Source of the DNA: Chondrosia reniformis
Taxonomy: Eukaryota; Porifera; Demospongiae; Chondrillida; Chondrillidae
Reading direction: 5' to 3'
Assembly: GCA_947172415.1 (NCBI GenBank)
Contig: OX359202.1
Location: 994,501 to 1,058,500, forward strand
DNA: 64,000 nt
Numbering within the stretch: the stretch's first letter is position 1; every line of letters begins with the position of its first letter. Of this stretch, positions 1 to 64,000 are shown piece by piece. The notes under the pieces are model-generated. The model did not search any database, was not told where the DNA came from, and saw nothing but the letters and a program-made list of their open reading frames with translations. A program made the position numbers and the translations under genes.

Positions 1-430
1 CAGTGGGAGGGTTGGTGCTTGGGATTGGTCCTCACTAGCTCTGGCTTCGGCTGGGGTCTGACGGCACGGAGATTGAGGTAATCGCGTAACTATGTAAGTT
101 GAAGTCGGTTGTCGACACCTGATTTGGGCAGTTGTTTCGCCAGTCCCCACTTCAAGGACGTCATCCGATCCTGAGGAGTTAAAGGTGTGGCAACACACTG
201 ATTCTCATCGGGGCAGTTTGCGGTTCGGGAGGGTCGGACTTGGCATAGGCTGAAAGTGAGGCTAACGCCGATCGATTCCTATGTCATGGCTAGTAACTCC
301 ATGAGTGCAGATTACTGCGCAGTTACAGCTTCTGTTACACAATAGTTAGTGTCAACGCTGTGGGGTGGGGCACGATGTACTTTCACCTCCTCGTGGTGTG
401 CCCTGGGACAGCTCTACTTGAGTTGTGCTG
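1..430. other. GC-richer edge segment, no gene called
   Basis: This first stretch is clearly less AT-rich than the following 9 kb and lacks the TACGTA and TATATA runs that fill it. No reading frame with convincing splice sites or family similarity was found on either strand. The longest open stretch, on the minus strand and running off the left edge, is about 70 codons of low-information sequence. It could be the end of a neighbouring gene or an old repeat. Positions 430-950 are ordinary AT-rich sequence with no gene seen. Confidence 0.3.
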
Positions 431-835
431 AGAGAAGTACATGACCAGTTTCAAGCTATTTTTCTTCAGTTAAGTGTTATTCAAGTTACATCTAATTGCA
501 TCAGTATATTTAATGGATTTTCATTCTGTAGGATAATGGAGGAGCTGCTGTGTCTTGAGCTATTTTGTGAAATGCAAATTGTGACTATGTATATGGTATA
601 TGCAGTTTGTTTTCTTGAAGTTGTTCATTTGACAGTTACTGTCTTATTTGACATTTGAATGAGTTGTCTTACAATATTGTAACATGATTGCCTATGAATA
701 TATTAATATTCTTGCATTAGTGTAGAATCCTTTAAACTCTTGCACAGTGCTTGCTGGATAAGTTGGCCAAGTCACTGTGAGCAGTATTCACCCTATACAT
801 TGGTGAATACAACGAACATATTGGCTTAATATATG

Positions 836-908
836 AATCAGAGATAATCAAACCACAAGTAATCATTTTTGAACATCATAAAGAGGGAAAAACAAAATAA
901 GCAATTGC
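836..908 (-). repeat. SINE fragment (tRNA-derived family, tail part)
   Basis: The minus strand matches the tail of the tRNA-derived repeat at 28908-29091: the CAATTGC acceptor-like end, then the sequence leading to a TTGTGGTTTGATTATC-like 3' part. The tRNA-like head is missing. It lies just beyond the stop codon of the coiled-coil gene. Confidence 0.5.
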
Positions 909-951
909 CAGATTAAATGTATGTATGTAACATGATGAGGCTATACCATGC

Positions 952-3900
952 TCACCACAAAACATTCTCTTCTACTGCTTTGGCTAAGGAGTCCAACTGG
1001 AAGCATTTCTCTTTCTGTTGACCAATCAGGCTTTTCCATTCTAAATTATGTCTTGACTTCATTTCACTCAAATCCACTATACAAGGAAGTTGTGTTAAAA
1101 TGTTATCATCATTGTATATATATATAGGTGCTATGTGTATTTAAATGGATCAATGACTATTATTATGGCTAACCAATCAAATGACCCATACGTATATAGC
1201 TACAGGTGCTACATAAAAGGGTATTTGTAATATACTCATGTAATAAGAAACATGCATATGACCTTAAGATTATTCTTGCATATATACATACTGCATGTGC
1301 TTAACATAATAATACAATTTCCTGGTACGTATATAAAATGGCCACTTTTATATGTATATACCCTAATGAACATGCATGTATCTATATACACGTTTGATAT
1401 AGCAATTAAAGCTTGTATAACTGCATGAATACCAGAAAGGTCTTTTAGTTTGTCTTCTAATCCATCTTTATGATTCTTTCTGTCAACTAATTGCTCCAAA
1501 ATCTTCTGAAAGTCTCTCAAACTCTCTATTTCCTACGTATGTGCAGTTGTAAAATTACTCTAAAATTATGTAAAACTTTTCAAAGCGGTTGTCATCTCAC
1601 TTCTCTCATCCTGCATATAAGAATGAATATATATTCAATCATATGCTGCACATTCAATATATTATATATATACTTTAACTATAACTATAATTCCAAAGTT
1701 GTAGTTTATATAGTATTTTCTAATTTTATTATGATAAAATATACAATCATAAAAGAATTTTTTTCTCATAACACCAAAAAGTAAATTACTACTGTATAAT
1801 AGATTACCACATGCAACAAACCTTCTGTTTTCAAGCTCCATACTCCGTAGCTTTGTTGCTAGCTTCTTGTGTGATATCTCCACTTTAGCAACTTCAATTT
1901 TATTCTCAGCTACATCATGTACCAAGCATCCTTGAACCCTAGCTAGAGATCTCTGCAGTCCCTTCTGTGATATATACAGATGTACAAAAGTATATACAAT
2001 GCCATGCATAATAATAATATATAATATATATATAAGGTATGCATATAATTATATATACGTATCTACCATTCACACGAAGATTCACAAAAGATAAAGACAA
2101 AAGATGCCCAGGGTCACTGATGAAGGGTGGAATTCCCAGAAACAGCTGTGGCCCAGTGGAGCAGAAGAAGAAAGAGAAGAAAAGAAGATAGAAAAGAAAA
2201 GACTCCTGTACCTTCATCCAAAGCTCTCTCCAGGTTTAGTTCCCGGCTTTTTACAGAGTAGGCATAGCATGTAAGAAAATGGTATATAGGTTTTTCATAA
2301 TTTAAAAGGAATTGAATTATATTTGATATATTTCTATATATTTCTGTTCACCTTTTCCTTTACATGCTCCATGTACATAACTTCTGCTCTTGCAATTTCC
2401 TTCATCAAATCCTTCTCTTTCTTCTTTTTCTCTGTTTTAGAGGAAAGACTAATGAAGTTAACACCTTAATTCACCATCTTTTCTGAGCATATTCATTTGT
2501 TTACCAATTATTTCATGTTGTTTGTTGTCATACAATGTCTGCCCAGCAGTTAAATCTTCTGATAACTTGGCATACAACGGCTACATAAATGAGAAAAAAT
2601 TATTTTCATCCTTAAAACCTATAGTATGTACGTGTATGTATATACAGTAAACGTACTTCCAAATGTTCCAATTGGGCATTTCTATGGACTGCAGTCTGCA
2701 ACCACTTCTGATGGTCATTCTGAGAGATGATAAACCAAACCACAAGTAATTTCAAAACATCAAGAAGAGAAAAAATATGAAAGAAGCATTTGCTGGGAAT
2801 TAAACCCATGACAGCTGCAGTATGCATGAACTATCTAAAACACTATAATCCAGAAAATATGGTTATCATGCCTATATAAAATGAAGCATATAAGAGTATA
2901 TACTGAAATAATTAAACTACGTATACGTACGTATAGTAACTTCAAACAAACCTATAAAGAGCCTTGTATTATGTACGTATATCTGTAAAGGTATAAGGTT
3001 ACAAATCAGTGTCCTACCAAAAGGCTTTTCTTATCTTCTTTTGCTTCTTCCTGGGCTTCTTTACAGGCGACAGTCATATTAACAATCTCTTCCTCAAGAG
3101 ATTCCATCCTTTCCATCAACTCATTTGTATTCTCTGTCAACACTTTATCCTAAAACAAGGGATCACAGTTCAGGTGCTGGGGGACTGAGGTGCTGGGGGA
3201 CTGAGGTGCTGGGGGACTGAGGCGCTGGGGGACTGGGGTGCTGGGGGACTGGGGTGCTGGGGGACTGAAGTACTGGGGGACTGAAGTGCTGGGGGACTGA
3301 GGTGCTGGGGGACTGAGGTGCTGGGGGACTGAGATGCTAGGGGACTGATATAGTCTAATGTCTAATGCCAATTATATCTGTATGTATACGTATGTACCTT
3401 CTTCTTTAGTGACTCGTGACACTTCTTCGCTTCTGCTACCTGATGTGTGAGATCAGTCAACTTTTGACTTAATCTTCTCTTTTCAGAAATAGATTTCTTT
3501 TGAAAATTGCTATATTTTGCTTGGCTATCTTGTCTATAAAGATGCAAGCAAGAGAAGAAATGATAGATGTCCGTTCACCTGCTGTGTTATGATGCATGCA
3601 TGTACAACTTGTTCTGATAAATGAAATCACCACTGATTAGTGTGAATGGCAACTAATTAACTACTTTATACTTATAAAAGAGGGGAAACATGAATGGAGC
3701 AGTGCTGCGGTAATTGTAGCTCTGAGCACTGGTGGACATATATATATATATCCAGCTATCCTGCGCATGCATGGGTTAATTCCCAGCAATTGCTTCTTTC
3801 TTTCCTCTTCCTGATGTTTGAGGATTATACATGTGGTTAGATAGATTATCACTTTGATTATTCATGAATATGTTACGATGAGGTATGCATGTTATGTGTC

Positions 3901-6900
3901 TATAATACCTAGCTTTCTTCTCAAATGTGACTTTTGATCTTAAATCCTCCATCTGTGTTTTGAATGTCTCTACTGTGGCTCTATACCATGCAGTGCATGG
4001 TTTATATATAAATACAAATATATATATACAGTGATACATACATACATTATACGTACGTATATGAAGTGATAGAGTATACATATTTGGCGTGATCATGATA
4101 TGATGAGTTGGCAAAATCATTGAGTGACCCAAGTTCTATATAAACACCTATTTTCCTCTTGTATCATATAACTCACTCACAGGTTGAAATGCAGTTCTAT
4201 TTTGCTGCTATCGCTCAATAACTTTGCTAACTCATGTGCATGTAGGCGTATAGGCAACTTTAGCTTTACAAGTACATAATATAATATAATATATAGTCCA
4301 CACTAACCTGTGTGATTCTTTTATTTTTACTAATTTCTTCTCAAGTACTTTCTCCTCCTGGCTCAATCTGGCAGATTCTTCAGCTTGAAATAACAAGGTG
4401 TCTTTCATCTTTTGCAACCTCGTGTACATATTACATGTAGAGATTATCATGACAGTAGAAACATATTATAACAAACAGAGCATGCCTACTGTAAGTATAT
4501 GTAGGTGTTACATATATACGTATATAAAATGATATACACACCTTTCCTTTGCTTCTAAAAGACCAATTTTTTCAGATTCCAATCCAATTTGAGCTTCTTT
4601 CAGTTCTAAAATGAGGACATATATACATATGTAAAGGCACATATACCTACATATATACATACATGTATATATATATATTACTGTATGTATATGTGATTGG
4701 CAATGTAGTGGCTAATGTACCATTTCTAAGTGCTTTATTCTCCTTCACAAATGAACTTTTCTGCCTTTGAACATTCTCAATCTCACTACGGACCTATATG
4801 TACATACGTACGTATATATGTAAACACACACAGTATATATTATATACACATACTATATCCATGTTAAAACATATGAGTGTTACACAATGCTATAGTGCAA
4901 ATGATGTGATAAAGCAATGGATCACTTGACTGCATTATACGTATGTATATCATCATTACACTCTGGATATTACCCCTGCCCACTCATGTCTCCTGAGGAG
5001 CGCAATGAGCTAATGGGTGGAGCTGAAGTTTGCTTGATGGGAACCAGAGTCTCTCCCCAGGGGACATGAGTGGGCGGGGTAATATCCAGAGTTCAATGAT
5101 GATGATATTGATGCTTTAAGATTGGCTTTAGATCTTAAAGTTCCCCTATTTTTTTGAGTTGTAAGTACGTAAGTCTTGCAGAACATATGAGAAAATAAAC
5201 CAGCTTGTGGGTACATGTCCAATATCCAGAATCAAATGATGAGACGTCACAGCTTTAAGATCGGCTTTAGATTTTTTCCTTAATATACGTAGTGTAATAC
5301 ATATTACGTATATACTCAACTTATATACGTAGTACGTATGTACATATACGTACATGTGCATGTGATGTATATATGTATGTGCAATATATATACACTGAAT
5401 TCCTAACACATACGTAAAATACACACCTGTGGTATCTGTTTCATCACCTCCTCAAGTGAAACTTTGAATTTCTCTTTTTCTATTTCTCTTTCTTTCAAAA
5501 TTTTGTTGCTAAAACATGCATATATACGTACATACATGAACTATATATAAAACAACATATTCCAAAATCTATGGTTATCACGTGCACACAGTTGGGCTTT
5601 TACTATATACGTATATAGGTCTGGTAAGTACGTATATACCTTCGAAAGAGTATGGAGTATTATAGTTGCAGACATTGTACTGGTACTGTAAATTTATTGA
5701 GCATCAGCAACATATATAGGTAAATTCAATAAGTTAATAGGGGGTATTTGCTGCAATCATAATATATGCTGATGAAGACCTCCGGGTTGAAACGTTCTAT
5801 TCAAAAGAATTCATGTTGCAGTTACTTAATAATCTCAGTATCCTAATGAACTACATGTACATATATACGTACTATGTTGATGAAGGACTCTAAATGTCCA
5901 ACAAACTTTTTAAAAATAGGTACCTCTGCAACTTTTCCTGTCTAATTCCATCCTCAAGAGATTTACATGCTTTAACTAAAGCAACTTCTTGTTCCTTCAA
6001 CCTCTCAGCTTGCAGAGCCAAATTTCGCAATATTCCTTCCTGCTCTGCTGCATTCGACTTCTCTATTGCCAGATCTTGTTCAAGGGCAAATAAATCTCTA
6101 TACACAGAAATGAAGAGAAAGGAAGTCTTTATATGAAAATACTCTTAAACTTTAAATATCTCTAAAGTTCCTTTCTTCCTCCTAAAACACATAATTATAG
6201 TGATATATATACGTACACTGTATGTACTAGGTATATATTTATATACGTATATATGCCGCTAAGTGAAAACCCTGCATATATAGATCTGAAGTTATAGGAA
6301 AGTGGGTCATTATTATTATGTACTAACTCCTTTTTGCCGTGTAATTTTGTTTCACCTTTCTTAATGCAGTCTTCCAATGCATTCTAACATCAAACAGAAC
6401 TGTAATGCTTACGTAAGTGTATTATATACGTATGTACCGTAATCTGGGAAATTTTCGTGGTAATATATATTCATGGTTGCCCCCAGACCATGAAAATATT
6501 TTAACACGAAACAAGAAAATTAACAACACTTTTTCCACAAATATTTCCCAAATTATGGTATATGGGATTATATACTTATCACACATGAATGTATGAAAAA
6601 TCTAAAACACCATATATTCCAAAACTGTGTTTATCACACCTATGAAGCTAAGGAAACATAAAGAGAATATACTACACCACAATAATTCACATATATGCAT
6701 GTTGCATTGACAGCATGATAATACCATTTCTTTAGACAAAATCTGTTCTTCTTTTTCTTTAACTTCTCTTGCTTCTACTAAGTTTTGCTTCAAGGTGGCT
6801 GTTTTCTCCTTTAAATCACCAATCTACGTATATATAATAATGATGTATATATACGTATATATGTATACGATAAGGGGTGCCCAGTTGTGAACATTATGTT

Positions 6901-9077
6901 CCAGAAAATTAACAACACTTCTTCAAACAAATGATTGACTCGTAATCTTCATCTGTGTTGAAATGTCTTAATCCTTTGTTTTGTTTGAAGAAGTGCTAAT
7001 GTTGCTGATTGCTCAAAGTTTCATTCCTTCATCATGTATATACGTATATTAGAATACTGTAACTTGCACTGTATATACGTACATAATATGCCCCTAGATT
7101 TAGCATGAGAGCCAAAGGATTCACAGAAGATCAAGATAAAGAAAAGACAAAGACTCCCAGGATCACTGATGAAGGGTGGAATTCCCAGAAACGGCTGTCT
7201 GACCCAGTGGAGAAGAAGATAAAAGAAGGAAGAAAAGACTCCTGTATCCTCATCCAAAAGCTCTCTTCAGGTTTAGTTCCCCTATAGGCTCTTTTACAGA
7301 ATAGGCATATAGCATGTAGGAAAATGGTATCTTAGATTTTTCATGTAGATGTATTAGTGTCACATCTATACCTTCTCCTTTGTTTCGTGTATTGTTCTCT
7401 TTATTTCTGCTAATGACTGCAAATAGCTGTAATATTATCCATGTGCAATCACGACATGATGATGATGGAGTAAATATAATGAGTTGAAAGGTATATATAA
7501 CAGTTGATTATAATGGAAGCGAGAACGTGGTATGCATACTGACATATATGCACTAACCAGGCTTTTTTGGAGAGGCTGTCATTAAATGACTTTTTTACAC
7601 TCTTAAACTTTATCTCTAAAGTTTCTTTCTCCCTCCTAAAAGACATATAGTGGTATATGTACTTAGGCCTAGGGTCACCAGTAATCCTAATATATATGTT
7701 CAACTGCATGCATCAGTTTGTATATATATATATATACGTATCTCCTATCATTACTATTTAGATTTGTACATCACGCAAAGGGTACAATATGTATCCAAGC
7801 AACAGATAGAAGAATGAAGAAACAATATCAAGCTGATACTTTGTATATAGGTATTTATACTCGTAAAAACAAACATAAATTAGTATGTATACAACCTACT
7901 CAAGCATATCACAGTGTAGTTTCAGAGCTGTCTCCTTTGTTTCACAGAAAATAATTTCTTTGGACAAGTCATCATAATTTTTCTACAATCATACGTATAT
8001 ATACGTACGTAAGCAAAATTAATACTTATATACAATTATAAATTACATATATGTACATACACATGCATATACATATTAGCACGTGTGGCTAATTGTTTTA
8101 ATTGAACTATTATACGTATCATGTAATTCAGACATGCATGCTACATTCAAGTATACATGTATACATATATGGCACATACAATGTAAATTTAAACTGTGAG
8201 ACAGTTAAGGTGTCACTTTATTGCTTACTTTGAGTGAATTGACTTCTGTTTCCATAGAAATCCATGCATCTTTCTTAGCAGCTGGTGCAAATATGAATGA
8301 CAAATTATATTACATATAAAGCAAGCACATGCATATATATATATACTTGTTAATTGGTTGTATACATTAGTATTTATATATATTAGATTGAACATTGCAA
8401 TTTTATTTGTAGTCCATTGTCATGGAAACTGCATAAAATCACAGTGATGCATCATATCTGCTGTACGCGTATAACAAAGTTGTACCATCAAGTTTGAGTG
8501 ATAGATTGGTCTTTAAGTTGCCCAGAGTATGTCTCAAGGAGCTCACGGTAATACTCTTCTCCTCCAAGCTCTGTCGAGCACTGTACACTTGGCTCTCCTG
8601 GACACAATGTTACATAATCACATACAGTAGTTGAGCTGCTATTTATAAAATTTTAAATCAAGGTACAGGGGAGTTGAACCAATTATTGAATATTTGTTCA
8701 ATTTTGGGTAAAAAAGATTAAGAGAACTGAATGAGATTAAAGCTAGGAGTGTTGTGAAGTCCTCGGTCTCGGGAATTATCTGGCATGTAAGGTATACATA
8801 TAGTGGAAGTATATAGTACATTTGTTAAGTAAACTGTTAAAGTGGTTTGATATTCAATCAAGATTTTGAAAAGAGCTATGTAACTCACAAGTGTCCTTAC
8901 AACGGAAATGGCCGAATGAATTTCTTTGTAATCTAGCAATTATGAAATACGACGAGCGAATTGCATTGCGGCTGTCTACAGTATACGTAACTTACCTTTA
9001 AACTTTTGCAAGCGTTCTATCATACACCCTACGGAGGAGATTGGATCCAATGCGTTAGGTTCAGTATAAAGAGCCAT
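952..9077 (-). CDS. Coiled-coil protein of about 690 aa, about 23 exons, family not recognised
   Basis: Minus-strand gene built from small exons of roughly 45-175 nt. The start at 9077 gives MALYTEPNALDPISS and is followed by a phase-matched donor. Exons then lie near 8889-8934, 8547-8597, 8231-8275, 7920-7984, 7560-7637, 7370-7414, 6725-6824, 6330-6396, 5924-6099, 5427-5511, 4726-4796, 4543-4605, 4315-4420, 3907-3985, 3398-3533, 3020-3150, 2656-2729, 2470-2580, 2351-2440, 1815-1972, 1437-1535 and 952-1079. The last ends in KAVEENVLW and a stop. Nearly all encoded sequence is charged heptad-like helix rich in E, K and L (for example LFALEQDLAIEKSNAAEQE), so a long coiled-coil rod is predicted, with no catalytic motif or membrane segment. 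The first about 45 residues are less helical. It resembles generic CCDC or ciliary/centrosomal rods but I cannot name it. It shares a short divergent promoter with AP4S1. Several exon edges are uncertain. Confidence 0.7.
2077..2300 (+). repeat. Dispersed repeat R1 copy
   Basis: Copy of a short interspersed family seen at least a dozen times here. Hallmarks in order: GGGTCACTGATGAAGG, CAGAAACAGCTGT, GGCCCAGTGGAG, a purine-rich AGAAGAAG stretch, CTCATCCAAAGCTCTC-like block, AGGTTTAGTTCCC, and a 3' end with AAAATGG and TTCAT. It encodes nothing. It sits in an intron of the coiled-coil gene. Confidence 0.75.
2727..2830 (-). repeat. SINE fragment (tRNA-derived family)
   Basis: On the minus strand this holds the B-box-like GGGTTTAATTCCCAGCAA followed by the family's tail (TTGTGGTTTGGTTTATC-like order). 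The 5' part is missing. It lies in an intron. Confidence 0.5.
3168..3355. repeat. 16-bp minisatellite in a coiled-coil-gene intron
   Basis: About eleven tandem copies of GGTGCTGGGGGACTGA with a few substitutions. The G-rich strand could form G-quadruplex structure in the non-template strand of the minus-strand gene's intron. The open frame across it is only a product of the repeat. Confidence 0.95.
3679..3865 (+). repeat. SINE copy, tRNA-derived
   Basis: Near full-length copy of the family best seen at 28908-29091. It starts AGAGGGGAAACATGAA, carries a degraded A-box region, a B-box-like GGGTTAATTCCCAGCAA, then the common tail ending in TTGATTATTCAT. Partly interrupted by a TA microsatellite. 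Confidence 0.65.
4961..5091. mobile_element. Small MITE-like inverted-repeat element
   Basis: The ends are inverted copies: CTCTGGATATTACCCC at the left and GGGGTAATATCCAGAG at the right, with the complementarity continuing inward (CCCACTCATGTC / GACATGAGTGGG) to about 37 bp per arm. Total size about 130 bp with no coding capacity, as in MITEs of DNA transposons. Clear target-site duplication was not seen. Sequence just outside (5090-5130) recurs at 5225-5275. Confidence 0.6.
5690..5830 (+). repeat. Dispersed repeat carrying a hammerhead-ribozyme-like motif
   Basis: Contains CTGATGAAGACCTCCGGG then TTGAAACG at 5769-5794. The same motif recurs on the minus strand at 18255-18281 inside a related sequence (shared TTTATTGAGN-CAGCAACA and GCTGATGAAGACC blocks). 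CTGATGA and GAAAC are the two conserved core strings of the hammerhead ribozyme, found in Penelope-like and related retroelements. The helices needed here pair poorly, so the ribozyme reading is tentative. Confidence 0.4.
6140..6225 (-). pseudogene. Decayed duplicate of one coiled-coil-gene exon
   Basis: On the minus strand an acceptor-like TTTTAGGAGGAAGAAAGG and AACTTTAGAGATATTT closely match the real exon at 7560-7637 (TTTTAGGAGGGAGAAAGA, AACTTTAGAGATAAAG). The match continues into the flanking intron. The copy has a small insertion and its frame meets a stop after about a dozen codons, so it is probably no longer used. Confidence 0.6.
6595..6690 (-). repeat. R1-related repeat end
   Basis: Read on the minus strand it ends in ATGGTGTTTTAGATTTTTCAT, nearly the same 3' end as R1. 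The inner part differs from R1: AAGCTAAGGAAACATAAAG on the plus strand. Similar pieces lie at 2838-2890, 5550-5590, 17505-17580 and 27090-27135. These may be the opposite terminus of the R1 element, making R1 an inverted-repeat element. Confidence 0.5.
7105..7343 (+). repeat. Dispersed repeat R1 copy
   Basis: Long copy with the full order of R1 blocks (GGATCACTGATGAAGGGTGG, CAGAAACGGCTGTC, CTCATCCAAAAGCTCTC, AGGTTTAGTTCCCC) ending TCTTAGATTTTTCATGTAG. It lies between two exons of the coiled-coil gene. Together with the piece at 6595-6690 it gives inverted ends about 750 bp apart. Confidence 0.75.
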
Positions 9078-9224
9078 GTAGCTCGATATGCGCGTTTATA
9101 TTAGAGCAAGACTTGTGAAATTGTTTCGCGAAAACAACGAATTTTCACCTAGGAAAATGGAGGGTGATAAACGACTTGCGTCCGATTTTAGGGGAATCCC
9201 AGAAGTTGAGCCAGTGTCACAGAA
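9078..9224. promoter_or_regulatory. Bidirectional promoter, coiled-coil gene / AP4S1
   Basis: Only 147 bp separate the two divergent start codons, so both 5' UTRs and core promoters must overlap here. A 10-bp palindrome TTTCGCGAAA lies at about 9124-9133, in sequence richer in CpG than the nearby introns. It resembles E2F-type sites. No TATA box at a convincing distance. Confidence 0.6.
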
Positions 9225-10630
9225 ATGATCAAGTTTGTTTTATTTGTGAACAAACAAGGACAAACTCGACTCTCTCAGTACTACGAGCCAATCGGCGTAG
9301 AAGAAAGAATCATCAAGGAAGCCGATATTGTTAGAAAGTGCTTAAGTAGAGGCGAGGATAAGGTATTTAGGCATTTATAGAGAATATTATACAGAATATA
9401 TTTTTGAATATTTTTCTTCCTTAGTGTTCATTTTTGGAATATAGTAATTACAAGATTGTACATAGAAGATATGCCTCTTTATACGTCATTATGGCTGTCG
9501 ATAATGATGAGGTGAGTTACAGAAATACGTATTTATATCTAATAATAATAATTTATTTATGTGACACGTGCAAAGGGCGCACTATAGGGCAAGCTGGTCC
9601 CATGAATCACTATACGTTTATTACTGATATGTATATTATCAATACTACATTATACATATTCGTAAGTTTGATCTTGAAATTCAATTGTTCTTTGAATTCA
9701 TGCTTATACTAGCTACTTGGTGTATCATGGAATGTTAATGGAATGGTGGTATATGTTTTATGTGTAGAATGAATTAAGCATTCTTGAGTTCATACATCAT
9801 ATTGTAGAGACTTTGGATCGCTACTTTGAGAATGTGGTACGTAAGTATAGCATAACTATATTAACGTTGTCTAATGTTAGTTATATTATTAATATTGTAA
9901 TTTTCTTTCTCTTCTGCAGTGTGAACTAGATGTATCCTTTCCCCTCTCAATCTGTCACTGTTTAGTTATTTAGTACTTCATTCTAGACTCATCTAAAACT
10001 TCAGTCTTTGTAGTACCAGATTTAAAGGTGCTCTGTGTGCTGAAGTACTTCCTCTGAGTTTGAGTTTGTAGTAGCCATATCTGAAACTTTTGACAAATAC
10101 TAGCCAAACCACCCCATACCCCTTCTCCCTCATACTCCTATATAACCTATCACCCCTCCCCATAAGCATTTCTAGATACATCCCTACTTCACCAAGGTAG
10201 GGTTCAATCTAGTGAGGTGGAGAGCGTATAGTTCCATATACTGGATACATTTGTATTGTATTGTATTGTATTGTATTGTATTGTATAGTATAGTATAGTA
10301 TAGTATAGTATAGTATAGTATTGTATTGTATAGTATTGTATTGTATTATTATTTCACAAAGGGGGTCCCCTTTAGTATATAAAGATGTCTGATTCCTAAT
10401 CACTATGTAATTTGTTGGTGCTTGTTTGACCTGTTCTGTTGTGAATGCTGTTAGTTGACATGATTGTTCCTTAACCTCCGACATCCCAGATCATGTTTGG
10501 TATTGAGAAAGCTCATATGATTATTGACGAGATGATAATGGACGGACACATGGTGGAAACCAACAGATCACGTGCTCTGGCACCCGTAGCTATAATGGAC
10601 AAGGCACTGTCTAGTAAAGGATCACATTAA
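9225..10630 (+). CDS. AP4S1: AP-4 complex subunit sigma-1
   Basis: Small (sigma) subunit of the AP-4 adaptor, which sorts membrane cargo at the trans-Golgi network. Five exons: 9225-9362, 9425-9511, 9768-9836, 9920-9931 and 10490-10630, giving 148 aa. The start reads MIKFVLFVNKQGQTRLSQYY, as in vertebrate AP4S1 (MIKF, VNKQGQTRLS, KCLSR, CSF-EY, YASLYVI). The end reads MVETNRSRALAP, like the AP4S1 ending. The longin-like sigma fold is complete and the length is normal for the family. Exon 4 is only 12 nt (CELD). The intron after it is U12-type. AP-1 to AP-3 sigma subunits are less similar at the N terminus (MIKF and KQG) and in the tail. A possible AATAAA lies about 115 bp after the stop. Confidence 0.93.
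9932..10489 (+). other. U12-type GT-AG intron of AP4S1
   Basis: The donor after the 12-nt exon is GTATCCTTT, the U12 consensus. The 3' end carries TTCCTTAAC, a perfect U12 branch-site match, about a dozen bases before the CAG acceptor, with no long polypyrimidine tract. The intron also holds the pentanucleotide repeat at 10253-10345. Confidence 0.85.
10253..10345. repeat. Pentanucleotide microsatellite (TATTG/TATAG)
   Basis: About 18 units of TTGTA changing to TAGTA and back, inside the U12-type intron of AP4S1. The open frame on the minus strand here is a by-product. Confidence 0.95.
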
Positions 10631-10842
10631 AATGGCTACTGTATTTGTGATAACTCGAGGTCAATTGTAATGCACATTTAAATTGTGATTACTAATATTT
10701 TAATGAATTACATTTGCTATATTTAGGTTGTCTAATTTTTCATGTAAATAAAAAAGTGTGTTTTGCATGAAATACTTAATTTGACCGCCATTTTAATGAG
10801 ACATAGTCTTTGGAATGTTTGCAAGAGTGGGCGGAGTTTAAT

Positions 10843-10896
10843 AAAAATGGCTGCTGCTTGGCTGGCTTGAAGCTGATCATCCGGACGCAGATCGAG
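10843..10896 (+). other. Possible 5' UTR exon of SOS
   Basis: ATGGCTGCTGCTTGGCTGG begins a short frame that stops after seven codons, and the segment ends in ATCGAG followed by donor GTAAGA. An acceptor TTTCAG at 11034 would join it to the exon holding the SOS start. If so, the seven-codon frame would be an upstream ORF. The transcript start is inferred, not seen. Confidence 0.4.
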
Positions 10897-11144
10897 GTAA
10901 GAAAAACATATTGCTTGTTTGCAAGCGCTTTGCTTCAGTTTCCTAAAGATGCGGTACGTTTTGACCTACTATAAAAATTTTAGCTGGGCCATCTTGCCGA
11001 CTAAACCTCTGTTCGATTATTTTCTTTGTTTCAGAAAATTTGACTAATTATTAGAGTGATAAAGCGTCCGTAAGGATTAGAATAGACTAGATCTGTTTCA
11101 CTGTGATGTATCAAGGTGAAATGTGTGACTTTCTTCACAACAGG

Positions 11145-14100
11145 ATGGCATCGCAAGGCTACGACTTTCTTAGTGACGACAATGCTGCTCGATGGAAAGG
11201 ATTATTTGTGCCCTACCTTAGAATGGTGAGTATCGCTAAGAAAATATTATCCACATTCGCATTTCGTTGGTAGGTCTTAGTAACAGATTATGTTACCCTA
11301 TTTGGCAACTTGTTTGAATGGTTTGCCGACCTTGAGTGCATAATCCCTCAAAATGTGAGCTTGTTTTGGTGTTTGGACACGAGTATTTCAGTTTAGAAAG
11401 GAAAATGAAACTTGTATAGTCTTCTAGTGTCTGTGGTCACTTTAGTAATTCTCCATCATCCCCAAATTTAACGGGTGTCTGAAAGTATGCAATACAGATA
11501 TCTTGTAGAACCAGAGTCTCCCCCTAGCCACTCAAAAAGATGGCCGAGTCATAGACAGCTGTTTTGTCCTTATTAGGACTCATCAGTATGGCATACAATG
11601 GAAGGTTGAGTGGCTAATCTGCTTAACAAGTACTCCAAAGGCTAAAAGCTTGTGGTTTCCTTATCAGCAGAAAGGAGTACAGCCAAAAGTGTGGCTGACC
11701 ACTAATATGGATATTTTGTGTGTCTGCAGGTTCTTGCAGAGGTCCATCCCTATCTAGATATAGAGGACAGAGCTCTATTATACTTGGAGTCACTTTTGTA
11801 CCGCCTCCTCTCCAAGATTTGTGCCATAGGTCCTTTGCAGAAACAAGATGTTAAGAGTGAGTTCCCCTCTCTTGCTTCACTTGAAATTTATGCCTTCAGA
11901 GACCATTTTATTAATTTAATTCCTTTTCATCCGGTCAGTTTTGTTGATGTTTGGAATTTAGTAGAATGAGGATTTCTTCTAGTTTTGTTGAACTAAAAAA
12001 TGGTTGTTATGTACATCTGTTGACTCTTTGAGTGTCTAAAAGTATTTTGTTTTAAATATTTGGTTGGTTTAGTTTGTAAATTGTCATGTACGTACCTTTT
12101 GTCACACTGTCACACTTTCTCGCTGTCTGATAGACTATGTTAAGAAGAACTACCCTAATCCGGTAAACGAATGGGCCATCCAAGAAGCTGAGGACTCAAT
12201 GGACAAGATTATGAGCCATAAACGGAAGAGTCAACACGGCCTGCCGTTGGACAAGATACACAACCAGTTGGTCAAGGTATGCACTGTTCTTTACCTGTTG
12301 GTGGTAGTGAGAAAAGTCATGGCCAAGTGGAGAAGAAGAGAAGTAGACTCTTGTATCCTCATCAAAATTCATGTGGGGTGAATTTCAAGAAGTAGCTGTC
12401 TGGCCCAGTGGAGAAGAAGAGAAGAAGAAAACTCTTATATTCTCACTAGGTTTAGTCCCTATAGACCTTTACTCTAAAGTAGATGTAGCATGTAAGAAAA
12501 ATGGTGTGTTAGATTATTCATGCTATGACTGACTTAAGTAACGCCTACAGAGCTCTGAATGAGGATGTAGTTTCATTCCAAATTTTCTCTTCTTCTCCCC
12601 TGGCCTTGACAACTGTTTCTAGGAGTACCACCCTTCAGTAGTGACCATGCCTTCTCTGTGTTGTATACGTATGTATGTATATATCCTGTACACTTGAGTA
12701 TTTGCTGTTATGCAGGTAATAACATTTGATACTTGTCAAATTATTCCCTTACACCTATATGTGTCAGTGTTGACCATCTGCTAATCTATTGGCTGATGTC
12801 CGATGTATTGTATTCTCTAATATCACTTTAGGAGGTCATCAACCACAAAGTGGATATAATAGTGACTTGTTTTATTATTGGAGTGCTCGACTATGTGGCA
12901 GCAGATGCATTAAAGCTGGCGGGAAACTTCTACTTCAACACGAGCGATCACACACAAGGAAGAGAAAGAACCAGAGGAGGCACCATCTTGGAGAGACAGC
13001 TCAAAGTTTCTATCAATGTTGATCAGGTATGACTGATCATACGTATATTCCTCCAACAGCAGTACCAACTTGGTCTAATTTCCCTATTATTTTTTGATAA
13101 GTAGTAATGTATACAATTGTACCATATATTAGATGTTAAACTATATATGCAGGGCTGCATGCAGAACTTGGGGACAGGGGGGAGGGCAAAATGAAGTTTT
13201 TTAAATTTAGGGGAGGAGGGGGACAATGGTATGAGGGTATTTATATTAACTTCCAAAATTATGGGGGGGAATCAATCCCCCCCCTCTATGCAACCCTGTT
13301 AAATACATTCATTCAAAGCACATACATACTACATACAATTGTATGTACATACGTATATATACATAGTGCATGTAACCTGTATAAATATGAGAGAAAGGGA
13401 CTATTGTAAAATACATACGTATATAGTATAAATTTCAAATTGTCATTAGTGAAATATCTATAAATGTGACGGTGTCTTATCTTCCTTGGTCCACCATATT
13501 GTTCTGTATGATAGACGGCATACAGTACAGAAATGGTAGTAAGATAATGGGTTTCCTATAATTCTATAATTGAATACTCCTACCAGGTTTAAAGTACTTA
13601 CGTAGGTACGTATGAATAGGTTCTACCCTGTTGATAGATTAGATTCAGTTGTAAGTTTATACTTTCAGTGCAATTCTGCCAGATGATTCCTGCACAATTA
13701 TTCCAAGCATGCATACTTTGGTCCAGTGGAGAAGACAAAGAAGAAGAAGGAGAATATTCTTGTATCCTCATTCAAAGCTCTCTCACTAGGTTTATAAGCA
13801 TTAGACGTATGTAGCACGTATCCTCATTCAAAGCTCTCTCACTAGGTTTATAAACATTAGACGTATGTATGTATGTATGTAGCACGTAAGAAGAATGGTG
13901 TGTAACTAGGGAAACAGTACATAAAACTATTCTTCTAAACTTTCAACTAAGAGGTAAAAAAGTCTATAGAACTTTGGATGAAGACATTGCTTTATTCAAT
14001 CCCTTCCCCTTTATGATTTCTGACCCCTGCCTTTTACTAGAAGTCTAGATTCAAGTATAAGCTAATGTACATACATATGTTCAACAAGCTCTCTTTAGGT

Positions 14101-17100
14101 TTAGTTCCCCTATAGGCTCTTTTTACAGAATAGGCATATAGCATGTAGCATGTAGGAAAATGGTATCTTAGATTTTTCATATGTACGTACGCTATTATCA
14201 CATTATTATTGGAGTCAATATGAGTTTACTAAACTGCCTGCTTTCATTTTCTCTTTGTCACAATTGTAAGTTTAAATAACCTTGTAGCTGTTGGCATAGA
14301 GACATTTTATGTTGAAAGGCCAGTGGATGTTACGGTAATTGTAGTAGTTATATTGTTTAGTAGTTAGCAATGCTTGTACGTGTGTACATATTGTAGTAGA
14401 GAATTACCTTGTTTCACTGTAAGCTCTCTTGTTAACTGAGAATGTTACTTTGGATAAAATACCTTGTAAGTTTGTTGTCAAGTTTCCTACAGATTCCATC
14501 TCTTCTAAGAAATGTAGTGCTACAAAGCCTTGTACATGTGCTAAAGAGAATAATAATTAACCTTCTTCCTCTCTCTGTTACAGGCATTAAGTGAGCTCTT
14601 TGAACTTGATCCAGACCATGATCACGGAGGTGCCATTGTTGAGCATGTTGTGAGTGTCGTTGTACACGTACTTGTACTAAACTCTTAATATTTCTTACAC
14701 TGTACTTGTTAGCCCTCATTACCTGTCACCACTCTCTCACCTCCCCTTGCTTCATCTCTTCTCACATACGCACACCCATCCCCTCCCCTTTCACTCCCTC
14801 CTCTCTCCTCTCACTCCCTCCCCTTTCCTCCCCTCTCACTCCCTCCCTTCTCCCTCTCTTCTCCCTCGTACTCCCCTCTCATTCCCTCCTCTCTCACCCC
14901 CTCTCCTCCCCTCTCACCCCCTCTCACCCCTCTCCTCCCCTCTCACCCCCTCTCTTCCCCTCTCCTCTCACCCCCTCTCACCCCTCTCCTCCTCTCTCAC
15001 CCCCTCTCTTCCCCTCTCCTCTCACCCCCTCTCACCCCTCTCCTCCTCTCTCACTCCCTCTCTTCCCCTCTCTTCCCCTCTCACTCCCTCTCTTCCCCTC
15101 TCTTCCCCTCTCACTCCCTCTCCTCCCCAACAGATTACAGCAGATCCCCAGAACATGAAACATGATGATTATGTGAAGAATTTCACTTCAGAGGAAGGAA
15201 GATACATCAGACACTTGGATATGCTCATTAAAGTAAGATCTGGCATATGTACACAATTAATTTACCCTTAGCTTCCACTTTAACCTTTAACCTTTAAACC
15301 TTTCATAGCCCTAACTGTTATCTAAGTATTTTAAGCAATATTTAGACCACAGACATTTTGTGTTTTGGCTGAATTACATGTAATTCCAAACTGTATTAAT
15401 ACGTACGTATATTCATTTGTATGTACTGTATGTATGTACATATTTACTTATATTTAATGTATATTCTTGAAAGAGATCTTTGTATTACAACAATTTGTAT
15501 ATGTTAAAATACAGTCAGTTTCAAATTTCATAATAATCAGCTCAGGTATATAGATTCAATGTTCACTCAACTACCAGAGATTTGATGTTTGACTAGCTCA
15601 GATTAGCATGACCTGTATTTGTGGCAGCTTCAGCCTTAAAAGATGCTTCCTGTGGTCCGCCATTTTGTTTTTTATGAGTTTTATTTACTGAGGGTACTGT
15701 GCGCAGCAAAGGACAAGGACTGCTGTACTGGCTACGTTGTCATCTACACTTCCACGCCCTTTGCTTGGGTTTTGTGCTGTTTGAACACTCCTTCTCCTTT
15801 ATCTAAAGTGTAAGCTGTAGATTAACAGTTGTGGTTTGGTTATCACTACAATGACAGTTGTGGTTTGGTTATCACTGCAATGACAGTTGTGGTTTGGTTA
15901 TCACTGCAATGACAGTTGTGGTTTGGTTATCACTACAATGACAGTTGTGGTTTGGTTATCACTGCAATGACAGTTGTGGTTTGGTTATCACTGCAATAAC
16001 AGTTGTGGTTTGATTATCACTGCAATGACAGTTGTGGTTTGATTATCACTGCAATGACAGTTGTGGTTTGATTATCACTGCAATGACAGTTGTGGTTTGA
16101 TTATCACTGCAATGACAGTTGTGGTTTGATTATCACTGCAATGACAGTTGTGGTTTGATTATCACTGCAATGACAGTTGTGGTTTGATTATCACTGCAAT
16201 GACAGTTGTGGTTTGATTATCACTGCAATGACAGTTGTGGTTTGATTATCACTGCAATGACAGTTGTGGTTTGATTATCACTGCAATGACAGTTGTGGTT
16301 TGATTATCACTGCAATGACAGTTGTGGTTTGATTATCACTGCAATGACAGTTGTGGTTTGATTATCACTGCAATGACAGTTGTGGTTTGATTATCACTGC
16401 AATGACAGTTGTGGTTTGATTATCACTGCAATGACAGTTGTGGTTTGATTATCACTGCAATGACAGTTGTGGTTTGATTATCACTGCAATGACAGTTGTG
16501 GTTTGATTATCACTGCAATGACAGTTGTGGTTTGATTATCACTGCAATGACAGTTGTGGTTTGATTATCACTGCAATGACAGTTGTGGTTTGATTATCAC
16601 TGCAATAACAGTTGTGGTTTTATTATCACTGCAATGACTAACACATGTTTACCTGTAGGTTTATCGTAAATCTTTGAATGAATTGTCTGATGTTTTCACA
16701 CAAGACAAACTGGAGGTAATCTTTGGTAACATTGATGATTTGTACGAACTGTCCGTGCTACTTCTTGGGATGGTCGAGGACTGTCTGGAGATGGCAGATG
16801 ATGGAGAAGAAGAAGGGAAAGGAAAATGCCCTCAGATTGGATCCTGTTTTGCAGAATTGGCTATGGTAGGTCACATGACAACCCCATGGTAGGTCACATG
16901 ACAACCCCATGTTAGGTCACATGACAACCCCATGGTAGGTCCCTATGGTAGGTCACATGACAACCCCATGGTAGGTCACATGACAACCCATGGTAGGTCC
17001 CCATGGTAGGTCACATGACAACCCCATGGTAGGTCCCTATGGTAGGTCACATGACAACCCCATGGTAGGTCACATGACAACCCCATGGTAGGTCACATGA

Positions 17101-19919
17101 CAACCCTATGGTAGGTCACATGACAATCATACACAATGGATGCAACTCTCCTTTTTGAAAAATGAAACTACGTACCTATCAATTTAATCTCTGTACCAAC
17201 ACACGTAGCAGGCCATTGAGATGTAGCTATATAATGGTGGAGTATATACATACGTACCTGTCAACTTTACAAGTTGAAGAACACTCTATGGTAGGCAAGT
17301 TACATTGTCTAGCTCTAAAGCAGTTCTTCTCTTTCTTCTCCTCAGAATAATGAATTTAGTGCCTTCAGTGTCTATGTGGACAACATTGATGATGCAATAA
17401 AGCTGCTCTCAGAAATTAGGGAGACGCCTGAAGTCCTTAATATGCTCTCTGTAAGCGGACCATTCATATTCTTATGCTCAATACTATATGAATTACGTAT
17501 CTAAAACACAATATTCCAATATCTGTGGTTATCATACGTACCTATGAAGTTAAGGAAACATAAAGAGAATAGACTACAACACAATTATCTTAGACTAATG
17601 ACTTGGGGCAAACCTGTAGAGCTTTGAATGAGGATACATTTAGGCTTCTTTTCTTCCTTTCTCCCCTGGGCCATGTTCCACCCCTCATCAGTGACCCTGG
17701 GAGTCGTTGTCTTCTTCTTGAGTACTTGTACATTACACACGTGGAGCAGAAGAATAAAGAGAAAACTCCTCCTATATCCTCATCCAAAGCTCTCAGTAGG
17801 TTTAGTTCCCTATAGGCCTTTTACTGTAGAATAGATGTAGCAAGTAGGAGAATTGTGTTCTGCATGGTATGAATGATTTACTGTGCATGACCTGAAAGAC
17901 ACATTACCAGCTTCAGAAGTGTGGTTCCCCCCCCCTGAAAGAAACCCTGGTGTGGTTTTATTTTCAAAATATAGATGTCTTAACTGATGTTGTACTTGTG
18001 TCTTGTCCTATAGAGCCTGCAACCCAGCATTCCCATGTTCAGAGAAGCTGTGCTCTATGTGTTGCCTAGAGACCTCTTGGAGCCCATCTATCACTGCTTG
18101 TACTACTTTGAGATTATACAGGTAGGACAACCATCTCCAGTGCGCTCCTGTTACATACAGTAGGAATTGAAGTGATAAGGGGTTTTTGTTGCGTTCATAA
18201 TAAGTATCTTAATTTATTGAGACTCAGCAACAATTGTATTTAAAACAAAATTGAGCGTTTCTACCCGGAGGTCTTCATCAGCATAATGCTCAACAAATTA
18301 CATAGGATACATACAGTAGGAATTATGATGATTGGGATTTCTTCTAACTGCATCAAATTGATGGTGTATTTATTGTCTTGTGAGCATCCATTCCAAGGAT
18401 TATTATATTTCCTTATTCTCTCCCACTCAAGTCCCTGATGCACACTTCCACAGATGGAGGAGATAAGGATAACTTCTCTGATGTGAGTCATGCACATGCG
18501 GTCAAAGGTTCTGCAATAATTAATCATGATATTAGATGACATAAATATAAATAGTCACTAAAGTGTGTTTCACCAGACCAGCCAAGAGACCAAAGTCTAA
18601 TCTTAGCTCTGGGGGATCAAAGTCTTCTTCTTAGCTCTGGGGGATCAAAGTCTTATTCTTAGCTCTGGGGGATCAAAGTCTTCTTCTTAGCTCTGGGGGA
18701 TCAAAGTCTTATCTTAGCTCTGGGGGATCAAAGTCTTCTTCTTAGCTCTGGGGGATCAAAGTCTTCTTCTTAGCTCTGGGGGATCAAAGTCTTAATCTTA
18801 GCTCTGGGGGATCAAAGTCTTATTCTTAGCTCTGGGGGATCAAAGTCTTATTCTTAGCTCTGGGGGATCAAAGTCTTATTCTTAGCTCTGGGGGATCAAA
18901 GTCTTATCTTAGCTCTGGGGGATCAAAGTCTTATTCTTAGCTCTGGGGGATCAAAGTCTTAATCTTAGCTCTGGGGGATCAAAGTCTTATCTTAGCTCTG
19001 GGGGATCAAAGTCTTAATCTTAGCTCTGGGGGATCAAAGTCTTAATCTTAGCTCTGGGGGATCAAAGTCTTAATCTTAGCTCTGGGGGATCAAAGTCTTA
19101 ATCTTAGCTCTGGGGGATCAAAGTCTTATCTTAGCTCTGGGGGATCAAAGTCTTATCTTAGCTCTGGGGGATCAAAGTCTTATCTTAGCTCTGGGGGATC
19201 AAAGTCCTGTTAAATGGTGGAATATGTTCCAGTAATTGCTCACTTATCATAATAACCTTTAGACAGGCTAAGTACTCCCTTTACTTTGTTATTATAAGTA
19301 TGTTGTCATGGTTACAGGCATACGGTGCCATGCTAACGGTGAAAGCTCACATAGACAGGGCAGCAAGTGAACACCTACCAAAGAGAAGGTAAAACTAGCT
19401 TTAGGAGTAGAGTGCCTTTATTTGAATGTGTATTATTCTGTAGAGAGGAGCTACAGAGGTTAACAGTAGGCGGGGCTCGTGGTTACCATGCAACTGTGAG
19501 AAAGCTGAGATCTCTTCAGCAGAGCATTGACCTTTGGGACGTGAGTCTCTTCTCTCTTTTGTGGGTATTGGCTTGTGAAGTTGAGTGTTAACTTCTTTGT
19601 TCTTAGGGACCGGGCATCAGTGTCCTCTGCACAGAGTACATCATGGGTTAGTGGGCACTAATTAGAGTTGTTATATACTGTATATATGTAGATAATCAGG
19701 AGAATGTGCCATGTGAATGTTCCCAAAGACAGAAAACAATATATGGATAGGTTATATGTACTGTAAATCCCTTATTATTAGTGTGCTATTAAATTTAGCT
19801 ATATTAGCGATTTGACATTTACCACTAAAACTAGAGTTCACTAAATATAGTACTAGTACTATACTGTATTACTGTAATTAACTAACAAACCTTCCATGCA
19901 TTAAATAAAGGGATTTACA

Positions 19920-20016
<97 letters not shown>

Positions 20017-23000
20017 GTACATAGAGCTGTGTAAGTAGAGATGAGTGTCTTTGATGTATGATTCTTGTGTGTCACATGTCTACTCTACAGAGGGATCAGT
20101 TGGGTTCATGAGAGAAGGCAGTAAGAAGGTAAGACTGTACTTGTGCACACTCACCCAATCATAATGTACTGGGTCCCTCACCCAATCATAATGTACTGGG
20201 TCCCTCACCCAATCATAATGTACTGGGTCCCTCACCCAATCATGATGTACTGGGTCCCTCAGCCAATCATAATGTACTGGGTCCCTCAGCCAATCATGAT
20301 GTACTGGGTCCCCCAGCCAATCATATTTATTACTGCTTCTCTATTTCTAACTCTATTTTTTTTGTTTCTCTGCAGAAGACAGATCGACATATCATTTTAC
20401 TGGATGGTCTTGCCATATGTTGCAAAGCTCATGTATGTTTGTGTGCTGCAGCCATTTTGATGATAGTTGTTACTTCACTTCCTCATTCTGTGTCTGCTTG
20501 TAGACTGCTAAAAAGTCCAGTTCCAGTTTGCAGACTCCAGATTGGAGGCTGAAGGAGAAACTGAACATGCGGAAAGTGGAGATTCGTGACCTATCTCTTG
20601 AGACGGATAACAGCGAGTATCATTTAGCGTTTGAGTTAAAGGAGAAAGGTCAGACTGGCTACGTCTGCTTCATCAACACTGACAAGGAAAGGAATGAGTG
20701 GATGGCAGCTCTGACACACCTCCAGACCAGAAGGTACAATTGGGGGAGATACGTACGTACATCTTATGTAGTTTTAGTACATACATATGGACTAGTGGAG
20801 AAGAAGAGAAGTAGAAGGAGAAAACTCTTGCATCCTCATCCAAAGCTCTCACTAGGTTTAGTTCCCTATAGGCCTTTACTCTAAAGTAGTTGTAGCATGT
20901 TAGAAAAATGGTATGTGTGTTAGATTACATAATACATATGCACATTCATAATAATATAATATATTAACCTCTTATGATAATTTGTAGCTCATTTGATCGT
21001 CTCCTTGATCATCTTGCTAAATCTGAGGAGCAGAACATTCCAGAAATAAAGCCGTCCATTGAGGAGTACAGGTTTGCTGAGGAGGACAGTGAAGGCAACA
21101 TTGTCTTTGAGCCGAGAGAGAACACTGCCTCCGCGGCTCTCCCTCTCATCAAAGGGGGCACACTGCTGAAGCTTGTCGAGAGACTGACTCACCACAAACT
21201 GGCTGGTGAGTGTGTTCATCTTTTGACTCTTTGAGCATCTCTCCCCTCTCCCCACTCCCCTCTCCCCTCTCCCCTCTCCCTCTCCCCTCTCCCTCTCCCC
21301 TCTCCCCTCTCCCTCTCCCCTCTCCCCTCTCCTCCCTCTCCCCTCTCCCCCTCTCCTCCCTCCCCTCTCCCCAACTCTTTACTCCCTATTCTCCTTTCTC
21401 TCTTATGACAATTCTAGATCCTGCTTTTGTGAGAATCTTCCTAACAACCTACAGGTCTTTTTGTTCCCCTGCCGACCTCTTAAAGTTACTTATTGAAAGA
21501 TATCCTTTTCAACCAATATAACATTCACCACGTAATATAGACCTCCATATGCTAACAGGGTAGCCATTTTGATCCACCATAACATTCACCATGTAATATA
21601 GACCTCCATGTGTTAACAGGGTAGCCATTTTCCTGTATAATTTCCCTAATCTGGTGGTCCTACTGTGGTTAATGTTGCTGCTATACAAATATAATCCTTA
21701 ACTATGTGGTACATTTAATGTTACATTGTCCAATAAGTATGAAGACCCAGACGCACGGAGAGATCCTCACATCAGGGAAGGAATCAGACGTTTCAAACGC
21801 CAATATCAATCACCCATACAATTGAGGTATTGCACAATCTGTCAATTTTGTTTTTGCAGATTTAATACATATACCTGTGTGTTGTATAGGGTATTAAATG
21901 CTATTCGTTATTGGGTTGAACATCACTACTATGACTTCCAAGAAAATGAAGGTCTTTTGGAGGAATTGAGGACATTTGTGGGCTCAATTAATCGTAGTAA
22001 TTTAAAGAAGTGGGTAGAATCTATCAATAGAACACTCATGAGACAAGTAAGTGGTCAAATATAGTCTCTCCTGTTTGGCCCTTCTCCATCCCTCCCTACC
22101 TCCCTCACTCTCACCCCTCCATCCCTCCCTACCTCCCTCACTCTCGCCCCTCCATCCCTCCCTACCTCCCTCACTCTCGCCCCTCCATCCCTCCCTACCT
22201 CCCTCACTCTCACCCCTCCATCCCTCCCTACCTCCCTCACTCTCACCCCTCCATCCCTCCCTACCTCCCTCACTCTCACCCCTCCATCTCTCCCTGCCTC
22301 CCAAAAAAATCTCCATTTCTTATTGTGCACCTCACTCTCTTTCCCTCTTTCTTTGTCTCATTTTGTACCCTTAAAATAACCCCTCTATCTTCATCTGCCT
22401 TCTCTTCCCTATCTCTCCTCCAAAACCTCCAAACCCATTCTCTTGTTGCTTACAGCGTGAAGGTAATGACACATCTGTGCAATTTGACCAATCCTTTTAC
22501 CAGAATGCCCCTCCAGTTGAGTGGCACCAGACAAGAGACCCAGAGGAGTTTGACCTCTTTAGTGTAAGCTCAGCTACCCCTGAGTGCGGACTATGTTTCA
22601 GTGTACAATATGAAATTTATCACTTGTTGTGTATAAGAGTGTAGAAGAAGAGAAGTAGGAGAAAACTCTTGCATCCTCATTCAAAGCTCTCCCTAGGTTT
22701 AGTTTCCTATATATAGACCTTTAACTCTCTAAAGTAGATGTAGTATGTTGAAAAATGGTGTGTTAGATAATTCATATGTGTATATGATTACTTCTTCAGT
22801 TGCATCCTCTTGAAATAGCCAGGCAACTCACATTGCTTGAAGCAGACTATTTTAGGTGTGTTGCTGTATTCAGAATATGTTCCATATAATCTGTTTATGA
22901 ATGTAGATATGTGGTTGTATGTTTATATCAAAATCTATGTGTATGAATAGTATTAAAAGCCCATATTCCTGTAGATAGGTTGACATACGTATATACATAA

Positions 23001-26000
23001 GAAACATTCAAATAAAATAGCCCAAAGTAAAGCTCTCCTTGACTTGTGGCCTTAGAGGATGAGGATACAATTTTATACAGGCTCTTGTTCTTCTATTTCC
23101 TTTGGGAAAGACATTAATACACAGCACACCAGTTGAATTTAAGCGCTCTCTTTCTTGCTATTTCACTACAGAGCTATCCATTCTTCGGAGTTGGTGGGCT
23201 GTGCCTGGGTCAAAGATCAGAAAGAGGTGACTTCTCCAAACTACCTCCGGATGGCCCAGCACTCCACCAGGGTAGGTTGCCATGGTGACATGACTCACCA
23301 AGATGTGGTTGGAGTATAGCACCTTCTTCACGTGTAGGTGACGTATTGGTTGGAGAAACAGATTGTGAGCCATGAGAATCTTGATGAAAGGGTTGCGTTA
23401 GTCTCAAGAATTTGTGATATTTATTTGGTTGGTTTTGCATCTCTCTTGTTTACTCGAATTAATTATTTATTGACATTTCTTGTTGATTGTTTGTGTTTAC
23501 CTTTGTTTGTGTTTACAGGCATTTGAGGAGATGTATAACTTCAATGGAATGCTAGAAGTTCATTCTGCCCTGATATCAGCTAGCGTGTACCGATTGGAGC
23601 ACACTTTAAAGGTAGTCTTACGTACAGTAGCTGAATTCCCATTGGCCAGTTTGTATGTATGTATGTATGTATACAGTATGTATGTTGTAGCCCTTTAGCA
23701 TACGTACGTACATTTAAAAGGAGGTCATGTGCTATTCATACATTTAAAAGGCGGTCATATGCTATGTGTGATGATAATATATACAAGCTTTAACATATAG
23801 CAAAGATACATATATGACCAGCTTTCCTGGTTTGATACCCAGCAATTGCTTCTTTGGTGTTTTTCCCTCTTCATGATGTTTGACTGATTATAATTACTTG
23901 TGGTTTGATTATCACTTTGATTATTCATTTAAGCAAGTTTAGTCCTCAGTCCTTCCTCAACATAATATCTTCATTGATTACGTATATGCTGTAATAAAGA
24001 AGATGTACATAATCAAGGACTCAATAGATCAAGAGGAAGACAAAGATTCCCAGGGTCACCAATGAAGGCTGGAATTCCAGAAACAGCTGTCTGGCCCAGT
24101 GGAGAAGAAGAGAAGGAGAAGGAGAAAATTGTATCCTCATCCAAAGCTCTCACTAGGTTTAGTTCCCTATAGGCCTTACTCAAAAGTAGATGTAGTATGT
24201 AGGAAATTGTGTGCTAGATGATTATTCATTTGTTACTTTCACTACTCTCTGTTTCCATGGTTGCAGAGCCTCACTCCTAGGAGACAGCAGGTTCTACAGG
24301 ATGGAAAGGAACTGATAGAGAATCATTACAAGAAATACAAGGAAAAGCTGCGATCCATTAACCCTCCCTGTGTGCCATTTCTTGGTGAGTTTACTTACTT
24401 GCTAGCTTACAGGCTGGAGCACAATTTTTAATTATTACTTATGTTTTCAAGTATTTGAATGATCACTAGGGGATAGCTTGTATGAATGATTTATGTGATA
24501 ATAAAACCACAACTGTTATATCAGTATCAATATACTTCATTTAAATGGGAAAACCTAGAAAATGAGTACTTGTTGAGAAGTAGACCTAGGATAGCTCCTT
24601 CCGTGTTCTGCCATTGCCATAGCAACACTTCCTTCCTGTTTTCTCTCATTTTGAGTAACACTAATTTTTGATAGAATAAACCATCTACTAGTACAATCGA
24701 GTAGATAATATTTAGAATGACCATTTTAAGGCAGTCTAATCTAGAAAATTCTCAATTCATAAATAATATTAAACGTTTCAATTGCCAATTAAATTATTGC
24801 CCAATAGTAAAATGCGTAATTAGTAATAACTTATAGCTTATAAACTTCTGGTATGTTTTGAAATGAATGCCATTCATTTCTGTTTGATGCAGGCATGTAT
24901 TTATCAGACATTCTGTTTATTGAGGAGGGAGGGAAGCATGTGTTGCTAGGGACAGATGGACTAATCAATTTTGGGTACAGGCGCAAAGTAGCGGAGGTCA
25001 TAGGGGAGATTCAGCAGTACCAAAACCAGCCTTACTGCTTACAAGCTGTGCCGTCTATCCAAGTAAGCATGGGAAGACATTTTATATAACGGACAAGCAC
25101 ATACATACAATGCAAACTGTTTGCTGGTACATACATATATGGTTTGGATGAAATTTAGAAGAAATTAAGTTTGTTTTAAGTTTAATTTGTTTTAATAGTT
25201 TATATACATATTTAGTCTGTTTCAATTATTTTGAATTTGAGATTACTTAATCAAAGGCATGGACCATACATATTACAACATCTCATGAATAAAACATACT
25301 ATCTTGATTAATTGTTCCTGATCATTCTGGTTGTTTGTATTGTTGTTAGACGTTCTTCCAAAGGCTTATGCCTCTTCAAGGGTTTTCTAATAATCTGGAG
25401 CTGGAAGGATACATTTATAAATTGTCTACTAGCATTGAACCAAAAAATCAACAGCCTAAGAAAGCAGTGAGTTATAAAAAATTAAGTTTAGTGTAGTAGA
25501 ACAATATGGACTTGAAGGAAAATAAAATTGTATTAACTAAATCATTCTGCGAATTTTATATATATACATATGTAAATAGACAAAAATCTATGATAATTTG
25601 ACCACCATATTCCAATTCCTGATTTCCTATTTCCATTTGCTAAGTCCCACTTCCATAACGTATGTAATCCCAATTCCCGATCTTTCAAATTTATGTATAT
25701 AACTTCCACCACAGCCCAGAAAGGTGAAATGGGACATAAGGTCTCCGGGACACAAGCCTTCTCGTAGGAGGAACCCCAGCGTGCAGCCCTCATTGCAAGA
25801 CAGTGACAACTTTTCCCCCCAAATGCCTCTTTCTCCAACTTCTCCCTCCCAGTTTGATTACAAGTCTCAGAATACAGGACAGTAAGTTAAGTGACATCAC
25901 CATCACACAATTACCATCACCATCACCATCACCATCACCATCACACAATTACCATCACCATCACCATCACACAATTACCATCACCATCACCATCACCATC

Positions 26001-26918
26001 ACCATCACACAATTACCATCACCATCACCATCACACAATTACCATCACCATCACCATCACCATCACACAATTACCATCACCATCACCATCACACAATTAC
26101 CATCACACAATTACCATCACCATCACCATCACACAATTACCATCACCATCACCATCACACAATCACCATCACCATCACACATTTACACCATTTCTCCTAT
26201 GCAGGAGGTACATAGTACAGAATACAGTCATAGTCATATTCTATTCTAAATTTCCTTTCCATCACTTCCTTGTTCTTTCCATGTAGTCTGTGTTCACCCA
26301 CTTCTTCATACACTGTCTTGCTAATGTAAAGTGTCATTTATTCAGAAGTATACATGTTTATCTATCTTCGATTCTTTTCTTTTCCTCACTTATAGGAGAA
26401 GATTGTCTGGTTCAGATTCTTATTCTGGCAGCAACAAGAAACTCACTTCCACTTTAGGCAATGAAGTCATGTCTCACACCCGACTGTCTTCATCTTTGGA
26501 GACAATTGTGGATTCCCCAACTGTCGAGACTCCACCTTCTCCATCTGGTCAACTCCCTCCTCCAAAGCTGCCTCCAAAATGTCCAGTGTCCCCTCCCCTT
26601 CCACCGCCTCCTCCCTCCAAGGAACGACCACTTCCTCCAAAGCCACCTGAAGACATGCCTGCTCTTCCTCCAAAGCCAGATGGTGAAAGGAGAACCAGTC
26701 GCCCAAACATTCCACCACCTTTACCAAGCAAACCACCGTCAATTCCTCACAATTCCCATCCGTCAGGCTCCTCTATTTCCAGCGAGGAATTCTATCCCTC
26801 CAGTCCCTTCACACCAACCTCACCACATCTACCGATTTTGGATCCTCCTAATGCCCCACCCCTTCCACCTAAGCCAGGTGGACCACACCCTCCACCTCTC
26901 CCTCCCAAACCTAGATGA
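11145..26918 (+). CDS. SOS: Son of sevenless, Ras guanine nucleotide exchange factor
   Basis: Activates Ras by GDP/GTP exchange downstream of Grb2 and receptor tyrosine kinases at the plasma membrane. Thirty exons can be chained in phase (first 11145-11225, 11730-11856, 12134-12276, 12832-13026; last 26396-26918), giving about 1275 aa against 1333 in human SOS1. Domains in order: histone fold (about 1-190; KWAIQ-like and SADILKLV-like segments), DH (about 210-440), PH (about 450-570; [23 protein letters not shown]), REM (about 590-760; [18 protein letters not shown]), CDC25 (about 765-1045; [41 protein letters not shown]), and a proline-rich tail with several PPLPPKP and [11 protein letters not shown]3-binding motifs as needed for Grb2. 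An upstream in-frame ATG at 11106 would add 13 residues; the ATG at 11145 fits the family better. Intron 18 is AT-AC. The gene looks intact. Confidence 0.95.
12300..12660. repeat. Two R1 copies, head to head, in SOS intron 3
   Basis: A plus-oriented copy (GGCCCAGTGGAGAAGAAGAG, TCACTAGGTTTAGTCCC, ending GTGTTAGATTATTCAT near 12520) is followed by an inverted copy (AGAGCTCTGAATGAGGATG, CTTCTCCCCTGGCC, ACCCTTCAGTAGTGACC). Confidence 0.65.
13718..14190 (+). repeat. R1 copies in SOS intron 4
   Basis: Copy at 13718-13905 with an internal duplication of the block TCCTCATTCAAAGCTCTC. A degraded inverted piece lies at 13960-14050. A third partial copy at 14080-14182 (AGGTTTAGTTCCCCTATAGG) ends TCTTAGATTTTTCAT. 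Confidence 0.6.
14750..15130 (+). repeat. CT-rich minisatellite ending at the SOS exon 6 acceptor
   Basis: About 380 bp of CTCACCCCCTCTC and CTTCCCCTCTC units, almost free of purines on the plus strand, running straight into the CAACAG acceptor at 15133. It makes an extremely long polypyrimidine tract. Long Ser/Pro/Leu frames across it are artefacts. Confidence 0.9.
15820..16640. repeat. 29-bp minisatellite in SOS intron 6
   Basis: About 28 tandem copies of GACAGTTGTGGTTTGATTAT plus CACTGCAAT, nearly identical. The first few copies carry TTTGGTTATC rather than TTTGATTATC, so the array spread from the later type. It ends about 20 bp before the exon 7 acceptor. Confidence 0.95.
16862..17130 (+). 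repeat. 23-bp minisatellite made of copies of the SOS exon 7 donor
   Basis: The true junction is GCTATG|GTAGGTCACATGAC. The following DNA repeats CCATGGTAGGTCACATGACA about eleven times, so each unit holds an ATG|GTAGGT donor-like site. Some units carry the shorter CATGGTAGGTCCCTATGG form. Confidence 0.9.
17500..17875. mobile_element. R1 element with inverted ends in SOS intron 8
   Basis: It begins ATCTAAAACACAATATTCC, the inverse of the R1 3' end, continues with an inverted R1 block (TCAGTGACCCTGGGAGTC) and then a direct R1 block (CTCATCCAAAGCTCTCAG, GTAGGTTTAGTTCCC). This suggests a composite or fold-back, non-coding DNA element. Confidence 0.5.
18165..18300 (-). repeat. Dispersed repeat with hammerhead-like motif, second copy
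   Basis: On the minus strand, GCTGATGAAGACCTCCGGG followed by TAGAAACGCTC at 18255-18281 matches the copy at 5769-5794. Flanking sequence is related but diverged. It lies in SOS intron 9. Confidence 0.4.
18590..19205 (+). repeat. 28-bp minisatellite in SOS intron 10
   Basis: About 22 copies of AGCTCTGGGGGATCAAAGTC followed by TTATTCTT, TTCTTCTT, TTATCTT or TTAATCTT variants. Each unit carries a TTCTTAG or ATCTTAG string that resembles a weak 3' splice site. Confidence 0.95.
19921..20014. repeat. (TG)n(AG)n microsatellite in SOS intron 13
   Basis: About 30 TG units followed directly by about 17 AG units. Confidence 0.97.
20151..20330. repeat. 27-bp minisatellite in SOS intron 14
   Basis: Six to seven copies of CACCCAATCATAATGTACTG followed by GGTCCCT, with A/G and C/G variants at two sites. 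Confidence 0.95.
20783..20930 (+). repeat. R1 copy, 5' truncated, in SOS intron 16
   Basis: Starts near ACTAGTGGAGAAGAAGAG and contains CTCATCCAAAGCTCTCAC, TAGGTTTAGTTCCC and the 3' end ATGTGTGTTAGATTA. Confidence 0.7.
21240..21375 (+). repeat. CT-rich minisatellite near the SOS exon 18 acceptor
   Basis: Units of CCCCTCTCCCTCT in a purine-poor run, ending about 45 bp before the acceptor of exon 18. Confidence 0.9.
21500..21712 (+). other. U12-type AT-AC intron 18 of SOS
   Basis: Exon 18 ends ATTGAAAG and the intron opens ATATCCTTTT, the classic AT-AC U12 donor. Near the 3' end TCCTTAACT matches the U12 branch site, and the intron closes GTGGTAC. Joining gives AGA-TTT-AAT in frame (ERF, as in human IERF). 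No in-frame GT donor exists before the stop that follows. Two tandem copies of a roughly 60-bp unit (TAACATTCACCA, TAATATAGACCTCCAT) fill the middle. Confidence 0.88.
22075..22290 (+). repeat. 36-bp pyrimidine-rich minisatellite in SOS intron 20
   Basis: About six copies of CATCCCTCCCTACCTCCCTC followed by ACTCTCACCCCTC (one C/T or A/G variant). Frames across it on both strands are artefacts. Confidence 0.93.
22628..22775 (+). repeat. R1 copy, 5' truncated, in SOS intron 21
   Basis: AGAAGAGAAGTAGGAG, CTCATTCAAAGCTCTCCC, TAGGTTTAGTTTCC and the 3' end GGTGTGTTAGATAATTCAT. Confidence 0.7.
23815..23928 (+). repeat. SINE fragment in SOS intron 25
   Basis: Starts within the tRNA-like head (CCTGGTTTGATACCCAGCAA, B-box and T-arm) and keeps the whole tail, ending TCACTTTGATTATTCAT. 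Confidence 0.6.
24003..24230 (+). repeat. R1 copy in SOS intron 25
   Basis: Long copy: CAGGGTCACCAATGAAGG, CAGAAACAGCTGTCTGG, CTCATCCAAAGCTCTCAC, TAGGTTTAGTTCCC, ending GTGTGCTAGATGATTATTCAT. Confidence 0.75.
25895..26185 (+). repeat. CACCAT minisatellite in SOS intron 29
   Basis: Runs of CACCAT broken by CACACAATTAC at irregular spacing. It lies between the basic linker exon and the proline-rich last exon. Long His/Thr/Ile frames are artefacts. Confidence 0.93.
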
Positions 26919-28907
26919 GAATTGGGTTGCGTTGTGTTTGATCTTATGTTTATCCAATAAGTATTCATTGAACAAACCATTGTAAATGAATTCATTGCAA
27001 TGACTCAATTACGTTTGATGTATGTATGTATGTATTATACAATGACACATGTAATTTTATTATTGTTTACTGCGATCATGTGTATGAATAATCTAATATT
27101 CCGTATTCTTAAAACTGTACCTACGAAGCTAAGGAAACTCAATTAGTAATTAACCATAGCAGATTTGATGCACATTTACATTAAGGTTTTAGCCCCTCTG
27201 TGCAAGTTGTAAATGGTCTATATATAACCAGTAGTGTTTGTGTTTGAATGCAGTCAAACACAACTTCAAGTCTTATACATTCGTACGTAGCTCCCTCTCA
27301 AGGCATGGCATGTATATAAATCAATCACAAATCCTGCCAAAACATGTTATTGCATCAACCACTGTCATGTGCTGTTGCAGAAGCAGTTGGACAGAAATTG
27401 TCAATGATAATTTAATAATCTGTAAAGTAATTTTCTGCATATAGCACTCACAGATAGGTCCTGTTAAAAGGACATACACAAATATGCATAGGATACACAT
27501 TACATCAGCTATACACGTACAACAAATTAATGCAATTAATGTGAAGGTACCACTTGACCTAAATGTGTGAAGTTTGTTCTACAAGTGAGAGCCACATGAA
27601 CAATTATTTGCAATTGAATGGTTGCCTGGGAACTATACCTGGTTATTATGGAGACTTTTCTATAGAAAATAAATTGGAAATAAAGGTAGCCTATACAGAA
27701 GCAAACAAGATGTACAATGAAAGCACATTTAGAACACCTCAGATGGACCAGCACTGTAACCACTCCTTATAGCCATAGCTATTAGGAACTGGTAGACATG
27801 CTAAATCTGGTAGTCCCATTGGACAAATGAACTCCAGGTCCTTTACATTCACTGCAAATTTCCCTTGATCCAATATGTTCTTTCACTATTTTTCCATATC
27901 TGAATGGGTTAAGCCAATAACCTTAAATGATTCCCTACCACTCAGTTCTTCTTACTTAATTGGACATGTTGCTAGGTAATTATAACTGACACTTAATTTC
28001 CATAACAGTTCTTCTGTAAACAGATGAATATACAGTAAATAAAGTATAGGCTGTACAATGTATTTATGTAAGCCAATTACATGTGTAATTAAATGTTAGT
28101 TTGCTTAAGTTACTTAAAGTACAAATTAACAGTCTCACAAGACAAGGTAAAGATGCTAATTAATATGCTCATTGTAACTTAGCAACATTAAAAACATTTA
28201 AAGCGATTATATATACAGTTTGAATAATTCTCTAAACAAGATAACCTACCAATCAGTGTAGCTTAGGGCATATATAATGCCAAAGTTCTTCAAGTAATTA
28301 GCAACGGCCATTTTGGATTCACAAATGGATTGAGCAAGAAGACAATTGAGTTGAACAAGCCAAGTATTGTGTAAAAGAATCATATCTTATTTAAGCAAGA
28401 AACTCAATAGGTTATAGTCTATATACCTCGTGAGCCTGCATGCAAGCTGTCATGCAGAAGGTGCAAATGGTGGCCCAAAGATTTATAATAAAGATATGCA
28501 CACGAAAGTACATTAGCGTGCAATACAATCACTCAAAACCTTTTCCGTTTAAAAATTCTAAAGGAACCTGTTATTCTTAAGAATTATATACTTATCTGTA
28601 TCCTTAATTCTCCTGTGTTGTGCATGCTTGATATACAAATTAATTGTTTTAGCAGTAATAATCATTTATTCTAAACATATGCACAAGTTCTTGCGGGCAC
28701 ATGAGAGGTTCTTTGAAGTATTGATTAGCTTGCTAAATTAATCACTTCTTTTCATGGGGTCTGAATAGCCATACATGTTTTGAGTCTAAACTCAATAACA
28801 ATAACAACTTACTGAATAGATCGGGGCATGTACTACAAATTTCTATTGTTCTCTAACATGACATTGAAAACAATTTGATTCTACGATTTTCCGCCAAGTT
28901 CACGATA
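26919..28907. other. Intergenic, no gene seen
   Basis: AT-rich sequence between the SOS stop and a SINE. The open frames near 27240-27770 have no splice context, no family similarity and a composition like their surroundings. An R1-related end lies near 27090-27135. Confidence 0.6.
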
Positions 28908-29091
28908 AGAGGGGAAACATGAACGGAGCATTACTGTAGCAATTGTAGTTCAGTGGTAGAGCACTGGTATATATAGACATAACCAACTTTAAATTTCCTG
29001 GGTTAGATTCCCAGCAATTGCTTCTTTAATTCATGTTTGAGAATATATTGTTTGCATGTGGTTTAATTATCATTTTAATTAAATTATTCAT
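28908..29091 (+). repeat. tRNA-derived SINE, best-preserved copy
   Basis: After a short leader (AGAGGGGAAACATGAACGG) comes a tRNA-like head at 28939-29021. The acceptor stem GCAATTG pairs with CAATTGC, the D-arm and A-box region is GTTCAGTGGTAGAGC, and the T-arm is CTGGG-TTAGATT-CCCAG with a B box. The anticodon arm region is enlarged (CTGG...ACCA stem with a long loop). A shared unrelated tail of about 70 bp follows, ending AATTATTCAT. It would be transcribed by RNA polymerase III and moved by a LINE elsewhere in the genome. It sits 7 bp beyond the KK1 stop codon. Confidence 0.75.
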
Positions 29092-29097
29092 ATATAG

Positions 29098-31741
29098 TTA
29101 GGGACACATTACAATTAGTTCAGTTTTGTTTGTACAGTTGTTACCTATATAACCACCACACACAAATACTGTATTAGAGTTCAAAGGTACCACACAGGGA
29201 TAGGTACATTCCGTACTAATGTTGCCTACTGCTGTCCATGTGTTCTGTGATGGCTGGTACACAAAAATGTCTGATTTTCCTTTGCCACTACTCTCTGCTC
29301 CCCCAAACAAGACTGGCAGCTTGCTGTTGGTTAACATTGATGATGCAATCAAGGGTGAATCAGCTATCTTCTCCCAAATGACTGGTGATGAATCTCTGCT
29401 CTGCACTGATTGCTGTACTGCACTCCATGGTAACCTCCAATATCTCTTAATGCCTCCCTTTGCAGCATTCACTCCACCTCCTATGTACACATATCCGTCA
29501 GAAGTTGTGACACGACACAAATACAGGGGGTGCGGCAACTTTAGACTTTTCAGAGAGTACCACTGCTTTAATTCTATGTTCAACACTTCTACAGTATTCA
29601 CTTCCACACCTGAACACTGCCCTCCAGCTGCTATGAGAAGGTCTTTTTCGAGTACTGCACTAACCCAACTTCTAGCAGTTGGCATAGGAGGGTAGATTTC
29701 TTCCCATGCTGATTGATGACGGTTAACATACATTGCTTCCCAACTATCATTGTATGTAGACAGCTTTCCTGTAACTTTATTTGTTTGTGCATCATTTCCT
29801 CCGATCAGCGTAAGATGACCTTTTATAATGTGTGCCCCGGAAAGGTTTTGTGGAATATCTGAAATTATTTCCCATTTTTGATCATCAATATGGTAGACCT
29901 GCATCACCTTGCAAGATTCCTTATCCAAAAGTCCTCCTGTGATGAAGACCTTGCCATCGATGTAGTGTGCATTGGCAAGACAGACAGCTACTGGCATACT
30001 TGATAGCTCCATTTTAAGATGGTGGTAATGACTTAACAGGAGATCACTCTTGAAACACTACAGAGAGGATTAAATTTTCAAGAATTATAATGATAATATT
30101 GCATGTCACATTAACTGCAGAAGTTATTATATGCCAGACTAGCCAATTGCAAGTGATAATGCAAAGTCTTATCTTGAAGTCCTATTAAAATGGCAACCAG
30201 TGATCACCTCCCGCTCATCCAATTTAGCAGGACTTTAGATAAAACTAGTCACTTGACTGGTCTGATGTAATAGCTACTAGTGGCTATTTATTTGTCCTCC
30301 GATATTTACATATATATATATATATATATAGCATGTATAGCTGCATGATTAGAGATTATATTCATTCAGTAATTATATAATTATATGTCTAAATATGCTA
30401 TAATTTAAGGAATACAGCTTGGGGATCCGGAATGATTATTGACTTATGTAATATCAGCAAGTAAATTTTGGAGATATGTAAAAGAACTTCAAAAGTCTTA
30501 GTATGATGCATAGCACATAATCATATATACATAGACACTACATTTGATTCTAAGGTCATGAATAAATATGTGTAGTAGATATATGAATATATGTACTAAA
30601 TTGTGTTCACTAACGTTAACACTTTCACAATCATTTTTCTGTGTGTTTGGCACTCCCGTAGATGGAATATATACCTCTGTTATATCAGATATCATTAACT
30701 AACAAAAATAAGCATTATAATTGTAAAACAGTTAACAACATAAGTATATTAGCACAGTATATATGATAATCAATTATGTGATATATATATATATTGTCAT
30801 ATATAAATGAAACATCATGAAAATAAGTGTGAATACATAAAACAAGCAATTGCATGGATAACGATTATTAGCTCTATAGGCTTTGTACCCAGCTGCAAAT
30901 TTACCTCAAAATCCAGCAAGGTCTTAATCACATCATGGAGTATGACTATGTCAGGTCTCTTTGTGTAGTCATCCTTCAGGCACAACTTGATCAACGGTTT
31001 AAGAGGATGTTCACTTGACAGTTTGGAAAGATCACCTCTCCGACGCTCCAATTCTGTCGTGACTCCAATACCAACTAGACCACATGTCGGTTCACACTGA
31101 GTAGCAATCTGCAACATCAGCACTCCGAAGGAGAACACATCCACCTTCACACTGAAATGAGAATCACCACTTTTCAGTGCTTCTGGTGGCATGTACACGA
31201 CATTACCGGGAGCAGTAGTGCTCATGTATACGTCTCCATTCTCCAGCAGCTTGGATTGACCGAGGTCGCCCACTTTCACGCTACCGTCTTCACCGATCAA
31301 TACGTTTTTATCCGTCACGTCGCGATGGGCCACGGGAGGATTCCTTTCGTGTAGAAACTTTAGACCAGACAAAATTTTCAGGCATATTTCCAATTGTCTC
31401 TTTCGGCTCAAAGTACCGCGATTTCGACTGAGATACTCACGGAGATTCTCCTTCATTCGTTCTAGAACCAACATGGGCTCGCCGGTCCTGCTTTCGAAGG
31501 CACCGTACGATTTGACGATATTGGGGTGGTCCTCGAGACTGGCTAGAAGCTGACATTCTCTGATGAAATCCTCGAGAGGTTTACCTCGAGCTATCTCACT
31601 GTGGAGAGTTTTCACTGCTACAGGGCGACCATTAAATTCTCCTTCTCGTACAGCACCATAAGCTCCTCGTCCAAGTTCTTTGAAAGAAAGTTTCAAGCTA
31701 ACAGGGCATATTGGGAGCCGTAGTCGTCTATAGCTAGCCAT
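29098..31741 (-). CDS. KK1: kinase-kelch fusion protein
   Basis: Three phase-0 exons: 30905-31741 (kinase, 279 codons), 30615-30698 (linker, 28 codons) and 29098-30057 (kelch), giving about 626 aa. The kinase has GRGAYGAV, VAVK (Lys 44), a helix-C Glu, HRDVTDKN, a DLG in place of DFG, and PPE in place of APE. The family is nearest to tyrosine-kinase-like or other soluble kinases. The kelch part has six double-glycine blades (FITGG, LTLIGG, LIAAGG, VYIGG, PVLFGG, VFVCGG) and ends TELIVMCP. No signal peptide or membrane segment, so it is probably cytosolic. Its kelch exon is the most diverged of the four copies while the kinase stays almost identical. The donor after the kinase exon (GTAAAT) is weak. 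Joining kinase to kelch is inferred from splice sites and phase. Confidence 0.75.
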
Positions 31742-31871
31742 CTATATCGAGTGATCTGTTTATTAGACCTGCATGCATGGGCTATAGGACATATCAAAAA
31801 TGAAACCGTGCATGTTAAATGTAGGGAAGACACTTTGTATGTATATATATACTAACATGCAAATATTGAAG

Positions 31872-32045
31872 CATATGCATGTGCCAAGGATTCACAAAAC
31901 ATCAAGATAAAGAATAAGACAAAAACTCCTAGGATCGCTGATGAAGGGTAAAATTCCCAGAAACAGCTGTCTGACCCAGTGGAGAAGAAGATGAAAGAAA
32001 GGAAAAGAAAGATTCCTGTATCTTCATCCAATTAGCTCTCTCCAT
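31872..32045 (+). repeat. R1 copy upstream of KK1
   Basis: AGGATCGCTGATGAAGGG, CAGAAACAGCTGTCTGACC and CTTCATCCAATTAGCTCTC blocks. The 3' end is lost. Confidence 0.65.
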
Positions 32046-32779
32046 GTATATACACCTACCTATATATAGAATCACTTCTACAATACAGATGAAAATGGAA
32101 AAAATAACTGATACAGATCCATAACTATACTCACTTTCAAAAAAATATAACAGCATCCAGTTTCACCAAAACCTAAGTGTTTACAGAATTATATAATAGA
32201 ATCGATTATAGAATTCTATAAACATTGTTTTGTTGTTTTGATGTATACATCTTTAATAGAAAATGTTTTTTTCTTTTCAATTTAGATTTGCTATATATGT
32301 GTATACTCATATATATATATATAGGAATAAGGAGTGTTATATATTATGCTTGTTTAAATACAATCAAGTACTACACAGTGCAAGTTACAAATTTATACAC
32401 GGATGCAAGTGACTCCCAAGATAATCACACTGAGGTATATAATATAATACGGATGCAAATGACTCCCAAAATAATCACAATCAGGTATATTAAACGCTAC
32501 AAGACTTTAGCCACATCTAAATTCTCAACTGCTGCATACAGAGTAGTAGTCTCTACAGATCATATAAGGTTAAATACATGGCCTTCCAATTACCTTTTCA
32601 CACCTAAGTATAGACTGAAGATGATGCATCTGCATGCCATTATCAGCAAAAATTCCAGTCTCATGCAGGGGATCTCAGCCAATAATCACCGCAGATTTGA
32701 CTTGCCTTGAGTGTCAGCTAGGAGTACCATTGGTTGCTTGCATGCATTCACATAAAGGTTGGTGTGGTGCACTCTAATC

Positions 32780-33045
32780 ATGATATTGATATTGATATAT
32801 ACCTTATACCTCAACTATTATACTCAACACTTCCTATTATATAACTCTGTCAAATGGTAAATATAAAGTTTAAACTTGGTGTCTACATAAATTTACCCTA
32901 TCTCTCACAATACATTTTCTTAATACAATGAACATTTAGTGCTTAAACTTGGTGTCTACACTCACAGACATGTATGAAACATTTCGAAACAGTTTTCTAC
33001 ATAAATTTACCCAATCTCTTACCATACATTAACTAACCCTAATTG
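32780..33045. repeat. Diverged units of the ~170-bp tandem repeat
   Basis: Contains ACAGACATGTATGAAACAT, TAAACTTGGTGTCTACA and AATTTACCCTATCTCTC strings shared with the array at 34130-35105. Separated from it by about 1.1 kb of other sequence. Confidence 0.7.
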
Positions 33046-33388
33046 CGTAATACTATAAATGGCCGACCTTGAGTAGGTGTAAGAGCGAAAATGCGGTACT
33101 GTATATATTTCTGAAAAAATAGAACTCTTTGAAAGATTTCTTATACACATGGATATGCACTGTGTAGTACTTGATTTTTGTTGAAGCAGTATCTATCCAC
33201 ATATATATTATATGGATGTCGTTAAAGTGAAATTTTGCCGATCGATGGCCAACGAAATTCCAAAGAAAAAAAGTTGGACCATACCGAACGCTACCATCCA
33301 CGACGCTCAGAGGCCGGGATCGGTGGTAACGCTCTGCCGAGTTGAGCTTTGGGTGTCACTTGCGTGAGAAGAACCAGTTCTTCTCGAT

Positions 33389-33571
33389 ATGGCCGACTCA
33401 TATGAATCCTTAAAGATATCAGATGCCAATCCCACATTACGTGGAACCCCCCCGAAATCCGGATTATTGGTGAGCACGTCTCTATGGCACCAACCGATTA
33501 GGAGACAGCTTCAGAGTCTAAGCGCTACCAACCCCTATGGGAACCGCTACCACCATAGAGATGTGTCCAGG
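33389..33571 (+). CDS. Orphan candidate first exon
   Basis: An ATG opens 61 codons (MADSYESLKISDANPTLRG, with RGTPPKSG and YGNRYHHRDVSR) ending in TCCAG and a good donor GTAGGC. The local CpG-rich composition fits an expressed 5' exon. No later exon was found in the next 2.3 kb, which is mostly tandem repeats. In the other array units the segment divergent to the kinase gene is CDC20-like, and the NRYHHRDVS string faintly recalls the CDC20 C-box region (DRYIP-RS). That match is too weak to name it. Confidence 0.3.
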
Positions 33572-34129
33572 TAGGCCTACTTTATAAGGTTTTGCGCTTC
33601 TATTTAAACAAGAAAATTTCAAAAGGAAACGATTGTGGTTGGCGCAATTCCATACTTAAGAATAGGGTATTTGCGAGAAAAATGTAGTCAAATTATATCA
33701 AGCTAATTCGGGATGAGTGCATCGTTCCAAGCCATTTTAAAGGTATATCCAGTATTCGTGGTTCATCTAGAAACTGGGAAAAATGGATAGAATCCTGTAA
33801 GTGTCTTGATTGGCGGAGGAGACCAACTTTTCTGGTCCCATGTAGAAACGACTTTAGCGAGAGGTGTTCCGATATGAACGTAAACAGGTATAACCAGCTA
33901 CGCTCAATCTCAATTGCAGTAATAACATAATGGCTACCTGCATCTATGTAAAGACCTTCTGACAGCTGCGTTCTGGACTGTCCCTGCGTGTTTCTAGTTG
34001 CCCCATTCATGTCAAAACATTTTAACTTGGTATGCCGATAATTTGCATAATAGTATCGCACGATATATATGCTACACCATTTAAGGTCGTATAGTAGAAA
34101 TTTAATGTACATTAGAGCGCTGTAGCTCT

Positions 34130-35105
34130 GTCAAACAGAGAGATATGAAACTGAAACATTGTGTAAGTATTCAAAGAGATGTATGAAAGGCTTCCAATGA
34201 ATTTTACAAATTTTCATATCTACTCAAATTTGCCCTATCTCTCGCCATACATTAACTTTGTATAGCAGTAATTGAAAGTACATTTATGGCTCTAACTCTG
34301 CCAAATGAAGAGATATGGATCTGAAACTCTATATCAGTATTCACAGACATGTATGACACATTTCCAAACAGTTTTAGAAATTTGATTTCTACATAAATTT
34401 GCCATATCTCTCCCCATACATTAACTTAACAAATGTACATTTAGTGCCGTAACACTGTCAATTCGGTAAATATGAAGCTTAAACCATTCACAGACATGTA
34501 TGAAACATTTCCAAACAGTTTTAGAATTTTGATTTCTACATATATTTGCCCTATCTCTCCTCATACATTAACTTAATATACAATACAATGTACATTTAGT
34601 GCCGTAACTCTGTCAAATGGTTAAATATATATGAAGCTTAAACTTGATGTCTACATTCACAGACATGTATGAAACATTTCCAAACAGTTTTAGAAATTTT
34701 AATTTCTACTTAAATTTGCCCTATCTCTCCCCATACATTAACTTATAATTAACAAATATACATTTAGTGTCGTAACACTGTCAATTTAGTAAATATATAT
34801 ATATGAAGCTTAAACTTGGTGTCTACATTCACAGACATGTATGAAACATTTCCAAACAATTTTCAAAATTTTGATTTCTAAATAAATTTACCCTATCTCT
34901 CTCCATACATCAACTTAACAAATGTACATTTATATATATAATTAGTGCCGTAACTCTGTCAATTCGGTAAATATGAAGCTTAAACTTGGTATCTACATTC
35001 ACAGACATGTATGAAACATTTCCAAACAGTTTTAGAAATTTTGATTTCTACATATATTTGCCCTATCTCTCCCCATACATTAATTTTCTTAATATATACA
35101 ATGTA
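34130..35105. repeat. ~170-bp tandem repeat array
   Basis: About six units spaced 147-172 bp (landmark CACAGACATGTATGAAACAT at about 34342, 34489, 34658, 34830 and 35000). Each includes TTTCCAAACAGTTTTAGAAA, TTGCCCTATCTCTCC and CATTTAGTGCCGTAAC. The unit is satellite-like in length but the array is short. Confidence 0.85.
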
Positions 35106-35142
35106 CATTTAGTCTTGTATATATACATGAAAGATATATATA

Positions 35143-35391
35143 CTAGAGAACAATAAAAATTTTCTACAAAAATAGTGAAGATGTAGGGATGGCACAAAAA
35201 GCATAGAAACAAGAAAGGGATGTTACACAGTGAAGCATTAGCTATATATGCATGAATCATACAACACCCTTGCTTGTAGGATTCATGCATAGCTAATGCT
35301 TCACTGTGTAACATCCCTTTCTTGTTTCTATGCTTTTTGTGCCATCCCTACATCTTCACTATTTTTGTAGAAAATTTTTATTGTTCTCTAG
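35143..35391. mobile_element. Near-perfect long inverted repeat (fold-back element)
   Basis: Left arm 35143-35258 and right arm 35280-35391 are reverse complements over about 112 bp, differing by one 4-base ATAT insertion. The spacer is only about 22 bp. Ends are CTAGAGAACAATAAAAATTT and its inverse. No coding capacity. It could be a fold-back MITE or a recent inverted duplication, and would make a long hairpin RNA if transcribed. Confidence 0.85.
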
Positions 35392-35943
35392 TTTCTGTAC
35401 TTTTTATGGAGCATAAGCTAGGAATTCGTTGTATTTTAAACCACTTTGGTTTCGCAATCTTCGACTGATTATGACGTCATTAAAATGGCGAATTTATTGA
35501 GGTCTTGACTCTTGAGCCATGAAAACTGTCATACTCAATAATAGCGTTATCGCTCTCGCTTCTACAAAAGAATACAGCTCGGAAAATTTAGAGTAATTTC
35601 GATTAAGAAGTAGTCCGAAGGCTTATTTCGTTTTTTAGTTACAGCAGGCGAAGAAGATGAAGAAGAAGAAGATGAAGAAGAAGAAAACGAAAATGGGAGA
35701 TTTCAAAGTTCGTTCATTTGCCAACGATACACGGTCGCTTGCCTTCAAGGCCAATTTATAGCATGTTTGTTCTATATTTAACTCTACATAGTCTCGTTTT
35801 GGCGATTTTCAGCCTAATTCGGAATTTTGCTCCTATACCAATGTATGGGGAAAACGAAACAACCCGTACCATCCCTACATAGAGAGTACTACCGTACTCT
35901 CTGATATACATGCAGCTATATAATTATATTATATAACCACACA

Positions 35944-36229
35944 GAAGTGAGGGTCATTGTGAGGTGTTGGTAGCTCAAGGCTTCCCCCAGAACCAGTTGG
36001 TCCTCCTCCAGTACCCCCCCTGCAGTGTGTGGCCGAGTTGAAGGGACACGAGGGAAGGATACTGCACACTTCCCTCTCCCCAGATGGGACTACAGTGGCC
36101 TCAGTTGGAGCTGATGAGACACTGAGGCTGTGGAAGTGCTTTGCTGGTCAACCTGATGGAGCTGTGACTCATTTCTCTTCAAATAAGAAGAGATTGGACA
36201 ATCATCTAGTGTCACTTTTAGCATGTTAA
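35944..36229 (+). pseudogene. CDC20-like fragment A (last exon only)
   Basis: Matches the last exon of copies B and C from inside that exon onwards: [38 protein letters not shown], as in the CDC20 C-terminal WD40 blade. The sequence upstream of about 35944 is unrelated, so this marks the left breakpoint of the duplication. The end differs from copy B (no RF stop). It converges on KK2. Confidence 0.8.
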
Positions 36230-36365
36230 GATAAAGTTTGGAATTGTCTAGTTCTTTTTAAGGTTTTGAATAACATTCATTTCAATCACTGAGGGGATTT
36301 CCCTATATTTTTCAACTCCTTAGTGTAATTCGAATATCAATCTCTGTTACAAAACTGTATAAAAA

Positions 36366-39300
36366 TTACAAACACATTGTAAGTAGTTCAGTTTTGTTTG
36401 TACAACATTTGTTACCTATAAAACCACCACATACAAATACTGCACCAGAGTTAACAGATACTACACATGGTCTAGTACATTCCGTACTAATGTTGCCTAC
36501 TGCTGTCCATCTCTTCTGAGTTGGGTCATACACAAAAATGTCTGATCTTGTTTTGCCATCCACTCCTCCAAACAAGACTGGCAGCTTGCTATTGGGTAAG
36601 AGAGATGATCCAAAAAATGGTGAATCAGCTATCTTCTCCCAAGTGACTGGTGATGATGTATTATCTCTGCTCTGTACTGACTGTTGTACTGCACTCCACG
36701 GCAACCTCCAATAACTCTTAGTTGGCTTCTGTGCAGCATTGATTGCTCCTCCTATATACACATATCCACTGGAAATAGTCATATCACAGAAATATATCGG
36801 TTCCGTTAATTGTAGACTCTTCAGAGAGTACCACTGCTTTGATTCTGTGTTTAACACTTCAACTGTACTCACTACTGCACCAGCACACCATCCACCAGCT
36901 GTGATCAAAAGGTTATCTTCAAGTGCTACTCCTAACCAAAATCTAGGTGTTGGCATAGGAGGATAGATTTCTTCCCAATGATCATTAACATATGTAGACA
37001 GCTTTCCTGTATCTTTACAAGTAACTGTATCCCTTTGAATTCCTCCAATCAGTGTCAGATGACCTTGAATAATGTCTGCTCCACATTGGTATTGTGGGAG
37101 ATCTGAAATTGTGGTCCATTTCTGATCATCAATATGGTAGACCTGCATCACCTTACAAGAGGATTTATTACCTAGAAGTCCTCCTGTAACGAAGACCTTA
37201 CCATCAAGGTAGTGTGCACTTGCACCCCAAACAGCTACTGGTATATCTGGTAAGTTTGATTTAAGAAAGTGATGACCACTTAAGAGGAGATCACTCCTGA
37301 AACACTACAAAACAGAAATTATATTCATTTGCAAGCTTTCAATATTACATTATAATTTATATTATGTATACATTTAAATTACAATATTAATATTATATCA
37401 TTATGGGAAACTACAAAATAAGGTTAACTAAAGAAGTTATACATGTGATATAGCTGTCACTTGTAACTTTAAATAACACTATTATATGTTCACTTACGTT
37501 ATTACTTTCATTGTAGTTCTGTTTCTTTGACACTTCATGAGGAGAGATCTGTACTGCTACCATGTCAGATATCAGTAACTAGAGATTGCACAATCATTAC
37601 AGTAAATAGTTATAAGGTGATAACAAGTTATACATGGACTGTCTATAACATACAAGTATACATGTAGTTAATATAAAAACCTGAAATATACTTGTTCGTT
37701 GGTACATGTCAGTGGCAGATTTTAGAAAGGGCGGTTCCAAATTTCTGAATTCTGCTGCTTTCTGTTGCTCATCCTACGCCACGATGTGCACGTTTAAAAG
37801 TGCATGGGACTGATCGATAAATAATAATTTACGTCTATATTGCGTTATTGATTATGTAATGCATAATGGCGAGAATAATACATACAGCAGTAGAGGAGTG
37901 ACTCGCTGCCGCATTTGAATAGGTCGTATAAACTGTCTTTGTAATATTATAGATTATTGAATTGAATTATTATTATTTCCGCTACAGTAATTCAGCCTGT
38001 AAGTTCTTGCTCTTGTACTTACGAAAGCCAACTTACAGGCAAAAGGGGAGCTCCTTTGCACCCCTGGATCGATCCCCCCTAGATCTGCCACTGCATGTAC
38101 CAGTATGATAGACAATATGGACTTTATTCGAAAAATTGAAAAAACAGGAGATTGCAAATTTGGTTAAATTATAATATGGAGAGGTGAATCACATGACTTT
38201 CATACACTATACAATCAGATACTTGTATATATGTCCAGTCATTTGGAGTTAAATACTGAATCAAACCATAGAAGACCATACAATATTATGCAGTATAGAT
38301 GGTCTATGGTTAATGGACAATTATCCAAAGGTGTAGAGGTATGTGGCAGTCGGCTGCAAAGTGAAGATACTTCTACAGTTACACCATCATAGCCATGGAT
38401 TGTCAAAGGAAATAAACAGGCAGACAATGTACATGTAGCAATGTGACAGACAATAAATATATCCATCTTGACCTTATTTGGAAAATGAGAGCAGGATTGG
38501 GAAATCATATATACAGTTTAACACACTCAATAACTATTCTTGACAACATATTAACATCTTCTTACTTCAGTTTCATCAAGTTGCTGAATCAGATGAAACA
38601 GTGTCTTTATCAGGTCATGGACTATTCTGACATCAGGTCTGTTCTTGTAGTCATCCTTCAGACACCACTCTATCAACGGCTTAAGAGGATGTTCACTTGG
38701 CAGTTTGGAAAGATCACCTCTCCGACGCTCCAACTCTGGTACAGATCCAATGTTCATCAGACCACATATTGGTTGGCACTGAGTAGCAATCTGTAACATC
38801 AGCACTCCCAAGGAGAACACATCCACCTTCACACTGAAATGAGAATCGTCACTTTTCAGTGCTTCTGGTGGCATGTACACGACATTACCAGGAGCAGTAG
38901 TGCTCATGTATACGTCTCCGTTCTCCAGCAGTTTGGATTGGCCGAGGTCGCTCACTTTCACGCTACCGTCTTCACCGATCAACACATTTTTATCCGTCAC
39001 GTCGCGATGGGCCACGGGAGGATTCATTTCGTGAAGAAACTTTAGACCAGACGAAATTTTCAGACATATTTCCAATTGGCTCTTTCGGCTCAAAGTACCG
39101 CGATTTCGACTGAGATACTCACGGAGATTCTCCTTCATTCGTTCTAGAACCAACATGGGCTCACCGGTCCTGCTTTCGAAGGCACCGTACGATTTGACGA
39201 TATTGGGGTGGTCCTCGAGACTGGCTAGAAGCTGACATTCTCTGATGAAATCCTCGAGAGGTTTACCTCGAGCTATCTCACTGTGGAGAGTTTTCACTGC

Positions 39301-39417
39301 TACAGGGCGACCATTAAATTCTCCTTCTCGTACAGCACCATAAGCTCCTCGTCCAAGTTCTTTGGAAGAAAGCTTCAAGTTAACAGGGCATTTTGGGAGC
39401 CGTAGTCGTTTAGCCAT
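36366..39417 (-). CDS. KK2: kinase-kelch fusion protein
   Basis: Exons 38566-39417 (284 codons), 37498-37578 (27 codons) and 36366-37304 (312 codons and stop) join in phase 0 for about 623 aa. Kinase landmarks: GRGAYGAV 22-29, catalytic Lys 42, Glu 60, HRD 137-139, Asn 144, DLG 157-159, PPE 183-185. These residues predict catalytic activity. The linker is LLISDMVAVQISPHEVSKK. The propeller has six blades, from FVTGGLLG to VFVCGGFIG. The linker-kelch donor (GTAAGT) and acceptor (TTTTGTAG) are strong. Intron 1 carries a hAT-like MITE at 37710-38093. Within 250 bp upstream and divergent lies CDC20-like copy B. Nearly identical to KK3 except in the last half of the kelch exon. Confidence 0.8.
37710..38093. 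mobile_element. Non-autonomous hAT-like MITE in KK2
   Basis: Inverted ends CAGTGGCAGATTTTAGA and CTAGATCTGCCACTG, typical of hAT elements. 384 bp without coding capacity. Flanked by CATGT on both sides, a possible 5-bp target duplication. The same insertion is present in KK3 and absent from KK1 and KK4. Confidence 0.7.
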
Positions 39418-39659
39418 ACTTTACGATCGACAGAGTGGGAGCGTTGTACAAGATATCAGTTACTATATATGCATACCTTTGTATATATAGTCAGTAAAAA
39501 TGTTTGTGCCCTATATCTCCTCCCACATGTACACATGTACATCTTCCCAAAGTATGTACGTAGGATGTCGACTTTTAGAGCTGCTGCGTCTATATAAAGA
39601 TGCAGTTTTGTTCTCTTGAGTGACATATCATATATTGTACATTTTATGCAACACAAATT

Positions 39660-41429
39660 ATAAATATAAAAACAATATAAAAGTGGGAGTGAACGGCGGA
39701 TCACGAGACACATCGAGACATCTTTGCGGTTCCCTACTGGAGCTCTCTCTGCAAGCAGCAGTTGCATAAGGACTCCTAAATCTCCATCAGTAAAGAGGAA
39801 GAGATTGAGAACTGTTCCCACTACAGCAGATCGTATACTGGACGCACCGGAAACAACAGATGACTTTTGTAAGTTGCAATCATTTTATAAAGCAATTTAA
39901 AAGTCTAAATCTAAAGTGTGCTGTATATATAAGTGTTTATTTCACGACTATTCTTACTTCGTCCAATAATTACAGTAGGACGTTAATTATTATTATAAGT
40001 GTGCAGATATTTAGCTGCATGTAAAAGTGTTTCACTGTAAATTACAGTTATCCAAACACCCTCCGGTTCGGATAATCGATTTCCTACTTTATCAGGGTTT
40101 CTTTCAGGCAATTTGCCCCCCCCCCTTGCTAAATACTCTGAAAGAAATTGCAGATAATTAGCTGTATAAGTGTATATTTCACAAATATATCTTTCCTTCA
40201 TCCTCATATCCAGACATAAACACTCTGGACTGGTGCAGTGCTAATCTGTTGGCTGTGGCACTGGGTAGTGTAGTGTACGTGTGGAATGCTGACACCAGCT
40301 CCATCAAGGAGCTCTGTCGGACTGGATTCACCTCTCAGTACATCACTGCTGTTAAGTGCGACCAAAGTGGTAGACTGTTGGCAGTAGCCACAAGTGATGG
40401 TGAAATACAAGTGAGAGTTGTGTAATCTCAGTTACCATGGTGATATCACCAGAAATGGAATTTATTTATTTATTTTCTTGTAACTCTTCAGATTTGGAAT
40501 GTTAAACAGTCAAAGAAGGTCCGGTCCTGTCAGTCCCATTCTGCCAGAGTTGCCTGTTTAGACTGGAACAAGCTAAGATGTTACTGGCCTCCAGTTCAAG
40601 AAGTGGAGAAGTGCACATTTGCAAGAACATGCTTGTAGAGACTGTGAAAGGACACAAACATGAGGTGTGTGGACTAAAGTGGTCGCCCAACGGTCGCTAC
40701 CTTGCCAGTGGAGGTAATGACTGCCTAGTCCAGGTATGGGACACTTGTGGGAGGAGTCCCTGGACCACTTCCAAGCACACCTTCAAGGAGCACAAGGCAG
40801 CAGTCAAAGTGAGTGTTTTGTCACATTCAAGTGTGTGAGATATAGTACGAGTGACTAGTCCTTCTGATGTGAAAGATTGTTATAACTTTCAATTTGAATG
40901 TTTTGTTACGTTTATACTGAAAATAAACCATTTGTTGGTTACTATGACAACCCCTTAATGTTCCTTTGTCCATGTCAGGCCCTCTCCTGGTGTCCTTGGC
41001 AGTTGAATCTTTTGGCTACCGGAGGAGGTAGCTCAGATAAGACAGTCACGTTCTGGAATGTCACATCTGGACAGTGCATGGACAGGCTCACTACAGATTC
41101 ACAAGTGAGCAAAGATAACACTTGTACCTCATATAACACTACCCTCTCCCCCATCCCTCTGGTGTGTTGTGACTTCTTCTCTTCCTCCCATCCAACAGGT
41201 GTCAGGAGTGTTGTGGAGTGAGGGTCATCGTGAGGTGTTGGTAGCTCAAGGCTTTCCCCAGAACCAGTTGGTCCTCCTCCAGTACCCCTCCCTGCAGTGT
41301 GTGGCCGAGTTGAAGGGACATGAGGGAAGGATACTGCACACTTCCCTCTCCCCAGATGGGACTACAGTGGCATCAGTTGGAGCTGATGAGACACTGAGGC
41401 TGTGGAAGTGCTTTGCTGGTCGATTTTAA
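39660..41429 (+). pseudogene. CDC20-like copy B, probably broken
   Basis: CDC20 activates the anaphase-promoting complex. Five exon-like blocks with good splice sites: about 39660-39868, 40214-40410, 40492-40808, 40979-41104 and 41199-41429. They read RILDAPETTDDFY, NTLDWCSANLLAVALG, QSHSARVACLDWNK, EVCGLKWSPNGRYLASGGND, ALSWCPWQLNLLATGGGSSD and [11 protein letters not shown], clearly CDC20 WD40 repeats. No start codon or C-box/KEN N terminus is visible. A 5-base insertion (CTAAG) after the DWNK codons shifts the frame, and copy C shares it. Copy B also lacks 12 bases present in C and has C for W in AVKCD. Introns are retained, so it arose by DNA duplication, not retroposition. Convergent with KK3, divergent from KK2. 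Confidence 0.8.
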
Positions 41430-41526
41430 CCTGATGGAGCTGTGACTCATTTCTCTTCAAATAGGAAGAGATTAAACAATCATCTAGTGTCACCTTTTAG
41501 CATGTTAAGATAAAGTTTGGAATTGT

Positions 41527-41715
41527 TGAGTTTCTGTAGTGTTATGAAACAAGAATTTAATGGCGTTTCGGTCCACGAAACTACATCAGTGGAACGCCAC
41601 TTTATATACATGTTTTGGGTTGTTACTCATAAATATATACTCGTGTGATGTACAGTTTATTCAGTAAAATTAATACGTATGTATGTACTTGCATTCTTTC
41701 AATAATTGACTTTTT
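41527..41715. mobile_element. Recent insertion with a hairpin, between CDC20 copy B and KK3
   Basis: Units A and C run straight through this point (GGAATTGT joined to CTTTTTAAGG-like sequence), while unit B carries about 190 extra bases. The insert holds GGCGTTTCGGTCCAC and GTGGAACGCC, which form a stem with an internal loop. Read on the minus strand it contains CTGATGT and CGAAACG, again hammerhead-like. Confidence 0.5.
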
Positions 41716-41819
41716 AAGGTTTAAATAACATTCATTTCAATCACCCAGGGAATTCCCTATATTTTTCAACTCCTTAGTGTAATTCAAATATCAATCTCTG
41801 TTACAAAACTGTATAAAAA

Positions 41820-44800
41820 TTACAAACACATTGTAAGTAGTTCAGTTTTGTTTGTACAACAGTTGTTACCTATAAAACCACCACATACAAATACTACATT
41901 AGAGTTAATAGATACTACACATGGTCTAGTACATTCTGTACTAATGTTGCCTACTGCTGTCCATCTCTTCTGAGTTGGGTCATACACAAAAATGTCTAAT
42001 CTTGTTTTGCCATCCCATCCTCCAAACAAGACTGGCAGCTTGCTGTTGGGTAAGAGAGATGATGCAATAAATGGTGAATCAGGTATCTTCTCCCAAGTGA
42101 CTGGTGATGATGTATTATCTCTGCTCTGTACTGACTGTTGTACTGTACTCCACGGTAACCTCCAATATTTCTTAGTTGACTTCTTAGCAGCATTGTTTCC
42201 TCCTCCTATATACACATATCCACTGGAAATAGTCATATCACATAAATATATAGGTTCTGGTAACTGTAGATTCTTCGGAGAGTACCACTGCTTTGATTCT
42301 GTGTTTAACACTTCAACTGTACTCACTACTGCACCAGCACACCATCCACCAGCTGTGATCAAAAGGTTATCTTCAAGTGCTACTCCTAACCAAAATCTAG
42401 GTGTTGGCATAGGAGGATAGATTTCTTCCCAATGATCATTAACATATGTAGACAGCTTTCCTGTATCTTTACAAGTAACTGCATCCCTTTGAATTCCTCC
42501 AATCAGTGTCAGATGACCTTGAATAATGTCTGCTCCACATTGGTATTGTGGGAGATCTGAAATTGTGGTCCATTTCTGATCATCAATATGGTAGACCTGC
42601 ATCACCTTACAAGAGGATTTATTACCTAGAAGTCCTCCTGTAACGAAGACCTTACCATCAAGGTAGTGTGCACTTGCATCATAAACAGCTACTGGTATAT
42701 CTGGTAAGTTTGTTTTAAGAAAGTGATGACCACTTAAGAGGATATCACTCCTGAAACACTACAAAACAGAAATTATATTCATTTGCAAGCTTTCAATATT
42801 ACATTATAATAATTGGTATTATGTATACATTTAAATTACAATATTAATATTATATCATTATGGGAAACTACAAAATAAATAAGGTTAACTAAAGAAGTTA
42901 TACATGTGATATAGCTGTCACTTGTAACTTTAAATAACACTATTATATGTTCACTTACGTTATTACTTTCATTGTAGTTCTGTTTCTTTGACACTTCATG
43001 AGGAGAGATCTGTACTGCTACCATGTCAGATATCAGTAACTAGAGATTGTGCAATCATTACAGTAAATAGTTATAAGGTGATAACAAGTTATACATGGAC
43101 TGTCTATAACATACAAGTATACATGTAGTTAATATAAAAACCTGACATATACTTGTTCGTTGGTACATGTCAGTGGCAGATTTTAGAAAGGGTGGTTCCA
43201 AATTTCTGAATTCTGCTGCTTTCTGTTGCTCATCCTACGCCACGACGTGCACGTTTAAAAGTGCATGGGACTGATCGATAAATAATAATTTACGTCTATA
43301 TTGCGTCATTGACTACGTAATGCATAATGGCGAGAATAATACATACAGCAGTAGAGGAGTGACTCACTGCCGCATTTGAATAGGTCGTATAAACTGTCTT
43401 TGTAATATTATAGATTATTGAATTGAATTATTATTATTTCCGCTACAGTAATTCAGCCTGTAAGTTCTTGCTCTTGTACTTACGAAAGCCAACTTACAGG
43501 CAAAAGGGGAGCTAGCTCCTTTGCACCCCTGGATCCCGCCCTAGATCTGCCACTGCATGTACCAGTATGATAGACAATATGGACTTTATTCGAAAAATTG
43601 AAAAAACAGGAGATTGCAAATTTGGTTAAATTATGAATATGGAGAGGTGAATCACATGACTTTCATACACTATACAATCAGATACTTGTATATATGTCCA
43701 GTCATTTGGAGTTAAATACTGAATCAAACCATAGAAGACCATACACTATTATGCAGTATAGATGGTCTATGGTTAATGGACAATTATCCAAAGGTGTAGA
43801 GGTATAATTAAATGTGGCAGTCGGCTGCAAAGTGAAGATCCTTCTACAGTTACACCATCATAGCCATGGATTGTCAAAGGAAATAAACAGGCAGACAATG
43901 TACATGTAGCAATGTGACAGACAATAAATATATCTATCTTGACCTTATTTGGAAAATGACAGCAGGATTGGGAAATCATATATACAGTTTAACACACTCA
44001 ATAACTATTCTTGACAACATATTAACATCTTCTTACTTCAGTTTCATCAAGTTGCTGAATCAGATGAAACAGTGTCTTTATCAGGTTATGGACTATTTTG
44101 ACATCAGGTCTGTTCTTGTAGTCATCCTTCAGACACAACTCTATCAACGGCTTAAGAGGATGTTCACTTGGCAGTTTGGAAAGATCACCTCTCCGACGCT
44201 CCAACTCTGGTACAGATCCAATGTTCATCAGACCACATGTTGGTTGGCACTGAGTAGCAATCTGCAACATCAGCACTCCCAAGGAGAACACATCCACCTT
44301 CACACTGAAATGAGAATCGTCACTTTTCAGTGCTTCTGGTGGCATGTACACGACATTACCAGGAGCAGTAGTGCTCATGTATACGTCTCCGTTCTCCAGC
44401 AGTTTGGATTGACCGAGGTCGCTCACTTTCACGCTACCGTCTTCGCCGATCAATACATTTTTATCCGTCACGTCGCGATGGGCCACTGGAGGATTCCTTT
44501 CGTGAAGAAACTTTAGACCAGACGAAATTTTCAGACATATTTCCAATTGTCTCTTTCGGCTCAAAGTACCGCGATTTCGACTGAGATACTCACGGAGATT
44601 CTCCTTCATTCGTTCTAGAACCAACATGGGCTCGCCGGTCCTGCTTTCGAAGGCACCGTACGATTTGACGATATTGGGGTGGTCCTCGAGACTGGCTAGA
44701 AGCTGACATTCTCTGATGAAATCCTCGAGAGGTTTACCTCGAGCTATCTCACTGTGGAGAGTTTTCACTGCTACAGGGCGACCATTAAATTCTCCTTCTC

Positions 44801-44888
44801 GTACAGCACCATAAGCTCCTCGTCCAAGTTCTTTGGAAGAAAGCTTCAAGTTAGCAGGGCATTTTGGGAGCCGTAGTCGTTTAGCCAT
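41820..44888 (-). CDS. KK3: kinase-kelch fusion protein
   Basis: Exons 44037-44888 (284 codons), 42959-43039 (27 codons) and 41820-42758 (312 codons and stop), all phase 0, about 623 aa. I chose the start MAKRLRLPKC at 44888 because KK2 and KK4 begin there. An upstream in-frame ATG adds 19 unsupported residues. The kinase differs from KK2 at about seven residues (for example RKRQLE for RKSQLE) with all catalytic residues kept. The kelch exon differs from KK2 mainly in its last 430 bp, where more than 30 base changes are clustered, against about 1% in the introns. Carries the same hAT-like MITE as KK2. Flanked by CDC20-like copies B (convergent) and C (divergent). Confidence 0.8.
43171..43555. 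mobile_element. Non-autonomous hAT-like MITE in KK3
   Basis: Same element, same site and same ends as in KK2 (CAGTGGCAGA / TCTGCCACTG), so it was copied with the gene. Differs from the KK2 copy by a few substitutions and small indels. Confidence 0.7.
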
Positions 44889-45129
44889 ATACTTTACGAT
44901 CGACAGAGTGGGAGCGTTGTACAAGATATCAGTTACTATATGCATACCTTTGTATATATAGTCAGTAAAAATGTTTGTGCCCTATATCTCCTCCCACATG
45001 TACACATGTACATCTTCCCAAAGTATGTAGGATGTCGACTTTTAGAGCTGCTGCGTCTATATAAAGATGCAGTTTTGTTCTCTTGAGTGAGTCATATGTA
45101 CATATCATATATTGTACATTTTATGCAAC

Positions 45130-46800
45130 ACAAATTATAAATATAAAAACAATATAAAAGTGGGAGTGAACGGCGGATCACGAGACACATCGAGACATCT
45201 TTGCGGTTCCTAACTGGAGCTCTCTCTGCAAGCAGCAGTTGCATAAGGACTCCTAAATCTCCATCAGTAAAGAGGAAGAGATTGAGAACTGTTCCTACTA
45301 CAGCAGATCGTTAATTATTATTATAAGTGTGCAGATATTTAGCTGCATGTAAAGGTGTTTCACTGTAAATTACAGTTATCCAAACACCCTCCGGTTCGGA
45401 TAATCGATTTCCTACTTTATCAGGGTTTCTTTCAGGCAATTTGCCCCCCCCCCGTTGCTAAATACTCTGAAAGAAATTATTTATTATTAAATAGCAATCT
45501 AAAGTATGCAGATAATTAGCTGTATAAGTGTATATTTCACAAATATATCTTTCCTTCATCCTTGTATCCAGACATAAACACTCTGGACTGGTGCAGTGCT
45601 AATCTGTTGGCTGTGGCACTGGGTAGTGTAGTGTACGTGTGGAATGCTGACACCAGCTCCATCAAGGAGCTCTATCGGACTGGATTCACCTCTCAGTACA
45701 TCACTGCTGTTAAGTGGGACCAAAGTGGTAGACTGTTGGCAGTAGCCACAAGTGATGGTGAAATACAAGTGAGAGTTGTGTAATCTCAGTTACCATGGTG
45801 ATATCACCAGAAATGGAATTTATTTATTTTCTTGTAACTCTTCAGATTTGGAATGTTGAACAGTCAAAGAAGGTCCGGTCCTGTCAGTCCCATTCTGCCA
45901 GAGTTGCCTGTTTAGACTGGAACAAGCTAAGATGTTACTGGCCTCCAGTTCAAGAAGTGGAGAAGTGCACATTTACAACACCAGAGCAAGGAACATGCTT
46001 GTAGAGACTGTGAAAGGACACAAACATGAGGTGTGTGGACTAAAGTGGTCGCCCAACGGTCGCTACCTTGCCAGTGGAGGTAATGACTGCCTGGTCCAGG
46101 TATGGGACACTTGTGGGAGGAGTCCCTGGACCACTTCCAAGCACACCTTCAAGGAGCACAAGGCAGCAGTCAAAGTGAGTGTTTTGTCACATTCAAGTGT
46201 GTGAGATATAGTACGAGTGACTAGTCCTTCTGATGTGAAAGATTTGTTATAACTTTCAATTTGAATGTTTTGTTACGTTTATACTGAAAATAAACCATTT
46301 GTTGGTTACCATGACAACCCCTTAATGTTCCTTTGTCCATGTCAGGCCCTCTCCTGGTGTCCTTGGCAGTTGAATCTTTTGGCTACCGGAGGAGGTAGCT
46401 CAGATAAGACAGTCAAGTTCTGGAATGTCACATCTGGACAGTGCATGGACAGGCTCACTACAGATTCACAAGTGAGCAAAGATAACACTTGTACCTCATG
46501 TAACACTACCCTCTCCCCCATCCCTCTGGTGTGTTGTGACTTCTTCTCTTCCTCCCATCCAACAGGTGTCAGGAGTGTTGTGGAGTGAGGGTCATCGTGA
46601 GGTGTTGGTAGCTCAAGGCTTTCCCCAGAACCAGTTGGTCCTCCTCCAGTACCCCTCCCTGCAGTGTGTGGCCGAGTTGAAGGGACACGCGAGGGAAGGA
46701 TACTGTACACTTCCCTCTCCCCAGATGGGACTACAGTGGCCTCAGTTGGAGCTGATGAGACACTGAGGCTGTGGAAGTACTAGTGCTTTGCTGGTCGATT
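45130..46800 (+). pseudogene. CDC20-like copy C, broken
   Basis: Same block order as copy B with very high identity. It has lost about 146 bp between GCAGATCGT and CGTTAATTATT, which removes the RILDAPETTDDF end of the first block and its donor. It shares the CTAAG frameshift with B and has a further 2-base insertion in the last exon (GGACACGCGAGGG for GGACACGAGGG) plus a small insertion near TGGAAGTACTAG. It keeps ITAVKWD where B has C. Divergent from KK3, convergent with KK4. Confidence 0.85.
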
Positions 46801-47098
46801 TTAACCTGATGGAGCTGTGACTCATTTCTCTTCAAATAAGAGATTGGATAATCATCCAGTGTCATGGTTCACCTTTTAGCATGTTAAGATATATATGGTG
46901 TTTGGAATTGTCTATAATTATATAGTTCTTTTAAGATTTTAATATAACACAAATTTCAATTACCAATGGATCTCCCTGGATTTTTCCACTCCTTATAGTG
47001 TAAGTTATCAGTTGTAATAAGTGCATACGTAAAATTTGTACATGTTTGTACATTAATATCAATCTCTATATATTACATTCAAAACTGTATATTACAAA

Positions 47099-49540
47099 TT
47101 AACACATTACAAAAAGTTCAGTTTTGCTTGAACAACTGTCGTTTTCTATAGAACCACCACATACAAATACTTTATTAGAGTTAATAGGTAGTACACAAGG
47201 ATAAGTACATTCTTTACTAATGTTGCCTACTGCTGTCCATCTCTTCTGAGTTGGGTCATACACAAAAATGTCTGATCTTCCAATATTATTAATATTATCT
47301 TTTCCTCCAAACAAGACTGGCAGCTTGCTGTTGAGTAAGAGAGATGATCCATCAAATGGTGAATCAGGTATCTTCTCCCAAGTGACTGGTGATGATGTAT
47401 TATCTCTGCTCTGTACTGACTGTTGTACTGCACTCCACGGTAACCTCCAATAACTCTTAGTTGGCTCCTCTGCAGCATTCCCTCCTCCTCCTATATACAC
47501 ATATCCACCGGAAATAGTCATATCACATAAAAATATCGGTTCCGTTAATTGTAGACTCTTCAGAGAGTACCACTGCTTTGATTCTGTGTTTAACACTTCA
47601 ACTGTACTCACTACTCTCACTGTATCAGCACACCATCCACCAGCTGTGATCAAAAGGTTATCTTCAAGTGCTACTCCAAATATACCTCTAGGTGTTGGCA
47701 TAGGAGGGTAGATTTCTTCCCAATGATCATTAACATATGTAGACAGCTTTCCTGTATCTTTACGAGTAACTGTATCCCTTCCTCCAATCAGTGTCAGGTG
47801 ACCTTGTATAATGTCTGCTCCACACCAGTATTGTGGGATATCTGAAATTGTGGTCCATTTCTGATCATCAATATGGTAGATCTGTATCATCTTGCAAGGG
47901 TCACCATTACCTAGAGCTCCTCCTATAATGAAGACCTTACCATCAAGGTAGTGTGCACTTGCATCATAAACAGCTACTGGCATATCTGGTAAGTTTGATT
48001 TAAGAAAGTGATGACCACTTAAGAGGAGATCACTCCTGAAACACTACAAAACAGAAAAGATCCAACTCTATAATGTGACTGTAAAATATACATATATACA
48101 TACATACGTACATACGTTTGCACACATTACCAGAGTGTGGCTTCACATGATATACGTATTTTAATTCTTGTGTGATCAGATACAGTTAGACTATGTGTGT
48201 ATGGATAGAAAACACTGTATATAGATCAAAGAGGGTTGGGGAGAGAGGATGTACCAGATGTTAATGATATTCATAGAACACCAAAACTTATCAATACAAT
48301 GGAACCATCACCAATCTATTGAAGCCAATCACGTGACTTTTTGATATACTTATATATAGGTGCTCTACAGTGCATTCGCTTACATTGATACTTTCAATAT
48401 TTACTTTCTTTGACACTTCAAGAGGAGAGATCTGTACTGCTCCCATGTCAGATATCAGTAGCTATATGGAAATGAGGAAAGATAATGATATCAGTACTTA
48501 TATAGTCATAGGGAATGGCTCTTCATAAAGTTGTTACTATTACTCTCTAAGTATGAATGGCTGAAAAAAACATGGCCAACCTTTCTAATGTATTAGAACA
48601 AGTAATTTTAACAAGAAAAAGGTGCAATACAAGTAAATAAAAAGCATTTACATCCTAATGGATATTCCAAGTCAACATGTATACTTACCTCATCATTAGA
48701 GTGTTCTTGTATTGCCGCATACAGTGATTTTATCAGATCATGGACTATTCTAACATCAGGTCTGTTCTTGTAGTCATCCTTCAGACACAACTTGATCAAC
48801 GGCTTAAGAGGATGTTCACTTGACAGTTTGGACAGATCACCTCTCCGACGCTCCAACTCTGGTACAGTACCAATACCAACCAGACCACATGTCGGTTGGC
48901 ACTGAGTAGCAATCTGTAACATCAGAACTCCGAAGGAGAACACATCCACCTTCACACTGAAATGAGAATCGCCACTTTTCAGTGCTTCTGGTGGCATGTA
49001 CACGACATTACCAGGAGCAGTAGTGCTCATGTATACGTCTCCATTCTCCAGTAGTTTGGATTGACCGAGGTCGCTCACTTTCACGCTACCGTCTTCACCG
49101 ATCAATACATTTTTATCCGTCACGTCGCGATGGGCCACGGGAGGATTCCTTTCGTGAAGAAACTTTAGACTAGACGAAATTTTCAGACATATTTCCAATT
49201 GTCTCTTTCGGCTCAAAGTACCGAGATTTAAACTGAGATACTCACGGAGATTCTCCTTCATTCGTTCTAGAACCAACATGGGCTCGCCGGTCCTGCTTTC
49301 GAAGGCACCGTACGATTTGACGATATTGGGGTGGTCCTCGAGACTGGCTAGAAGCTGACATTCTCTGATGAAATCCTCGAGAGGTTTACCTTGAGCTATC
49401 TCACTGTGGACAGTTTTCACTGCTACAGGGCGACCATTAAATTCTCCTTCTTGTACAACACCATAAGCTCCTCGTCCAAGTTCTTTGGAAGAAAGGTTCA
49501 AGTTAACAGGGCATTTTGGAAGGCGTTGTCGTTCAGCCAT
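47099..49540 (-). CDS. KK4: kinase-kelch fusion protein
   Basis: Exons 48689-49540 (284 codons), 48384-48461 (26 codons) and 47099-48043 (314 codons and stop) join in phase 0, about 624 aa. Starts MAERQRLPKCPVNLNL. All kinase landmarks of KK2 are present (GRGAYGVV, VAVK, HRDVTDKN, DLG, PPE). The kinase exon ends HSNDE rather than LDETE. The propeller has an extra loop (GKDNINNIGRSD) in blade five and ends TELFVMC. It lacks the hAT MITE, and its introns have diverged from KK2/KK3 well beyond the exons. It borders CEP170: there is no CDC20 copy upstream, so this may be the oldest member or the right edge of the array. Confidence 0.8.
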
Positions 49541-49564
49541 ACTTTACGAGTGGGAGTGTCCATA

Positions 49565-52500
49565 TCACGCGAGACATGTAATTAAAAAATGGTATGTAGA
49601 TATAACATGTACATGTAATGTATGTGTTTTATACAATGTATGCATTGTTTTACATCGAACAATCACAAAGTTTTTGCTAAGGTCTATTTTGTCTACTGCA
49701 TCTGCAGAAAGTGAAGTGTGTTTACATTTTACAACATGTCTATTCCCATAACAGAAACCTACACTTACTGAACTAGTGTTAATCAGTGAAGATATAATGT
49801 CATTGATTTCTACAATGAGTGTTGAGGAAGAAGAGTTAGACAAAGTACAGTAGTATATTACAATTAATGTATAGCTAGTGCATAATCAATGAGCAGTTAG
49901 TATGACAACCAGAGTTAGGAGTAAAGAGTTACCTAGCAACCTCTCTTCAGTTTCTTTGAGATTTTGAAATATACTGGATGGCTCCTAAGGTCAAGAGTAC
50001 AGTCAATATGTATCACTTAAAATTTAAAATGAATCATTGAGGATAAGTCTGTACCTTATGAATATTTGGAATTGAAATACTTGTGGTTGCACCATCACTG
50101 ATTGGAATATTTCTATCTCCCAACTTCAGACTGCTGCTGAGTGTACTGTATTATGAAAGGTGACACTTCAGACTACCTAACTAGTAGAGTGTATGTAGCT
50201 ATAGAGTTAGCACTGTACCGCACTTTAGCTTATCTTTAGTGGACACTGCAAGAATGTTCAAATGAATTGATAGCTGTTCCAAATTTGATAACATCAGCCC
50301 ATCCAATGAATGTGACTGTGAGATAGAGAAACACAGAGAGTGAGGCAAATATTTCATTAACTGACACTTCAACCTATTATAGACATAAGCAGATAAATGT
50401 ATTCAAAAAGGGGGACACAATGCATATTGACAATAGCAAGTCCGCATAGAGTAGTTGAAGTCTGACTGAATTTAGATTGGTTACTTTGGAGGGGAGGGCA
50501 CGTGTTCCCAGTGGATGGTTACCAGTTCCACCACCTATGTATGCTCGAGTATAGACAGACCTGTGATACACTCCACTGCCGTCTTGCTGAGCCAACTGAA
50601 TTCTTTGCATCGTTTGGTTCTTTAGGAACATGTGGAGTTGTGCCTTCAGCTGCTAGATGTAACACATCTGACGGAGAATCCTTTGGAGATGAAGTGGCCA
50701 ATCCGATTGTAGGAGTCCTTGGTACTCCTACGTACAAGAGACAGTAAACAAAATGTGTAACTTTTCTAAATCTAACAAAGGCCCTTCACAGAGTATGAGA
50801 AGAGTAGAGAAATGGTGTATTAGATTTTTCATATACTTATGATCAATAAAAATAATCAATTAGTTGATCATTAGAGAATTCTATATTTAGTTGTTATGAG
50901 TGCAATCACAACTACTGAGGATTGAGCAAATGAACAATCTGATGTTTTGACCCAAAGATGATACAATGAACGTACTGGTTTGACTTAAAACAGACTTTCC
51001 AAATAAGTGGGAAAATCTACCAGTAATGAATCTCATTATCATTATTCAACACTCAGTTTAGAGAGGTATTCAAGTACTAACTGTTGGGCGTCTGTTCAGG
51101 GTCGCTTGTGTCATCATTTCCAGTGTTAGGACCGCCCTCATCTTCCACTGGTACTTCACCAGCACCTCCAACACCATCAGATATAGCATGCAGGGCTCTA
51201 TACAGGGAATGGTATACCATATAGTGAAATTTTTTTGCAAGGACTATAATTTTGCATATTTTGGGAGCGAACCCCAAATCACACCTTTTTTCTTGATATT
51301 CAAATTTCACGTGTTTTAGCTAAATGTAACTCATTAAGAATAGCGATCATTTATTCTGAGGACTATTCCAAAGATTTATGAAAATTCTGTGAAAATAGCC
51401 CGCTATATGGTATATAATGTACACATCTAAATGTAGTGGAGTTAGTTGAATACGTATAATAATTGTCTTACTTTTCCATTGGATCATCTTTCTGAACACC
51501 AAAGTTGGCTGCTACAATTGATTCTTCTCCAACCACAACCATTTCCTCTTGTCCTGGAGCAACAAGCTGTGACATTTCTCTTCCTCCCTCTTCTCCTTCG
51601 ACCTTTCGTCCTTCCAAACCTTCCATTCCACTTGTGTCATACTGTTGTAAGTGAGGACCTTTGACATCTTGTTCCACTGTCTGATGGTCCTTTGGAGGCT
51701 TGCCGGTTTCCTTTGAGTTTGCTACCTTCTCACTCTTCTCTTTCTTCACGACTGTCTGATTGGCTATCTGAGGAAGGTCAGACGGAGCTGCAGAGGAACT
51801 GTCTTTCTTTGTGTACGTTCGTCTCTCTGTAGTGTTTCTAGCAAAGGGACTAGAACTTCTTGTGTCACCTTTGACCTTGCTCTGGACTGCACCAGAGCTC
51901 TTTGACCTTGGCTGTTTGCCTAGTGTAGTCTTTGTAGCCTTCTTGCCTACTGGAGGTGTGTACTGGTTCCTAGGCAACGGAGTGGTCTTCTTGCCTTTTG
52001 CCTTTGAAGAACTAGCTGAGGAAGGAGTTACAGATTTGCGTTGTTTATCTGACTTCTTTGGCGACAATCTTTTAGCAAGAGAAGAGAGAGATGGCAGAGA
52101 TTTACGTGATTTTGGTTTGTTATCGTCATCAAAAGATATTGTCCAGGTGGTTCCAAAACCTAACGAATCATCAAGGCCAACCACTTCACTAGAGGGATCC
52201 GGTGATGGTGTTGGGACTCCATCACTGGGTAGAAAATCTGGGGCTACAGACCCTTCTGAGGGTCCTTGCTCTGATCCTGTGAGAGTTATGGTGGAGTTGG
52301 CAATTGCTTTGTGAGGTAATCCCTGTTGCTGTGGCTTGTCTATTGCTGAGGAATGACCACCATTGTGCTCGTTTCCCTCAATATCCTCTACCTGAAGTTG
52401 GTCAACAGTGGGAGACTTGTCTCCTTCAGAATTTTCAGTGGCTTCTGTTCTGGTTACCTCCACACCACCATCGTCACCTCCTACGAGTGTCGTGCCACCC

Positions 52501-55500
52501 CTCTTCTTCTTTGAGAGCTTCTTCTCCAGTTTTGTTGTCTTCTTCTGTTCCAGGATGTCATCAGAAGTGGAACTGGAGCTCCGAGATCTGCTCTCCTGGT
52601 TTCCGCCATCTTTATCTCCCCACCAGTCTGGTTTGCCATACAGGCTTGAGTTTCTCGACAGAGTAGGACTTTTGGAAATGTCAACTACGTAACACAGAGC
52701 AAAGGAAATCTAACTCTCTCATAATTATAATAATCTTTTTAAGATGGTTTATCTTTAGTCTTTTGAACATCTGGAGGTACTGTTTCTTTAAAATCTCATT
52801 CTCTTAAAAACTTACACACAACACAAATATTACATGTTTACATGACACTACGTATAGTACTATAAAAATCTATTATTTAGCTAAGCATATATTTATAAAT
52901 TCTGATATATATATATATACATGTGCATAAACATTTCAAACTTTTTTCCATAAAAATTACATTGTAAGAAAGATATGGCTTATAAGTAATTGCATGACAG
53001 ATGTTTGTATCACTACTTACCTACACCTCTGCCATCCTGCCTCTTCAAACTGCCATTTTTCTTGACTCTAGCATTCACCTCTGCCTGCTTGGAGACGGAG
53101 GTGAAGTTACTGCTGACATCACTGTCAAAGTTTGGCATCTTGGAACTCTTCGCCGAAGGGACTGGATTGACCAAACTTTCATTGTCACTCTCCAGGTTCA
53201 GTAGTGCTTGAGTCAGCTCACCTATCGAGGACATATCATGCATGTCTCCCTCGGCATTCCAGTGAGGTGGGTGAGGGTTAGGTGGATGGGCAGCTGGGTA
53301 GAACAATCTGCTATCTCCTAAGTTAGAGGAAGATGGCGGCTGATTCTTTTGGAAGGTCTGGCTGTGCAGACTAGATGGGTGATAGGATATATTATGCTGT
53401 TGCATTGGAAAGTTTGGGTTGGTTGTCATGGCAACTGACTGAGCTTGTGGTGGTAATAGATGGGCAGTGGGAAGAGAGGCTACACTTTCCGGACTGCCCA
53501 CTCCTGTGGCTGCAGTTACAGGAATGTAATACGTCATTGGCTATAGAAGATGAGAAAGTAACACCATTTAGCTGTGGCTATCATTGGACATCCTTTGAAC
53601 ATATTTATATGTAAAGATCACAATGTAGTTTCCTTAAGAAACTTATTAGTAACTATGGTAACTATTTTCTAAATTAGTTTCCTGTGTCAGATACACTCCT
53701 TTGATAATTCATTACATACATCATTAGTTAAACTACCAAACACTTTAGGTAGCCAGTGATAAGAGTAATTGTTTTTAAATAAAATTGTAAATCTATAAAA
53801 CTATACATACTGGCTCAGTGGGGAAGAAGAGAAATAGAAGGAGAAATCCTCATTCAAAGCTCTCACTAGGTTTAGTTTCTTATAGGCCCTTTACTCTAAA
53901 GTAGTTGTAGCATGTAAGAAACATTATTCATACATATGTAGTATGGCTAGCATACAATGGGGCTAATGAAGATGTGGAGAAAGGAAGAAAAGAAGCCTAA
54001 CTGTATCCTCATCCAAAGCTATAGGTTTTAATTGCCCTAAGTCTAACTTATGTGTTTTGGTATATTCTATTTGTGTTTCCTCGACCTCTTGGATAACAGG
54101 GTAGGATAATGGTTGTTTATTACAGGTAGAGCAAGAGTCCATAATGGTTGTTTATTACAGGTAGAGCAAGAGTCCATAATGGTTGTTTATTACAGGTAGA
54201 GCAAGAGTCCATAATGGTTGTTTATTACAGGTAGAGCAAGAGTCCATAATGGCTGCATGTGATCTCATATAGCAGACCTCCATTTACCAAAGCTCCAATG
54301 ATGTCACTCTTAATAAGAATGAAAATTGAATATAACAAGGTTAATATCATTTCCCATTTTAGAGGTCAACTGGAGTGAACAGTCAGAAAGCTGTCTCTAG
54401 CTCTCCTTCGGCTGGCTTCCTTCCCTCCTCCCAGCAGGGAGGGGGCAACACTTGTAGGTACCTTATGGATCAGTGGATGTGATCATGAACAATAATGTCA
54501 TGACATACTATTTCAAAGCCTATATGCCAAGGATGAGGTAAATAGATGATTATTTAGTAGTTAAACACATCTGATCAATGATCAATGATGGAAATTTTTA
54601 AATTGACTAGTTAATCAAATAGGAATATCTTATTATATGTCACAATCATTCTATTCTTCTCCACTGAACCTTTCAAAATATTAATGATGCTAAATTTACA
54701 CACTTAAGCAGTCCTGAGCGATTAGAATGAGGAGGAGAAGTGTCTTGTGTCCTCATCTAAAGCTCACATATAAAATCAGCCTACGTATGTGATAACTATT
54801 AGCTCTATGAGAGCTTGCATAGTTATTATGCAATAGTGGACCTATCCCCATGGTCCTGGCTCAATGAAGAACAGACCGTACTTACAGCCCTTTCAGAAGG
54901 TTATTAGAATGTGTGATTGTTAAAGATTGTGAAAAGTCATTTAACCTTCCACCAGCCAGCCCTCTACACTAAAGGTATCCTTTGACCTTTGACCTCCATG
55001 TACCCAGGTAGGTCTTGCAACATAAGGGAAAATCCAGAGTTGTAAATAATTGTGACATAAATATATAAATAATTGGCAATATTGATTTACTAAATCATAA
55101 TATTGACAAGTACATCCTTTGCAATATGGAACTGAGCCTATAAGAAATCAATACATCTCATTGGCTGATTCACCATATTGGTTACCTAGGAAACGGCTTA
55201 CCATATATGATATATTGGGTTGTGGATGTCCATGTGACTGTACAACACTGTGCTGGGGAGAGGGGTGCATCTGTGGTACGGCAAAATACTGAAGGGGCAC
55301 GCCTCCAAGGGGCGTGTGCGAGGAGTTTAGAGGTTGCGTCATCAGTTGTGGAGAGTATGCTGACGAAGCAGTTTGTTGGGGCTGTTGAGAGGAAATGGAG
55401 GGACTTTGTGGATGAATGATTGGCTGATCATGGCTTGCTGCAGTATGATGGTATATTGACATTTCTCTGTATGATGGTAGCTCTTCTATCCTCAGAACAC

Positions 55501-56773
55501 CAATGTCTAGAGGTGTGAAAAAGGTATATAAATCTTAAAAGTGTCTCCTGTGTAAGGATGACCAAAAAAGGCATGGATCTTGAAAGCCATTATTTCTGAA
55601 GCTACACAAGACCATTAAAGGTGAAGCATGCCCTGTATGGTTGTATAGCAACACAAGCCAGATAGTGCAGGATTCACCAGAGATTAGTGGGGTACAGAAA
55701 ATACTTTAAATGGACACATTGACTAATTGTGAGATTATAATAATTGCAGGGGGTTAATCAAGATAATTGCATATAATGCTGAAGCAGTGGGCCTGCAGAC
55801 ATTTTATCAAACTATTTTACTCTTTAGAAACTTAAAACATTGACAACATTTTCTAGAATTTAAAGACATTAATTTATAAAGATCTAACAACTGAATACAG
55901 TTAATTTTCTAGTTCTCTTATTCCATTCATCCAAAAGGCACTACTTTACAAGTCAAAATGATTCAAGAAAGGTTAAGAAATTCTACAAACATACCACGTC
56001 CAATCTTCAGAATGTCTCGTACAGAAATACTTGGCTGATCATTCTTGCCCAGTCTGACCTCATTCAAATAAGTCTAGTGTGAAGAGAGGGGAGAGACATG
56101 CAAAGTGAAATAGAGAGACTATGTTACATTCTTGCCTAATCTGACCTCATACAAATAAGTCTAGTGTGAGGAAGGAGATACAGAATGAAAGAGAAATAGA
56201 GAGATCATGTCAATTTTGACTGCTTAGATCATACAGCAGGTAAAGAACCACAAATTGTTATTGCTGATTGAAAAAATATAGTCATCTAGAAGATTAATAT
56301 GATACGACTTCATTAATTACACACATCAAAGAGATTTGTGCACAAAGGGAATACTTTGAAATTCCTAAAATCTCGTAGATACGTGTGCTAGTTCAATCTA
56401 AGCTAATCTTAACTATCTTCTCTACAAACACGACAATCGTATCTCAACACACTGTATTATATAAAGTCTAAACTGTACAGTGAGATCACAAGTGTTGTGC
56501 AACACTATCCCTACCCCGTTCACGCTGCCGAGGTCTCTCAGACTGTGGGTACCTCTGGCTGGATTGTACTCCAGTACAGCATGCTTCAGTTCAATTGTTC
56601 TTGACTAAAGGAGTATTCAATGAAACATTAAATTTTATTTAATCGAGAATCTATTTGTATAAATATCTACCAACCTGTAATTTAAGGTCGCATTCCTCGC
56701 CTCTACCTATAATTACGGTTGACTGGTCGGGAAATTTATGAAGTTCTCCTTTGATTCTGATGGCCCATGGCAT
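49565..56773 (-). CDS. CEP170: CEP170-like FHA-domain centrosomal protein
   Basis: CEP170 proteins bind microtubules and mark subdistal appendages of the mother centriole. Exons: 56675-56773, 56515-56604, 55995-56073, 55202-55506, 53021-53540, 51472-52689, about 51080-51194, about 50560-50733, about 50228-50300, about 50050-50145, about 49935-49990, and a last exon starting about 49817. The N terminus MPWAIRIKGELHKFPDQSTV with IIGRGEECDLKL, SRTIELKHAVLEYN and SVNGTYLNEVR is a complete FHA domain matching CEP170. Then come a long Q/S/P-rich region, TWTISFDDDNKPKSRKS (like the CEP170 EFDDD-RKR motif), a basic serine-rich region, and a C terminus (SLDGLMLSNLEQLS, SSIFQNLKETEERLL) matching the conserved CEP170 end. 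About 1000 aa, shorter than human. The last exons and stop are uncertain: if the final frame is used, the stop lies only 25 bp before KK4. Confidence 0.85.
53812..54060 (+). repeat. R1 copies in CEP170 intron
   Basis: Truncated copy 53812-53935 (CCTCATTCAAAGCTCTCAC, TAGGTTTAGTTTC, AAAGTAGTTGTAGCATG) followed by a second partial one at 53965-54050 (CCTCATCCAAAGCTATAGG). Confidence 0.6.
54104..54250. repeat. 35-bp tandem repeat in CEP170 intron
   Basis: Four nearly identical copies of ATAATGGTTGTTTATTACAG followed by GTAGAGCAAGAGTCC. Each plus-strand unit contains TATTACAG|GTAGAG, which reads as an acceptor next to a donor, but the host gene lies on the other strand. Confidence 0.95.
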
Positions 56774-56897
56774 TCTGATAGATCGATTAGGTTGAGGAAT
56801 TCTCTAAAATGGCGGGTATTTCGCGCGAGAATTTCAAATGCCAGCCATTTTGAACATTTAATAAAAAAGGGTTGTACCTTTTAGTTTGGCGGTTGAA
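56774..56897. promoter_or_regulatory. Bidirectional promoter, CEP170 / HAUS5-like
   Basis: 124 bp between two divergent start codons. Contains TTTCGCGCGAGA at 56819-56830, an exact E2F-type core (TTTCGCGC), next to AAAATGGCGGG, and a second CCATTTTGAA element. No TATA box. CpG-rich compared with the flanking introns. Points to shared, possibly S/G2-phase, control. Confidence 0.65.
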
Positions 56898-59800
56898 ATG
56901 GCAAATTTGAAAGCGTGGAGATCTGCTCAAGACACAACTTTAGAGGCCATTATTAACGACTTATGCAAGTTGTGTCCAAAAGATGTCCTTCCTAACATCG
57001 ATGAGCTAAAAAGGTGAGTTTCGAATGCGTTTCTCTTATCAAATTGAGCACTTCTCTACGTACTATGGGTTATATGACCACATTGTGGGTGCGCGTGACC
57101 AATGGGAGGAAGGATGTGACTTCAAACTGGCTCTATAAACATAAACCCTATTAACACCCACTTCTATAGGTAGTGATAAGATTAGGACGTGGAAGAGAGA
57201 AAGTAATTATTACCTCGTTTAGTTTGATATTGAGTTAAAAGGTTATCATTAGAAGGTTAAAATCTGAGGATGATTTCAACCAAACAACATGATCTAGTGT
57301 TGTGTGGTTAGGTAGTCCTTCATAGTGTAATGTACATGTATAAGTGATCATTCAATGTACCATACAATCTATGTGTGTAGTGCAATCTGTTGATAAGGGC
57401 TAACCACAACTATTAGCCCTCTGATTAATCTGGTGTACAATCTCTGTGTGTAGTGATAAGGACTAACCACAACTATTAGCCTTAATGGAAGTGTTGTAGT
57501 GATATTCCTTTATGTTGAACTATATATGTAACTGATAAGGCAAAGTTTAGAGATTGCCACAGTATATATAGCTTATTAAATTATCAGTGTTTTTAATATA
57601 GCACATTATATCCCTGTGAAAAGATATTCTTATGATTATAGTCAAAAATGTATGTAATGGTATACGTAGATATAATAGATTTTGCCACTTTTGAGGGTTC
57701 CAGTCCAGTTACAAAACATTTTAGCTCAAACTTGTATCACATATAATAGTGTAGCATGCATGTGGAAAATCCTTAAATACGGAAGAGTTTTTCTGAGAAA
57801 ATATGTGTATACCCATTAAAATGTCCTGCTATATATATATATATATGTGTGGTTAGTATATGTGTGGTTAGTATATGTGTGGTTAGTATATGTGTGGTTA
57901 GTATATGTGTGGTTAGTATATGTGTGGTTAGTATATGTGTGGTTAGTATATGTGTGGTTAGTATATGTGTGGTTAGTATATGTGTGGTTAGTATATGTGT
58001 GGTTAGTATATATGTGTGGTTAGTATATGTGTGGTTAGTATATGTGTGGTTAGTATTTGTGTGGTTAGTATATGTGTGTGGTTAGTATATGTGTGGTTAG
58101 TATATGTGTGGTTAGTATTTGTGTGGTTAGTATATGTGTGGTTAGTATATGTGTGGTTAGTATATGTGTGGTTAGTATATGTGTGGTTAGTATATGTGTG
58201 GTTAGTATATGTGTGGTTAGTTAGTATATTTGTGTGTGTTTTATGTAGTTTAGTAACTGAAAGGAATGCGAGTACATGGATCAGTGTGGTTGAAGGGCTC
58301 CACCAATCAGATAGCGTGTAAGTCATCACAAATCATTCGATTGAGTTTAGTATTATTTAACTCTTTGGCCGCTAGTTCTACAGTTCTCACACAGCCAGAC
58401 CCATATTTGTGTGCCGTAGTTGTCACTGTTTGTCCCATCTACAGAACTAGTACAGTGTATATAGTTCTCACTAGGTTTAGCTCCCTATAGGCCTTTTACT
58501 GTAGTATAGCTGTAGTTTGTAGGAAAATATCATTTTTGATTATAATTTAAATATACAGAGTATACCATGATAGTAATACCATATTATTGCTGTATACATG
58601 CATTCATAATACTGTCAATGTACGTATACCATTAATTGTATTGAACAATGTATGTATGTACATATGGTGGACAGATAATGTTTGACTGTGTTATGTATTT
58701 ATTATACAGTATATATTGACTTAGTTTTTGTTGGCAGAATGTATGTATGTATGAGGTGAATTTAATTGTATGATTGATTGACATAAGGGCTGTAGTTGAT
58801 ATTAAATTGGTACTTTTATACTATCTCTGGTAGACCTGAGAATGATGGCATCTTTGAGACCAGGAATCTCAGTGAGGAACTCTTAGCTGTGGATGCAGCT
58901 ATTGTGCGAATGGAGAGAGAAGTCACACAACTACAGGAGGAGGTTTCACAGCTGGGTGAGCTAGTTTGGGTTGCTATGGCTGCTCTGTGGTCTAACGGCA
59001 CCTCAGTATTACCTCCCCACAACTAAATGGCCAAATATCTGACCTTCATACTTGTAGCATGAACTGGCAGTTACATCAAGCCAAACCAGCCCTGTACCTT
59101 AGTTTATAAGGGAAGGTATATGATTGTCTACATGTGTATAGATAGCATATTTAGAGAAGTGGAGACCAATATATAAATTGAAATTTTACCTGATTTGAAA
59201 CTCCTAAAACATTCTTATCAGAAAGGGAGGGTCTGTGATGATGTTCCAACGTTTGTCACTGGTTAGAATGAGTGGACTCCCTTTAAGGCCTTCTTATATG
59301 TGATATGGACTTATAATCAAGTCAAGCTTAACCATAGAGACACTAATTATATATATGCTGCATCTATGGTTGAATACAGCAAAGTATATAGGTCTCAGAA
59401 AGCCCCTTAGCAACCGTTGCTAGGATACGGGCTGGTATGAACTCCTTCTCTCTGTGGGAGTGTGGTGAATTATATGTTGCAACTTCTGGTTGTGACCCAC
59501 TACATCCCTTACCTCCTTTTAGAGCCCTTTCCTTGCTTAACCTGTCGTCCATGGTGTCCCATGATCATTGTTATACTATAGATACGTAGATATACTCCAC
59601 TGGGAACCCAGTAGGGTACAAAGGTCAAACCTCTAACACAAAATTAAAATTAAACATTTGTTACATTGCAAAGAGACTAGCTATGAACACAAATGACAGA
59701 TAAGATTCTGTAGTGATTTGAATGAGTTAGATATTCCTATGTGATTGTGTGCATCATAGCTTAGATTCATTTAAAGTGAAAGATTTTAAAATATAAACTG

Positions 59801-62800
59801 CAATATTTTTAGATCAAGCTCCTTTTAATCCAATCAACCTAAAATTTATGACATTTAAATTGTTTGTCTAATGTACATTCATAGTTGTTGTAATGTTTGG
59901 ATTGCGAAATACATAAATGGCACCTCTTAATAGTCATCAATCAATTGCCTTAGGGAGTAAACGCCTCCAAACATCAATCAATCGCCTTAGGGAGTAAACA
60001 CCTCCAAACATCAATCAATTGCCTTAGGGAGTAAACACCTCCAAACATCAATCAATTGCCTTAGGGAGTAAACACCTCCAAACATCAATCAATTGCCTTA
60101 TGGAGTGAATGCCTCCAAACATCAATCAATTGCCTTAGGGAGTGAATGCCTCCAAACATCAATCAATTGCCTTAGGGAGTGAATGCCTCCAAACATCAAT
60201 CAATTGCCTTAGGGAGTGAACGCCTCCAAACATCAATCTATTGCCTTAGGGAGTGAATGCCTCCAAACATCAATCAATTGCCTTAGGGAGTGAATGTCTC
60301 CAAACATCAATCAATTCTCCAAACGCTTTGTGAAAGGTACATATTACAATAGGTATTATTGCTACGTACTTCAGCAAATCACCAGCTGGTAAAATCAGTT
60401 CTGTACACTTGCCAGCATTCTCTGGCACTGCTGTACCGTCCAGGTGTTCCACTTGACGGACATCACTTTACCATTTCATACAATACAGCTATTTTACATA
60501 AACATGGTGGAACTCTTGTAAAGTAGCCTTTATGGCTAATTGGACCATCCTATCCTAAATTGATACTGTTGGATTACTAGGAACCTCTAGTAATAGGATG
60601 AGCTGTTACTGAGTTCCTAAATATACATCTATTTTCACAAACCTTCCAAAGCTTCGAAAATAGTAATCATTTTGAAAACTTATAGTGAGAGAATTAGAAT
60701 ACCAGTTCCTAAATAATAATAATAGTTGAACCTTTTTTGGAAAATATTTTAAGCCAATAGCCAATGGTTGGTCATGCTTCAGTCTGTGTAATGTCTTGTG
60801 AAATTATTCCTTAAATTCAGTGTAACTTTATGGAAATCCCTTTTTAAACGGTCACGAATCACCTTATGATTACCTTAATTGAATTTCAGCTTTCACTTGC
60901 AACTTTAGATAAATAATCTAGCATTTTTACATGATACATCTACTTTAGAATTAAGATCTATGGTGAACTAAACCTAGTGAGAGCTTTAGATGAGGATACA
61001 AGAGTTTTCTCCTCTTCTCCATTGGGCCAGACAGCTGTTTCTGGGAATTCCAGCTTTCATCAGTGACCCTGGGAATCTTTGTCTTCTTCTTAATCTTTTT
61101 TGAGTTCTTGACATATGTAGATGAAATTGTATACACATTTATGCATATAATATATCTATCAGCTCATTTGTATATATAAAGGTCATGTGATAGTCATGTG
61201 ACCACATTGTTGCTACACCTATGCAAACATGGTAACCACAATCTAACCACAGAATGTGTTGTATCGATCACACTATCCACATATGGATATATATAGCACT
61301 TTATAGCCAAATTTGAACTTGGTATCAGCTACTAATATTGACTCCTACTGTCTACCAATAAGTGAGGAGTTGCTATTTTGGTGGTAAACAAACACATACC
61401 TGCTGTTTGTAGTTGTTTTATTTGTAAAGTACCTACAAACATGCCTTTCTGACATAATATGACTGGATTAGAATTCTGGGAGATTTGGTGGTGATTATAA
61501 TATTGGCTTAGCCCACATAATTCCTGTGTTTATTACTTTGTTTTCAAAGTGGAAATCCAATTCTCGCTACTGGTTTGTGTTTTTATGTTTATAACCATTG
61601 GAGCATATTAGAATTTGAAAATTTCGCTTCTGTATCAAATTGCCTTTCCTTATATTGGAAGATTCGTAAACTTAGTCGGATGTACAAATGTATTATTATG
61701 AAAGACTATTAACACTTCAACTTGTATTATTATATCTTATTGAAATAAAAATTGGACATTTTGTTTTCGAAAGGAATCGGAACTTAGTTTAATATGAAAA
61801 TGTTGCTATAGCAATATATACATTATATGGTTATATTGATCATATCATCACTACTTTACCCTTTCAGACTCTCCCTCTTCCCTACCCAGCTGCAGAGAAG
61901 GATCAGACAAATAAAATGTCTGCCTCACATGTGCAGAAAGCAATGTTGCTGTCTGCGTACAGTTTGGATTGTAATGAGAAATGTAACATTTTAGATTGCT
62001 ATGCTGATCAGCTACAGAAAACCATCCAAGTCCCTAGGTAGGCATATTACCATGGCAACACCTTAGTCTGATATGAGGTATCAGTTCAGCCAATCTAACT
62101 GTCCATAGTTCAAAGGAGAAGACATTTTATCAATGCAGTCAAAGTTCTGAGGGAGTAGTTTTGGAGTCTGCTTGTTTAGTAAGTTGTAGAAAGTGTAGAG
62201 CTCTATTGTACCAAATATCTGACGGTTTTTCCTTAACAGAGGTCTTTGAGGCAATTGTGCAAATCTGTTGAAGAGGTGTTAATGAAAAGAGAATCATGTG
62301 ACTTGTCACATGACTTTAAGTCATCATTACAGGTTGGGAAAGATATAATGGAATACATTTTCTTTAAAATTGTTTAAAAGTTATTACTTTACTGGTTCTC
62401 TCACAACATGTGACCATGAGAAACTCAGAAATAATGTTTATTGTATATATAGCTATAATTTTCCAGCAGCTTATTCTCTTACAATGTAGCAGTACACAGG
62501 AAGTGGGTTCAAAGTCTAGATACACTAACAATATAGCCCTGATGAGAATTGCCTAAAAATATATAACATAAAATTCATTTTTATATAATAGCAGCAGTCT
62601 TTCCTTCCTCAAGTTCTAGTCCAGAACCATTTAGAAAACTGCAAGACCAGTTAATTTGATAATTGAATTAATGCATGTAGACTGTTCTAGTGTCGAATAT
62701 GTCTTGTGACACAAATGCGGTTTTGTGGTATTTAAGATATGCAATCATTAAAGCAATTTTACCGATCAATTTCCGGTTGTTGTGTATGTACGCGTAAATG

Positions 62801-64000
62801 ATCATGTACCGGACACTGCATGTAAACTAATCACTAATCCCACCCACGCTTTGGCCAATAACAATTGACTGCACATTTCCCATGACCTTTTGTTGAAAGG
62901 TCTTTTTGTCCTTTATTGGCGGGAGCAATAAAGGTTGTTGTTATTGCTGTATGCTCTATTGAGAGGTCTTATCCTTTATTGGCAGGAGCAATAAAGGTTG
63001 TATTGCTGTATGCTCTATTGAGAGAGGTCTTATCCTTTATTGGTGGGAGCAATAAAGGTTGTATTGCTGTATGCTCCATCAGTTGGCCAACACTAAATGA
63101 ACCATTCTTCTTCACTGCTGAACATGTTTATAGTAGTGATACAGTTTTGCTTGTATTGACTGATTTCTCAGCTACTGGATATTTATTGTAACTTGTACTG
63201 TATATACGTGTGTCTGTAGGGTCTCTACTCCACCTTTCCCCCAAGCGACTTAGTTGAGTCGTTCATTGAGTACGTTAGCGAGGGACAATCTAGATTGCTT
63301 CAACTGATACACAGTGTTGACTTGCAGAAGGATGCAGATGAATTAAGGTTGTCTTTGACAACCTGATCTTTACATGCGTCACCATGCCCTTTCATCCTGC
63401 AGCTGTGCCTGTTCAGAGAGTGGCAGTTGGAGTGATCTTTCGGATGCTCCTTCTTTGGAAGAGATTATTGAACAGCACTTGCGAGTGAGTTGAGATAATA
63501 TTGACCTGTATAATTCCTGCTTGAGATAATGCTGACCGGTATAGCTGCTCCTTAGGGCCATTCCTAGCCTTCACTTGCCTTTGAGACATTATGGGACTCA
63601 GTTTGTGGTAGTTTGGGTATGTAGGTAAAGTACTAATAGTGTAGTACATTGAGCAAGCTTAGTTTCTGGTAATAGCTATATGAATTTATTTCCTTTCATA
63701 AAACTATTTTCACATCAGAACTGGATGAGTATTAACTTTGGGAAGCTGATCCAATATTACATTACAAACAGCTCTTATTATTACAAAAGTATATGCATCT
63801 ATATGAAGCTTTTAAAGTTCTTTTGGGAGTTTAGCTTTCTTATTTTCACTTTACTGCTGTCTCCCCTTGCTGTCAGGATGTCCATTTAGTGCACATCAAG
63901 AGCAATCTTGGCCACAGGGTGGCCCAGTCCCAGTTACCCAAGCTACACAACAGACTTGAGAACCTGCAGAAGAATTTAGAACAAACCTTAGCTGCTAAAT
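56898..64000 (+). CDS. Coiled-coil protein, tentative HAUS augmin-like subunit 5 (partial at edge)
   Basis: Exons in phase: 56898-57013, 58249-58317, 58834-58955, about 61891-62038, 62242-62332, 63220-63347, 63403-63484, and 63877 to the window end, at least 270 aa. Starts MANLKAWRSAQDTTLEAIIN. A short globular start with ASTWISVVEGLHQSDSV is followed by heptad-rich helix (AAIVRMEREVTQLQEEVSQL, then HVQKAMLLSAYSLD). The order of a W-containing segment, an early coiled coil and a Q-R/K-LL-A segment resembles vertebrate HAUS5, which belongs to the eight-subunit augmin complex that recruits gamma-tubulin to spindle microtubules. The similarity is judged by eye and is modest; another coiled-coil spindle protein is possible. 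Divergent from CEP170. Confidence 0.5.
57846..58232. repeat. 15-bp minisatellite in HAUS5-like intron 1
   Basis: About 25 copies of GTGTGGTTAGTATAT with ATTT and added AT variants, ending just before the exon 2 acceptor. The Val/Ser/Trp and Thr/Asn/His frames across it are artefacts. Confidence 0.95.
59936..60310. repeat. 37-bp minisatellite in HAUS5-like intron 3
   Basis: About ten copies of CATCAATCAATTGCCTTAGG followed by GAGTGAATGCCTCCAAA. Early units read GTAAACACC and later ones GTGAATGCC. Confidence 0.95.
60955..61110 (-). repeat. R1 copy, minus orientation, in HAUS5-like intron 3
   Basis: Inverse of the R1 blocks: AACCTAGTGAGAGCTTT, GATGAGGATACAAGAG, GGGCCAGACAGCTGTTTC, TCATCAGTGACCCTGGG. 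Confidence 0.75.
62890..63080. repeat. Three-copy ~60-bp tandem repeat with stem-loop
   Basis: Three units each with CTTTATTGGCGGGAGCAATA followed by AAGGTTGTATTGCTGTATGC. CTTTATTG and CAATAAAG form an 8-bp perfect stem around a GCGGGAG loop in every unit. It lies in an intron of the HAUS5-like gene. Confidence 0.85.

Follow-up and report, generated by a model that had tools for sequence, protein, structure and literature searches.

The DNA analysed here (the window), a stretch of 64,000 nucleotides from chromosome 14 of the sponge Chondrosia reniformis, carries kinase-kelch genes on its minus strand between positions 29098 and 49540. The four three-exon loci of the original prediction are all in place: in each of the genes, designated W1 to W4, a kinase exon, a linker exon of 26-28 aa and a kelch exon are joined in phase 0, with predicted products of 626, 623, 623 and 624 aa, respectively. 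W4 consists of a kinase exon (48689..49540, 284 aa; PF07714, E 2.3e-44), a linker exon with phase 0 on either side (48384..48461, 26 aa) and a kelch exon (47099..48043, 314 aa plus stop); W3, of a kinase exon (44037..44888, 284 aa; E 3.6e-46), a linker (42959..43039, 27 aa) and a kelch exon (41820..42758, 312 aa plus stop); and W2, of a kinase exon (38566..39417, 284 aa; E 2e-45), a linker (37498..37578, 27 aa) and a kelch exon (36366..37304, 312 aa plus stop). W1 comprises a kinase exon (30905..31741, 279 aa; E 2.1e-45), a linker (30615..30698, 28 aa) that is the most diverged of the four and was found by pattern search, tblastn with the consensus linker giving no match, and a kelch exon (29098..30057, 319 aa plus stop). 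A profile search with Pfam recovered both domains at all four loci, namely PK_Tyr_Ser-Thr (PF07714; E 2.3e-44 to 3.6e-46) in the kinase exons, and Kelch_1, Kelch_6 and KLHDC2-type kelch models in the kelch exons. No signal peptide is apparent by eye in the kinase-kelch proteins of about 620 aa, and Pfam found neither BTB/BACK nor an RIPK-type death domain, CARD or ankyrin repeats in the window exons or in the protein of a further locus, L009 (BTB/BACK at E up to 0.1).

Splice sites were modelled at 28 family loci, that is, the four in the window and 24 elsewhere. In the window, the phase-0 donors of the kinase exons are GTAAGT, GTAAGA or GTAAAT, those after the linker are GTAAGT, GTAAGC or GTTAGT, and the kelch acceptor reads TAG/TGTTTC (the slash marks the exon start). 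Across the modelled set, an in-frame donor closes the kinase exon at 28/28 loci, and all 27 loci having a kelch match show an acceptor AG in front of the kelch exon, an agreement among predicted sites that is far beyond chance. A complete linker was found by pattern at 23 of the 28 loci and tblastn added a diverged linker at L049 and part of one at L046, with both searches returning none at L031, L038 and L043; the automatic model yields complete three-exon genes at 20/28. The fusion is also independent of splice prediction, since the intronless locus L009 holds kinase and kelch within one uninterrupted frame of 615 aa, which provides the best evidence for the kinase-kelch fusion proposed from the window, now strongly supported. 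As read from the genome, the kinase-linker-kelch architecture is near certain. An additional exon N-terminal to the kinase is unlikely, because an in-frame stop lies within 2 codons before the kinase ATG in 23/26 exons, and within 30 codons in 25/26.

The claim of a complete kinase was confirmed well beyond the window, as the VAxK Lys, the alpha-C Glu, HRD, the catalytic Asn, the Asp of DxG and the PE of APE are kept in all 26 intact window-type exons. By these catalytic residues, the window proteins fit the protein kinase superfamily and are predicted kinases. The catalytic loop reads HRDVTDKN in 25 of these exons and HRDVTDRN in the other, and DLG stands in place of DFG in 26/26. The position two residues past HRD is Thr in the family kinases, where Ser/Thr kinases usually carry Lys. 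Degenerate catalytic motifs were observed in six of 13 distant members examined. When matched by sequence to solved structures, the window kinase retrieved CTR1 first (E 7e-31, 110 bits), followed by ABL1, Nek7 and SYK at about 84-90 bits; for L009, an EGFR entry came first and Nek7 next, with BRAF among the best. The family kinase is TKL-like in sequence, and the group label itself is presumptive. For the kinase domain, an AlphaFold2 model built on the four window sequences reached a pLDDT of 36.7 and was set aside.

The genes had been described as a four-gene tandem family expanded locally. The four genes are there, and they belong to a 0.54-Mb cluster on chromosome 14, but the description was too narrow: the family amounts to tens of loci on ten chromosomes, with a second cluster on chromosome 9 and paired matches on eight further chromosomes. 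Genome-wide, 124 kelch-exon matches were listed, and 55 of them, distributed over ten chromosomes, have a same-strand kinase within 8 kb upstream; kinase and kelch keep the same order and strand within 2.5 kb in 53 listed matches. A same-strand kinase within 8 kb downstream also accompanies 26/124 listed matches, and an opposite-strand kinase accompanies one, as expected from tandem arrays. The family thus consists of many clustered paralogs, a trait of germline-diversified recognition families. Broken copies occur as well, with a kinase frameshift in L037 and L052 and an early kelch stop in L045. Kinase and kelch distance matrices correlate over 20 members (r 0.88), a value that stems from the recent cluster; once each clade is represented by a single member (12 in all), r is 0.12 (p 0.24), so that a shared descent of kinase and kelch in the old fusions is unsupported.

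The kelch exon of W2, from which the propeller was modelled, carries six GG doublets, one in each repeat, and in structure the model best matches kelch domains that bind peptides, KEAP1 among them; the solved complexes KEAP1/Nrf2, KLHL12/DVL1 and KLHL3/WNK peptides rank with its closest kelch matches. These results agree with the six-blade propeller originally proposed, and the kelch exon is, according to the model, a KEAP1-like six-repeat propeller. In the pocket register, which was taken from alignments with other kelch domains, we take the KEAP1 serines to lie at position -15. Using published KEAP1 pocket residues for comparison (PMC6891428), variation was found to be concentrated, repeat after repeat, at loops equivalent to the KEAP1 pocket, and by analogy with KEAP1 we infer that the variable positions may be ligand-binding.

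These pocket-equivalent positions differ in all 26 copies compared, with a pN/pS of about 2 against 0.39 in the kinase exon. At the variable positions, nonsynonymous (N) changes make up 306/355 on chromosome 14 (p 1.3e-6 against the site-share expectation), 85/95 in the chromosome 2 sample (p 1.5e-4) and 52/54 in the chromosome 9 sample (p 4.3e-5), in a test in which multiple changes within a codon count as independent events. The tighter positions were chosen on the chromosome 14 data itself, the independent test being chromosomes 2 and 9 only, where the sampled kelch clusters repeat the chromosome 14 variability pattern; on chromosome 2, the +loop class taken singly gave p 0.082. The codon set chosen first (24 codons, -16 to -13), drawn from the KEAP1 register after the sliding-window profile had already been inspected, gave a dN/dS of 1.57 (bootstrap interval 0.95-2.81, with 4.6% of resamples not exceeding 1). 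By such counting methods, the sequences display an excess of amino-acid change at pocket-equivalent positions. As for the remaining propeller, pN/pS on chromosome 14 was 0.73 with all variable positions removed and 0.88-1.13, varying with kappa, with only -15/-14 removed, and on chromosome 2 it was 1.13. Constraint on the rest of the propeller thus appears weak among close paralogs, and relaxed constraint could therefore explain part of the signal. Chromosome 14 introns were dropped as a neutral yardstick, since their mean p-distance of 0.32 hangs on poor alignment.

We give about an even chance to a germline-diversified recognition propeller mounted on a constant kinase output, with an immune or self-recognition role being possible. 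The propeller would be the recognition end of the protein, and selection would diversify its pocket copy by copy, so that separate copies bind separate peptides or proteins, with the kinase held constant as the output common to all of them. Ligand binding, or clustering on ligand, may switch the kinase on or deliver the ligand as substrate. The likeliest setting would be intracellular recognition of microbial, viral or non-self molecules, by analogy with clustered germline-diversified receptors, and an immune context is possible on the same grounds. Of the sensor or scaffold propeller put forward in the original prediction, the sensor part, an inferred function, gains support from the pocket-equivalent diversification, and the control of the kinase by the propeller is putative.

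Diverging endogenous partners would produce equal pocket diversification, and the closest solved kelch matches hold endogenous partners (Nrf2, DVL1, WNK peptides); the proteins might thus be substrate-recruiting kinases whose propellers dock varied endogenous substrates, diversified by partner and devoid of foreign recognition. We consider this rather unlikely, as pockets differing in every copy, N-biased change and closely similar kinases look more like the response to a moving target than to fixed endogenous substrates. Birth-and-death expansion under relaxed constraint, with recent duplicates drifting at tolerant surface loops, would account for the frameshifted and truncated copies and for a propeller that beyond its variable sites is weakly constrained and, on chromosome 2, not constrained at all; neutral drift, however, should give none of the N excess observed on chromosomes 14, 2 and 9, and the retention of catalytic residues in all intact kinase exons also makes this account improbable. 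The fusion itself would be illusory in the window if kinase-only and kelch-only transcripts alternated in tandem, and at all four loci the kinase frame can indeed run past its donor to a stop in the first intron. Against separate transcripts stand the one-frame fusion at L009, the conservation of phase-0 sites and linker across loci, the constant order and strand of the 53 closely spaced matches, and window kelch exons that open at the conserved acceptor without an ATG, which together leave this arrangement extremely unlikely.

Related kelch exons are also found outside the kinase fusion. At L010, one lies behind an exon encoding a Death domain, the two forming a plausible gene, and about 95 further kelch matches on chromosome 2 are mostly without an assigned partner. 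A same-strand Death match within 8 kb upstream was found for 8/55 chromosome 2 kelch exons (shifted-position control: mean 1.8, p 0.0145); among 69 kinase-less kelch exons, Death matches were as frequent downstream (10) as upstream (8), and for this reason the Death domain was not accepted as their general partner. At three chromosome 2 kelch loci examined, no 5' exon was found and the kinase profile had no match in the 7.5-8 kb upstream. As separate observations, a CARD frame near L028 scored 28.8 bits (cut-off 23.9) and an AIG1-like frame in L018 scored 23.4 bits, under its cut-off of 27. It is possible, as a tentative extension, that the kelch propeller, encoded by a single phase-0 exon, is a general recognition module that is diversified in the germline and coupled to various outputs in intracellular non-self or self recognition; the outputs would be the kinase, for 55 listed kelch matches, and the Death domain, for at least one plausible gene. 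If true, this module would be a propeller-based counterpart to leucine-rich-repeat receptors.

Sponges host dense bacterial communities, and the cellular discrimination of partners from threats is poorly known in them. A constant kinase with a copy-specific pocket would supply concrete, testable candidate recognition proteins, for which binding screens can begin at once because each residue position of the pocket has been specified, and the kelch propeller, mainly known as a fixed adaptor, would be usable as a diversified binding surface. Beyond a simple four-gene cluster, the family points to diversified internal sensors of a kind not yet described. The genes that respond to microbial patterns in two other sponges include, in either species, a "Kelch motif containing gene", excerpts of the source giving no link to the present kinase-kelch family (PMC6208332). 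The view that the architecture had gone undescribed stands insofar as searches of an open-access paper library listed, by title and abstract opening, no paper on a kelch-kinase family; it is qualified by a figure legend naming Kelch among the domains of choanoflagellate and filasterean Eph-like kinases, the carrier protein being unspecified there (PMC6993872). These Eph-like kinases would share with the sponge family a kinase and a kelch motif in one protein; their layout is that of a receptor, in which the other domains stand before the kinase, whereas the sponge proteins are predicted soluble kinases with a C-terminal propeller, and excerpts of that paper hold no expanded kelch-kinase family (PMC6993872).

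The kelch propeller fold is common to the family and to KEAP1 and other BTB-kelch (KLHL) proteins, and the variable positions map to the loops of the KEAP1 pocket residues; in the family, a kinase stands in place of BTB/BACK. To our knowledge, diversified KEAP1-type pockets have no precedent. Among TKL kinases such as plant CTR1 and RAF, CTR1 is the best solved match of the window kinase, and the family differs from them in the Thr of HRDVTDKN, in DLG and in the appended kelch. Members of the RIPK family combine a kinase with a death domain or CARD; the sponge proteins similarly join a kinase of similar kind to a putative recognition or assembly domain, and the kelch of L010 follows a Death exon, but the partner of the family kinase is a propeller instead of a death fold. 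NLRs and plant resistance genes form clustered paralogs, with intact beside broken copies and change concentrated at binding positions. The sponge family has these features in common with them, the binding positions being putative, and its recognition surface would be the pocket of a kelch propeller, in contrast to the leucine-rich repeats of NLRs and plant resistance genes.

The four minus-strand loci at 29098-49540 of the window (C14:994501-1058500; genes 1-4) had been predicted to encode kinase-linker-kelch proteins of about 625 aa, and this layout was recovered in full: a kinase frame is followed by a kelch frame in 4/4 loci, both domains are confirmed by Pfam, and the intervening DNA gives the order kinase, phase-0 intron, linker, phase-0 intron and kelch, for predicted proteins of 623-626 aa. 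The first intron spans 206-997 bases and the second 193-557 bases; the linker exon has 26-28 codons (opening LLISDMGAVQISP in gene 4), and the kelch exons begin with CFRSD or CFKSD. In 28 family loci modelled from the searched genome (117,379,552 bases in 15 contigs), the kinase exon is always closed by an in-frame donor, all 27 loci with a kelch match have an acceptor AG ahead of the kelch exon, and the full linker was recognized by pattern in 23; tblastn added a linker in L049 and a partial one in L046, and neither search found one in L031, L038 and L043. Complete gene models were obtained from 20 of these loci; L037 and L052 are broken copies with a kinase frameshift, the L045 kelch has an early stop, and no kelch was found beside L043. 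Furthermore, the fusion model does not rely on splice prediction alone, since L009 (C12:6488000-6492500) is a single unbroken frame of 615 codons with a full kinase and a full kelch domain, 54% and 31% identical, respectively, to those of gene 3. Many C14 copies (e.g., L031, L033 and L035) also have in common, 60 bases before the kinase ATG, a short, imperfect tandem repeat around TCGTGATCAGCCGTTCACTCCCAC; it stops just before TCGTAAAGTATG and might belong to the core promoter or 5' leader.

Other features occupy the same region. CDC20/Fizzy-type WD40 exons (40162-41429 and 45520-46783) and a remnant (~35946-36083) lie on the plus strand, all as partial model matches; a recent ~5.5-kb tandem duplication (~97% identity) took in the exons as well as genes 2 and 3. 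An inverted repeat at 35063-35468, found again at L019:5193-5474 and encoding the same peptide on both strands, is possibly a small transposon. A tRNA-like gene (28938-29024; 42.5 bits with the Rfam tRNA model) lies directly 3' of gene 1 on the opposite strand; ARAGORN assigns it no amino acid and reports a four-base anticodon.

The kinase was expected to be complete, and the Lys, Glu, HRD, Asn and Asp residues are indeed conserved in 26/26 intact window-type exons, with DLG as magnesium motif and a catalytic loop reading HRDVTDKN in 25 and HRDVTDRN in one. Ser/Thr kinases carry the loop HRDxKxxN and tyrosine kinases the AAR motif; HRDVTDKN is unusual, matching neither. Among solved proteins, CTR1 matches best. 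Thirteen more distant members were examined, and six of them, the dispersed loci L020, L021, L023, L025, L026 and L027, have degenerate motifs (HGN, FHD, HLG, NFG and similar); judging by these motifs, they may be pseudokinase-kelch genes.

The C14:595-1139 kb interval holds a cluster of full-length kinase matches with 87-100% identity; a second kinase subfamily (44-50% identity) is clustered at C9:5.03-5.30 Mb. After merging fragments by hand, 128 rows yielded 124 kelch matches. Kelch and kinase matches alike were drawn from the best-scoring candidates, so the copy numbers are at least those counted. A same-strand kinase lies within 8 kb upstream of 55 of them, a few being fragments (C14, 28; C9, 12; C7, 5; C4, C1 and C12, 2 each; C5, C11, C13 and C2, one each). 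Within 2.5 kb of the listed kelch matches, kinases are found upstream in 53 cases, downstream on the same strand in 4 and on the opposite strand in none; within 8 kb the counts are 55, 26 and 1, as expected from tandem arrays. The other 69 matches (55 on C2) lack such a neighbor among the 135 kinase matches listed. The best 101 kelch matches to a C2 query span 100% to 54% identity, 96 being on C2 by hand count. Two oppositely oriented kinase-kelch loci at C14:635500-649600 score equally to both queries, which points to either a recent duplication with inversion or an artefact of the assembly.

The phase-0 acceptor opens the kelch exon next to more than one kind of partner. L010:6660-8538 lies 11 kb from the intronless L009, and an in-frame join, read by eye, is possible there between a Death-domain exon (PF00531, 26.4 bits; cut-off, 22.6), a short exon and a kelch exon. 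In L028, the kelch exon has a CARD frame 3.3 kb upstream. These two loci suggest that kelch is a recognition module combined with several outputs. A systematic test for Death-domain partners of kelch exons was not convincing. Matches on C2, located mainly at 0.77-4.0 Mb (e.g., L015:7560-8462 and L056-L065), mostly lack an adjoining kinase among those listed; in the 13 C2 exons sampled, the hypervariable loop positions are those seen in the window family, and a search of three loci found no N-terminal partner. At L018:3549-8006, a long frame whose weak similarity to AIG1 (GIMAP) falls short of the Pfam cut-off lies upstream of a kelch exon belonging to the C7 cluster; L019:1612-8723 resembles it, the AIG1 similarity having been tested in L018 only.

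Divergence differs between exons, with dN/dS of 0.38 for the kinase versus 0.80 for the kelch at equal dS (0.141 and 0.142), and of 0.66 for the linker at dS 0.238. When the six kelch repeats are aligned by their GG doublets, variation is highest at -15, -14, +2, +4, +6 and +7; mean entropy is 0.04-0.29 bits for the -4 to -1 strand and both GG positions, versus 1.71 and 2.05 bits at -15 and -14. On the propeller model, -15/-14 (residues 72-73) belong to the loop that leads into the blade's first strand, with strands 62-67 and 75-79 on either side; +2 to +7 (residues 43-48) belong to the loop linking strands two and three of the blade, flanked by strands 36-40 and 53-57. The 12-residue strings at -15/-14 are distinct in 26/26 C14-type copies.

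Selection was assessed on two position sets. The first, -16 to -13 in six repeats, taken from the KEAP1 register with the sliding-window profile already seen, gave entropy of 1.27 versus 0.48 (permutation p = 5e-5) and dN/dS of 1.57 (bootstrap interval 0.95-2.81). The second, -15/-14 and +2/+4/+6/+7, was narrowed using the C14 profile, so the C14 cluster is not independent for it, and those of C2 and C9 are. Counted over disjoint closest pairs, N:S at narrowed positions versus elsewhere was 306:49 versus 494:206 in C14 (26 sequences, 13 pairs; p = 5.7e-9), 85:10 versus 218:60 in C2 (13/96 matches, 6 pairs, five of six repeats; p = 0.01, with the +loop class by itself at p = 0.082) and 52:2 versus 62:28 in C9 (5/12, 2 pairs; p = 2.9e-5). 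N also exceeded the neutral site share (binomial p = 1.3e-6, 1.5e-4 and 4.3e-5 for C14, C2 and C9, respectively), these tests, like the Fisher tests, counting multiple changes per codon as independent and ignoring gene conversion between paralogs. At -15/-14 of C14, pN/pS was 2.0-2.4 across kappa 1-4, and 1.9-2.2 using the 11/12 codons without nearby gaps, compared with 0.39-0.52 for the kinase exon; the propeller outside narrowed positions is weakly constrained (0.73 in C14, 0.66 in C9 and 1.13 in C2).

The family combines a kinase-kelch architecture, a constant kinase and diversified propeller loops. These loops would form a ligand pocket whose putative ligands may differ from copy to copy, with binding acting via the kinase and non-self as the presumed target. 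The main alternative, in which the propeller docks kinase substrates, is compatible with the same data as recognition but fits them less well, as it gives no reason for kinases so similar to one another to carry so many pockets.

In searches of the open-access literature, judged by title and abstract opening, no paper describes a kinase-kelch family or diversified kelch pockets, which, given that scope, is weak evidence of absence; one figure legend, dealing with the Eph-like kinases found in animals' unicellular relatives, names Kelch (PMC6993872). In alignments with kelch domains that have been solved or designed, an R-S pair stands opposite positions -16 and -15 of the window kelch. In KEAP1, a solved peptide-binding propeller, we take Ser508, Ser555 and Ser602 to correspond to position -15. 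These three serines are named as pocket contacts of KEAP1 (PMC6891428); they lie at intervals of 47 residues, one per repeat.
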